Positions 1 to 64,000 of a stretch of DNA of 64,000 nt are shown one piece after another. The stretch spans positions 1-64,000 of the forward strand of contig NW_013654648.1 of assembly GCF_000499385.1 (NCBI RefSeq), in the 5' to 3' direction. The DNA comes from Eimeria necatrix (Eukaryota > Apicomplexa > Conoidasida > Eucoccidiorida > Eimeriidae). Below the pieces are notes generated by a model. It was not told the origin of the DNA. It searched no databases and was given only the letters and a program-made list of their open reading frames with translations. Every line of letters starts with the position of its first letter. Positions within the stretch are counted from its first letter, which is position 1. The position numbers and the translations under genes were made by a program.

Positions 1-2167
1 AGTGGAGGGGGCGGGGGGGCGGGGTAGAATTTGGGGTGGTGCGAGACTAAAGCTGCTGCTACAGGGGCGCTAGCTGCTGCTGCTGCTGCTGCTGCTGCTG
101 CGGACGCTGCTCGGGAGGCACGGCGTCTCCGTTGCCGCCTTTGTCTCTGCGACCTCGCCTGGTTACTTCGGGCTACCGTCGCAACCGCCTCTTGCTGTGC
201 AGGGTCTGCTGCAGCTGCTCCTGCTCCTCCTGCTGCTGCTTCTGCTGCTGCTGTTGCCACTTTGTCACAGCTTCCTTCACCAGCTGCTTCGCCTTCAGAT
301 GCTTCCACAGAAAGCTGCTGGCTTTGCTCTGCAGCTTTGCTGCTGCTGCTGCCGGCGTGCAGGGCAGACTGTGCTTCTGCTGCTCTGCGCGAAACCTGCT
401 GCTGCCGCTGTAACTGACCCTCCTCTGGCGTCTGTTGCAGCTGCAGCCGTCCCTCTTTACCCGTCTGCTGCTGCTGCTGCTGCTCCAGGTCGTCCCGAGC
501 CTGGTTCTGCATGCGCAGTACCTTCCGGATGCGGCTGTTCTCGGATAGCGTAGCAGCCGCAGCAGCACTTGCAGCAGATCTGGGAGGTGGATCGTCCACG
601 CGCCTCCCCACAAGCAGCAGCTGCGGCATTCGCTGCTGCTGCTGCGGGGCTTCGACATGCTGCTGCGTCTCTGTCGGTGCCGCATCGCTGAGTTCTGAAA
701 TCTCCGTCGCTGCTTTCGCTTCGGCTGCAGCCGCTGCTGCCGCTGCTGCTGCCTCTGCTGCAGCTGCCTCGCGGGCTTTTCTCCTGCTGCTGCGTTTGCG
801 CAGCTTCTCCAAAACAGCAACGCACAAGATGCTCGACCGCATCGCAGCGCGGACCTGCTGCCGCCTCTCTGCAGCTGCAGCAGCAGCCGCTGCTGCAGCC
901 GCTGCAGCTGCCATCCACTCCCCCTCTCCCTCATCCTGCAGCCACTGCTGCACCTCGAGAAGCTGCATTGCTGCGCTGCTAGACAGGAACACTGCAGAGG
1001 TGCCCAATTTCCAGGGCCTCGCCGATTGTTCTCGCTGCGCCTCTGCTGCTGCTGCTGCTGCAACTTCCGCTGCTGTTGCAGCTGTCTCTATTTCTGAAGT
1101 GGCGGCTTTGCACTCTGTTTCAGTAAGAGCAGCAGGCAAAGAGGCTTCACTGTTGCGCAGTCTTGCTGCTGCAGCAACAAATGCAGCTACCGCTGCAACA
1201 GCAGCAGCCGGACTGTTCGGTGCAGGATGGCCATTTCGTAGCAGCAGCTCCGCTGCGGCTTTTTCCACAGTCTTCAGGTGTACAGACACCGGGAACCACT
1301 GTCGCTGCAGGAGCGCGTGCTGCGGCAGCAAAAGTCTTCTTTGCAGCAGCTGCTGTTGCAGCACAGTGGCTGGCAGGCAAACGGCAAAAGAACAGCTGCA
1401 ATTAGGGGGAGAAAGACAATCCAGCAGCGCTGCTGCAGCTGCAGGAAGCGAAGGCGTCGCCCCCAGCAGCCAGCTGCTGTTGCTGCTTCTGTCGCTGCCT
1501 GCAGCGCCGGCAAGGCGCTGCAGCAGCCACGGCAGCAGCGGAGGAGACAGGTTCACCAGCGCTCTGTTTGCTGCTGTGCTGCAGCGAACAACCCCAGCAG
1601 CAAAGCCATCCACAGTGTACGTACAATTGCCCCACGCATGCCTCAGAGTTAGAGAAAGAGGAGAAGAGCTATCTGTGTTGCTGCTACTGCTGCTAACGCT
1701 GCGGCAAAGAGCCAAATTTGCTGCAGGCAGCTGCTGCTGCAGCTTCTGGAAGAAGAATTGATCCCTCTGCTCGTCTCTGATTATGGGAGACCTCGCAGCA
1801 TCACAGAGCAACCCAAACACGCTGATTTGCCGCTGTTTCTTGGAGCTGCTGCTGCTGCTGCTGCGGCCTTCCAGCAGCGCCAGAGCCGGCGATGCCGCTT
1901 CCTCCTCTCCAGAGATGAAGACAGAACTGGGCTGCTGCTGTTCCTGCTGTCTACGCAGTTGCTGCTCCTGCAGCGTTTGCTGCTGCAGCAATTCTTCCAT
2001 GCCTTGATGCAGTTCAGCAGTCTCTCTAGGTGAGAGTACTCGCTGCTCGGAATGCTGCTGCAAAAGTTGTTGAAGCAGCTGCTGCTGCATGTGCTGCAGC
2101 AGCTTCTCGTTCAAAAAGTTGCTACAGAGGCGACTGAGGCCCGCTGAGAAGAAGCGCGGCGCATGGC

Positions 2168-2204
<37 letters not shown>

Positions 2205-4899
2205 GGCGTCCTCCTCATTATCTGGCAGGAAGTCCACAGTTTCCAGCAGCACTACTGCAGCTGCTGCTCTTCCAAACTCTGACTGCGAGGGCGGGCGAGG
2301 CCTAAAGTGGCTCGAAAGAGAGCTGAAGAGGCACTCCGGCAGCCTTCGCGTCTCAGCTTGTGCTGCTTCTGCTGCCGTGCCCCCTGCTGCTGCTGCTGCT
2401 GCAGTTTCTCTGGAGTCTGCACACGTGCTGCAGCAGCAAGGCAGCACAAACTCTTCACCCTGTGGAGCCGCTGCAGGCGCTTTCTGCACTGCAGCGGCGA
2501 GGGCTGTCAGCTGACGCCCCCCAAGCTCTGCTACCCACCCCACCAGGTGTCTGTACACCTGTGATGCAGCAGCAGCAGCGCGCCGCGCTGCTGCAATAGG
2601 AGCTAGGTCGGAATCGAAGCATAAGAATGGAGAAGAAACAAACAAGTTTTCCAAATCGTCGGCCCCTGACCCCATCGCCTCCAAACAACAGAAAAAGAAA
2701 AAATCCCTCACCACCTGCAGCAGCAGCAGGATCAGGAGCAGCAGCAGCAACAACAGCGATCAGCAGCAACAACCAGATACGGTTTGGTACTCTGCACAAG
2801 AGCAAAATCAGCAACTGCAGCAAACCAGCGGCAGCTAGCAATAAAAAATGCCTTTTCACGCATATTAAAGCCCCGCACCCCACCTGACACAGCACCAGCA
2901 GCAGCAGCAGCAAAAGGCTTACTGAAGCAGCACTTCTGTTTTGAAGTTTGCTGTGGCCTGATGGAGGCGTGAAGGAGATACAGGGTAGAGCAGCAGCAAC
3001 AATTAGCCCTCTAGCTATCTGCTGCTTCACTTCGCAACAAACACCTAAAATAGACAAAATGCTGCTAACAGTTCCCCAGGTCAAAGGCCATGAGGCTTCT
3101 TCCCTTTCCGGGGCAGCTAGCTGCTGCAGCAGCGTCGCAACAGCAGCAGCAGCTGTTGCTGCTGCTGCTGCTTCGCTCGCCCGCGTTTTCGAAAGGTCAA
3201 AATCTGCTGCTGCTTCTGCTGCCGCGGCACCTGCAGCGTTGGGTGCTTCGTTGGGCACTGACGCAGCTGCAGCAGCAACAGCAGCAGCTGCGCCCGCTGT
3301 TTTCGCTGCTGCTTCCCTGCTGGCCTCCAGGAGTGCAGTCCTCACGAGCTGCAGCAGGACAAATGATGCGGAGTCATCAGCAGCAGCTGCTGCTGCTGCT
3401 GCAGCAGCACCAAACACCGGCGCAGCAGCAGCTCTGTCAGCGGCGAGGAATAGAGGGTGCACGTACACCTGGCACTCAGGGACGCTCGCCACACCTGCTA
3501 CAGCACCTGCTGCTGCTGCTGTTTCTGCTGCTGCTGCTGCTGCTGCTCGGGGTGCTGCTGACCCACTTCTGGCGCGAAGAGCAAACTGTGTCGAGACACA
3601 GGCCTGGGAAAACCACTTGCTGCTGCTGCTGCTGCTGCTGTAGTGCGGGGATGCCACTGAGGTAAGCCCTCGCACCAGCAATGACCAGGCCCTGCAAATT
3701 CTGTTTATAAAGTCGCTGATAGAACTGATTGCTTCTCTCCTTCCTGTTGCTGCTGCTGCTGCTGCTGCGTCTGGATCCTCGGACTCCGCTGCTGTTGCTT
3801 TCTGGAGCTTATGGAAGCAGTAGCTAATAGCAGCAGCAGCCAGCGCTGCTTTGGGGCTGCCTGAGGGTCCCAGGAGCAGAACAGCATGGACAGGAGGCAG
3901 CAAAACGTGCTGCTGCGCTGCAGCAGCAGCAGCACATGTGTTGTCGAGGAAGAGGCAAGCCGCTGGCGTCTCTCCATCAGCAGCTTCTCGAGGCAGCAGC
4001 TCCCTAAACGACAAGAGGCTGCGCGCTGCATCATCGTGCCCCTGATGCGGCTGCTGCTGCTGCTGCTGGTGCTGACTGTGCTGCTGCTGCTCCCTCCGCT
4101 CTTGCTGCTGCTGCTCCTGGTGCTGATCCGCCAGCTGCGGCCCCTCCCGCTGCTCCTCTCCCTGGGAGATATGCTCCTGCGTCACTCGGCGCTGCTGCTG
4201 CTGATAGAGGGAAGCAGCAGCGCGCAGGAAGGCTTCGTCAATCAAACTGAAGATGTGCGGCTTGCGCTGTTTGCCAGTTGCTGCTGCTCCCGTTGCAACT
4301 GTTCCTCCTGCTGCTGCCAGTGCGGGGGACGTCGGATGCGCTGCAGGGTTGCTGCTGCTGTGGCTGCTTCTGCTAGTGGAAGCAGCAAGGAGTGCTTGGC
4401 CCGCCCAGGTGAACTCCAAAGGAGAACCCTCCATTGTGTGAGCAGCAGAAGCTGTCGCTGCTGCTGCTCTTGGTGAGCCTGCTGAGCCTCCTGCTGCTGC
4501 CGCCAAGTCTCTCGCCAGGATTGGGCGAAGCACAGAGACAACAGCCAGAAATGGACAGCAGATAGCACGTCCTGCAGCTGTTCGCCCTCGTGGCCGTGCT
4601 GCAGCAGCAGAAGCAGCCAGGTGGTGATGTTGCTGCTTCCTGCTACCGACCTGGTGTTTCTTTTGCTGCAGCGGCTCCTCCGAGCGCAGTAATCCCTTGC
4701 AAATCGCACTCAGCAACAGAGGACACAAAAAAAGCGTCTCCTTTCGACTGATTCCTACTGGAGGGGCGCCGCCGACTGGAGTTGCTGCTGTTGCTGGTGC
4801 TGCTTTAACTGCTGCCGCAGTCACGCTGCAGCACGCAGCGTGCAGCTGCGGCCTTGCAGCAGAATAAATTTGGTGGTAAGCACCAAAACAATCGAACAA
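1..4899 (-). CDS. Divergent class-unassigned myosin heavy chain, 3' end beyond window
   Basis: Actin-based motor, recognised from motor-domain landmarks in order. PHIFSLIDEAF (about 4215-4250) is followed by a P-loop-like GPSGSPKAAL (about 3843-3875) and a switch-I-like SSSSSSSKWFS (about 3610-3650). A donor after 2982 joins an acceptor before 2590 in matching phase (391-nt intron). The frame from 2590 down to 1 has no stop. It carries VYRHLVGWVAEL, then the relay helix LCSNFLNEKLLQHM (about 2088-2130). Next comes the RHAWGNCTYTVDGF block (about 1590-1640; family HYAGxVTYxVxGF). The converter/lever region SAVFLSSSAAMQLLEVQQWL (about 930-990) precedes a basic IQ-like stretch and a Q/A-rich tail running off the left edge. 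Poly-Ala, Gln and Ser inserts interrupt the loops. The nucleotide-binding motifs are degenerate: GESGAGKT and DIxGFE are not preserved. The start near 4899 and the N-terminal exon are uncertain. Which myosin class this is cannot be told. Confidence 0.86.
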
Positions 4900-5595
4900 G
4901 AGGATAAGACAAACTGCTGCTGGAGCAGCGGACCGTGAAGCCGCGACGCTGCAACGGACTTTTCCCGTTGTGCTGCGCTCAGCGGGAGCAGCAGCTGCTG
5001 CTGCAACTGCTGTTGTTGCTTATCCTGCTGTCTGGAACGGTCCTATGGACGGCGGAATGAACTAAATTATATTTGAACAATTTAAACTTTACATTTTAAA
5101 TAGATTCGCTACTCGTTACTCCTCTGTTCCAGTTGGGCCCCCCAAGTATGCCGAGTTTGTAGGTGCAGGGGCCCCTCGAGTCCAGTAGCCGCTCCAGCTG
5201 GAGCAGGCGCTGCAGCAGTTGCTGCTGTAAGCACTCTCTGATGCCTTTCTCTCTCTTAATCTGAGACAAGCCAGTCCCAGAAATGGCATTAGGAGCAAGA
5301 ACAGCCCCGTAAATCGCCGATTTGCTGATCTGGACTGGGCGCAGCAAGTGACCAGCTGCTCCATGGGGCCCTTCGCCCTCAACGCTGACAGCAACTTCTC
5401 TTTGCAAACAGGATTTCTGTTTTCTGTGCGTGGCAGGGGATTAGCTACCGTTGCTGCTGCTACGATGCAAGGCTTCTTTGGGTCCAGGAGGAGGCACAAG
5501 CTGCACAAGCATACTCAGCAGTACAATCAGTAGGTAGCAGCAGCAGCAGGGCCAGGGGCAACAGCAGCATCAGGCAAAGTCTGTCAAAGAGGAAG
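4900..5595. other. Spacer between myosin and sirtuin; possible small minus-strand exon
   Basis: The two flanking genes are divergent, so promoters for both should lie here. About 5045-5105 is AT-rich, unlike the surroundings. A minus-strand frame at 5096-5407 (103 codons) has few homopolymers and reads like ordinary protein, for example LLRPVQISKSAIYG and TYKLGILGGPNW. No family is recognised and there is no clear splice partner. It could be an upstream myosin exon, a short separate gene, or chance. Confidence 0.25.
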
Positions 5596-6295
5596 ATGAA
5601 GCTTCAAGACCAGGAGCCGCTGCAGGGACGCACGCGCAGCAGCAGCACCAGCAGCAACAGCACGATGCAGCAACTGCTTTTTGACCCCTTTTGCCCCCAC
5701 CCCCTTATTATTCTTACAGGAGCAGGTAGACTAGCGGTCGACGAAGACATGCTGCTGCTTCTGCTGTTTGTGGCATTTCAGCAATTTGTCCAGCTGCTGC
5801 TGCTGCTGCAGTTATTGGCTTTCTTGATTTTGGTGCTGCCCTCGCAGCGTGAGCTAGTGTGGCTGCTTCTACTGCTGCTTTTGTTTGTTTTAACTTGCTG
5901 CAGGGCTCGGCAGCAAAAGCGGAATCCCCTTGTACCGGAAGCAGCAGCAGCAGCGGCAACGAAAGCAGCGTTTTCCCAAGGGGACGCAGCAAACAGGACC
6001 TTATTCTAAGCGAGGGCAGCAGCAGCAGCAGCAGCAGCGCGTGTCATCTTCAGGCGTATGGGGAGCCTTTAGCTCGGATCAGGCAACAGTAGCTAAAGCT
6101 TTGGAGTCCCCTGCTGACTGGTCAGCTGCAGCACCTACGGCTGCGACATCTGCTGATGCAGCTGCTGTGCCTGCTGCGGCTGCTGCTGCTGTTCAGCAGC
6201 AGCCGCCGCAGCAGGTAGAGCAGCTGCCGCTGTTTCACTTTCGCCAGTTTGAATCGCTGCAGCGCTGCCCTGTGCTGAGCATGAGTGCATTCTTG

Positions 6296-6334
<39 letters not shown>

Positions 6335-8590
6335 TGTTGCATCAGGATGACGCGCTTTTGGTTTGCAGCACACCCTCCTGGACTGTACGCTCAGTCCTTC
6401 CCGTCGCTGTCGCATTTTGTGTTGGCGCTGCTGCTGCTGCAGCAGCCAAAGCGGTTGCTGCTGCTGACACAGAACGTAGACAACTTGGAGCGTTATGCGC
6501 TGCTGCTACTGCTGTCTCTTTTTGCTGCACCCGAGTCTGCCCTTCGCCCTTTTTCGCCGCAGCAGAACCACCTCAGCGGAGAACAGCAGCAACAAAGTTT
6601 TGAACGGAAGGGCCCCAAAGAGCAGCAGCAGCAGCAGCAGCAGCAGTGCTGTCTCGTTACTATGGAGAATAAGCTTCTTGCTGCGGTACGAGCCGCTGCA
6701 GCACCTGGTGCCTTTGTTGACCCAAACACTGCTGAAGCAGCAACAGTAGCAGCTGCAGCAGCATCAACTGGGTCCATGACCGCTGCTGCTGCTGCGGCTG
6801 CGTTTCCACTGAATTATTCTTTATTTCATCTGCCTTCGTTCCTTCCGCTCGTTGAACTGCACGGGAACGTGTTTTTCTTTAGATGCATTGGCCATATGCA
6901 GCAGCAGCAGCAGCAGCAGCAGCAAAAGCCTGCTGCATGCCCTTTTCAGTTCGACGCAGCATTGCACCACACTCAAGTCCTGTGGGTTTCCATAAGTGAA
7001 AAAGACGGCAAGGTTGTTCAAGCAGCTACTCCGTTTACCTCAGGAGCCGCAGCAGGAGCAGCAGCGGTGGAAGCAGCAGCAGCTGCATCGGGTGCAGCAA
7101 AAGGGTGGCGTCTACAGCCAGCGTGTCCTGCATGCGGGAGCTGCTGTCTGCCTCTGTGTCTCCTTTTTGATGAGTGCCTTTTTTCTCCCCACGCGGCATT
7201 TGCTGCTGAAGGTTTCAACAGAGCATTGCTGCTTGCTGCTTCCGCTGCTGCTGTTACGGGCAAGTGCGGCGCTGCATCTGCCACAGCAGCTGAAGCAGCT
7301 GCAGCTCAAGGATTGTTTGACCCTAGCTTTTTGCTGTTGCAGCCAGACCAGCAGCAGGCGCTTGCACCCCGGCTAGCTGAGCTACAGTGGCCGTCAGTGC
7401 ATGGCGTCTTGCAGCAGCGGGCTGCTGCTGCTGTTGCTGCTGCTGCTAGCGGTGAACACGATCCGCCGTCTGCAGCAGGGACCTCCCCAAAAGACTCTGT
7501 TGCACTCGTCAAGAAACAGCAGCTCGTGACACATTGTAGCACCTGCCATTGCTGCTCCGGCGACTGCACTAGCACAAGCAGCAAGTGCTGCGCTGCTGCT
7601 GCAGTCCACCTCACATGCAGGGGTGGCGCTAGGTGTACATGCAGTATCTGTTGCTCTCCCGGCTACTGGCTGCTGCCCCGTTGCGGTGCAAGCAAGGCAG
7701 CAGCAGAAACTGCTGTTGCTGTTGCTGAGGCCGCAGCTGCTACGGACCACAATTCCGGAGAGGCTGGCCGCTCGGCTGCTTCCAGCTGTCCAACCAGCAG
7801 CAGTGGCAGTAGAAGCAGCAGAAAGGAGTGGGTGCCAGGTGCACCCCCTGTTGCTTTGCTGCTGGGAACTTCCTTAACCACGGCCAGCAGTGACTGGCTG
7901 CTGCTGCTGCTGCAGCAGTTCGGAGGAGAGGCGTTGGCCGTCAACAATGGTGACGGGCCTCTAGATGTGTGCTTCGATTTTAATGTGGCGCAGCAGCAAG
8001 TCCTCATTGACACGGGCAAGGCCGTTGTAAAGGCCGCTTTATTGCTGCAGCAAGAGCAGCAATTAGGTGACCAGGAGCAGCAACATCAGCAGGGCCTGTG
8101 TAAGAAGGAGCAGCAGCAAGAGCTGCAGGCAGCGCAACACTGTGGCCCCAGCACAGGTACCAGCAGCAGCGGCTGCTGCAGCAGCGCCAGTGCAGAGCAG
8201 AAGCAGCAGCCCCAACCAGAAGCAAGAGCCGCAGCGACAGCGCCCGCAGTAGCGGCAGCAGCAGCAGAATTGCGTCAGTGTCTGTCCCTGGCAGGACCCC
8301 AGTTTGAATATGCAGGGGCAGCAGCAGCGGGTGGCGTTGCTGTTACCTGCCGCAGCCGCCGCGTGCGGCGCCTGAGAGAAGACTTAGGGGATTTTCTGGA
8401 ACGGCTGTGTCCGTCCGACACATTTGGTTGGCTGCAGCGCCACCACCAGAGGCTGAGAGACGCGCACAAAGATGCCCTTGCAGCTGCCTGGAAGGCAGCA
8501 GCAACCAGTGACGCAGCAGCGGCGGCCCTTGCATCCTCTGCCGTTGCAGCTGCAACGACCCTGCAGAAATCTACCGAAATCAGCAGCTAG
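5596..8590 (+). CDS. Sir2-family NAD-dependent deacetylase (sirtuin), repeat-expanded
   Basis: Sirtuins remove acyl groups from lysines using NAD+. The first exon ends PLIILTGAG with a donor at 5726. An acceptor before 6054 joins in phase to a long exon of about 845 codons. Family motifs follow in order: TQNVDNLER (6468-6494), ELHGN with the general-base His (about 6860), a zinc-finger half CPAC (about 7126-7137), FDE in place of the usual FGE, GTSL (about 7864) and NNGDGPLD (about 7948). The first zinc pair reads CIGH, a C-x2-H rather than C-x2-C. The GIPDFR loop after TGAG is not recognisable; GVWGAFSSD stands there. Inserts include poly-Gln, poly-Ala and a run of 14 Cys. The C-terminal 100 residues are Arg/Ala-rich. 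The stop is at 8588-8590; the start at 5596 is the first in-frame ATG and is uncertain. Convergent with WDR92. Activity is likely but unproven given the altered loop and zinc site. Confidence 0.82.
6298..6342 (+). repeat. CTG/TGC microsatellite coding for poly-Cys inside the sirtuin
   Basis: An almost pure CTG tract read in the TGC register gives 14 consecutive Cys codons between the NAD-binding start and the TQNVD motif. The same tract in other registers would give poly-Leu or poly-Ala. A poly-Cys run inside a folded domain is unusual, so a short unnoticed intron or a register shift should be considered. Confidence 0.8.
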
Positions 8591-9077
8591 TGCAACCTGT
8601 TGCTTCTGCAGCGTGCAACATCGTCTGGAGCATAATTGAGGCCTGCACTGTTTTTTTAACGCAGCTGGAAGGCGCTAGTTTCGCAAATGCATGGTTATTG
8701 TCATGAACCGAAACGACTTGCAACCACACATTGATAGGGCCAGCGGCAGCAGCAACTGCAGCAGTTGCACCAGCAACAGCGGCCGCTGCCAAGAGGTGCC
8801 AAGAGGTGCTTCAGTTCTTATCTCAGAATCGTTGCACTCTGCCATTTTTTGGCGCTGCTATTGAGGCTACGGCTGTCCTTGCTGGGCAACAGCAACAGCA
8901 GTCTGGTGGTGCTGCAGGCCCAGCAAGTTGAAGTTACGCGCACTTGGCTTTTAGCTCTCTGCTCAGTCTGCTGTAATTGCTGCTGCAGCTTTTATGCATA
9001 ACACTGAGCACAAGCAAGCAAGTGCAGCCACAGCTGCACCTAGATCATATGCGCCTGCAACTCCAGCCTCATTAGGT
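8591..9077. other. Convergent 3' spacer, sirtuin/WDR92
   Basis: Both flanking genes end here. It contains scattered CAG blocks and short T-rich stretches. No coding frame with a family signature and no RNA gene was recognised. Confidence 0.6.
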
Positions 9078-11515
9078 TCAGTAGAGGTTGAGTTTCGTAA
9101 CAACTGTGAGCCTTATTTGTTGGTCTAAAGAGGCGCAGACTGCCAGCCCTGTCTTCTGAGGGTGCCAGTCCCAGGCCACCACTGGCTGGCTGCTAACTTC
9201 GGCGTCGTTGAGCACTTGCTGGGTTCCAACGATCCCACGGGCTAAGCCAGTCTGCGGGTCCGTCAGGCTGCGCTGCTCGGGGTAAGAGTAGAGCAGCACA
9301 GTCACCTGCCATGGGAGCAGCAAAAGTGCCACAGGCACAAATGGAAGCAAACAGTAGCAGCAGCAGGCACTTTAGCAGCGGCAACAGTTGTTGCTGAGGC
9401 TGTTGCTGCTGCTGCTGTTGCTGCACTATGCGGTGGCAAACAAGGCCGGAAACAGCACGGAGTTGAGTAGGGAAACAACATAAATTAAGGGTGCCTCACC
9501 GTTCCGCTGCCGCAAGAAGCTGCGGCTATTTCTCTGTTTTGAGGGAGTGGGTACACACCCCAAATGGTGCCTACAGAGGAACTCAAGATCCCAAAACAAC
9601 AGCAATTCTTTAGCAGCTCCCACAGCATGCGGGGTATTGCAGTTGTCCCAGTTTTTTGCAACAGCAGCGACAGGGGCTCATCAATGGACCCCGAGCCACT
9701 TGAGGAAGGACCAGGCATTCGAAATGCACGCAGCTTCATCCCAAGGGTCTGCTGCAGATGCAGTTCATGTTGCTGAGGCTGCAGGGCTTGCAGTCATTGG
9801 CTGAATCCCCACGGCGAATCGTTTGTGGCTTACCTGCAGAAATCTGCTGCTCTCCAAAGGTGTAGCCTTCTTCTGGGTGGCAGGTCCTGAGATCAGCTGT
9901 GAAAAGGCGCCCCTCGAGCGCGGCCACGAGCAGCTTGTTGAGGCATATGTCTGCTCTGTCAGTGGCAATGCCGCAGACTCCATAATCCAGGTTGCGCTCT
10001 GTCAGCAAACGCATGCTGCGGAGGTCAAACAGCTTCACGTCGCCGTTGTCGTAGCCGCAGCCAATAACGCCCCCACGGCCAATGCCTTCTGTGCAATCTC
10101 CCCAGCACACGGCCCAGCACTCCGCAGCTTCTTCCCCTTCTGCAGGCTCCAGCGACACTACCTAGTACACATGCGGTAAAAGGAAAACCCAAAACATCAC
10201 AAAAGCATCAGCAGAGTTCCTCTGGCTGCACTTGCTGCTGCTGCAGTCGATGCTCAGGCTAGAGAAGTTGTGTCTTATGCCAGGTGCACTCAACACTGAT
10301 GCACTTCATTACAAACGTTTTTGACTTGTGGCTCCGTATCGAAAGCTCTGCTTGCTTTTCGCTGTTCCTCGCTCTGAGCTATTCTTTAACTCTTTTTGCC
10401 TTTTGCTTTGGCTTTTGTCGTCTATCCTCTTTCTCTCTGTCCTCTTTGTTTGTAGGTATGGCCTTTCTACTACCGTTTGCTGTGCAGCATTTCTTTAATC
10501 ATGTCAGTTCGTCTATCTTTGCCTGCCTTTCATTGTGAACGGCATATTTAGTCTATTTTTATGTCTGCCAGTCTTTGTTCCCGTCTGTATGTTTGGCTTT
10601 TCATGTGCCCCTAGATCTTTTTGTGGGTCTTTTTTCACTTTGTTTCCTCACGCTCTGCTTCGTCCTCAAGTCCCACACTTTTACTGTTCCATCCCTCCCC
10701 CCAGTCACCGCCAGGGGCTCTTTGGGGTGTGCAGACACCGCGTTGGCGACTGTCTCGTGAGCCTTCAGCTGCCACACGGCCCTTTCCACGCATTCGCTGT
10801 CCCAAGCACTCAGGGTCCCATCGAAGTGGCCTTTTGCAGGCAAAAGGGAAAATAAAACACAAGCAAGTGCTAAGTCAGAATTGCTTGCCCGTCCTTTTAC
10901 CGTTAATTTACCTGCAACCTCTGTTATGAATGCTGTTGCTGCGTTGCAAAACACTTGATGCTGTTGATACTGCAGCTGTAGCTGCTCCAGCTGCTGCAGC
11001 ACGACTGAGGGCATGCAGCCTGCCCCACTGTAGCCCTTCGGCAGTTGCTGCGCTTCTGCTGAAACTACAACTACACCAGACTGCAGCTACACGCGCCCCC
11101 ACTACAACGCTAGCAGCACCTGCCAGTCAGGGACCTGCTGCTGTTGCGGGTGCTGCAGCTGCTGCGGTTGTCGAATGCGCAGCTACTGCCGCTGGAGCTG
11201 TTGCGGTCGTCGAATGCGCAGCTACTGCTGCTGGAGCTGCTGTTGCTTATTAAGCTTACCCGTAAGGATGCAGCGCCCGCCTGCTGGACTGTGTGCAGCA
11301 GCCATGCACTTGACCCCCGACTTTGTTTCTTTGTGATGCTGCCTTTTTAGCTGAGCATCGGACAGTCTGTAGACCTCAAGATCCCCAGTGCGCTTCGCGG
11401 CTTCGCCTCCAGCGAAGCAGCAAATGCTGTGCGGGACCCAGCAAGCAGCATGTGGCACGTACGTCACAGATGCTACGGAGTGGTTTATTATCTGAGGAGC
11501 GTCTTTGGTGTCCAT
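9078..11515 (-). CDS. WDR92: WDR92 (Monad, DNAAF10) WD40-repeat protein, complete
   Basis: WDR92 is a seven-bladed WD40 protein that works with the R2TP/prefoldin-like co-chaperone in preassembling axonemal dynein arms. Five exons join in agreeing phase: 11515-11260, 10830-10652, 10161-9834, 9570-9500 and 9305-9078. They give 353 codons plus stop, close to the usual length of about 357. Landmarks are the N-terminal APQIINHS, TGGRDGTVKVWD, ECWAVCWGD, GYDNGDVKLFDLR, IWGVYPLPQNRE, DWHPQKTGLAVCASLDQQ and the ending VVTKLNLY. The ATG at 11515 fits the family start. All introns are GT-AG. Unlike its neighbours the protein has no long homopolymer run, so its size is constrained. Introns 1 and 2 hold a 39-bp duplication and a pyrimidine-rich tract on the plus strand. 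In a parasite whose only flagellated stage is the microgamete, expression in male gametes is a reasonable inference. Confidence 0.96.
11163..11240. repeat. 39-bp tandem duplication in WDR92 intron 1
   Basis: Two adjacent 39-bp copies starting TGCGGTTGTCGAATGCGC and TGCGGTCGTCGAATGCGC differ at a few positions. They lie between the WDR92 exon-1 donor (11259) and the exon-2 acceptor (10831), so they have no coding consequence. Confidence 0.9.
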
Positions 11516-13904
11516 GATGAGCAAGCTGGTTTTGAGGCTGGGCCTGCCTCTGTGTGTTTTCGTTTTCCTTCGCTCGCTTTGTTTGTAGCTGCGCACTTGG
11601 CTATTAATCCGTTTGGCGCCCTCGGCCAGATTGGAACTACTTGGCCGTTTGGGTCTCCTTAGGCCTGCATGCTTGTCTCTTCACGTTCTTAGTTCTTTTT
11701 TTATGCTCTTTTTCTTTAAGCATGCAGCGCTCTGTTAGTCTCTTTGCACTTGTTTCTCTATCATTTGCTGCCTCGGCATGCCTGCGTTGCTGCCCCTCTG
11801 CTCACTTGCCCTCTTGTTTCCGCCAGTCCCTGTGTTGGGCCTTGGTTTCTCTTTTTTTTTATTGTCTTCTCTTCGCCCCTAATTATCTTTGCTTTTTGTT
11901 CACCTTTTGCTCGTTTTCCGTCTCCCAGGCTCTGCGCCACTCCCCGTGCAGTGCGTTCTATTTGTTTGTATCACTTTGTCTCGTCTTCCATCTGCAACCT
12001 TTTTTTTTCCTCAGTCTAGTGTAGCCTCACGTTTTATTTCTTGATACCGGTGACGTGCAGCTGTCACGTGAGACCAACAGGCGACGTGTACGCCTTGACT
12101 CAATGGAGGGTACCCCTTTGCGTGCAGCTCCGCGATGTATCCTCAATTCTCCTGTTTCTATATCTTCTCAGCCGCACATTGCTGCTCACGCTAGCATTTC
12201 TTCTGCTGCTGTTGATGTTGCTGCTGTTGCTGTTTCTCACGTAGCCACTGTGGCACTTGCCGTCTGTGGGAGAGGGACCGTAAGGCTGTGGCTGCTGGTT
12301 GTTGTGCGTGTTGGTACACCTAAAACCGAATATTTATTATTTCAATTTTCCCAAATACAAACAACACCGAAGGAACAGGTCCTTTCGTGGGGCACTTTGG
12401 CCTGTGGAGCGGTCACTACGCCAGCGTTGGCCGAATATTCCGGTAGTAGCTTGGGGGGACACCTGCATGCGTTCAGTTGGCATGAGGTGCTTTAAATCTT
12501 TGAAAGAATTATAACTTTCTACGCCAAATAAGTTATTATAGTGAGATTTTGTTACGAATCACCCTGAGCCACAGTCCGACGAACAGAAAGGCCACTAAGA
12601 TTTCCGCAGGTGACCTTTTGGCTTCAGCAGTGCCAGCAGCATCTACAGTAGTGATGGCCAATATTTAATTCCGCTTCTTTGCAGCTCTGCTTTTGCTTTC
12701 TTTTATCTTCTCCTGTTACTCCGGGTCTCTGGTGCTGCACACTTCATACAGTTTTCCGTCTTTTCGTTCTTCGTGGTGCGTACTTTTCCTCCGTGCCTGC
12801 GCCTCTAAATTGTGTTTCAGCATGTGCTGCTTCATATAAGTGTCTCGTACTCCTTCTGTTTTTCCTTGCAATGCCTCTCTTCTTTCACTTGAGCAGCCTA
12901 TGGTCCGCCTCTGAAGCAAGTGCGTCCTCACTTAGTACTTAGTACGCCGGCCCACATAATTGTTGCACGACGTAAGCATCAAGGCTCTTCAGACCAGCCG
13001 CCACCAGTGGCCTCTATCTAGCCGCACCTAGCCTCAGCAAACCCCAGCATGACAAAAAGCAAGTAGTAAAGTGCGAATAGCTGAATGGGACACCAAAAGA
13101 ACGGGGAATCTGCCTGCTTCGCAGGCCCCCACTTTGGCAGTGCCGTTTATTTGCAAGTATATAACTAACTGGCAATGACTGAGGAGGTCCGGAAAACTAA
13201 GTTTGCTTAAATCCTCTACGCTGAAACCATTTCGACTGGACAAACGGCAGTGCCGGCCTGCTCTTGCTGACCAACTGCCAATTCAAGTGCCACACTGAGA
13301 CGTTCACGGCAGTGCAAGCAAACAGTATACAGCCGGGGTCTTGTCCATTGGTCTTCTTTTTCGTGCGTGCTTGGAAAGTCTTTGCATTCGTGTTCTGTCT
13401 GTATTCTTAACTTTACATGAGTCTCCGTCTGTGTCTCTCAGTCTTTGCTCCTCGGTGCTTCTGCTTGCACCGGAGCTGCAGCTGCAGCTGGTCTATGCCT
13501 GCGGCCGCCCTATGGGTCTTCCTTGTTTTTTTGCATACTGCTCGACGATTGATCGAAGCTTATGCGTTAAAAAATGAATTTAACAATTTATTTAAAAATG
13601 AAGTTCAGTGATAAGTCCTGCTATCGCCTGTAACGGACCACCCCTAACCTGTTCACGCACCTCAACGCTCAGATTACATACCGGCAGTGCAAAAAGCAAA
13701 CAAACGAACTGTACACTTGATAGATTACCAAGAACAAGGCAGCTGCTCTTCTGCTGCTGCTGCTGCGGCTGCTGCACTGTCGTTGCTGCTGCGCCTTCGC
13801 TGCGTTTCAGCTCTTGTTGCAGTAAACGGTGCCCCAAATCGTAAATAGGGCTGCCAGAGTGCTCGAGCCTGGAGCTGCAGCAGCAGCAGCAGCCGCGAGT
13901 GTTA
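11516..13904. other. T/C-rich spacer upstream of WDR92 and downstream of the karyopherin
   Basis: Long pyrimidine-rich runs on the plus strand (about 11640-12040, 12670-12920 and 13330-13480) are built of short TTTGTCT/TGCCTT words. An AT-rich patch lies at 13560-13610. Open frames here (for example 11641-12024) consist of low-complexity Phe/Leu/Cys/Ser without domain signal. The promoter of WDR92 should lie just right of 11515. A frame at 13592-13837 on the minus strand might be a last exon of the karyopherin, but this is not supported. Confidence 0.55.
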
Positions 13905-16900
13905 TCAAACAGACGGCCTGTCGCACCTCATTTCTCCATCGTCTGAGCTGTCGGTCTCCTGCTGCTGCTGTCGCTGCCGGCCACTGGCAGCTAGCAGCTG
14001 CAAGGCAGTTGTGTTCTGCTGCTCTTGAGTAGTAAACCTGCCCTGAAGCAGCTGCGTTTGCTGCGGTAGCTGCTGCTGCGCCTCCTGCCGCAGCCTCTGT
14101 TGGAGTAGAACAGCTGGCATACTAACGGAGTGCGATTGTTGCTGATGCTGCTGTTGTTGTTGCAGCACAAAAAACCTCATGTCACCGCTGACTGCGTGAC
14201 ATGCTGCTCCATCGGGAGCCGTAGCAGCAGCAGCTGCTGCCACTGCCGCAGAAACACCTGCCGCTGTAGGCGACGCTGCCGCAGGCCGCTGTTGAGCCCC
14301 GCTGCCAGTAACTGCAGCTGTTGTAGCTGCAACTGGGTCCTCAGGTGTACCTGCATCCCATTCAGAGTCTTTCTTCCCGTCGAATGAACTGCTGCTCCGC
14401 AGTGACAATTGCTGCTGCTGCTGCTGCAGCTGTGGCACTTCCAGCGAAATAGCTGTGCACTGGGGCGAAACGCTCCTGCTGCACGCCATGCCATAGAGCC
14501 TCCCTTGCTGCTGGTGGCTGGACTGCTGCTGCTTCTGCTGCTGCAGCTCTTGCAGCTGCTGCAGTTGTTGCTGCACCTCCTCAGGCCATAGATGCCCACA
14601 CAGATACGGGTGTGCAGCAGCAGTTACCGCAGACGAGAGCAGCGCCTCCACTGTCGCTTGATGCAGCAGCCCCGCCCGTTGCTGTTTTAGCAGCAAACGA
14701 AACGGCGTGCTTTTCCGGTCATGCAGGCCGCTGCTGCTTGTGGTGTTGCTGCTGTAGCTGCTTTCGCTGCTGCAGCAACTGCATGCGCTGCTGCTGCTGT
14801 TGCTGCTGTCAGAACTGTACCTGCTGCTGCACCAGCCAGCAGAACGCCGGCGTAACCCAGTGTCTGCACCAACACCAAGAAAGACATGCACAGGACGAAA
14901 ATGCACAGCCAGCAAAATGCCTTAAAGACCCTGAGCACCAGCGGCAAACAGCAGCGGCAGCAGCAGCAGCCAAAGCAGCACACGGTACAGCGGGATTAAA
15001 TCTGGAGAGAACTCTGTGAAGCTGCAGCTGTTGCTGCTGCTCGTACCCATCGTCCAGTGATGCAGCGACGCATGCCGCTGCAGCTTCCTGATGCTGCTGC
15101 TGCTGCTTGCGTTGCCACTACTGCTGTCATCTGCTGTGCCTTTGAAGGCCCCTTCAGAAAGTCTGCATATGCCGCGCGGTTCTGCTGCTGCTGCTGCTGC
15201 TGCTCCGTCATCAGCCTGTGCTGCGGCAGCAGGCGACCAGGAAGCAGCTGCAGGGCACCGCAGACGCTCCTGCAGCACTCGCTGCTGCTTTACAATGCAC
15301 CTGCGGCGATGCAACCCCAGTACGCACTGCAGCAGCTGCAGCAGAGCAAGAAACAACAGCAACACGGAGACCGTAAAAATAAGGCGAAGCCTGCTGCCCT
15401 GCTGCAGGGCTAGCCCCGAAGCGGCGGATGTCGCACTGCAGCAGCAGCAACAGCAGCATACTGAAGTGCAGCAGCAGCAAATCTCAACAGCAGCAGAGGC
15501 AGTGGCATAGTGCACATTACGTACGGCTTGGGCGAGACACGTCTGGAAGACTCCGGTCTGCTGCTGCTGCTGCTGCTGCTGTTCTGCGATAGCGCGAAGC
15601 CATTGTCCCTCACCCACAGTGAAAAAGGAGCAGGCGGCCCGTACAAAAATGGTAGTGGAAAATTTGCTGCTGCGGCGCAAGCGGCTTCTCCTGTTGCGCT
15701 GTAGCCGTTGTTGTTGTTCTGCGTTCAGATGCTGCACCAGCAGAATTAGCAGTAGCTGCAGGCTGCTTCCTGCTGCCTCAGGCATCAGCTGCTGCTGTTG
15801 CTGCTGTTGCTGCTGCTGCCTTCGCCTCAAGCGGTGCCGTGCTATCTGCTGCGCAACGCTGTTGTTGCTGGGACTCCTTTGATTGCTGCTGCTGCTCTTT
15901 CGCCCAGCTGGCCTGCTGTCTCCCGCCGAAGCAGCACCTTTTGCTGCAGCAACCTTCCTATCAAGGCTGCAAGCGTTGTTGCTACCCCTGCGACTGTTGT
16001 TGAGAGCTTCTGCTGCACTGGCCGTTGCGTCAGGTGGAGCAGCGGCTGTTCCTGCTACTGAGCCTACTGCAGTATTGCCCCTCTGCTGCGGCTGCTGCTG
16101 CTGTTGCTGCTGCTGTTGCTGGGCTTGCGGCCTTTCCTTCTGCTCCTGTTGCTGTTGTTGCTGCTGCGGCTGAGTGCATGCGCGCGACTGCAGCAAAAGG
16201 GGAAAGAGGCCTTCAGGGTCTTGCAGAAGCAGCCAACAAGATGTCCGCAGCAACTGTGTGCGCAGCTGAGGATCTCGAGCTTGCCTGTGCCGCAGCAGCA
16301 GCAGCTGCAAGAGCTCTTGCAGGTGTGCAGCAGACAGCCGCTGTCTGTACACCTCAACCAGCAGCTCCCATAGAGTAGTAGCGCGAGATGAAACGACGGC
16401 GGACACATCGCAGCGGGATTGCAAGCAGCCTGCTGTGTACATCAATAGGTTGTAAAGTGGCATTTGCTGCTGCTGTTCCTGGTGCTGCTGCTGCTGCTCC
16501 AGGTCTACACAGTCAGGTGCACATGCAACTGCGAGGGCCACGCAAGAGATGCCCTCCTGCAGCAGCGCTTCATCATCAGTGCGCAGCAGTGCAGAAAGAA
16601 GCAGCCGCAGCACAGCAGCAAAGGTGGCGTCGCTGTTGAGGTATGACACTGTGTCGTCATCTGCTTCAGGTGCTGCTTCAGCTGCATGCGACTTCCCCGC
16701 AGACTCGGAAGCAACTGCTGCTAGCTGCTGCTGCTGGTTCTGCTGCTGGCTCTGCTCCTGCAGTTGCATGTAAGCAGCAAGCAAGCAGCTCGAGAGGGCC
16801 TCTACACATGTACACACTTCATATGGAGACACCACAAGAGCTGGAGGCAAAGAAGCAGGCCTTTCTCCCGGTGTGGTGGAAGTCGAGGTCCCCTCGACTG

Positions 16901-19900
16901 CTGCTGACGCTCCTGCTGCTGCTGCTGCTGCTGCTGCGCTCTCCCGCTGCAAAGCTGCACATCGCTTTCTGTCTGCTGCAGCACACCGTTGCAGGCGCTG
17001 GGCAAGCGGTGGCAGCAAAGCCCGAAAAATCTGCACGCTGCAGCCAACAGAAACAGCAGTCCCATCAGCAGCAACAAGAGCTAAAGCAAAAGCAACAATA
17101 ATCACAGAAGCACTGCAAGCCCAACAGCAGCTGGCGCGCTATGACCGCATTGAGCCATCAAGGCAGCTCAAAGCTCGGCCAACAACAGCAGCAGGAGCAG
17201 AAAGCAGTAATGGCTCAAGAATCACGGCAAGGAGATACAAACCAGAGAGTGCAAGGGCAAATGAGGCAGCACTGAAGCAGCAGCAGCAGCAACAGGAGTT
17301 GAAAGACCGCACCTGTGTCTCTGACAAGTAAGGGCAAGGAGGCGGATTAGCCCCTGAACCAATTGGTTCGTGGGAGGGCTGCGTACAGCCACGCGCAGCA
17401 GCAGCTGCAGCAGCTCCTCCAAGCATCCTTCGAGACAGAGCCGGCGCAGGACTGTAGCAGGCGTCACCAATACAACACGCTGCAGCAGCAGCAGCAGCAG
17501 CAGCAGGCAGTTCGAGTCGCCGCTGAAACCGCGGAGAAAACGCGGCAAGGATAGCAGAAAACAGCAGCAGCTGCTCGCCACAAATGCCTCGTCGTTGCTG
17601 GATGACACGAACGCCTCGAAAGCCACGCAGCCGCATAACCTGCAGCACCACTGGAAGCACAGCGAGTCTGAACCCTCCACACAACCCGCATTGCAGAGGC
17701 ATGGACTCCGGACTGCAGCAAAAGCAGCAGCTGCCAATTCATAAATGCAGCAGCTGCCAATTCAAAATTGGCGCCAAACTGGCTTCTGTAGGCTGCGCAG
17801 CGCGCAGAAGCAGCGCGGCGACCGCAACAAGGCCACCCGCAAAAGCATCACGCAGCGCGCAGAAGCAGCGCGGCGACCGCAACAAGGCCACCCGCAAAAG
17901 CATCAAAGTACCTTAGCAGCAAGGGATTCTTCTCCCCGCAAAAAGCTCCTAGAGCCAGCCTGGCGAGCGTCTCCACCTCCTGCGCGTACTTGCGGTGTAC
18001 GTACACCCGAAGCACACAGGCCACAAGAAGGCAGCGGCAGCGCAACAGCAGCGAAGGAATGGGGCCCGGCGACGCTGCGTCTGCTTCAGCTTCTTCTGCT
18101 GCTGCCAACACATGCGCTATGCACTGTACATGCGCTTCTAATGCTGCTGCTGCTGCGGCTGCTTCTGCTTGCGTGGACCCAACTGCCCAGAGTGCTGCCT
18201 GCAGGAAAGGAACAAAAGCAGCAGCAGCAGGACTGGCAGATACCAACTGTGGCATATGCAACGGGAGAGAGCAGCAACAGCAGCAAAACACGCAGAAGCA
18301 GCGCTCATAAGAACAGCATCACTATTACACACATGCAACGTTACACACATGCAGCGACCATGGCAACAGCGCAGCGATACAACTTCAAGCAGCAGCAAAA
18401 GCAACACATGCAAGAAAGGCTCAACACGAGCAGCAGCAGGCACAGACGCACCTCAGTTAGAGACCACCAGGGCAGCTGCTGCTGCCGGCGCTCTGCACTG
18501 ATCAGCAGCAGAGACTCTGCTGCCTCTGCAACGGAAGCAGCAACGACTCGCCGAGCAGCAGCAGCTGCAGCACTAGCAGCTTGCTGAGCCTTCTCTTGCG
18601 CTGCTGTATCCCCCCAGATCCCTACGGAGTCAGCACTTGTGCAGTAATTCAAGCAGCACCCGCTGATGCAGCTCTCAGTTGCAGCCGCAGGTGCTACCGC
18701 GCCCCCGAAGGCAGCAAAACCGTCACCCGCCTCGTCGGGAGCAGCATGCGCTGCAGCAGCAGCAGCTGCTGGGCTTGCTCTTGAGGCTGTTGCAGCGTCC
18801 CTGCAACTGCACTGATAGGACACAGGTGTTTCAAGAGCATGCAGCAGCTGCAGCACGACGCGGCGAACAGATTGTCCAGCTAGGGCTTCTTCATCATCTG
18901 CTTCCCGTTTCTGTTGTCGCTGCTGCTGCTCTTCTTGCTGCTGCTGTTGCTGGCGGCGCCACCGTCGCCGTGCTGCTTCCCCCGCTGCCACCGCTGCTGC
19001 CTCCGTTAAAACGTCACTACAGCTTGTAGAAGAAAAGCCTACAAACTGTAGCTGCTGCCTGTTGTACCCATGCTGCAGCAGCAGTGCTTGCAGCAAAAGC
19101 CGCTGCTCTGTACTGCTCCAATCAATAAAGTTGCTGGCGTTTTGCTGCAGCTGCTGTTCCTCTGCCAAAGACAGCTGGCAATAAGGCAGCAGCAAAGACA
19201 GCAAAAGCGTTAGGCCTGGGGAGGGCGCCGCAGATATCTCTTCCTCTGTGGCGACGCGGGCTGCAGCAGCAGCAGGCACCCCTGTGCCTTGCATTTGCTG
19301 GCCACTCCGTGCTGTAGCAGGCGGCACACTGAGAAGCTCGTCTGCTTCTTGCGAAGCATTCGCAGCAGCCGCAGCAAATGCAGCAGCGTGCGCAGCGTCG
19401 CCCACAGGAGCAGCTGATGCTGCTGCAGCCGCTGCTGCCACAGCAGCAGCAGCTTCAGCTTCGCAGTCCAGCATCAGAGCCCTCGATTCACGCACGCGAG
19501 CACACTCTGTGAGAAGGCAGACACTTTGGACAACAAGGCACCGGCCTGACGTGCTGAGGGCGTTAGAGGCCTCTGCTGCAGCCGCTGCTGCTGCTGCTGC
19601 TGCGGAGGTTTTGGCAGCTCCACTGCCTTGTTGCTGCTGCTCCTCCTCGCCCTCCTGAAGCAGCAAGGCCTCGTATGTGCAGAAATAGCGTTGCAGCAGA
19701 GCAATGCATGCGTCCAGCAGCAACGGGGCCACAGCGGCAAACTCAGCCCGCATACTGCACTCCCAGCTTTTGCAGCAATCACGATTCGTTGCAGTTGCTG
19801 CCACTCCTAACGGGCCATTGGACTTGAGTAAGGGTTCCGGCAGCGCCAAGCCGCTGTTGTCTGCGGGAGAAGCTGCAGCAGCAGCTGTTGCTGCTGCTGG

Positions 19901-22774
19901 TGCTGCCCCTGAAAGCGGAGAGTCTGGTGAAGGCGCCGATGTACTGCGTGTCGCCTCCGACGGTGTGCACAGGCAGGGAGCCTCATCTGTTGCAGCCGCA
20001 GCAGCTGCAACAGCAGCAGCAGCGACAGCAGCAGCAGTAGGCGTCAGGTCAGCTTCCAGCGCGGGCAGCTGCGCTCTGTGATACTGCCCTTTGATACTGT
20101 TGCTGCTAGGACAGGAAAGACGGGTGATGAGGACGCAGCAGCGGAGCGTCTGCACAGCTACAGTGAGATGACCTCCATCTGTCAGGTGCATGCTGCTGAT
20201 GCGCAACAGCAGCAGCAGTTGCTGCACCAGAGGCTGGACGTGCTGCAGCAAGGCCGACACCCAGCAGCAGCTGCTGCAGCAGCAGCAGTGTTGCTTGTGC
20301 GCTTGCGCAGTCTCCAGCAGCTCCACATAGACCACGAGGCATGCAACTGACGTGGCTGTGTCCAATCGAGGTTTCTGCATTGTCAGCAATCATCACAGCA
20401 GCAGCACCAAATTGGCAGCAGCAGCAAACCACAGCAGAAGCACAAGGGCAAATACAGCTACGAGCTGAAGCAAAAAGCTGCAGCAGGCACGTCTGCCTGT
20501 AGCCAGCAGACAGCAGCAAAGAGCAGTGGCAACGCATAAAGCATTAGAAAGAGCACCAAATGCAGAAACGGCGACAGCAAAATGCTCAGGAACAACACCA
20601 GCAAAAAAAAAGCAATTAGAACCCACTTTGATTTGCAGTCTTCTTCTAGTCTTTTCAATAGCAGCAAGCGGTGTCAGGACTGCTGCTGCTACGGTGAGTC
20701 CTGCGTCAACGGCGGAGCTGTCTGCTGCAGCCGCAGCAAGCATACCTGGAGCCAGCACTACGCTATACGTCTGGCGTCCGCCTGCGGTATGCAGCAGCAG
20801 CTGCAGCAGTTGTTGCAGCCGCTGCTCCTGCAGCAACAGGAAATTCGGGCAGTCCCTGAGCAGCACCTGTAGCAGCCTCAGCGTTGCATGCATGACGAAC
20901 CGGGGACTGCCGCAGCAAGGAGCTTTCTCTATTGCTGCTGCTGCTTCTGCTGCCTGCTGCGCCTCCTGTGTTGCTGCTGCGCGCTGCACCAACTCCTGAG
21001 CAAAGGCCCAAGCACAGCAGCAGCACATTCACGAATCTGTTCAGAATGTACATTGATGCTAGTGTTGCTTCCACATATCTGTCGGGCTGCTTCTGCTGTT
21101 GCTGCTGTTGCTTACTGTTACTCGCATCAAAACCTGTTCCGTCAGGCACTCCGCTGCACTGCAGCACAAATGCCCCGAGTAGCAACAGCCAGCAGCAATG
21201 CTATCAGCAGCAGCAGCAGCGGCTGCTGGGCCTGCCGTCGGTGATGCTGCTCCTGCTGCTGTCACACCACTGTTCGAACGGGACACTTGAGGCCTCGCAG
21301 GCTCCCTTGCTGCTTTGGTGCTACTTGCTGCTGCTGCTCCTGGTGCTGCTGCTGCTCCCGCCGTTGCTGCTGCTGTTTCGTCAGGGTTTGCCGGCTGGTT
21401 CGGAGCGGTACCATTGGCCTCTACAGCTGCTGCCGACAGCAGCGGCGGCACACTGGTGGGAGCAGCTTCTAGAGGCTGCCGCCTGCACCTGGCGTTGCTG
21501 CTGCTGGCGGTGCTGCTGCTGCACAGAGTATCTCTCGCGTCTGCTGCTGCTCGAAGCTGCTGCAGCTTTTGCTGCAACAGCTTTCGCCCGCAGCAACAGC
21601 ACGGGTCCGCTGCGCGCTGCTGTTGGTAAGCCACTAGCTGCGTCAGCACCTTGTGCAGCAGCTGCTGCAGCTGCTCCTGAGGGTGGCATGGGGCGGAGTG
21701 CAGCAGGAGCAGCAGCGCTGCCTGTCGTTCGCTGGGGTCGAACCTGCTCCAGCGGGGCCCCACGAGCTGTCGCAGCAGCGTGGCACATAAAACCTGCAGC
21801 AGAAAGCCGCTGCTGGCTTGGCTTGCGCTGCTGCTGCTGGTGCTGCTGCCCAGTGTAGCTGCAGAGTGCAGCATCTGCTGCCCCTGGTGCGAAAATACGC
21901 AGCAGCATCCGGGGGCACTGCACAAGCAAATTAGGTGCTGTTGCTGCTTCTGCTGTTGCTGTTGTTGTTGCTGCTGCTGCTGCTGTGTCGCCGCCGGTGG
22001 CCCACCCCGGCTGCTGCTGCCACCCGCTTCAGGCCTTTTTTGAGCTGCAGCAGCAGCATGATAGCAAGAATGAGCAAACAAGGCTGAATTAAAGCCGCAA
22101 ATGGCGTAAGCAGTCAGAGCCAGAAGCACCCCCGGGGACTCGCAGCAAGAGAGAAAGACAGCCTCTGCTTGCTGCTGCTGCGCTGCGTCGCCTACGAGCA
22201 GCTGCTGGAGCAGTGCGTGACACTCGTGCAGCTGCTGCTCGTAGATCTCAGTGGCGCCTTGTCCTGCAGCAGCTGCGGCTGCTGCTTCTTTGGCGGTGTG
22301 GGCCTCGCCGGCGCAGCCATTTGCTGCTGACGCAGTTGCATCTGTTGGATCCCCTTCCGCTGCGCTGCCGGCAGTTGCTGCCCCTGCTTCTGCTGCGTAA
22401 ACACCCGACAGTCTGGAAAATTGAACGCAGCACTTGCTGCCGCTGCTGCTGTCTGCCGAGTTCCACAGAAAGAAAGCCTTCGAGTGTAATGTTTCCTCGT
22501 GCGAAGCAGCGGCAGCTGCCGCCGCTTCTGCTGCTGCTCGTACAGCAGCAGCGAAACTGAAGGAAGGCGTCCCATCTAACCCTTCTTCCGCCGGTGTTAC
22601 TGCTTCTGTGTCCGTTGCTGCTACTCCTGCTGCTGAGCACCGTGGGTCACCAACCGCACCTTTGTCACCGGCAGCAGCCACGAAAGGGAGCAGCGGCTGG
22701 TGTTGCTGCTGCTGTTGCTGCTGCTGCTGCATCGCACGGCGATGAGGTGCCGGATCCCCAGCAGCAGCAAGCAA
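13905..22774 (-). CDS. Importin-beta-family karyopherin (importin-9/11-like), repeat-expanded
   Basis: Nuclear transport receptor built of HEAT repeats. The first exon (22774 to about 21060) carries the importin N-terminal domain. HALLQQLLVGDAAQQQQAEA and SPGVLLALTAYAI match the first helix pair; QVLCATLLRQLVGPRWSRF and CHPQEQLQQLLHKVLTQLVA match the next. HEAT-like helices continue in exons near 21028-20560 (FVMHATLRLLQVLLRD) and 20389-18500. The latter has LSLLLPYCQLSLAEEQQL then ASNFIDW, resembling the importin 'D(D/E)xxFI' segment. Further exons lie at 18291-17850, 17700-17222, 17105-15400 (LLQEGISCVALAVACAPD) and 14915-13905, which ends in an acidic TDSSDDGEM tail. Poly-Ala/Gln inserts swell the gene to nearly 9 kb. 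Exact splice sites were not resolved. A 55-bp duplication at 17796-17905 breaks the frame unless an intron lies there. Importin-9 or -11 are the nearest guesses; the subclass is unsure. Confidence 0.72.
17724..17769. repeat. 23-bp direct repeat within the karyopherin locus
   Basis: The 23-bp string GCAGCAGCTGCCAATTCATA(AAT) at 17724-17746 is followed directly by a second, slightly diverged copy from 17747. It sits about 30 bp from a perfect 55-bp duplication, so this short stretch has expanded by slippage more than once. Confidence 0.85.
17796..17905. repeat. Perfect 55-bp tandem duplication
   Basis: Positions 17796-17850 and 17851-17905 are identical 55-mers beginning CGCAGCGCGCAGAAGCAGCG. 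Because 55 is not a multiple of three, the two copies are read in different frames. The right copy continues the karyopherin exon (RYFDAFAGGLVAVAALLLRA on the minus strand) and the left copy shifts it. Confidence 0.95.
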
Positions 22775-22849
22775 TCGCTCAGCAGCCGCGGCCTCTGGGA
22801 AAAGCCATGGGGTGTGATGCTGCAGAAGCAGCTGACGGGCATCTGCTGC

Positions 22850-23142
22850 AATAGAAGCACAACAGCTGCAGCTGCAGCGAGAATAAAAGGGCCGCTATAC
22901 CCGACCAACCAGCGGACTGGTGGCCCCCCGGTAGGCAGTCCAGCGGCACCAGCGGCGGCAGAAGGAGCGCCCGCAGCAGCGCCTCCAGCTTCACTAAACT
23001 CGCCAAATGTGCTTGTTGGCTCAAAATCTAGGAAAGAAGGTTGTAAGAAACCCTCTATACAGCAGACAATGAGCAGCACGGGCGCGGGCAGCAGCAGCGG
23101 CGTCAGCTGCTGCTGTCGTTCCAGTAGCAGCGCTGCTGCCAT
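22850..23142 (-). CDS. Possible small membrane protein, unknown
   Basis: An ATG at 23142 opens a minus-strand frame with two hydrophobic segments: PLLLPAPVLLIVCCIEGFL (about residues 15-33) and FILAAAAAVVLLLQQM (about 84-99). They flank a soluble stretch with DFEPTSTFGEFSE and GPPVRWLVGYSGP. The frame is open to 22621 but overlaps the karyopherin start in another frame, so a donor or stop must come earlier. It lies between the divergent karyopherin and SFI1-like genes. No family was recognised. It could instead be an upstream exon of the karyopherin gene. Confidence 0.32.
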
Positions 23143-23530
23143 TGGCGAGCATGCGCAGGGTGGTTGGGACTGTGGTGTTGGTGGTCGGCGGTGCCAGCAG
23201 CAGTGCCTGATGGGACGAAACTAAATTAGTTATTAACTAGCGGCTTCATGGTTGCAGCTGGACTTCGCGCCGCCGCAGCGGCAGCAGCAACAATTGCAGC
23301 AGCATCAGCCGCTGCCTCTAAAGAGGTGCTGCGCCAGCCTCAGACAGCCATTTGCCGCTGCAGCCGAATCCGTGCTGTTCTTGACTGCTGCAACTAGTTC
23401 TCTGCGTGCGCTTACACAGCGACAAAGGCGGCAGACACAGCGAGACACTCAGCCGCAGTAGCAAAGGAGCAGAAGCACTCAGAGCGGCAGCACTAGAATC
23501 CTGTGAGGACCATGAACCGCATCCAAAGCC
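23143..23530. other. Divergent spacer before the SFI1-like gene
   Basis: It holds a short AT-rich patch (23221-23240) and otherwise CAG-rich sequence. Transcription starts for the plus-strand SFI1-like gene and a minus-strand gene should both lie here. No motif could be assigned. Confidence 0.5.
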
Positions 23531-26500
23531 ATGCCGCGCCCGACTCCCACAGCGGCAGGGGCCCTGTTGCCTGGCGCTCAGCCACTTCTTGCTGCTGCTG
23601 CTGCCTCCTGCAGCAGATGCAGCAGCAGCAGCTGCTGTGTCCATTCACAGCCGATGCTGCAGACACAACAGACGCGTGGTCGAGCAAATAAAACTGTAGA
23701 GAACAGTTCCAGAGGATGCTGCAGTCGATCGGACGCAGCGAGTCAGCGGCAGCCCAAGCAGCAGCAGCAAAGGCAAGGGAGTCGTGTGGCTGCTATAAGT
23801 GCTGCCCCAGCTCCTGTGGATCCCGCAGCAGCAACAGACACTCAGCTGATCGCTGCTGCAGTAGCCCGCGTGCTGCACATCCAGCGGCAGCAGCAACAGC
23901 AGCAGCACCAGCAACAAGTGCAATCAGCTTTGCCACTCTCTCTTCCCGCATCTCAAATGGATTCGCTGCTGCGGCAGCACGGCATAGACCCTTCATCATC
24001 CCGGGGGTCTCACCTTCACCAACTTTTGTCAGAGCACTGGCCCTTATTGCAACAGCAACTGCAACAGCAACAGTTGCTGCAGCAGCAGCCGCAGTTGAAC
24101 CGTCACCAACAGCAGCAGCCAGAAATGCAGCAGCAAGAGGCAACAGGTGTTCCGCAGCTCACGCTAGAGATCGTTGCATATCATCCCCCAGGGCAGCAGC
24201 GGCAACAGCAGCGTATACAGCAGGGAGTGTGTCGGCTTGAGAAGCTTCACGGAGCATTGCTGCAACGTCACGGGAAGCAGCTGCTGCAGCAATGGCACTC
24301 ACAAACAGCAGCCGCAACGGCCACTGAGGCTGCTGCAGCGGAAAAGGTTTGCCGCACCAGCAACTTCCTGCTGCAGCAGAGCATTTTTCGGTGCTGGGCT
24401 GCTGCTGCGAAAGCGGCAGCAGAGCAACGGCGACAGCAGCAGCAGCAGCGCCAGCAGCAGTCTGCACTTGCCGTTATATGCCGATTTGCACGACTACATG
24501 CACTGAGAGGAGCACTGCATCACTTGAGGCAGCAGCAGCTGCTGCAGCAGCACTGGCGCACCAGCAGCGGTAGCAGCAGACTTAAGAGCGAAGCATTCCA
24601 CGCTTGGCGCTACGCCTTTCTGCCTCAGCGGCGGCGAGCCTGGCAGCTTGCTTCTATTGCTGCTTCTTTGCGTCAGCAACAACAGCAAATGCTGCTGCAG
24701 GAGGTGTGGCAGGTGTGGAAGCAGGAGCAGCAGCAGCAAGGTGACAGTAACACACTCCGCCTACGGTTGTCAGCTGCGCTGCAGCAACGCGGTCTCCAAT
24801 GCAAGGTGCTGCTGCTGCTTCGGCAATACTGCTGGATGCAGCAACGGCTTCGAGCAGCAGCAGCAGCAGCAGCAAATCGAGTTTCTCTGCTGCGCATGCA
24901 TGTGGTGTTGCTGGAGTGGCGGTCTGCTGCAGCCGCAAACTGCCAGGAGGCAGCGTCTGTAGCTCCATATCGCAGCGCAGCAGCAACGCTGGCCATTGTG
25001 CGCTTTGTTGTGCTGCATGCGTTGCAGCAGCAGCAGCAGCAGCAGCAACCGCAGCAGCAGCAGCGGACCTTAGCTCAGGCTGTGCTGGAGGCCACCAGTA
25101 GCAGGGGCCTGCCCCATCTCCCTGCACCTGCCTTACATGTCTTATCTCTTGTGCCCTTAGAGCTGCCTATACACCCTACGAGGTTGCTGCAACACGCACC
25201 TGCTGTGGCGAGGATCTTGAAAAGGGTAGGCCGGAGCTGCTGTTGCTTCTTTTGGTGTGGCTGCTGTTGCTGCAGCCCTAGAGCAGCTGCCGAGAGTGTG
25301 TTGCAGCTGAAATCCGCTTTGCTGCCATGGGTTATGCTGCTGGTGGGCTGCTGCTGCTGGTGCTGCAGGAGCTGCTGCGCAACAGTTTTCGTGCATGGAA
25401 GCAGTGGGCTGCTGCCGCTGCTGCTTTTCGGCAGCAGCAGCAACAGCGCTTGTTGCGCGTTGCTTTCGAGGCGCTAGTTGCAGTCACGGCCAGGCAGCAG
25501 ATGCTGCAGAGGCTGCATTGTGCTGCTGCAGCAATCAGCAACAGGACTCTGTTGCAGTGTGCTTGGGCGGAATGGAGGCAGCGCTGCCTCCGCTACGCCT
25601 CGTTTAGGCAACGGTGCCATGCTTTGCTGCAGCAGGTGCGCAGATGCTGCCAGCTCTGCTGGCGCTGTTGCCTCGCGTTTGCTGCTGTTCATACGTGCCC
25701 ACGAGTGCTGCAGCCTCCGTGGTGTTGCTGCTGGTGTTGCTGCTGCAGCGCACGACTTCTTTGCAGTGCCGGGCATTCTCTGCTCTGCGCCTCTTCGCGA
25801 CAGCAGCAGCCGAGGAGAAACAGCAGCAGGCGGCTGCGGCTTCTGCACTGCGACTGACGCGGCTTAGGTGCCTTTTCACCCAGCTTCAGAGGGCATACCA
25901 GGTGCATCTCGGCTCCTTACCTGCAGCAGCAATTACTGGCTGACTAGCTAGCTAGCTAGCTATCTGGCCGTTGTTGTCTTGAAACACTTGTAGTTGCTGG
26001 AGATTTGCCTCAGGCGCGTCGCCACGCTGCTGCTTGCAACGAAGCAGCTTCCTTGCTTCAACAGAAGCACTTGCTGCGCCGCGCTTTCTGGTCCCTCAGA
26101 GAGAATGTAGGGTGAGTTTGCTGCTGCTCCAGCATCGCCTGCTTCTGCCCTTAACTGCCTGCTGAATCTTCTTATCCTGCGTTGCTTTTAGTTGATATGC
26201 AGCTGCCACAGCTGCTGCTGCTTCTTGCGTGCAGAGAGGCAAAGAAGCTGCGAGAGGCCCGACTGGTCTGCCAGCAAGTGCAACGGCGGCATGTGCTGCG
26301 CTTGTGGTGGGTACTGGCGGCTTCTGCTACTGCGCTGCAGCAGATGGGTTTGCTGCTGCAACAGCGGCGGGCGCAGCAACAACTGAGATCACTCTTCGCA
26401 CTGTGGAGAGCAGCGGAGAAACACCAGAAATACCTGCGGGAACAGCAAGCCGCCCTGCAGCAACGGCGGCAGCAGCTGATGCAGCAGCACTACTTCAGCC

Positions 26501-29500
26501 TCTGGAGGCAGCGACAGCAGCAGCGCAAGGTAGCGTCAGCAGCGGCGCATACGCTTGCCGCATGCTTGGGGCGGCTTTTGCTACGCAGTGCGTGGCTGTT
26601 GTGGAAACAGGCTGGGAAACTACAGAAAAGTGAAGAAGCACTGCAGCAGCAGCAGCAGCAGCACATTGTACAGCAGTCTTTTCAAGCATGGCGGTCTCTC
26701 CTTACTTCTGTTAGGCTGGTGAGTTGCGGCCTTTTTGTAATTTTTGGTGGGCATGCTTGCTCAGTACTAAAGTGCGCGCCTCTCCTTTCTCTTGTGCACG
26801 CATTGCTACTGATTGTGGCACTCCTGCTGATGTTGCTGCTGCTACTGCTGCTGCTGTTTCTGCCTGCAGCGAATCTTGCGTGCAAGGGGTGCTGTGCTAC
26901 ACGGGTGGCTGCGGCGGATCCTCCTCGCCTGGCGGCTACGTGCAGCAACAACTTGCTGCGGCTTGCAGCTGCAGCAGAACGCAGAAAAGAGAAGACTTGC
27001 TGCAGCATTCACAGGCTGGAAGCAGCACTGGCAAAGCCAGCAGCAAAGGAGCGGCCGGATACGGCAGGGGCTGGAGCTGCTGGATCGCCAGCACCGGGAA
27101 AGGCTGCACAGCGCATTTAGCCGCATGCGAGCAGCGGCAGCGCGAAGCCCGCTCGAGCAGCAAGCTGTGGAGGCACAGCAGCGCCGGCAGAAGCAGCAGC
27201 TGCTGCGCCAAACGTGGAGCCAATGGCGCCAAGCCTTGCATCTTCAGCAGCAACTGCTGCGACTTTCGGCGTTTGCTGCTCGCTACAGAGCGCGGCTTGC
27301 ATTGCAGCAGCTGCGCGCGCATGCTGCCGCAGAGGCAGCACTGCAGCAACGTGCACGGCCGCTAGTTGAGAAGAGCAACAGGTTGCTGCTGCGGCGGTAC
27401 TGGCTGCTATGGCGCTCTGCTGCACAACACCAGCAGCTGTTGCAGCAGGCAGCAGCAAAGGTCCTGCAGCTGCAGCAGCATAGAACGCAGGAAGGTCTAC
27501 GCAGGTGTTTTGCAGCCTGGTAGGTGTTGCTGCTGCATTGCATGGCCGTTGCCGGTGGCTGCTGCTGCAGCACGGGCTGCGGCACCTTGTAACTTACATG
27601 GGACATTCACGTGCTGCTGCTGCGCTGCTGATGCAATGTTGTGCCCCAGGCGGATGTGCGCCCGCTTCTCTGCGGCTGGCCGCTTTCTTGCTGCAGTGGA
27701 GAAGCGGCTGCAGCAGCGCGCTGGTGTTGTTGCACTCCGGTTACATGCAAAGCATGCCTCGGTGTTGCTGCTGTTGCTGCTGTTACTCTCGCGAGCATCG
27801 CGTATGGCGAGGTTGCGGTTTGGGTGGCAGCAGCTGGCGCTACACTGGGAGAGATGCCAGCAGCAAACAGTGAGTTTGTGACTGTGTTCGCCGCCGCAGC
27901 AGCAGCAGCAGTAGTAGCGGCAGTAGCACCAAAGGGGGCACACGCACAGAGGGCCCAGCAGCGGCGTGCTAGGCGTGTTTCTGCGTTTCATGCGCTCCTA
28001 TACAGCTACAAGCTGCTGCCGCGGTGAGACGGCGTAAAAAAGCATTGCTTCTCCAGGTGCTTGCGGCGTGGAGAGACCAGCTCCAAGTGAGACGACAGCT
28101 GCAGCAGAGGAAGCAGGAGCTACGCCAGAAGCAGCAGGAGCTGCAGCTGTTGCATGGCATGAGAATGCAGCAAAAGGTGCTAGTTGCTTGGCTTCAGCGG
28201 CTGCTGCGGCCAGTGCAGCAACAGGAAGCAGCTGCAACGTTCCAGGAGAGAAGCAGGAAGAAACTGCTTTTCACGCTGCTGCTGCAGTGGCAGAAAGCTG
28301 CTGCCGCGGCTCGGCGGCGCCGTTTAGCTGCTGGTGAGGAACGGCTTTGTCGCCATAGTGCTGCTGTTGCTGCTGCCGTGCCTGCCGCTCATGCTGCCGT
28401 TGCTCTTCTTGGCTCTAAGCCAGTCTGATAAACAGCGCTGTCCTTGCTGCTCCTAAGTGCACGAATTGTTCAGGTTTTGCTGCTGTTGCTGCAGAGGCTG
28501 TCCGTCAGCAGTCGGCGTTGCGGACTCTTAGGCTAGTTTTTTCTCGCTTGAAGAATAGGGCGCGGCGGCAGCAGGTGCTGCGGCTGCGGCTGTTGCATGC
28601 CCTGCTGTTGCTGCCGCTGCAGCTGCCGCTGCTCCCTGCTACGACGAGAGCTGCAACTGAAACAGCAAACGCAGATGCCGCGCGTGCTCACCTGCCCCTG
28701 CCACTAGTTTCCCGTGCACTGCTGCAGTCTCTTGCTGGCGAACTGTCTTTGTCCGGACCAGACCCGCAGCAGCAAGAGCAAGAGCAGCAGAAGCTGCGGC
28801 AGCCAACCCCGTCAACGGCAGCGCCTGAGTCCGCGATGTCTCTACAGCAGCAGCAGCAGCAGGAGCAAGCCCTGTGCTCTCCGCCTCCTCTGCAGCTCCC
28901 TGCAGCTCGTAGATCTGAAAAGAAAAACGCGCAAGCATTATCAGCAGCAGAAGACAAAGAAGCAACAGCAGAGGGTTTGTGGGCCTCGCAAGACTCAACT
29001 GTTGCTGATCCGGAAGACCTGTTGGCTTCTCGCCGAAGCAGCTGTGCGGTGCTGCTGCTGCTGCGGGAGATCTCTGCCACGGCAACAGCAACAGCAAATA
29101 CAGAAGCTGTAGACGCGTGCATCGACGCCTTCCAAAAGGAAAGGTGTTGCCTGCCGCAGCAGCAGCAGGTGCTGCTGCTCAGTCAGTCGGTGCTGGTGCA
29201 GCAAAGTGACCCTGACTTGAGCAGCGCTTCTGAGCAGCAGCAGTATGACGCCTACAGTAGCAGCAGCACTCAGTGGAAACTGTCACTGCCTCAGGGACTT
29301 CTGGCAGCAGCTTGGCACTCTGTCCGGGTGGTTCGGCGCTGCTTCTGTTTGTGGCGTCAGTATAAAACAGCAGACTTGCTACGGCGGCAGCAGCAACAAC
29401 AACAGATGCTGCTGCTGTGGCAGAAGCAAAAGCAGCTGGTGCAGCGGGACACATGGCACGCTTGGCGCAGCATATGGCAGAAGCGCGTACGCGCTGCTGC

Positions 29501-32500
29501 TGCTGCGGCGCAGCAGCTATCACTGTTGCTGCTGCGGCGGTTATTCACTAGCTGGCATGTTTTGGCCCACCCCCGCGTGAAGCGTTGTGCTGCTGCTATT
29601 TCAATTGTGCAGAAGCAGCAGCAGCGTTCCATTTGCACAGTGGCTCTGACTGCTTGGAGGGAATGGACCACGTGCGCTCCCACGCCTATCTCCATTAGCT
29701 TGGCCCGAGCTTTAGCTTAGTCAGTGCTGCAGCAGACAGTAACTTAGTCTCGCTACTGCTGTTGGCGTTGCTGCTGTTGCAGGAAGCAGCGCCGCTTGAA
29801 ACGGGCAGCAGCCGCTACTGCTGCTTTATCGGTAGCTCGTGTCAGTTCTGAAACGCTGCGTTCGTGGACTTCTACAACACGCCTGCAGCGGCTTGAGAAG
29901 GAGGTGCTGCTGCTGGCTTGCTGCTCCCTCTGCGGCTGCTGATGCTTTGCTCCTCCGCCTGCGGCTGCTACTGCTTTGCGGCTCCGTCTGCAGCTGCTGC
30001 TGCTGTGTGCTCCCCTAACTTGTGCCGATCTGTGGGACTTCTGATTGCGCCTTTTTATTCTTGTTTCTTGGGTTATCCATTGACTGTGCTGCAGGTGCAG
30101 CGTCGCCAACAGCGGCGAATGCTGCAGCAGCTGTTGCTTGAGTGGCGTTTTTGTGCTCGCGCGCGTCGTGTTGTGGCTGCTGCACTTCTGCCGCAGCGTT
30201 TGCCGCTGCTGCGGCACGGCTGGAAGCAGCTCCGGCTAAATGTTTTTTCCAGCAGGCTGAAGGAGCAGCTGCTGCAGCGGGCCTTTGCTGCGCTACTGCT
30301 GGCAGTCAACCGACGCCGGCGGCTCGAGTGGTGCCAAGCTTGCGCCACCATTCAACAAGCCGTAAGGACATTATCAGCAGAGCTAGCAGCAGGCAGCAAG
30401 AGTGCACGATGGCCGGCTTCCTCGCGCTGCTTTCTGTGGCTAGCTCCGGAAGCGTGGGGGGCTGCAGCAGTCATTGGAGCAGCACATTCTGCAGCAGCAG
30501 AGGCATACGCAGCAGAAGCAGCTCTGTGCCCTGACTTTTGCATGTTGCTGCAGATCCGCACACAGCACGAGGTATTCGAGCGATGGCGCTTGCTGCTACT
30601 GCAGCGGCGCCGTGCTGTTGCATTGAGAACAGTCGGTGCTGCTGCTGCTGTGCTGCTGCGGCTCAACCGAGTCTTCTCTGCCTGGAAGGATCTGGCAACA
30701 ACAAGGCAGCAGCAGAGGCAGCAGCAGATACTCCTGCTGCAACAGCGGCAGCTGCTGCAGGGAACCTACGGCAAGGCCCTTGCTGGTCGTGTATTCAAGC
30801 TCTGGCTCTTGGCTTACAGGCTGCAGCGCCTGCTCCAAAGGCGAGCTGCTGCAGCAGCATGCAGGACTTTCCAGGCCCTGAGGGAGGTCTGTCTTGCTTC
30901 TCTCAAATATGATTGCTGCTGCGCAGTGGTCTCACAGATGGGTCAGGGCACACAGCAAGCAAGCATGCATCAGCTACTGCTGCCGTCTATAGGGCTTATC
31001 TTTGCAGCTTTCTGTGCCTTTGCCACTATTGTTGCTGCTGCGTGTGCTGCGGGTGCTGCTGCTTATCTTCTGCAGATAGCTGCTCGCCGGGCGTTGGAGG
31101 TGCGCTGCCTCAACGCATGCAGGCTCCGCCGTTTGCTGTACTTGTTCTCGGCTTGGAAGAACGCAGCAAAGATGCAACGAGCTGCTGCTGCAGTAGACGA
31201 AAAACGCACCCATAGGTCTGCCGGTGTTGCTGCTGCTGACGTTAGAGCTTCTTCACTTGCCGCTGGCTGCTGCTGCACCTGCTCTTGTTGCTGAAACGGC
31301 TGCAAATTCCGTTTCAGCCCGTGTGTGCTATCGCCACTGATGCTGTGCGTCACTGCTGCACTTGCTGTCAGCGCCGGTGCCGGTGCAGTGCGCTGTGCTG
31401 CTGAGCTGCTATTTCAGGCTGCTGTTGCATGCATTTTCGCAATGGCGTTGGCTCCAGCAGCGGCACGCTCTTTTGGAGCAGCTAGCTTGGCGGGCGCTGC
31501 TGCAGCGGCAGCAGCAGGTTGCTGCTACAGTAATTCAAGTACGCTCCCGCTGTTGCGCCACTGAATATTGCTGGTCCATGACAGCAGCAGCTTCACCAAA
31601 GCCCGCGTTTGCTGTCTGCTTTTGCTGCTTCAGGCTCTGCGGTTGAACGCGCAGAGGCAGCTGCAAATGCAGTTGCTGCAGCAGCGTCGACAGCAGCAGG
31701 AGAAGTTGTTGCTACTGCATGCATGGCACCAGCTGCTGCAGTCCTGCTGCTTCTATCGTCAGCAGCTGCAGCAGCGAGCCTTTGCTGCGCTACGCTTTGC
31801 TGCGGCTCTGTCACGGAGCGTCTTGTTAATTGTTGCATGCGTTCGCCGGCTGCAGCAACAGCAGCAGCGGGAGGCACTGCAATGTCTGCAGCAGAGAGCT
31901 GCGCTCAGCAAGAAGCTACAGCAGCTGCTGCGCGCAGCAGCAGGCCAGCAGCTGCAGAAGAGCTTGCACCGCGTGAAGCAGTAAGTGCTGAAGGAATGAA
32001 AAGAGCCATAGACAAATAGGCAGACAGAATAACACTAAAACAGAGCGTGGAAGAGGATGGCATGTATAGGGTGAGGTGCGAAAACACAGAACACAAGACC
32101 AAACATGTTTGCTGGTGCTGCTGTTGCTGCTGTTACTGCTCTTACTGCTGCTGCACAGAGCTCTTATGCACCATTACGTAGCTTTGAGGGCTCATGGTGT
32201 GTGTAGTGCTGCTGCTGCTGCTGTTCCTTTCAGGACAGTCGAGTCTCGGTGCAGCATGGTACTGCAGCTCATGCATCGACATGCACTGCAGCAGGAACAG
32301 CTGCAGCAATTCACTGCAGCATGCGCAGGAAGGCAGCAGCTTGAGTGTCTAAAAAGGTCGTTTCATGCATGGCAGCATTTTGCTAGAGCGCGACAGCGCG
32401 CTGCAGGAGCAGCAGCACTACTGCGGCAACTGCGAGAAGAGACAGGGCCTCAGCTGCTGCTGTTGGGATGTCTGCGAAGCTGGTGCCAGGCAGTGCAACA

Positions 32501-35333
32501 GCAACGGCGATGGCGAACTGCTACTGCTGTGCTGCAGCTGTTGCAGCAGCGGCACTTGTTTGCTGAGTGGCGCAGGGTGCTGGACGAAGTAAGAGACGAG
32601 CAGCAGCTGCAGCAACAGGCACTGCTGCTGCAACGACAGTGGAGAATGCGCCGTGTACTCTTGCTGCTGCATGAAAAGCAGCAGGAGGAGGAGTGGAAGG
32701 CATGGTGCATTGTCAGGGCGGAGAGTTTCCTGGGGCTGCTCCAGGAACGTCAGGTACTGCGCAGCTGTTGCTGCTGCTGGAAATGTGCCGCTACTTCAGA
32801 TGCTTTTGTTGCTGCTGCTGACCTTGCTGCTACGGGTGCTCCGGGTGATGCGGCTGCAATCTAGGAGTTTCGTCATATTACGACCTGGCATGAGGTGCCG
32901 CACTGCAGCGTTAAGCCGCCGCTGCTTGTGCTGATTCGCCTGCTGCTGCTGCGAGTCCTCTTGCTGTGCTGTAGCAAAAAGCAGTGCTGCAGCACTGGCG
33001 TTTTTACACGCAAGAGGAGAAAAGATTGCGCGCTTGCGCTCAGCAGGTCCAGCAACGGCAGCAGCAACGCGCCCTTCGGATATTTTTCCAGCAAATGGTC
33101 TCAGCTGCGGCAAAAGGCCAGCAGCTAGGCGTTGCTGCTGCAGCAGTGGAACAAAGACACCGTCGTCTGCTGCTGCGCACTTTTTGGAGTCACTGGTTTT
33201 CTTTGTCCCGTTATGCAAAGGCAGCTAGCGCGCTGTTGCAGCACTTCTTTATGCTGCAACAAATCCGACAACTAAGTGAGACTAGTGCTGCAAGAGCTCC
33301 AACGGCACTTGTTGCGTCTCTGCTTTGGCCAGTCCGTGTCAATTAGACAGCGATCCTTGTCTGTTGCAGCGGCGTGGTCACTGCTGTAGCTGCCCCCGCT
33401 AGGCATTTCATTTGCTGCAGTGCCTGCATGCTTGTGCAGATCGTGTGGTGTCCTTTTGGAAAGGCTACGCTGAGCAAAGTCGCAGGCTTCGGACAGCAGC
33501 AGCTGAGCTGCAGCAGCGGCTGCAGCAGAAGCAACAGCTAGCTACTGGTGTCTTGCTGGAGCGTGTGATGCGGGAATGGCAAGGCCTAGCCTTGCAGCGT
33601 CAACAGCGGCGCCAAGCAGCACAGCAGCGGCTGCAGCGGCAGTTGCTGCTGCGACATCAGCAACAAATGAGGAAGTTTCTAACGTATTGGAAGGTTGCAG
33701 CAAAACACAGGGCTGCTGCTAGACAGTAAGTCTTGTGTTGGTTAATTGCCTGTTCTTGCTTCTTCTAGCGGTGGTAGACCTGCTGTTGCTGCAGTCGCTG
33801 CAACACATAACTCTACTCTGTGGCGCTTTGGCTCTCAGGGCTGTGCTGCAGCGCATTGGAGCGTTCCATCACCAGCAACAGCAGCAACAACAGCAACACC
33901 TGCTGGGACTGCCGCACCCCTCCCAGGCTCTCAGGAGGCGGGCAGCTTCCCTGAGCAGCAGCAGCAGCAGTAGCCGCAGGAGCACCAGCAGCAGCCGCAG
34001 GAGCATCAGCAGCAGCCGCGGCAGCAGCACCAGTGGTAGCAGAGAAGCCCTGTCTATGCCGGGCCCTTCGCAGCGGCTCAGGTGGAGGGACGAAGGGAGA
34101 CCCGCAGCAGCAGCGACAGCAGCAGCAGCAGACGCATCTGATGATGCATTGCCAGAGCTGGCGCCCACAGTTCCACGCCAGCAAGAGCAGGCACAGCAAC
34201 AGCAGCTGCAGGATGAGGCTTTGAGTCTCTCCTTCTCCCGCCAGGCTTTTCTTTCCCACTCCCAAACCTCTGAGCAAGATGTGCTAGTGCAGCAGCGGTG
34301 GCGGCAGCAGCTGCAGCAGGAGCAGCAGACAGAGCCACGCCTTTTCAAAGCAGAGGCAGCGGGCGGGGACCAGCAGCAACAGCAGCAATCGCAGCAGCAG
34401 CAGCAGCAGCAGATGTGGCTTCACAGTCCTGCCCTGCCAACCGGTTCGCTTCATCTTGAGGACTTGAAGGAAGAGGGCGAGCCCATGCAGGAGGCAGCAG
34501 CCATGTATGCGGGTGCTGCTGCGGCTGCGGCTCCGCTACATGAGGAGCCACCGCAGCACCACTCCGGCCCACGACCAAATAGCAGCAGCAGCAGCACCAA
34601 CAGCAGCAATACAGTTTCGCCCCCTCGCCGGCGCAGTAGCCATCTTCCTTTCAGACAGATGCACCCAGAAATATTTGATAGCAGCGGCAGCAGCAGCAGC
34701 GTTAGAGGGACTGATAGTAGCCGTTGGCGCAGCAGCCCTGGCAGCGGGTCTTTGCTGGATGACGCAGCAAGTAGCAGGGGCAAACGGCAGCAGCTGCTGA
34801 GCGTATCTATGCGCCGCTCTCTGAGCACGACCAGCGCAGGGCGACGAACCTACAACAATAGCAGCAGCCCCAGCGGCCAGCGTCGCGAAAGAAGCAGGGC
34901 GCTCAGTGACACCAGCAGCCAAACAGTGAGGCGGCGCAGCATCATCAGCAGCAGCAGCAGCAGGAAGAGCAGCAGAAGCAGCAAACGCAGCAACAGCGAT
35001 AGCAGCAGCGACGAAAGTGGTGATGACTTTGTTCGCACTGCAGTACTGCCTCCGTCCCCCTACTCTGTTGCCCCCAACGAGCTGCTGACACAGCGCAAGT
35101 CTTTACATGCTCTGGTGCAGCAGCAGCTGGAGCGGCGACGACAGAAACAGTGGCAGGGGCAGCCACAACAGAAAGAAAGCCCTGACGATGCAGCTTCGCA
35201 TGCGGACAGTGAGCAGTTGCTTCGTAGAGCGTGGGAGGGAGATTTGCAGCAGCAGCAGTTGCTGCTGCAACTGCGGCGAGAAGTGAGATCAGCAGCAGCA
35301 GCGAGTTCGCCGCAACAAAAAACCAGCCCCTAG
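23531..35333 (+). CDS. Giant SFI1-like centrin-binding repeat protein
   Basis: SFI1 proteins form long filaments that bind centrin at each Trp-centred repeat in centrosomes, spindle poles and basal bodies. More than 30 repeats of the form (L/F)xxW(R/K) spaced about 25-40 residues run through successive exons. Examples are AFHAWRYAF (24594), FRAWKQWAA (25388), LFALWRAAEKHQ (26396), FSLWRQRQQQ (26494), WLLWKQAGK (26596), FTGWKQHW (27012), FCLWRQYKTAD (29345), FERWRLLLLQRR (30572), FSAWKDLATTR (30676), FKLWLLAYRLQ (30797), FHAWQHFARARQR (32364), FAEWRRVLDE (32560) and FLTYWKVAAKH (33676). A spliced exon near 26010-26111 adds LLRRAFWSLRENV. About fifteen exons are inferred; most boundaries are approximate. 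The last exon (about 33820-35333) lacks Trp repeats. It is Ser/Arg-rich with RSRALSDTSSQ and ends at a TAG at 35331-35333. The first ATG used (23531) is a guess. It would bind centrins at spindle poles and gamete basal bodies. Confidence 0.87.
25944..25962. repeat. CTAG microsatellite in an SFI1-like intron
   Basis: Nearly five CTAG units follow the end of the exon frame at about 25857-25943 and precede the exon at about 26010. The repeat is palindromic on both strands. It resembles the AGCTAGCT-rich flanks at 35650-35900, 50085-50110 and 53220-53580. Confidence 0.85.
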
Positions 35334-35904
35334 TGGCCGTTTCCTAGATTGTTTTTTTTAATAATTAGCACTTGTTCCTATGGCTGTTTCTGCTGCTGAA
35401 GTTGCTGCTGCTGTTTTGATAGCTTGTGCGGGTGCTTATGTTGGCGGCTTGTCTTGCTGGCTTCTGCATCACCTAAAATTGCTCAGTCTGGCCTTTCTGC
35501 TGTTTCCACTGCGACGCCAGCCACTCCTGTAGCTGCTGATAGTAGAAAGTAAAGTGGCGCTAATCAAAAAACTTTAAACATTTGTTGCGGCAAGCGCCTG
35601 CTGCGAGCTGAGGCACAGCGGCTGCAGGCATGTTAGCCACCAGCTCAAAGCCGCGACAGAGCCCCCAGATCGCCAAGCTGCTGAACAGCTAGCTCAGTAC
35701 AACAGGGGCAGTCAGCGGGCTAGCTATATTCAAAGCCAGCTAGCCAGAAAATCTAAAGCAATATTAATGGCTGCAGAGATCTGCTGTCTGCCTCACTGAC
35801 CCGGTTAACCAGCTCTATAGCTTGCTAGCTATTCAGTAGCTAGGTACGTAGCTGTAAAGCTAAAAAAAGTAGCTAACTGGCTAGCTGGCCGACCAGCCGC
35901 TTCA
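35334..35904. other. Convergent spacer rich in AGCTAGCT words
   Basis: This lies between the 3' ends of the SFI1-like gene and a membrane-protein gene. From about 35660 to 35900 it is full of TAGCT/AGCTA words separated by short spacers, with T-runs at 35350 and A-runs at 35860. No coding frame or RNA gene is recognised. Confidence 0.6.
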
Positions 35905-37323
35905 TCAGACGGCACTGGGGTCTCTGCCTTCAAGAGAAGGGGACTTAGAAAGCAGCGGCTCTGCTTCTGCCTCTGTCTCTGTTTCTTCGGCAGTGGCCTT
36001 GAGGCCTCTTTCCACGAATGACCGCAACAAGCGGCTGCTGTTGCTGCTATAGTATAGCTTTTCTGTGAACCCGCCTGCAGAAGTCTCGTCCCCCTGCACC
36101 TCCAGCTTCTGCTTCTGCTGCTGCTCTATCTGCCGCTTCGAAGGGAGCTTAGACTGAAGCGCGGGCGGTGCTGCATGCCGGTCTGTCTCTAGAGCGTGCT
36201 GCAGCAGCTGCAGTGACACGGCACTCTCATAGAGCCGCAGCACGTTGCTTGCATGTATCCCGACGGGCAGATGGATCAGCAAACTGATAGCTAGCTGCGA
36301 CCAAGCGAGAATGGCCAGCTGCGGCTTCTGCTGCGGCCCGGCTTCAAAAAACGACATGACATTTAAAGCTGCAAGTGTCCCAAACACAGGCGAGCAGCAG
36401 CAGCAGTTCCAAGAGAGCCACCGTGAATTCGCTGCAACTATACGACTGACACAATCCGGCCCCGTGCTGCCTCTGGAGAAGCTTATGGGCCCACCCGGAG
36501 GACTTGACGGACCCGCCGTGGGCGGCGCTGAGACAGCCACCGCTACCAGCAGCAGCAGCGCCTGGAACGGCAGCAGCAGCAGCAAACCCCAGAACAGCAG
36601 GCAGTAGAGCAGCCCTCGATCCAGGCTGTACAGATGCTCGGTCTTGGAAGCAACAAAACTAATAAGAGACATAGAGGAGGCATTTCCTGCTGTGGTTTCT
36701 TCTGCGGCTGGTTCTGTTGCATCTTCTGCTGCTGCTGTGGGCACTTCTGGCGGTTGTGGGCGTTCTCCTTCTGCTGCTCTATTCTCTGAGGTAGCTGGAC
36801 CTTCTGAGGATTGAAGTCTTCGGCTTGCCGCTGCAGGACCTCCAGCCGCTTTTGCAGCATATGCTGGAGCTGGATCCATCGCAGAGCTTTTCTCCTTGCC
36901 ATTGTCGAGGAAATGGTCACTGCTCCATGTAGGTGGTGTTGCGGTAGTCGCCGCTGCTGCAGCCTCTTTTGCTGGTGCTGCTGGTGCTGCTGTGTCTGGG
37001 AGATGGACTGGCCTGATGTGCGGGTACTGGGCCTCCACATATGAAAGGAAAAAGAAAGGGTAGGCACCGGCCACGGCGCTGAGGACGAAGAACAGCAGCA
37101 AGAAGCGCTGCTGCTGCCGCAGCCGCTGCTTAAAGGACAAATCAAAGGGAGGGCAAAGACACTCCGTCACCAGCCAGTCTATGCTTCTGCAAATGTGGCT
37201 GCAGGCGCTGCTGCTGCTGCTGGGGGGGGCTGCTGGAGATGAGGCGACGCGGCTCCCGACTGATGCCAGGGGAGAAACCGAGCGAGCCCTCTCAACTGAG
37301 GAGGCGCTGCTGCTGCGGTGCAT
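35905..37323 (-). CDS. Multi-pass membrane protein, unknown function, single exon
   Basis: An uninterrupted 472-codon frame starts at an ATG at 37323. The Ser-rich N-terminus (residues 1-45) is followed by CSHICRSIDWLVTECLCPPF. Hydrophobic segments lie at about residues 74-95 (FLLLFFVLSAVAGAYPFFFL), 238-265 (LLYCLLFWGLLLLLPFQALL), 311-327 and 336-358 (LAILAWSQLAISLLIHL), suggesting four membrane passes. A large, Ala/Pro/Glu-rich loop (about 97-237) separates the first two. The tail carries a Lys/Gln-rich helix and an acidic ETETEAEAE stretch. Low-complexity bias is milder than in the neighbours, which supports a real gene. I do not recognise the family; no catalytic or transport motif is visible. 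Confidence 0.74.
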   Translation of the reverse strand: MHRSSSASSVERARSVSPLASVGSRVASSPAAPPSSSSSACSHICRSIDWLVTECLCPPFDLSFKQRLRQQQRFLLLFFVLSAVAGAYPFFFLSYVEAQYPHIRPVHLPDTAAPAAPAKEAAAAATTATPPTWSSDHFLDNGKEKSSAMDPAPAYAAKAAGGPAAASRRLQSSEGPATSENRAAEGERPQPPEVPTAAAEDATEPAAEETTAGNASSMSLISFVASKTEHLYSLDRGLLYCLLFWGLLLLLPFQALLLLVAVAVSAPPTAGPSSPPGGPISFSRGSTGPDCVSRIVAANSRWLSWNCCCCSPVFGTLAALNVMSFFEAGPQQKPQLAILAWSQLAISLLIHLPVGIHASNVLRLYESAVSLQLLQHALETDRHAAPPALQSKLPSKRQIEQQQKQKLEVQGDETSAGGFTEKLYYSSNSSRLLRSFVERGLKATAEETETEAEAEPLLSKSPSLEGRDPSAV

Positions 37324-37621
37324 TCTCGTTGGAAATTGTTGCGGCTGCTGCTGCCGTTTCTGTTATTGCTTTTGCTGCTGCTGTCCCTGCCTTTGCTGCT
37401 GCAGCCGCTTCTGACCTCCTGTCTTTTGCTGTTCCGTTTAAGGAAACACTGACTGCAGGAAGTGCGCAGGCGGCGGGTATAAGCAAAAACCTTCCGAAAT
37501 GCATGTCTGCTTCTACTGACGCAGCTGCTGCTTTGCTGCCAATCCTGCTGTTGCTGTTGCTGCAGCCGACTACTACTCCTTGAAAATACTAGGGTTGTAG
37601 CTGTGGTGTTCTTTGAGTCTG
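37324..37621. other. Upstream region of the membrane-protein gene
   Basis: CTG-rich sequence with frames open on both strands and no family signature. It should contain the promoter of the minus-strand gene ending at 35905. Confidence 0.45.
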
Positions 37622-38610
37622 TCACTCTTGTACGGCAGTCACTAACGTTACTGCTGTTGCTGCAGCTGCTGTTTCTGCTGCTGCTGCTGCTGCTGCCACT
37701 TCTCGCGTCGTCGTTGCCGTTGCAGCTGGCGCTGTCGCTGCTGTATCTGCCGTTGCTGTGCGTGCAGGGGTGTTAGAGAAAGGAGAAGGGCCAAAGCTCA
37801 GTGGGTGCAGCTCGGAGCTGATGGCTCGGAACTTGGAGGCGATAGTTGAGGGCTTAGGGGCTTCAGCTAGGCAATAGCCCGTGTGAGAACACAGCAGTGA
37901 CAGCAACGCGATGTTGCGGTCGTCCTGCTGCTGTGCTGCTGCTGCTGCCGCAGCGAAGGAAACCGCCTAGTGGAGTGTAGCAACAACAACGACAGCTCCA
38001 GCAGCAGTTGCCGCTGCAGCTGCTGCAGGGGGAGACTCTAGCGGCCAGCTGACCATTCGAGGAGACACCCTGCTGCCGGCCTGCTGCTGCTGCTGCTGCC
38101 GTCGCTGCAGCCTCTGCTGCTGCTCCTTGGGATGACACGGGACCATATGTTTTACTAACCGGGTGGGGAAGTCTGTGTGGTTCGTCTTCAATTTGTCACT
38201 CGCGACTGCCGCAGTTGTAGCTGCTACTGCTGTTTCCGGTGCTGTTGGGCGAGTCGGCTGAGGCCGCGCGGAAAGGAGAAAGGGTGATAGGAAGTCACAG
38301 ACATATTTACGAAGGCTTTTCCTACAAGGTCTGATATTGCAGGAGTGACCATTTCATGTTGGCCGCTGGAGAAGAACTGGTCGGCGCTGCCCAGGGCCAC
38401 TGGACCTCCGCTGCTGCTATCGAGCTGTCCAGACAAGTGCATGTGTAGAGGTCTGCACGAAATGGTTATTTTCGGGAAGCATTTTTTCCAGTGGTTTTCT
38501 CTTGTGTTTGGTTGTGTTAGCTGCTTTTTTGCTGCTGCAGTTACTGCTGCAGTAACAGCATCAGCAGCGAACCTTGCTGCCAGTGCGGCACAATCGGTTG
38601 GCTCCGGCAC
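37622..38610 (-). CDS. Unassigned exons of a minus-strand gene
   Basis: Two frames here read like real protein rather than repeat shadow. One runs from about 38340 to 37967 and contains RKSLRKYVCDFLSPFLL and TDFPTRLVKHMVPCHPKEQQ. The next, about 37990-37790, contains NIALLSLLCSHTGYCLAEAP and SKFRAISSELHPLSFGPSPF. An alternative frame at 38460-38250 (FSSGQHEMVTPAISDLVGKA) overlaps the first, and I could not decide between them. Flanking AG and GT sites are plentiful, but no phase-consistent model was found. No family was recognised. Confidence 0.35.
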
Positions 38611-39845
38611 AGCAGCTGTTCAACTGCAGTGCATCGGACGATCAATTTTTTTTTCTTTCCTCGATCCTAACTAATAAATTAGCCAATTGTCGAAGAAGCA
38701 ATAGGAGCAGCTCCACAGGCAGCAGCTGCAGCAGCGCCAACCACAGCAGCGCCTAAAGCGGCCATCCTGCTTCATGACAGCTTCTTAGAGCGAATATCAA
38801 GGATATTCAAGGAGTCTTCTGCTGACACTGAAGGGAGCGACTTCGGCTGGAGCTCAGGGCTTGTTGATGCTGTTGTTGCTAAAGCCGATTGCTATGTTGC
38901 TGGAGTGCACTCACGACCCTACTGCTGCTGCTGTCTGGCTGCATCCCTAGTGATCACGAGCTTAAGGCTACTACGGCTCATACAGCAGCATGTGAGCTGT
39001 ATAAACGCCTTGCTGGGCTCGCAACCAAGGGTCTTCAGTCCAGAGGGCGCAGCAACAGGATGCTAGCCCTCTGTTTCCAAGTCTGCTGCTGCGGCTGCTG
39101 CGGTTCACGTCGAAGGAGAGTATGTGGCTGCTTAAAATTGCCGTTTTATTGGTACTGACGCTGTCTTCGCTGTCCCAGTTCTGATTCTATGCCAATTGGG
39201 TCCCTGTTGTCGCTGCCGTCATTTCTGTGTTGCGGCAGCCTTCCAGTTGCCTTTTCTTGTCTGCGTTGCTATTGCAACGAAGGCTATGCCTTGTGGCTTC
39301 TGCAATTGCTGCTGCTTTGCTCGAAAGTGTCTTTGCTGCTGCCCACAACTAGTCGGCGAGTGCTGCTGCTCCTGGCCCTTCGCTGCTACTCCTGCCGCTG
39401 AATGCTTTTTGGTGTGCTCTCTTTCTGTTTCGTTTCCTACTTGCAGTCATCCCATCAAGAGGCCGTCATGAAGCATCGGGGTAAGGTGCTTTCATGACAC
39501 CATAATAGTGCCGCTTTAGTTGCAGCTTCGGCCTTTGCTGCTACAGCTGGTTGCCCCTTGGCGGCGTTGCTGTTTGCGTCGTGCACGAACGCCTCTTGCA
39601 CTAGATCTCTGTGTCTTTCATACGCCATTGAAGGAAACAATTAGGGCTTTGTTGGTGCTTTACGTATTGCGGAGGGCTTCAATATTTCCGCAGTGCTTCT
39701 TGTAGCTTCGTTTGTGGGTCCCACGTCACCTGCCTCTTTTTCGCATTTGCCGCTGCTGCTGCTGCATTTGTTTCTTGCTGCAGCCGTCCTGAGCTACCGT
39801 CTTCTCTCCGTCTGCCCTATCCCCCGCAGTGCCCGGCCATCTCTT
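38611..39845. other. CTG-bearing spacer, no gene recognised
   Basis: Mixed CTG blocks and T-rich stretches. Frames of 60-90 codons exist on the plus strand (39189-39471, for example) but are dominated by Cys/Leu/Phe from CTG and T-rich sequence. It should hold the promoter of the plus-strand gene starting near 39846. Confidence 0.45.
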
Positions 39846-41626
39846 ATGTACGTGGGGGAGTGCGTCGATGCAGGGAGCGGCAGCAGCAGCAGCAGCAGCA
39901 GACAGCCACCGGGCAAAGGGTCTTCAGGACGCGGGGCATACCCGAAGAGCCCCCGTAGCTCCATAGCCCAAATAGCACCTTCCAACAGTAGCGGCAGGGG
40001 CAGGCTAAGGGGAGACACCAGCAGCAGCAGTAGCTCAGATCCGTTCTGCAGCGGCAGAGAGGCTCTTCCTGTGGTGCCTGAAGAGGGAGAAGAGGAACTG
40101 CGAGTTTCTTTGCCTAAAAAGGGGCTTTTTGGCGACGGCACTCGTTACAAGGAGTCGGAGGCTGCTGCTGCGGCAAGCAGAGCAACAGGAGACGTAGAGC
40201 TGCGGGACCGTTCAACTTCTTTACTTCTTCTCCGGTCAGCAGAAGAGGCTTTTGAGAAGTCATGGGCCAGCCTCATGCGCATGCAGCAGCAGCTCGAGCA
40301 AGAGCACCAGCCGCAGCAGCGGCTGCACCCTTCAAGACCCTTGTTGGGTCAACTCTACCCTGGCCACTCTGCAGATCCGCCGGATGTGGGGTCTAACGCA
40401 GCGGCTTCTGTGGGGCTTTGCAAAGTTGAACCCCTGTCATCTCTCCCTCAGGGAGAGGCAGATGCGCTGCAGACTCCGAGCCACCCGCAGGAGCAGGAGC
40501 GAGAGAGCCGCAGAAAGCAGCAGCATTCGGAAGTGGCAGGCCATTCGAACGTTGATGGAGATGCAACCCAAGAAGATGCGCCGCCACTGGCTCTTCAGTG
40601 GCAGGATCAGCCCACAAGCTCCTCACTTGATCGGGGCGCCGAACGAGAAGCTGGAGCAACCGAAGCAGCAGCAGCAACAGCAACAAAAGCGAAAACTGCA
40701 GGTCAACAGCAGCAAGGTCAAGAGTTGCCTCCGGAAGCGCAGCACCCATCTAGCCGGCCCCGTTCAGTTTCGCTGTCTTTTGCGTCTCCTCGGAGCACAG
40801 CACGTGACAGCAACGGCAGCTTCAGCAGCACCGGGAGCGTATTCAGAACTCCGAGGAGCAGCAATTTGAGCAGCAGAGTCAGCAGCGGCAGCATGCTGAC
40901 AGCGAGAAGCTCAGAAGCTTCCTCTGAGGAAAGTGTTCACCAGAGGGAGACGACTTCAGCAGAAGCTACACCAGGAGCAGCAACATTCGAGGCAGCAACG
41001 AACACTCAAGCAGCAGCGCCGGCAGCAGGTACAGAACGCGAGACCCCCGAACAGGTCAGGGCAGGGGCGGAAGCGCTTTGCTCGCAGAGTAGTGGAGAGA
41101 AAGAGTTTTGTTCGCCAAGAGAATTGTAGCTAAAGGAGGCTTACTGCTGCAGCAGCGTACTGCTGCAGCAGCTTACTGCTGCGTAAGCTACTGCAGAACA
41201 GGTGCTACTGGCCGCTGCAGCTGGGGCAGCCAGGAAAGCAACCGGAGCACCAGCACGGGCAGGATTGGCGGCTGCAGAGCCAGGAGCAGCAGCAGCAGCA
41301 GCAGCACCTGCTGCTGCAACAGCCGCAACATCAGCAGCACGTGTTTCTGCTGCGCAACTGCCATCTCCATGTCACAGGAACTCCTGTGAAGCCGGCGCAG
41401 CGCAGGGCAGCAGCACGTAGCGCAGGAAAAGTGGAGATTCGTCAGACCTGCGCAGACATCTTCGCGCAGCAGGGCCTGTGTTTCATCCTTGCCTCTCTCT
41501 CCTTTTGTAGTTCCAAAGCTTCGCTTTGTCAGCTTTACCTCTAAGGGAGAGCTTGGCGAGTTCGCCAAGCCCATTTGCATGCGAGCGATGCGAGCGAGAA
41601 GTGATGTTCGCAGCACTAAACTTTAA
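39846..41626 (+). CDS. Ser-rich protein of unknown function
   Basis: The frame 39693-41129 carries protein-like, Ser/Glu/Pro-rich sequence from about 39830. I prefer the ATG at 39846 (MYVGECVDAG) because the preceding residues look like intron-derived hydrophobics ending in a CCGCAG acceptor. Features are RSSIAQIAPSNSSGRG, PVVPEEGEEELRVSLPKKGL, an amphipathic SAEEAFEKSWASLMRMQQQL, and Ser/Arg patches such as SVSLSFASPRSTARDSNGSF. These look like phosphorylatable, disordered regions. Downstream exons are suggested by the frames FLLRNCHLHVTGTPVKPAQ (41342-41400) and VEIRQTCADIFAQQ. A final exon after a TTTTGTAG acceptor reads PKLRFVSFTSKGELGEFAKP and stops at 41624-41626. The joins are not phase-proven. 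Convergent with the RAD1-like gene. No domain is recognised. Confidence 0.5.
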
Positions 41627-41769
41627 GTTTTACTTCCTGTTTGAATAACATTCACCATATATGTGAGCAACGCGGAAGCAAATGTCAATCACTTGCTCCT
41701 AGATTGGCTGCGTGCAGTTTGCTTGACTTTAGGAGGAAGTGCCGCGACACTCTAGCCCCTGAAAAGCCC

Positions 41770-43636
41770 TCACTTGTAGCGGAGCTGTGCCAGAAGGAAC
41801 CCCTCGCTCGAGAACTCCAGACGAAGGCCTTGAGCCGTCTCTGCAGAAATAGCAAGAGCGAGCGCTGTAGCAGCAGCATTGGTGGCAGGAAGGTCTGCAG
41901 CTTCCCTTGTACGATCCTAAGGGATAGTGGCTTTTGAAGACACTGCGCGGACTCCTGCACGCCTGCTGCGGCGGCATTGCTGTAGCCGGTTCTGGTGTAG
42001 AATGACACTGAGTCAGATCTTACTTAAAGGATTAACAAGTGACTGCAAAGAAGCCAGAGAGAATTCGTGGCTGCATCGTACGGCACACACCGCATAGCTT
42101 CCTGCAGAGTATCTACACCGGCTCCTGCAGTAGCAGCGGTAGCATCTGCTGCTGCTCCCGTTGGTGCTGCGGTTGGTGCACTTCACTGCTACTGCAGCTT
42201 TTGTAGTAGCTTTCAGTTGTAGCGGCATCTAGACAAGCAGCGCCAGCCCTAGCCCCATCAACTATGGCAGCATCGGCAGCCGCATGCTCATCAACGTGGC
42301 AACAGCAGTATTATCAGCAGCAGCAGCAGTTGTGTAACTTGCCGGTGGGCATTAGCGACTCTGTAGCTGGGAAAGCTCGTGAGAGTTGGCTGAAAGGAGA
42401 CGCGTTGTGCGATTTGGCCGTGGACCGTCTGCAGAGACACTGCAACGTGCGTGAAATACTGGTTTGTTTCAAGTACCAGCAGCAGGACATACAGCTACAT
42501 CAGTAGCAGCTTCTGCCGCCTTGTTGTTAGACCCAGAAAATGCTCGAGATTGCCGTACCAGAGTCATTAGAGGCATTTGCTGCGCTTTGCTGTTCCCCAC
42601 TGTTGCCGCACCAGAGCGAGTAGCTGCTGCAGCCTCATCTGGCTTGCCTGCTGCTATGTCTGCAGTTGGTGCTGCTGCGCCTGCTGCTACCTTAGGACGT
42701 GGGGGAGTCCATTCTACGACAACTCGCGCGGCTGTGTCATCATCTCCCAACAGCAGCTCCTGCAGCACTTCTCGGAAGAGCTGAGGCTGAAGCAGCAGCA
42801 GCAGCAGCAAAAGCAACACCAGCACCAGCAAAAGCGTTCTACTTCAAACGGAAGGGGCAAAAGACAAATGACAGGATCCACCAGAGCAGCAGCAAAAACA
42901 AAGGCAGCATTGGCAACGCCAGAAGCAGAAGTGGCAATAAAAAGGGCATACGTTTATCGAGATAAAATCTCGCGTGTCTCCAGCGCTTCTCCTTAGAGCC
43001 TCGCCAATTGAAAGGCAACCCGATGATGCCTACAGCAGCAAAAGCGGCAGCAACAGCAGCAGCAACAGCAGTAAGGTGAAGCTTGCTGCGGAAAGGCGGG
43101 ATGCGTTACTTGCTACTCTTTTTTTGGCTCACATTTTGTGCGGCGTATGTCTTTATCTCTATCTCCGAGAACACTTGCTGCTGCTGCGGTTGCTGCTGCG
43201 GCTGCTGCAGCAGCAGCAGCAGAACGCCTTCACCAAAGGTGTAGCGCAAACGCATGTGAGCCTGCAAGCAGCAGAAGCAGCAACAGCACTAGCAGCAGCT
43301 ACCCAAGGCCAACAGCCCTTCAGCTGTCGTGACAGTGCCCCTATTGCGGCAGCCAAATCGCAGGTACAGCAGCAGAAACAATGAAGCAGTATATTGCTTG
43401 CCGATTCCCCAAAGAGCAACAACGCGTTGACGAAAGACTTAAGGGGAACAAGAACCGACTCTCCCTCTTGTTGCTTCTGCTGTTGTTGCTGCTGCTGTCG
43501 CTGATACTCGAAGCCCTCAAAGAATGAAACAGGAAGCAGCAGCTCCCCATACACCTCACGGCCCTTTGACACGCCTCGCAGCAGCAGCCCTTCCCGCCCA
43601 AAGGTAACTCTCAGGCATTGCCAGTCAGCTACCTCC

Positions 43637-43667
<31 letters not shown>

Positions 43668-44200
43668 GGCCCCCACCCGCGCCTTCCCCGCCGGGGGCTG
43701 CGTTGAGACACACAGTGAACAGCAACGGCAGGCTGACAGCTTTGAGTCAATGAAGACAGCAGCCGAAACGCAACAGTTGCAGCAACAACACCTGCAGCGC
43801 CAGCAGCGGCAGTGGCACATGACGCAGAAAAGGTGCAGTGCAGAAGAAAGCAGAACAACACAAGAGACAGAAGAGCAGAAGCGCTGGAGGCAAGAGGCAG
43901 GGGAAACCGACCAAGACAAAGCGTGGGAGGTAAAGACAAAGCAGAGGCAAATACCGACACACAAACAAGAGTTGCAGAGAGACAGAAGCAAAAGGGGATC
44001 TAAAGAGGCCGGGACTGGAGGCGGGAGCCGCAGCAACAACTGCCTCTCCTGCTGCTGCTCCCTCCGCTGCTGCTGCTGTGTGAGGCGTTACCTGTTGAAG
44101 GCACTGTGAAGGCCAATAAGGAGGCAAACAAGCCGCCGTCTCTGAGGTCAAATTCAACAGCCTCAGCGCTGACGCCGCTGCATTGGGATGCCCCCTCCAT
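41770..44200 (-). CDS. RAD1: RAD1-like subunit of the 9-1-1 checkpoint clamp
   Basis: The 9-1-1 clamp (RAD9-RAD1-HUS1) is a PCNA-like ring loaded at damaged DNA. Exon 1 (ATG at 44200 to 44092) encodes VEFDLRDGGLFASLLAF, the usual first strand and helix of a clamp. It joins in phase to an exon from 43739 with WQCLRVTFGREGLLLRG, YGELLLPVSFFEGFEY, then VPLKSFVNALLLFGES (RAD1 'iFG' end of domain-helix). An exon from 43261 reads MRLRYTFGEG and VFSEIEIKTYAAQNV. A further exon near 42800-42690 has LFREVLQELLLGDDD followed by VVVEWTPP. Another near 42090-42030 ends HEFSLASLQSLVNPL. The last (about 41880-41770) has GLRLEFSSEGFLLAQLRYK before a TGA. The order and strand/helix pattern match RAD1 better than HUS1 or RAD9. 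The TGA overlaps a good donor (AA|GTGAGG), so a short extra exon may follow. The start codon lies 12 bp inside a plus-strand ATG at 44188. Confidence 0.68.
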
Positions 44201-44970
44201 GTCGTGAATACCCTGGAGGCGCCGTGGTTCTTGCTGCTTTAGCTGCTGCCGCGGCTGCTGCTGCTGCCGCTAATTGTGCAGCTGCGGCTGCGGACACTGT
44301 GTCTGGCTCATACACCTGAACAGCGGTTGCTGCAGCGGGTGCTGTTCTTGCTGCGGCTGCTGCTGCTCTCGCTGTTAGTGGCCCCGGTGATCCCCGTGAC
44401 TTTCCTCGTGAGCCTCCACCTGTTGGTGTTGCTGTTTTAGTTGCTCGCGTTGTTGCTGGAACCGCATTTGTTGGGCCAGTGTTGCTGCTATCGATCTGCC
44501 AGTTGGTGCTGCAAGTATCCCTTTTGCTCCCGCTCCTACCATCCCCCCTGTTGCTGCAGCCGTCCCTTCTGCCAGCTTCTGTTACAGCTGAGCGCCGTTT
44601 TGTTGCTGTCGTTGATTGCCTGGCGCTAGACTGTCGACGGTCATAGCTCCCACATGCTGCACCCTAGGCCTCACATCGGAAATTGTAGTCCCTACACCCT
44701 AAGCCATATGCCTTGAGTGGTAAATTTTCTTTCCAGCCCCACAATTCAAGTCCTTGAGCTCACTTAATTGTTTGTAGCTGCTGCCCTGGCTCCTGGCTGC
44801 TGAAGAGGCGCTGCCGACGGGGCCCCCAGGGAGGAGAACGGGCCCCTCATGCTGCTCGCTGGTGTAGCTCTTTGGGCTTCCAGTTCCTATTCGCACATTT
44901 TAGGGTGGATAAAAAGCTTCCTAAATATTTATTGGGCTCATTTCATTTGTGTTTCACTGGAAAGACGAAG
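44201..44970. other. Divergent spacer, RAD1-like / glucosidase II; candidate signal-peptide exon
   Basis: The spacer serves two divergent genes. A plus-strand frame from ATG 44188 to a TGA at 44317-44319 encodes REYPGGAVVLAALAAAAAAA then AANCAAAAAD. This is a short charged start followed by a long hydrophobic run, which could be the signal peptide of the ER enzyme encoded downstream. No splice join to the exon at 44971 was proven. The remainder is CTG-rich, with an A/T-rich patch at 44700-44960. Confidence 0.35.
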
Positions 44971-47900
44971 ATGGAGCATGAGACAGAGAAGGAGTCAGTC
45001 TTCATCACCCGCGCAGCCGAGTCGCCCTTCTGTTACAGGTTTCAGCTGTACACGCAGCTGCTGTTGCTGCTGCAGCAGCAGCACCGTCAACAACAGCTGC
45101 AGCAGCAGCAGCAGCTGAACAAGCAACAGCTTCAGGTTCCCATGCCGTTTCTTGCGCTGTATAGGGCCGTCCCAGAGAGCCTCCGTCTCTTTGTCAAGCA
45201 GTCGCAACAACAACAGCAGCAACATCAACAGCAACAACAGCAGCAGCAGCAAAAGCAGCAAGAGACTCAGGAAAGGGAGGAACTGAACAATGAGTGGACC
45301 TTCTCCATGACAATTCGCCGCCACAGCGATGGTCTCCTACTTTTGCTGCAAGTGGCTGTCTATACGCCTGGTTTCATCCGCCTCCGGCTCTCAGAGCATG
45401 TGGAGCGGCAGCGGATTGAGCAGCAGCAAGAGCCCCGGCACTTCGTTGCAGAGCTGTTGCTGGACCGGCAGCAGCTGCTGCAGCAGCTTGTGCCGACATG
45501 TTGTGTGCAGCAGGAGATAGACAAGACGCTCATCGTCGCAGAGTGCATACCCCCAACTGCATCAGCGGCAGCATCAGCTGCGAAAGCACACTCTTCTGTT
45601 GCCGGTGCTCCAGCACCAGCGGCAACAGGACAAAGAGCTGAGGCAGCTGCAGCAGCAACAAACCTGGATTGCAGCGCTCAGGACGCCCTCAGTTCAGAAT
45701 GGCTGCAACACGGGATCTGCAGCAACACATCAAAGGCATCATCGGGAGGAGGGGCACAAGTTGCAGCAGAAGCAGCCCGACACACCTCCGACGCCCCCTG
45801 CAGCTTTCAGCTAAGCGTATGCGTTCACCATGAGCCCTTTGCGGTTTCTCTGCAGCTTAACGGCAGAGACCTCCAGCGCCTGAATGCGCAGCAGCTTCTT
45901 AACTGGGAAAGTATCGGCACTCACAGGCAATGGAGGTCTGCCGCTGCTGCAGTCGCTGCTGCTGTTAACCCTAACAAGCAACACCAGCAGCAGCAAGTGC
46001 AACTGGAGTCCCACGGCGCACTGAGAGCTACGGCGTTAAAGGCTGGCACCTCAGAAGATAGTATGGCAGCCTTGAGGGATCCTCATGGCATGCAAACCAT
46101 CGCAGTAGCGCGAAGCTCAGCGGAAATATCTCACATGGCTCATAGAGTACACGCAGCAGCAGCAGAGGAAGCAGCGGCAGAAGCAGCAACTTTGAAAGCA
46201 GCAGCTTCCCATGCAGCGGCAAAGGCTGCAAGAGCAGCAGCAACAGCAGAAACGGCAGCACATTCAACTTTGGATGAAGCAGCACCGGAGAAAAGGAAAA
46301 GAGCAGCTGCAGACGCAGCTGGCGCAACAGCAGCTGCTGCGGCCTCAGCAGTAGGTGCTGCAGCCCTGGGAGCAGCAACTGCTGCGAATTTAGCAGCAGA
46401 AGCCGCAGAAGCAGCAGTAACAGCAGCTGATGTATCGCCTTTCAAACTGCGAGATGCGATAGACGTGGAGTGGAGGCCGCCAGCTGCTTCTTGCCGCTTC
46501 GCTGCTGCTGCAGCGCCCCCCATTGCTGCTATGCTGCGGACTGAAGAGCAGCGAGACGTGCCTGTGGAGCAGCAGGAGCTACTGCAGAAGTTGTTGCAGG
46601 CCTCACAGCAGCAACTACTGCAGCAAGCTATGCAAGAGGAGAATCAGTCTGAGGAGGAGAGACTATGGCGTGCATGCAGCGTCGGCGGTGATATTTCGTT
46701 TCTTGACGCTGTTGGCGTGTATGGACTCTATGAGCACTCAACGAGTTACCGCCTCGAAAACTACACTGAGCCTTACAGGCACGTACCTTATCTTTGTATT
46801 TGACTTGTGTTCATTCATAGCCTTATTTGACCGCAACAATCCGCCTCTGCCCTTTTCTACACCACCGCTAATACTTCTGCCTCTGCCTTCCTGTACCTGC
46901 TGGCGTCTTGCTCTACCCATGCCTATCTCCCTTTTTTTGCATATGTATTTTTCTGTTCATCTTTACCTCTCAGACACCGCCTGTTTGCATGTTTCCTTGC
47001 CGTTATTCCTACTGGCGTGTCTTTCTTTATCTCTGCCATTTTCCTGACTGCTGCTAATTCCTTTGCCCCCTTTCTGCGTCTATGAATGAATATTCAATTC
47101 GGCGTCTTCTGCTTGTGCCTCCTGCATTATTTGAACCATATTTGCTTCTGCCTGATTGCCTAGTTTTTCTTTCCTCTTCTCTCTGCTGCTCTCGTTCCCT
47201 TAGCTGCGGGTGTTACTCTTCCAACGTCGTTAACATCTGTTGCTACTTCCAATTACCCTTTGCCTAGACAGAAGCTGCTACTGTTTCCCCCTTTGTGCAG
47301 CTGGCTCTACTGGTGTTGCCGCTGCTGCTGCTTCCGTTACTCAGACTGTTCAACGTGGACGCCTACGGCTGGGACCCCGATAGCCCGTCTTCTCTTTACG
47401 CTTCCATGCCTTTTCTGTTTGCTACACACGCGGGAGGCTCCAACGGGGGCCGTCAGGCCTCTGCTTTCGTTTTCCTTAACTCTGCAGAGACTTTTTTCAG
47501 AGTAAACTACGAACAGGCCCCCGAACAGAAAGAACAGAAGCAGCACGAGCACCAGCAACGGCAGTGGCAGCAGCAGCAAGAAGGCGTCATTCCCTGTTGG
47601 TTTTGCAGCGAAGGCGGAGAGTTCGAGTGCCTGCTTTGCTGCGGGCCCTCCCCTGTGGACGTCCACCGCCAAGTGCATGTAGCGCTGGGGCTGCCCATGC
47701 TGGCCCCAATCGGCGCGCTAGGAAAGCACCAGTCCAGATGGGGATATGCCGAAGAGGTGAGAAGCAGGAGGGTAGGAAGAAACAGGCAAACTGAAAGGTG
47801 AAAAAATGCAGCCAAAACGGATAGAAACACGCAAACCGGCAGCCAGACAGACAGAAATACAACCAAAAAGAACAAGGCGGGGAAAGCAAACAGAGAAACC

Positions 47901-50900
47901 CATTCAGAGCTAGAAACAGGTCGCCTAATAGGCTCTTGGAGAGGCGCAGGCAGGCGAAGTATACGGAAGGGCGCACACGGGGGAACAAACTAGCTGAGAC
48001 AGAGCGCTCCGAACGAGGCAGAAACAAGGCAGGGGTACACTGCAAAACAGCAAGGAGGAGAGCCTAATGCAGAACGCAGCAAACATGTAGACAGAAGAAG
48101 CAGCAAGCAAGAGGGGAACATACATAGCGGGATGAACAAGCAAACAGAAGAAATGCACAAACATCTCTTGCTACAGATGCTTCTGTTGCTGCTGCTGTTT
48201 CAGAAGGATGCTCAAGAGGCGATGCGCGGGATGGATTCTTGTGGGGTTCCGTTCGACGCTTTGTGGCTAGATATCGACCACACGCCTCACTGCAAGTACT
48301 TTTTAGAGGACAGAAGAAGAGTTGATCTCAAACAGCTTGCCAGCGAGCTTGAAGCAAACCAAAGAATGCTTGTGAGACGCATGCACCAGTACCAGCAAAT
48401 GCAACACCAAGTGCAGCACCTGCAGCGGCTGCTGCAGGGGAAGAAGCAGCAGTGGGGTTTTGAGGCCAAGCCTTAAACCAGAGCAGCAGCAGCAGCAGCA
48501 GCACAACAAAAATGTACTTTCTTGCGTGATTATACGCGCTGCGTGCATATTATTCACTGCTTCTGGAGGTGGAAAGCGTTATGCCTGCTTCCAGAGCAGC
48601 ACCTTGAGGTGTTGCTGGTTCTGTTTCTGTCGCTTTCTCTTAGGTAGTCATAGCAGATCCTCACCTTCGAATCGAAGTTGGCTATCCTCTCTTTGAGGAA
48701 GCAGTGCAGCAAAAGCTGCTTGTCAATAATGTACGTGCATGCTTGTCCCCCTGTTTTATCGCTTTTTATGAAGTTCCTTGTTCATTTTTTTCTACCTCGG
48801 TTCGTCTGTCTTTCTTTCGTCTACCGTGTGGTCCTCCATCTGTTTTATTTACGTTTGGCTGCCGCTGTTGACATTTTCGTTCACCGTGTTCCCTTCCATT
48901 GGCTTCATGCTTTTTATCTCCATTTCTTGTTCGGTTGCCTTACTGGCCTTTCATGTCATTTCCCGTTTTTCCTTCCTGTATATTTTTCGCTTACCTCTGT
49001 CTTTTGCTTATATCTACCTCACGGGTGCCTTTTAAGTCCAGTCACTTTTTTTCTGTCGTACAGTTCCACTGAAAAATGCCTACATCTGGGGTGCTTAGTG
49101 CACAGACCGCGTTACACATTCTTTCCCTTGTTCTTTCTCTTATCGTGGAAACAAGTACCGTATTGTCAATTAACTTTTTGTGTCTATCCGTATTGTTCTG
49201 GTCTTCCGTTACTTACTGCGCTTACCTTCGCCTGTGCCTCGAGCTGCTTGTGTCATTTTTAGCTTCTGCTGCTTCTTTTTTAATGCTTCCTTTGTCGTTA
49301 GGCCCACGATTCTCCCCCGTTTCAGTCGCCGTCTCCACTTTATCTACTTCGTCTTCCTCATGCATTCTCTTCTTCTGCATTTACTGCTGCTGCTGCTGCT
49401 GCTGTTGTTTCCTTAGCGTTACGGTTTCCCCTTTGTGGGTCGCAGTTGGGCGGGCTTCTGCGTTTGGCCAGACTACCTGCGTCAAAAGGTAAACTCGCCA
49501 TGTTGATCCTTTACCATAGGCTAGTGGCTCATTGCATTTTCTTTTCTCAAAGTCCCTTTACTGAGTATTGCGAACAGTGTGCATCTTATCTGCTGAATCC
49601 GCAACAGTAGGGGCAGCAGCAGTAGCAGCGCCGCCTGATTTACTATGTGCTGCATCTGTGGTGGCTCGCAGCACTTGCGCTAGCTTTCCAGCGTTTTTTC
49701 TCTCTGTTTACAGCTTTGTCGATTCTTGCGCTTGACGGCATCTTGTGGTGTTGCGGCTGCTGCTACAGACTCGGGAATGGTGGTCCTCATGGGTGCGGCG
49801 CAGCTGGAAAGGAATATCTAACTTGGGTTTATGGAACGACATGAACGAGCCCTCCATATTTGGTTGCAAGGAGCTGACGCTGCCAAGGGGAGCCCTCCAC
49901 AAAGCCGACCCAGTTCCTGCCGCTGCTTCTTCCACTGCGTTGGCTGCAAAGAAGGGCGGTGACATTGAAGAACTGGTAGAGCACTGGAGGGTTCACAATC
50001 TTTACGGCCTGTTGCAGCAAAGCGCGTCCTACGAGGGTCTCTTAGCTCGCAGTCAGGGGACTCGCAGGCCATTTCTTCTCTCCAGGTAACTAGCTATGCT
50101 GGCTAGCTAGCTTACTAGCCAGCGATCGCTGTTCGGTGACCAGCTGCCCCGGCGGCGAACGACCGAATTAGCAATTAGACTTATCTGGCCTAGTGGCAGG
50201 TGATTTCGTGTTTCCTGCTTGTCAACCATTCATGAAGTACTTGGCCGGCGCAGTGTGCAAAGACCTGCACAGAATTGAACGGCCGCGTTCTCCTAACTGC
50301 TCCCACTCACGAAACTCTGCCTCATCCTGTGCCGCGGCTTCTGTTGCAGAGCTGGCTTTTTGGGTTCTTGGCGGTGGGCCTTTTTGTGGACGGGAGACAA
50401 TGAAGCATCTTGGGCTCACCTGCGCTGTGTAGTGCCGATGGTGTTGTCTGCTGCTGCTTGCGGGCAGTCTCTAGTAGGTGAGGTGTATTAACGGCAAGAA
50501 ACTAGAAAGCAGCAGCCAGAGAGAAGAACACAGTATGCAAGAGATAGGCAACAGTAGCAGGCAAAATGAAGGGATGTGCGCATCTTTAGTGCAGTTGTGA
50601 CCTAAAAGGTGGCTGCTGCGGTGTCTTTTGCTGGTGCTGATGTAGTGCTGCTGCTGTACTTCCTTGCCTACAGGAATATCCTGGGGTACGAGAAGAGCCT
50701 TTGCTCCCTTTGAAACTTCTGACTCTGGCATTGCTGTTGTTACTACTGCTACAACTTCTTTTCAGGTGCTGACGTGGGCGGATTTATTGGCAGTACAGGC
50801 CCCGAGTTGCTGCTCCGGTGGCACCAACTCGGTGCATGGCTCCCTTTCTACCGAGTCCATTGCGAAAAGGCAGCAGCGAAGAGAGAGGCCTTTAGAGACA

Positions 50901-53082
50901 GTCTCATTTTGCCTTTTGTGCGCAAAGCAGTGCTTGACAGATATAGATTCATGCCCTACTGGTGAGCGCCACATGCACCTGATGTTTTGCTGCCCAGATG
51001 AAGACGGCTCGCTGCTGCTTTGTGTTACTACTTCGCTTGATTCTTAACTTGGTCATGGTGGAGCTTACGTTACTTCCACATTGGTAGCAGTATTGCTGCT
51101 GTGTCTGTAGTAGCTGCTGCTGGTGCTGCTGCTTTTGCTTTCGGGTACCAGCTGCGTGGCGGATACAGCTTCCAGTATGCTTTTACCTGGTGCTGCTGCT
51201 GTGTACTGCTCTGCTGGTGAGGTGACCTTCGCTGAAGCTACGGCAACAATTGCTTTTCTGTGAGCCCTGTGATTCCAAGGTACACTCTGTGTGCGGAATA
51301 TTCTTTCTTTGGCGATCCTATCGTAAGACCCATATGGTGGCTAGACGCTTCGACAGAAGCAGCGCGTGCAGGAAGCAGCATCAGCAGCAGCAGCAGCACG
51401 CAGCCGTTTCTTGTGGGCAGCCAAATCTACGTACAGCCTATCCTTCATTCCATGCTGCCAAGGGAGACACAGCAACAGCAGACAAAAGACACTAGCAAGC
51501 AGCATTCACACGAGGAGTCACGACAGCTGCATGAACAGCAGCAACAGCAGCAGCATGAAATACATGTGCATCAACAGCTTACCGAGCTGCATCTTCCTAG
51601 AGGAATGCTGTGGTAAGCCAAAGCAGCGGAGAAGTTTAGCTAGCAACAACAGCAGCTGCTCTCAGGGTCGTGGCGGAGGCGGCAACAGCAACAGCAGTGG
51701 CAGCAGCCACGACAAAATCATTTTAGCTGCGCGTTCCTGCAGGTACGACGCGGATACGGGCTCGGTCTGCTGCCGTGAGTCTGCGGCAACAGCTACAGGC
51801 CAGCCAAAAACAAAGTCCAGTTGCAGTTTTCCACTAACTTTACGACGCATTCCTGTCTTCGTGAAGGGCGGTGCTATTGTTGCCACTCGAGAGGCACCGA
51901 GCAAGTCGGCCCTGCTCTGCATGCGAGAGCCGCTCACGGTACCTCAGCTCCCAGGGCTCAGGGTTTGAGGTCTGGGTCTCGGGATTTTCTACAGGGGCAA
52001 GGACTCACGCATTGGAAAGTTACTAAAGGGAATAAGATGAGCAGCAGTTAATACGGAGGCTACTAAAAACAGCGGTTTTGCGTTTAGTGACTCTTGTGCC
52101 GCTGCTGTTGCTTGCATTTTGCTGCAGTTGCATGTATATTTGAGCCCAGAAGGCGCAGCAGAAGGGAGACTATATCTCGACGACGGCATTTCATTTCAGT
52201 GCAAACAAGGACGCTTTCTATATCTCAGGATTAGGGCCCGCACACTGCAGCACCAGCAAGAGCAGCAGCAAGCACAGCAGCAAGAGCAACACCAACAGGG
52301 TCCACGCAGCAGCAGCAGCAGCGCATCGAAGGGACTTCTCATCTGGCCTGAGTCAGAGCCTCTCCCGTTGGGAGGTCCTACGTGCCCCTGGGTCTACGGA
52401 ACGCTCAGTCTTGGGGAGTCGCTCAATGCATGCAGTGAGTTACTGGATATGATGTCCCAAAGAGACATTTCCTGCGTATAAAGTGCTACTATGATTGCTG
52501 TTCATGTGCATGCTGCCGCATCGCCCGTGGTATGTTTGTTTGCAGTACCTGGGGCTTGCACTGCTGTGCTAGTTGTGTTGCTGTCGCTTTTCCTGTGCTG
52601 CAGTATCGCATGTGGCCGTTTGGGGTGTACGGACGCCGCCTGCCTCAGCTGTACTTACAGAGACGGGTTCGGGGCAGCGGCCGCTCAAGTTTTCCGTCTC
52701 TGCCCTGCCTCTGAACCCCAGAGAAGACGAGCTGCGGAAGACCCAAGAAGCGTTCTTCACTGCAGAGGCTGCTGCGCCCTGCGCTCCTGCGGCTACTGGC
52801 ATAGCAGAAGACGCCGTTCCTGCTGCAGCCGCTGCTTCTGAAGCACCGGCAACATGCAAAGCAAATGCAGAGCACGCAAAGCGGCAAATGCAACAGAAGC
52901 AGCACGCAGCAACTCGGGAACACCTGGCGGGCCTCCTGCGGCAGAAGACGGAGAGTGATGAGCTGCAGCTACAGCAAAAGCTCCAGGACGCTTGTTTCAG
53001 TCATCCAGTCTATAGAGTCCTCATTGAGACCCCTGGGACGCTAGCGACAGACCCGACTTGGGCTATTGAGCTGGGCTGGTAG
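44971..53082 (+). CDS. GANAB: Glucosidase II catalytic alpha subunit (GH31), 12 exons
   Basis: Glucosidase II trims the inner two glucoses of N-glycans in the ER lumen and so controls lectin-chaperone cycles. Exons in agreeing phase: 44971-46778, 47345-47756, 48204-48371, 48644-48730, 49417-49488, 49769-50085, 50350-50477, 50766-50961, 51280-51612, 51743-51938, 52128-52434, 52604-53082 (1500 codons plus stop). GH31 landmarks: GVYGLYEHSTSYRLENYTEP, VDAYGWDPDSPSSLYASMPF, FDALWLDIDHT and VVIADPHLRIEVGYP. The nucleophile Asp is in LWNDMNEPSIF (GAC 49838-49840). LWTGDNEASWAHLR is followed by the acid/base Asp in GADVGGF (GAC 50771-50773). Later come RRIPVFVKGGAI and LYLDDGISF. Both catalytic residues are present. 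The protein is longer than the usual 900-1000 residues because of Gln/Ala inserts, mostly in exon 1. Intron 1 uses a GC donor. A signal-peptide exon must lie upstream of 44971; its true start is unresolved. Confidence 0.96.
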
Positions 53083-53684
53083 ATTACAAGCAGCAAGCAT
53101 CTGCTGGAGGCCTACAGCGCAGCAAACGCCTGCATCTACTGCTCGCAGCGATCCGTCAAGTTTTTCCTTCCACAGTGTGGGTTTCGGGCGCCCTGAAAAG
53201 TATGAGTGCCCCGCAAAAAATAAACTAGCTAGTCAACTGATTAACGAGAGCTGACTACCCAGATAACCACCTAGAAGTCCCAAAGTCGCTCGGCGACCAC
53301 TGTAAAACTCCTTAAGGGGAACCCTGACCCAAACATTTTGGCTGCGGGAGCAGTTAACTCGGCAGGGAGCCAGATAGACGGCAAACCAACTGTCCAAATC
53401 AAGCGCGTGAGAAGACTTAAGAGTCACTGCCTTTTACAAGAATTAACGGCCTTCTCATGGGCTCTTCGTCGAGCACTGCTGCGCCGTGATAGCTGATGAA
53501 TCGCTGCCAGGTAGCGCTAGGATCGCCAGCTAGCTCCCTTGTTGCCATTTGGCTAGTTCGAAGAGCGGCTAGCTAGAGCAGCTACGTGTTACTTTATCCC
53601 TCTGCAGCGAGTGAGGAATAGCCCTCTTGTCCACCACGTCCAAACGCCTTCTGCCGCCTCTACGGGGCACTGCTGTGTTTCCTT
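53083..53684. other. Convergent spacer with AGCTAGCT-type words
   Basis: This lies between the 3' ends of glucosidase II and the dioxygenase. It contains several TAGCTAG/GCTAGCT words (53226-53240, 53528-53590). Homopolymer repeats are unusually few. No frame with family signal and no tRNA fold was recognised. Confidence 0.6.
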
Positions 53685-56503
53685 CTACACATCCTGCAGC
53701 GCAGTTTGTTGCTGCTTGTACACCATATACCGGTACAGCAGCATTCGCTGCAGGTGACGCTGCATGCGGTGCAGAGACACGCGAATCTTAGCTGGCGACT
53801 CGCCTCTAGCTGCGATCCGCTCGCAGCACTTCACCTGCTCTTGCTGCTGCTGTGTCTCCGGCTGCAACAACTGCAGGGGATCGATGGTATTTATTGCGCA
53901 GAGCTCCTCGAGGTTTGTCGCGGCAGCCTCCGCTTCCGTAAGATCCAAAACACATTCTTCATCCTCCTCCTGCTGCTGCTGCTTCAAATGGCTTCTTGCT
54001 GCCTCCGCGGGACCAGAAGAAGCCTCGCCGTCGCTTGGGGGCTGCGATGGGTTTTCCTCACCGGCAGTCGAGGGCGCCTCCTCACATAAGGTAGCATCAG
54101 TAGGAGTATTCACCTCTCCTTCTGCCCCAGCTTTTCCTTTTGGTTCCTTCTCGAGCGCTTGCTGCTGCTGCTGCTGTGGAATGTGCGGGTACTGCTGCCA
54201 GTTCAGGAAATGCGTTTTGCTGCCTACTTTCTCTCCTCCGCAGAACCGTCTGTCTACAAGTGACATATAAATGAGGGGACGTAGAGAAGCAGCTGAATGA
54301 CTGCTGCCCCTGTGCCGCACAATGTTGTCCATGATGACTAGGTCCCCTGGGGCAAAACCAAGCAGGCCAATAATGCGTTCAATCTATTACTGGAAAATAA
54401 TTAAACGTGAGAAACAGCATGCAAGCCCTTGGCCAAAGGCAGAAGCAGAATCAGCAAAGAAGGTATCAAAAGAGAAGCACAAGACGCCGCAATGGGTGCA
54501 CCACGAAAAGCGCCAAAGCTCCACTAGATACACGTAATATCAGAAGAAAAAGCGAATGAACGCAGGCAAGATCGAATTCGAACGCCGGGAACAGTGTGGC
54601 AAAAGCACTTCTCATGGCAGGAGGAAAAACGGAGAGCCAGGAACAGCAGGGACAGTTACGAAAAACAAAGTGCTTGCTCTTACCAGCCTGCGCATTCGAG
54701 AAGACAGGGTGGGACCCGATGAAAAAGGTTGTGGGTGAGTTGCTGCTGGTCAGATTCACAAGTGGGATGAACGCGCTCACGATGTTCCGTCTGAAAATAA
54801 TCGCAGCACAGCAGCAACAACAGAGGCTGCTGCGGCTAGCCTGTTTCCTTTCCTGATCTTACTGCGGCAGGTGCTGCAGCACACGGTGCTAGCATTGCTG
54901 CTGTTTCTACGGGCGCTATTTGCACAACTATTGCTGCACCCTGACGGCAATGCGCCCTTACTTGTGCGCTTCCTCGTGGTAGTCATAGTGAATCTTTTGG
55001 TTGTTTTCGTGCGGCCCCAAAGACATTAGATATCCGCAAGTAACCTGTTGCCATGCCGGCTCCGCCTGCACTTCTTGAGCTTCTGCAGTTGCTGGTATTG
55101 AAGGCTCAGCCGCACTTCCCTCCAACTTTACAGTGGAAAATGTGGGGCAGTCCGACCCCGCATTCCATGAGGGACCACGAGCAGCACTCATGCACGGGCT
55201 TGTCACTTCTCCCGAGTGTGCCGTTGGTGTGGCTGCTCCTGCCTGCGCCGTCCCTGCTGCTGCTGCGCGGGGAGTATCATCGTCGTCCAACTCAGTTGCA
55301 GTGCTTGCTGTCGTGCTGCCCCCGCTATTTCTCTGCAACTCCCTCTTGTCTCTCTCGATCCGCAACCCGTCCTGCTGCTGTTGCTCAAGCTGCTCGTGTC
55401 GGTGCTGTCTCCTTACAACAGCTTTCTCCCAAGAGCAAAAATCCACAGCCATCGCGGCAGCAACGCGCTGAACTAGAAGCCGCAGTTTGTTTCGAAGCAG
55501 AGTATGCATCTCCCTTAGGGGCCCCTGCCCATATTCAAGGTGCGGTTCCGATACATTCACATCAACACGCCTGCGGCGAAAACGCACTGCCAGCGCTCTC
55601 TTCATAGTACTGCTGTTGCAGCTGCTGCTGCCGTCAATCTCAAACCTCACAAAATTCTCCACTACAGACACTAAAGAATGAACAGGCCAAAAACAGTCCA
55701 CCAAACGGTAACAGAGTAGCTGTTGCTCCTTTGGCTACTGGCTGCTGCCGCTACCGCTATATTGCTGCTGCTGCTGCAACAGAGGCATCCGCACCACCAC
55801 GGCTAGGAAACACAGCGCCGCTGGCAGCAGTAACAATAACAGCGCACGCAGCGACTTACAGTGGTGAGTTTCTACAAGCGATGCCGTCGTACTTGAAGAT
55901 CGAAGACTGCTGATACGGCCAGTGTTGGTGCTGCTGTTGCTGCAGCACGCGATCCATCAACAAAGCAAAATGAGCATGCACAAGTCGCCCAACCACAGCA
56001 ATCTCTTCAAGGGGGACCTGAGGCAGCAAAGGAAGAGACAAACAGTTATAGCTTTTGAAAGCAAAGTAAGCAGTTGCCGTCGTAGCTGCAACTCCGTTCA
56101 CAGTCGGCACCCCTGGCTGTTAAGGCAGCACGGCAGATACACTGGCAGTGGCAGCAGCAGTCACAGTAACAGTCGCCACAAAGTAACACGGAAATATCAA
56201 CCGGAAGCAATCAGGTAGCAGGACTCAAGGGCAGTACTTGAGATAGCAACGGTGGCAATCACTGCAACGGATACAGAAGCAACCCACCACATTTCTGTAC
56301 ACCTGGATGCCATCCCTGAGTAGAGAGCACGTATCTAAAGTCTTGTGCACTATGCCAGGAGATACGTGCAGCTGCTGCTGAAGTAACCGCTGCCTATCTG
56401 CCAAAACTGCGCCCTCGAGGTAGAGCCACTTGCTGCTGCCATCTCCCTTCCAGTTCGTTGCGGCACATGGAGGAGGGCCGCTTGGCTGCAAAACAGAGCA
56501 CAC
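53685..56503 (-). CDS. PhyH-type Fe(II)/2-oxoglutarate-dependent dioxygenase
   Basis: Double-stranded beta-helix oxygenase of the phytanoyl-CoA hydroxylase superfamily. The 3' exons join in phase: about 55680-54962, 54790-54684 and 54346-53685. The iron ligands are H and D of IHYDYHEE (His 54990-54988, Asp 54984-54982) and a distal His in DNIVRHRG (54314-54312). A following Arg in SLRPLIYMSLVD could bind 2-oxoglutarate. Between them SAFIPLVNLTSSNSPTTFF then IGSHPVF matches the family 'ALDD..NGxLxxxPGSH' strand pair. Upstream exons at about 56490-56303 (LDTCSLLRDGIQ) and from 56017 (VPLEEIAVVGRLVHAHFALL) supply the N-terminal helices and join phase 0 to 0. The exon at 56017-55874 could end at either of two donors. 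The C-terminal 120 residues are an acidic, Gln-rich extension ending in MQRHLQRMLLYRYMVYKQQQ. The substrate is unknown. The 5' end may continue into the Q-rich frames to the right. Confidence 0.82.
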
Positions 56504-56543
56504 AGGCGAAAGATAGATCCGCTAACCAGGATTGCACTAAATT

Positions 56544-59231
56544 CTACACAGCGATTAGTGCCGATGCTAAAATCCTGATGCTTGTGCTGGTGGCGGTGGC
56601 GAGGCTTACTACTGCTCCGAGGGATTTTAAAACTGCGGAAATCAACTGCTGCTGCTGCTGCTGAGCTGCGTCTCCCGTGCAGCAGTACACCCCGCGAAGC
56701 TCGTCTGTCCCGCAGCAGCTACTGCTGCTAGAGCTGTTGCTGCTCGCAGCCAGAACCATGCACGCAGCAGCGCACAGCACTGCCTGTAACAATTCGCGTA
56801 CGGCCCCTGGAGCGCACCACGCAAGCGATATGACGCCGATCATCTCATCCGTGCTATTGTCTCTGTTGCCGTTGCTGCTGCTGTCGTTGGTGCTGCTGCC
56901 GCTGCGGCAGCTCTCACTATCCCCACCGTTGCAACAAGGCAAAAGCTGCAGATGAGCCCCGCAAGGGAACTGCAATACTTCGCCTGCAGCAGCAGCAGCA
57001 CTAGCACCAGAAAATAACAAATGGTGCTGAAAAGAAACTGAGGGGCATGCTACGTGGGAAAACAAAGTGCTACTGCTGTTGCTGCGAACTGCTGCTACTT
57101 ACTGTCTAACGGCTGCTCTAGCAGCTGCTCAGGAGAGTCCACCTGGCGGTCGGCTGCCAGTAACAGCAGCCCGTGCTGCAGCAGTAAGCCACTGGCTTCC
57201 CTCCTCCCCCTTTTCCCATTTTCGCAACCATTCCCTGCTGCTGTCGCCGTGACTGCTGCTGCTGCTTCTGCTGCAGGGCACGGGTCCCGAGAGTTTGCCT
57301 CAGTACGAATGGCACTACAAGCTGCAGGGACATGCCGAGTGTAAATTACGCTGCTGCTACTGCTTGTAGCAGCTGCCGCTGCAGCAGCAGCTGCAGTCTT
57401 TCTGCTGTTGCTGCCTGCTTCGCAAAGCAGCAATACCCCATGCTGCGCCAACAGCCGCAGCGACTTATGGTAAGCCTCAGCCAATGTGTCTATCAGGCAG
57501 TCGGCCCTTGCCAGTCCTGCTCCTGCAGCAAAGATCTGCTGCTGCTGTTGGTCTGCGGCAGTTTGAAGCAACACCCGTAAAGCGGGCAGCTCACAGAGTT
57601 GCTGCAGGCGACGCCACAAAGGATGGGCATACACGTGGTGCTTTTGCTGGTGTTGCGACTGCTGCTGAAGCTTCTGTTGAAAAGTTTCTCGCTTGGTTTG
57701 TGCCCGCTGTACCTGCTGCCGCTCTTGCTCTTCCTGCAGCAGCAGCTGCTGCTGGTGCAGCCGCAGCTTCTCCTCGTGTTGCGCAGCTAGCTGGGCTTGC
57801 CGAGAGGTTGGAATCGTCGGGAACTGCTCAGGTGGTGCCACATGTCGCTGGCGTTGCTGTCGTGGCCGCTGTTGCTGCTGTGTTTGCTGCAGCTGACGTT
57901 CCTGCTGCTGGGAGACCCATTCCCACTTAGGATGCGGACGGTAGGAACTATCGGCAGCTCTTGCTGCTGCTGTTGCTGCAGCGGCAACAGCAGCAGCATC
58001 AGCTGCTGCTGCCAGTGCCTTCGCGGAGGGGATCCTTCGGCGCTTTCCTGGGGCTGCTTCTACGGTGCTCACTGCTGCCGCCGCCGCCGCTGCCTCTGCT
58101 GCTGCCTCCGCTGCGGCTGCTGCCGCAGCTGCTGCATCCCACTTTTCTCCACCTTGGTGTTTCATGTGTCGCTTGCCATTTCGACTGCGCAGCTCAGCAG
58201 CGGGCAGCTGCAACTGGGGCCCCCTAAGAGCTCCCCGGCGCTCCCTTTTCGGCAGCTGTTGTTGCTGCTGCGAGTCAGAAGCAAACGCCCAAGGCTCAGG
58301 CTGTGCTAAGCTCAGCCCCAGCGTTTGCTGTTGCTGCACGGGGGCAGCGATGCCACTAGTTATCTCGCCCACGGGGAACGTCGGCATCTGCTGCCGCTGA
58401 GGCTGCAGCTGTTGTAGTCGCTGGAAAAGCAAAAGCTGTAAACGCTGCTGCTGCTGTTGCAACGTCCCTTTAAGCCCCGCCAAGGTCTCCTTACTACTGC
58501 TTTGTAGAGCCTGCTGCAGCAGCAGCACTTGCTGCTGCAAGTTGCTGCACTGCACTGCAAGCTGCTGCGGGGTCGGCGTCAGCCGCTGCTGCTGTAACAG
58601 CTGCTGCTGCAGCTGGAGCACAAGCGGATCTGGCTTTAACGGGGCTGCACCCATATTGTTTCCGAGGCCGCTAGACCGCAGTTGCAATAGCTGCTGCTGC
58701 TGCTCCCGCAGAATTCGCTGCTGCAGAAGAATTTGTTGGTCCAGGTCGTCACCATGTGGCTGCAGTACTTGCTGAAGAAGCTGATGCCGCAGTCCTTGAT
58801 GCGTTTCCTGCTGTTCTTGCTGCTGCAGCTGGTGCTGCTGCACTTGATGCTGCTGCAGCTGCTGCTGCAGCTGCCGCTGCTGTTCCTGTTGCAGTTCCTG
58901 TAGCTGCTGCAGCAGATGTTGGTGCGCTACGTCTGCTACAGCTCCGCCTTCTATACCTTCGGCGGGCTCGTGCGGTTGCTGCGGCTGCGACTGCCGCAGA
59001 CGCTGCAGTTGTCGGAGAAGCAGCAACGGCTGCTGCAGCTTTTGGCCCATCGTCAGCCCCCCCGCCTTCTGAGAGTGTTGCTGGCCCGGTTGCAGCAGCG
59101 CAGCGACTGTTGCTGCTCCTGTTGCTGCATCGGCCTCTGCTGCTGCCATCGCTGCCCACAACTTTGACCAGCGACGGGCTCTTCCAGGACCACAGCCTTA
59201 CTGCTGCTGCGGACGCAGCTGCTGCAGCCAC
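56544..59231 (-). CDS. Q/A-rich protein, possibly 5' part of the dioxygenase transcription unit
   Basis: A frame of about 690 codons (59190 to 57095) is dominated by Gln runs. Islands of normal composition include GRARRWSKLWAAMAAAEA at its start, YRPHPKWEWVSQQQERQLQQ, PPEQFPTIPTSRQAQLAAQH, HPLWRRLQQLCELPALRVLL and ARADCLIDTLAEAYHKSLRL. It ends at a strong donor (GACA|GTAAGT, about 57098). A further exon-like frame at 56980-56544 contains DEMIGVISLAWCAPGAVREL and LISAVLKSLGAVVSLATATS. No known domain was recognised. The basic Trp-containing start could be a DNA-binding or helicase-associated helix, but this is a guess. It may be a separate nuclear Q-rich gene, or be spliced to the PhyH exons as one long protein. 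Confidence 0.48.
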
Positions 59232-61563
59232 CGCTACTGCGCTTCAGAAAAAATCGTATTTAGATGCTGCTGGCGGTGAAGTTGCTGCTGGTTCACCGCA
59301 GCAACGGTCTAAGCCCTCCCCACAGGAAGGCCCAGCCCGCGGCAGCAGCGTCGACCCCCCAACGTACACTTCGTACACTAGGGCTTATGGCTTATCGCTT
59401 GATTCTTGAGTGTCAACTACTAGATATGGAAGTTAAAAGCTGCGTCGGGACCAGGACGCCCCGCTGCTGCTCCACTTCACAAGCCTCGTGCAAGTGTTGT
59501 TCCTACAGCCGTTGCTGCACCTGTGGTAGCTGCTGCTCCTGGCTTAAGAAGACGTTCAATTATCTCTTCACCAGCACTGGAACGGTTTCAGAAGGCAGGA
59601 TCTGCAGCCACAATGCCAAAGATCGACACACAGCCTCCTCGTGATGCCGCAGCTGCTCATGTAGCTGGGGCCCCCCGAGGCCCACGCTGGCTTGGCAGCA
59701 CCGGTAAGCTCATCGTTCTGCAGAGCGGAGAGAACAATTGACGGCAACTCATGCTCGAACACATATACTAAATTGGGTTGCAACTTTCACAATATCGGTG
59801 CGTATAAAGTTGCTTCTTGCAATAAATCTGTGAAGGTGATGCTGTTGCTGCTGCTGTTGCTGCAGCTGATGTCTGTACTGCTGCTGCTGCTACTGCTGTT
59901 CTGCTGCTGTTGCTACTGTTACTCGCCTGTCTTCTGCTGCATCAAGCAAAACTCTTTAGTTTAGAGTTACCTCTAGTAAAGAAATGCCGAAGCTTCCCCT
60001 GTCTCGCTGCCCAAGAGCCTCCTTCGCTTAGCAGCTGCTCCTGCGTCCGTGCTTCTGAAGATGGTGCATGTGGTTTAGATACTATTGACGTTGCCAATAC
60101 CGACACACTCCTCAGCAACACCTAAGGCCAATGGTTCTTGTCGGTCTCACCTCAGCCCGGAGCAGAGGAGAGGGTTGCTAGAGTACCCGTGATCGCTGAA
60201 CACGGGGAACCTCCTTGGCACTGTGGAGCTAATCCTGCCCGTACATGCCCCCCTTACTAAGCGAGAAAGTGTAAGGAGCCCAGCTGCATGCAATTTTGGG
60301 CTGCACAGACAGAGGTCGCTCCGCAGAGCATCGGAAGAGGTCAGGTGTAGCCACACGAGACAGTGGGGAGGCAAGCGTTCTCCTTCCAGAATATACAGCT
60401 ATGTGGTGGGGAGTGACACACGATTTGGCAAAACTACGTATAATCGGTATTATTCCGCATAAGGAGAAGGTCATATGCAGCATACGGATATGATAGAGGG
60501 GTAGTTTGACAGAGTCATGCATGAAGTCCTGAGGTACAAGCGTTACACATTCGGTCGGGGGCATCTGGCTGGCCAGCGTTACGGGATTTTTTCTACAGAA
60601 GGGCAACCTCATCCAATAGGGGAGAGTAGAACCCAGGAAGATTGGCCTGGGGCCGTCTGGTGCTGACTACACCTACCAAGGGACTGCTACTACTGCGACA
60701 GTGACCACAGTGTCGGTGCGACAATACTGATGCTGTCGTGGAAATGTATTCCTGCAGCAGATTTCGTGTCTTCCAAAGCCGAACAAGATCCCTGGAGGCC
60801 CCTAGCTGAACTAGATCCGTTGTTTGCAACACCATTCAGTAGATACTGGTGCCATTATGCTTGCTGTCTCCAGCCGGATTCTCCAGAAAACCAGGATTTT
60901 TGCCACAGCAAGTGATGCTGCCTGGGCTTTTATGCATCAACAGCAGCAAATGCAGTTGCTCTTCGAGCTGTGGGCAACAGCAGTGACATCTGCTGCAGTA
61001 TTAAAGCTTCGTAGATTTCTTCGAGAGGCTCTTTAGTCAAGCCCAGAGCTAGCTGTGGAGCATTCCGCACACAGCCAACATGGCATTCTGGTTCCTGGTA
61101 CTGCGTGGCCTTGTGATGACCGAGGTACAGCAAAGTGATTTTGTAGGGAATGAGGTACTGTGTACTGTTTGCGGGTCATGGTGCGATGCTGTTCTTGTGT
61201 TCGAGGGAAATTGTCAAGAAGATGGGGTGGGACGTATGAAGCAATTTTGCTGTCGTTCACCTCATGCGAAACATTCTGCATGTTGCATGCTTTCTGATTC
61301 TGCTTCTGCAGCCATAAGAGTGCACAGAAGTTAAGTAGCAAGCAAGCACCGTTGGAACCTGGCTTAAAGCGTGGATCCATAAGGAAGGTATTCAGTTGCT
61401 CTTAGCAAGACAAGGAAGAACGCACTGCGGCAGGATCTGCTGCTGCTGCTACAGCTGCGACCAGCAGCAGGCTGCAATAATATAATGATTTCGATGTAGC
61501 AAGCCAGCCGCTGACTCCGCAGTAGCAGCGGCAACAAACGCTACTGTAGCTGCTGCCCCAGCT
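59232..61563. other. Spacer with a CAG-poor island of unusual composition
   Basis: 59232-59960 holds CTG blocks. From about 59990 to 61440 repeats almost vanish and base composition becomes balanced. Several frames of 60-130 codons occur on both strands: 60229-60612 minus, 60593-60835 minus, 61033-61380 minus and 61080-61334 plus. None shows a domain I recognise. It may be a long intron linking the two Q-rich frames, an old inserted element, or intergenic DNA. No long terminal repeat, reverse-transcriptase motif or transposase motif was seen. Confidence 0.45.
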
Positions 61564-64000
61564 TTAGCTGTGAGCCACTGTTGGAGTTCCCCAGAAAACT
61601 CTCGATGTTAGTGCTGGCTCTCGCAAGTCGGCTCTGCTGCTGCAGCTGCTGCTTCTTGAAGATATGCTGCTGCTATCTGAGCTGCAACAGCTCTGCCAAT
61701 CCTTCCCGCGGAGACGGTTGCTACTGATGCTGCTGCTGCGTGCGGCTTGGTGGAGTTGGCGCAAGTCTTTACCTGCAGACGCCGAGAGGACATCAACGAG
61801 GTGTAGCAGGCGCTGCTGTTGTTGCTGCCGCCACAAGTCCTGTTGCTGCTGCTGCCCCAGGAGATGGCATCTCCGCTGTTGTTCCACAAGGCCCTTCCAG
61901 TTAAGCGCCCTCGCCTGTAGCGCCTGCGCCTGCGCTGCTGTCGCCCTTGCTACTGTTGCTGTTGTACTTTCTGGGTCTGCGCCTACACCAAAGCGCTGCA
62001 GGAAGCGCCTAATGGTGCGCTGTAGCCCTGTGCCCTCTTGGTGCTGCTGCGCCCACTGCTGCTGTTCTACTGAATGCTTCAGCTGCAGCAACTCACGTTC
62101 AAATTCCTCCCGTCTTTGCTGCAGCAATAGTTGCTCCTGCCACAATTGAGCTGTCCTCTGCTCCAGTATTTGCTGCTGCAGCAGCAACTGCTGCTGCCTT
62201 TGCTGCCTTTGCTGCAACTGTAACTGCTCTGTACGTGGAGTCAACAAGACATTCTGCTGCACTGAGATAGGATTGTCTGCTGCTCCAACTGCTGCTGCTC
62301 CAACTGTAGCCTGAAGCTGCTGTAGTTGCTGTAGCATCTCCAGAGCCTTCAAAACATTTGCATCCTGCTGCAGCAGCTGTTGCAGCAGAGTTTGCTGCTG
62401 CAGTCGGAGCCCCTCAAGCTGCTGTTCCTGTTCCCTTCCCCCTTCAAGCTGTTGTAACAGCAGCTGCTGCTCCCCTTTGTGCTTTCGCAGCAGCCGCCTC
62501 ACCTGCCGATGCAGTTGTTGCACCTGTTGCTGCAACCTGGCAGCTCGCTGTTCCTGCTGCAGCTCATACAGCCGCTGCTGTTTCCTTCCGGCACTATCTT
62601 GCCGTTGTTGCTGCCGCTGCTGCCTCTGCTGTCCTTGCCTGTTTCTGCCTTTCCACGGGCTCTGATTTTCTGAACAAGCGCTGATGCAGCAGCGCCCGTC
62701 CCCCAGTTGCTGTTGCTGCGGCATAGGTGCGCCGGGATGTAACAGCGCCTGCTGCTGCTGCTGCTTTGGGGAAGCCCCCTGAAGGTTAACAGATCGTGGT
62801 GAATGGAATGGGGGACTGCTGCAGTTGCTCTGAATGCACGAAGGCTGCGCAGAGGTGAAGGCTACCGAATTGTTCAACGCATGGGAGCCACAGCAATGCG
62901 GCTCCAGAGGCTCTTGGTGTATCTGGTGTTGTCGAATTTGCTGCTGCACTTGCTGCTGCACCTGCTGTTGCACTCGCTGCTGCACTTGCTGCTGCACTTG
63001 CTGCTGCACTTGCTGCTGCACTTGCTGCTGCACTTGCTGCTGCACTTGCTGTTGCACTTGCTGCTGCACCTGCTGCTGCACTTGCTGCTTCATCGGCTGC
63101 TCCACCTGCTGCTGCATTTGCAGGTGCGTTTGCTGCTGCACCTTCTGCTTCGGGAGCGACAAAAATTGCTGAGGTTCGTGTTGTTTATCTTGCGTTAGGA
63201 GAAGCAACTGCTGCTGCTGTTGCTGTTGCCATGCAGTGTGGCTTCGGCAACTCGGCAGCTGAAAAGGAGGGGAGTTTGGGGCGGCTTCTTGCCTCTGGTA
63301 ACTAGTACTTTGCGGCTCTAGTTGTAGCTGCTGCAGCAGAAGCTGCACCTGTGGCGTTGTTACGCCGCCGACTGTTGCTGGCCGTGGTTGTCTCTGTGGT
63401 TCATTTGACAGGAGATTTGCACCTTCTGGCTGCTGTGCTGGAGTGTACCACAGATCCTTCTGCAGTTGCTGCTGTTGATCCTGCCGTGGATGCTGCTGTA
63501 ATTCCCGTTGTAGAGGCGGTCTCAGTATCTGACTGAGTGGTTGCTGAAGCGGCTGTTGTATCTGCTTTCTAAGCGGCTGCGCGAGCATGTGCGGGGTAGC
63601 AGATAGTTGTCTAGAGAGAGATAACCCAGCGCAAGGGGCAGAAACCTGTTGCGGAATCCCTTCACCCAGCTGCTGTGGGGGTTGGAGAAGCTGCTGCTGC
63701 AAATTCTGCTCCAGCGGCTGATGTATTGGCTGCTGCATCTGCAAGAGTTGCTGTGGCAGCAGCTGAAAATGCTCTTGCCGCAGCGGCTGCTGCCGCGTTT
63801 GCACTTGTTGCAGCGGGGGTCCTTGCCCGGCTATTTGTTTCTCCATTACCTGAGGCAGCAGTGGCTGCATTTGCTGTCCCTGCAGCAGCACTTGAGAATG
63901 CTGCTTCGGGTTGGGCGTCAAAAAGGACTGGCTAGGCTGCTGAAGCTTTAGCGGCTGCTGCAGAGGTGGTTGCCGCAGTAACGCCATTTCATCATCTTCA
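61564..64000 (-). CDS. Gln-rich protein with VQQQ repeats, 5' end beyond window
   Basis: The minus-strand frame is open from the right edge (EDDEMALLRQPP near 63987-64000) to a stop at 61564, over 810 codons. It is more than one third Gln, with Leu/Pro-rich early repeats (QQPLKLQQPSQSF), a VQQQ array near 62940-63085, and a central basic coiled-coil-like stretch. That stretch includes RLYELQQEQRAARLQQQVQQ, LHRQVRRLLRKHKGEQQLLL and LKALEMLQQLQQLQATVG, then QEQLLLQQRREEFERELLQL. Ordinary islands such as GLQRTIRRFLQRFGVGADPE occur. This frame has far more leucine-heptad character than the opposite strand, which supports minus-strand coding. It is probably a nuclear or scaffold protein, but no family is recognised. 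It may belong with the Q-rich frames at 57095-59231. Confidence 0.55.
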   Translation of the reverse strand, partial: EDDEMALLRQPPLQQPLKLQQPSQSFLTPNPKQHSQVLLQGQQMQPLLPQVMEKQIAGQGPPLQQVQTRQQPLRQEHFQLLPQQLLQMQQPIHQPLEQNLQQQLLQPPQQLGEGIPQQVSAPCAGLSLSRQLSATPHMLAQPLRKQIQQPLQQPLSQILRPPLQRELQQHPRQDQQQQLQKDLWYTPAQQPEGANLLSNEPQRQPRPATVGGVTTPQVQLLLQQLQLEPQSTSYQRQEAAPNSPPFQLPSCRSHTAWQQQQQQQLLLLTQDKQHEPQQFLSLPKQKVQQQTHLQMQQQVEQPMKQQVQQQVQQQVQQQVQQQVQQQVQQQVQQQVQQQVQQRVQQQVQQQVQQQIRQHQIHQEPLEPHCCGSHALNNSVAFTSAQPSCIQSNCSSPPFHSPRSVNLQGASPKQQQQQALLHPGAPMPQQQQLGDGRCCISACSENQSPWKGRNRQGQQRQQRQQQRQDSAGRKQQRLYELQQEQRAARLQQQVQQLHRQVRRLLRKHKGEQQLLLQQLEGGREQEQQLEGLRLQQQTLLQQLLQQDANVLKALEMLQQLQQLQATVGAAAVGAADNPISVQQNVLLTPRTEQLQLQQRQQRQQQLLLQQQILEQRTAQLWQEQLLLQQRREEFERELLQLKHSVEQQQWAQQHQEGTGLQRTIRRFLQRFGVGADPESTTATVARATAAQAQALQARALNWKGLVEQQRRCHLLGQQQQQDLWRQQQQQRLLHLVDVLSASAGKDLRQLHQAARSSSISSNRLRGKDWQSCCSSDSSSISSRSSSCSSRADLREPALTSRVFWGTPTVAHS
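62938..63085. repeat. 12-bp minisatellite coding for (VQQQ)n
   Basis: About twelve near-perfect copies of TTGCTGCTGCAC run in tandem. On the minus strand each gives Val-Gln-Gln-Gln, with one Arg variant. Copies differ by single third-position changes (TTG/CTG, CTG/TTG). The unit length keeps frame, so copy number can change without a frameshift. Confidence 0.92.

Follow-up and report, generated by a model that had tools for sequence, protein, structure and literature searches.

A giant SFI1-like gene in Eimeria necatrix with two tryptophan-repeat arms separated by a conserved block

A single SFI1-like gene occupies positions 23531..35333 on the plus strand of the window, the whole 64-kb stretch of Eimeria necatrix DNA analysed here. 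The gene is real but largely expected given Toxoplasma SFI1, and one unusual feature of it is a conserved non-repeat block that lies between two arms of Trp-centred repeats. We regard the locus as very probably the eimeriid orthologue of Toxoplasma SFI1 (TgSFI1), an assignment that draws on architecture and motif rather than on alignment and that is held with less certainty than membership of the SFI1 family.

An earlier note, made from the sequence alone, had placed one multi-exon repeat gene at these coordinates, and both ends agree with it: the ATG at 23531 is the first in its open frame and a stop codon ends at 35333, with exons upstream of 23531 being possible. Gene models were built by dynamic programming on codon usage and splice signals, and Trp motifs were given no score. 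The first model, trained on hand-picked segments resembling repeat exons, had 22 exons and 2875 aa; retrained models, for which training used Cyclospora-matched segments alone and these segments received a bonus, had 17, 18 or 22 exons and 2873 to 2932 aa. Hand curation set a donor at 27519 (judged nearer to consensus), an exon end at 29671 (since the Cyclospora similarity runs on there) and a phase-compatible exon start at 33440, took over the short exon 26065-26111 from the first model, and kept the first and the last exon whole by removing doubtful introns; an intron at 34505-34654 inside the last exon is possible. The curated model comprises 18 exons with introns of 104 to 253 bases, and its 9135 coding bases specify, without internal stop, a protein of 3044 aa (about 349 kDa) with the following parts:

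23531..25225, plus strand: exon 1, which opens with ~230 N-terminal aa lacking repeats and continues into the first Trp repeats
25369..28333, plus strand: exons 2-8, the first repeat arm, with 17 Trp repeats by the looser rule (those of exon 1 included), to residue 1267
28495..29280, plus strand: opening part of exon 9, which covers most of the region free of Trp repeats between the arms (residues 1267-1568)
29280..29671, plus strand: rest of exon 9, where Trp repeats resume (Trp at 29352, 29418, 29463, 29553 and 29664); 3' boundary set by hand
29783..33725, plus strand: exons 10-17, the second arm, with 20 Trp repeats (those of exon 9 included), residues 1568 to 2535
33440, plus strand: start of exon 17, set by hand
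33839..35333, plus strand: last exon, a repeat-free C-terminal tail rich in Ser, Arg and Gln

An imperfect tandem repeat with a 29-base unit (3.8 copies) was also observed at 29906-30014, within a model intron.

The repeats were counted against the SFI1 consensus Ax7LLx3F/Lx2WK/R, as given in PMC5112337, and the minimal centrin-binding motif [FLW]XXW[KR], as given in PMC10180636. The strict minimal motif occurs 26 times in the curated protein, compared to a mean of 2.6 and a maximum of 10 in 5000 shuffles of the same residues, and 24 times in each of the four uncurated models (17-22 exons, 2873-2932 aa). Because three of the boundary moves partly favoured repeats or the Cyclospora-like frame, 24 is the more neutral count. 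Under a looser rule, 37 non-overlapping repeats were found in the curated protein (shuffles: mean 12.0, maximum 21, n=1000). The figure of more than 30 SFI1-type repeats proposed at first reading is thus reached by the looser rule and not by the strict published motif, which yields 24-26. Per 1000 aa, the gene had 8.2 strict motifs and the other ORFs of the window 0.41 (stop-to-stop, at least 60 codons, excluding plus-strand ORFs centred inside the gene); these control ORFs held 27 strict motifs in 66,368 aa, none of them with two or more.

The same numbers bear on a reading in which the pattern arose by chance, namely a coiled coil rich in Gln, Ala, Leu and Arg with incidental Trp, read through CAG repeats. 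Such a reading could draw on the CAG-rich region, the many overlapping ORFs in the same stretch as the gene and the composition of the curated protein (16% Gln, 15% Ala, 15% Leu). However, the number of 26 strict motifs was never reached by the shuffles, the control ORFs stand at a twentieth of the gene's motif density, and the Trp residues that can be aligned with Cyclospora are conserved (see below). Contradicted by shuffles, control ORFs and the direction of the motif, the chance pattern was rejected and is highly improbable.

Since the looser rule itself selects on positions -3, -7 and +1, all 68 core Trp (residues 231-2500 of gene model 2, a pre-curation model) were examined unselected. 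Phe, Leu or Trp was present at -3 of 39 of the 68 (expected 15.2, P 4e-10), Lys or Arg at +1 of 31 (expected 10.9, P 1e-8) and Leu at -7 of 23 (expected 11.5, P 5e-4), with weak enrichment of Leu at -8 (17/68, expected 11.5, P 0.057) and of Ala at -16 (17/68, expected 10.9, P 0.037). The triad of Leu at -7, Phe, Leu or Trp at -3 and Trp at 0 was found 24 times in the SFI1 direction and three times reversed; shuffles averaged 3.8 in either direction. With i-E <0.01 as the cut-off, a repeat HMM built from the first half of the protein recognised five domains in the second, where 100 shuffles averaged 0.17 and never exceeded 1; one built from the second half recognised nine in the first (100 shuffles: mean 0.20, maximum 2). 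By whole-sequence HMM score, the first half lay above all shuffles and the second half, at -188.9, fell inside the shuffle range (mean -206.1, maximum -132.6).

ASPM is a calmodulin-binding IQ-repeat scaffold, and a protein of that type would likewise form a long helix with recurring basic and hydrophobic residues. The gene product, however, contains no IQ motif, and its four loose IQ motifs lie below the shuffle mean of 6.1; on these grounds an IQ-repeat scaffold was rejected, and we give it next to no credence. Motif statistics, Trp context and SFI1 direction, together with the absence of IQ motifs, bear out the SFI1-like identity that had been proposed for the region.

Spacing, which had been described as kept along the repeats, is regular in part: 17 of the 36 spacings in the curated protein measure 29-40 aa, 10 measure 54-73 aa and nine take other values, with extremes of 15 and 301 aa. 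For comparison, the repeat period of yeast Sfi1 is given as 33 aa (PMC5112337), and a review puts the gaps between Sfi1 repeats at 0 to 12 aa (PMC8622359). Degenerate repeats without Trp showed a weak excess (eight positions scoring >6 vs 1.7 in shuffles), with one candidate at residue 1290 of model 2, just within the gap between the arms.

Pfam SFI1 matched none of the tested exons, neither repeat arm and not the Cyclospora protein cyc_02899; run against the organism's own genome (44.0 Mb, 1148 contigs), PF08457 gave no match, and the model was silent in all 14 of 14 control genomes too. Identity of TgSFI1 itself to yeast and human SFI1 is reported as about 17% and 24% (PMC9406199). A PDB search with a profile built from all but one of model 2's 33 repeats returned no chain at E up to 10, and a PDB search with cyc_02899 returned no match. 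AlphaFold2 modelling of one repeat exon (211 aa, single sequence) gave helices at 2-89 and 94-210 with a mean pLDDT of 79; in this one exon the repeats are predicted to lie in a long continuous helix.

Elsewhere in the window, which holds 25 ORFs of at least 230 aa (some within the gene), a Pfam scan of 15 flanking ones gave no hint for 13 and a sub-threshold hint for two. These hints were to the Sir2 family for the ORF at 5894-8587 (plus strand, 898 aa; E 0.00056 and 20.3 bits against a cut-off of 24) and to the N-terminal domain of glycosyl hydrolase 31 for the ORF at 44758-46800 (plus strand, 681 aa; E 0.0017 and 19.1 bits against a cut-off of 27).

The sole relative recovered in protein-database searches was the hypothetical protein cyc_02899 of Cyclospora cayetanensis (1643 aa). 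Toxoplasma proteins and other Eimeria proteins were not recovered in these searches, one of which scored the 7975 candidates with the most words in common with the query and one of which had length limits excluding TgSFI1. In a tblastn comparison with the window (E up to 0.05), cyc_02899 gave nine collinear plus-strand segments between 24743 and 35318, with one query overlap; besides the block between the arms, these were:

24743-25222, plus strand: match in exon 1, 45% identity
25749-25901, 26864-27310 and 28012-28293, plus strand: matches in exons 2-8
32238-32375, 32487-32711 and 33002-33277, plus strand: matches in exons 10-17
34758-35318, plus strand: match in the last exon

Comparison of the two proteins gave eight collinear segments of 37-61% identity, extending from residue 399 to residue 3039 of the gene product. 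This collinearity argues against unrelated genes sharing the region, one of the findings that the earlier note had named as refuting it. Residues 1-398 and 1713-2179, the latter with seven repeats, had no significant match in cyc_02899, and these parts of the gene model are less certain.

Across the eight aligned segments, Trp was identical in Cyclospora at 22 of 26 positions, compared to 527 of 1057 for all residues (Fisher P 2.6e-4) and 69 of 155 for Gln. Among repeat Trp, 11 of the 12 aligned were identical; the aligned segments include only these 12 of the 37 repeat Trp, the other 25 lying outside. Moreover, the loose rule finds only 11 repeats in cyc_02899, and most repeats are consequently without cross-species support here; our guess is that the low Cyclospora count stems from an incomplete Cyclospora gene model. 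The proposal that Trp is kept selectively holds within the aligned segments, where its retention against a drifting background suggests that the putative centrin-docking Trp is under constraint. That background had been called saturated with CAG, which overstates it: the DNA is CAG-rich, and in the curated model CAG-type runs make up 16.8% of the bases in exons and 2.5% of those in introns. CTG-type runs account for 19.7% of intron bases (introns 25226-33838) and 9.1% of exon bases, and the strand bias of triplet runs is opposite in exons (CAG-type) and introns (CTG-type). Codon usage was one criterion for exon placement in the model, so this contrast may be partly circular.

Between the arms of 17 and 20 repeats lies a gap of ~300 aa (residues 1267 to 1568) without Trp repeats under the looser rule. 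It contains the linker block at 28890-29153 (plus strand), for which identity to Cyclospora came to 61% by tblastn (93 columns) and 58% by blastp (97 columns). The block is better conserved with Cyclospora than most of the matched repeat segments, and only one other segment is equally conserved (46 columns, 61%). The block, the core of the linker, has many Ser, Thr and acidic residues, and its structure model was poor (mean pLDDT 49). As a tentative proposal, which we consider possible but doubtful, eimeriid SFI1 might, instead of being a single uniform filament, consist of two arms carrying centrin on 17 and 20 repeats, with the conserved linker serving as a docking or phosphorylation hinge or as a mid-filament anchor. 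If this were true, the linker could let the filament fold, or anchor its middle between centrosome cores in multinuclear schizonts. The linker block is a part worth testing in the centrosome duplication of parasites that divide by schizogony.

The Ser/Arg-rich C-terminal end described at first reading is present and repeat-free: the repeats end at residue 2535, and the tail of ~470 aa, 20.6% of them Ser, lacks the strict motif. It ends in a block shared with Cyclospora, SHADSEQ.LRRAWEG. By analogy, a role for the tail as a duplication-licensing end is plausible.

On the SFI1 reading, each repeat would dock one centrin, chiefly through its Trp in the pocket of the centrin C-lobe. The centrin-coated helix would then build a long filament in the centrin-containing outer centrosome core and, by analogy with TgSFI1 in Toxoplasma, would be needed for core duplication and daughter budding, the tail acting as a disordered regulatory or attachment region. 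With this locus, the giant SFI1 of coccidia would be extended to the eimeriid branch. The exon map given here is ready for use on a gene that in Cyclospora is listed only as a "hypothetical protein". In the papers found on Sfi1 and Eimeria, the passages on Sfi1 treat Toxoplasma and Plasmodium, and no description of an Eimeria SFI1 gene was found in the literature searched.

TgSFI1 (TGME49_274000) is reported to carry 31 (PMC4348508) or 32 (PMC9406199) centrin-binding sites in 3903 aa, followed by a repeat-free, disordered C-terminal tail of 1145 residues (PMC4348508, PMC9406199). TgSFI1 and TgCentrin1 are found together in the outer core of the centrosome, and in a temperature-sensitive TgSFI1 mutant outer cores were lost and budding was severely blocked (PMC4348508). 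Seven of its repeat peptides were assayed with TgCEN1 in vitro, and the authors concluded that the repeats are binding sites (PMC9406199). Measured against these reports, the repeat number of the Eimeria gene is unsurprising; it had been presented as exceptional in a comparison with yeast only. The Eimeria protein resembles TgSFI1 in being giant, with at least 30 Trp-centred sites (37 loose, 26 strict) and then a repeat-free tail. The residues preceding the Trp are also alike: Phe and Trp occupy -3 in 14 and seven of the 33 loose-rule repeats of model 2, a rule that itself favours hydrophobic residues at -3, compared to 12 and nine of 32 at the reported position four of the TgSFI1 repeats (PMC9406199).

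This likeness in repeat number, giant size, -3 preferences and repeat-free tail argues against a different SFI1-repeat (SFR) paralogue that binds centrin elsewhere, for instance at the microgamete basal body, as does the single Sfi1 gene listed in Table 1 of the Toxoplasma centrosome paper (PMC4348508). On the other hand, ciliates, which are also alveolates, can have many SFR proteins, with 13 reported in Tetrahymena (PMC5112337), and the likeness to TgSFI1 is one of architecture and motif rather than alignment. We consider such a paralogue unlikely and favour the orthologue of TgSFI1.

Among other known systems, the Sfi1-like protein PfSlp of Plasmodium falciparum (PF3D7_0710000) has a mass of 407 kDa and, according to its authors, shows no homology to Sfi1 in sequence. 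Budding yeast Sfi1 shares with the Eimeria protein the helix of centrin-binding motifs, predicted in the latter, and the motif Ax7LLx3F/Lx2WK/R, but has fewer repeats (21; PMC5112337), and no Pfam-level similarity between the two was found. Cyclospora cyc_02899 shares the linker block and the C-terminal end, but is far shorter (1643 aa vs 3044 aa). TgSFI1, in contrast, is longer, with 3903 aa and a tail of 1145 aa; the Eimeria protein has about 3044 aa, about 470 of them in the tail. Whereas the sites of TgSFI1 are described as evenly distributed, those of the Eimeria protein are divided by a gap of ~300 aa that holds the conserved block.
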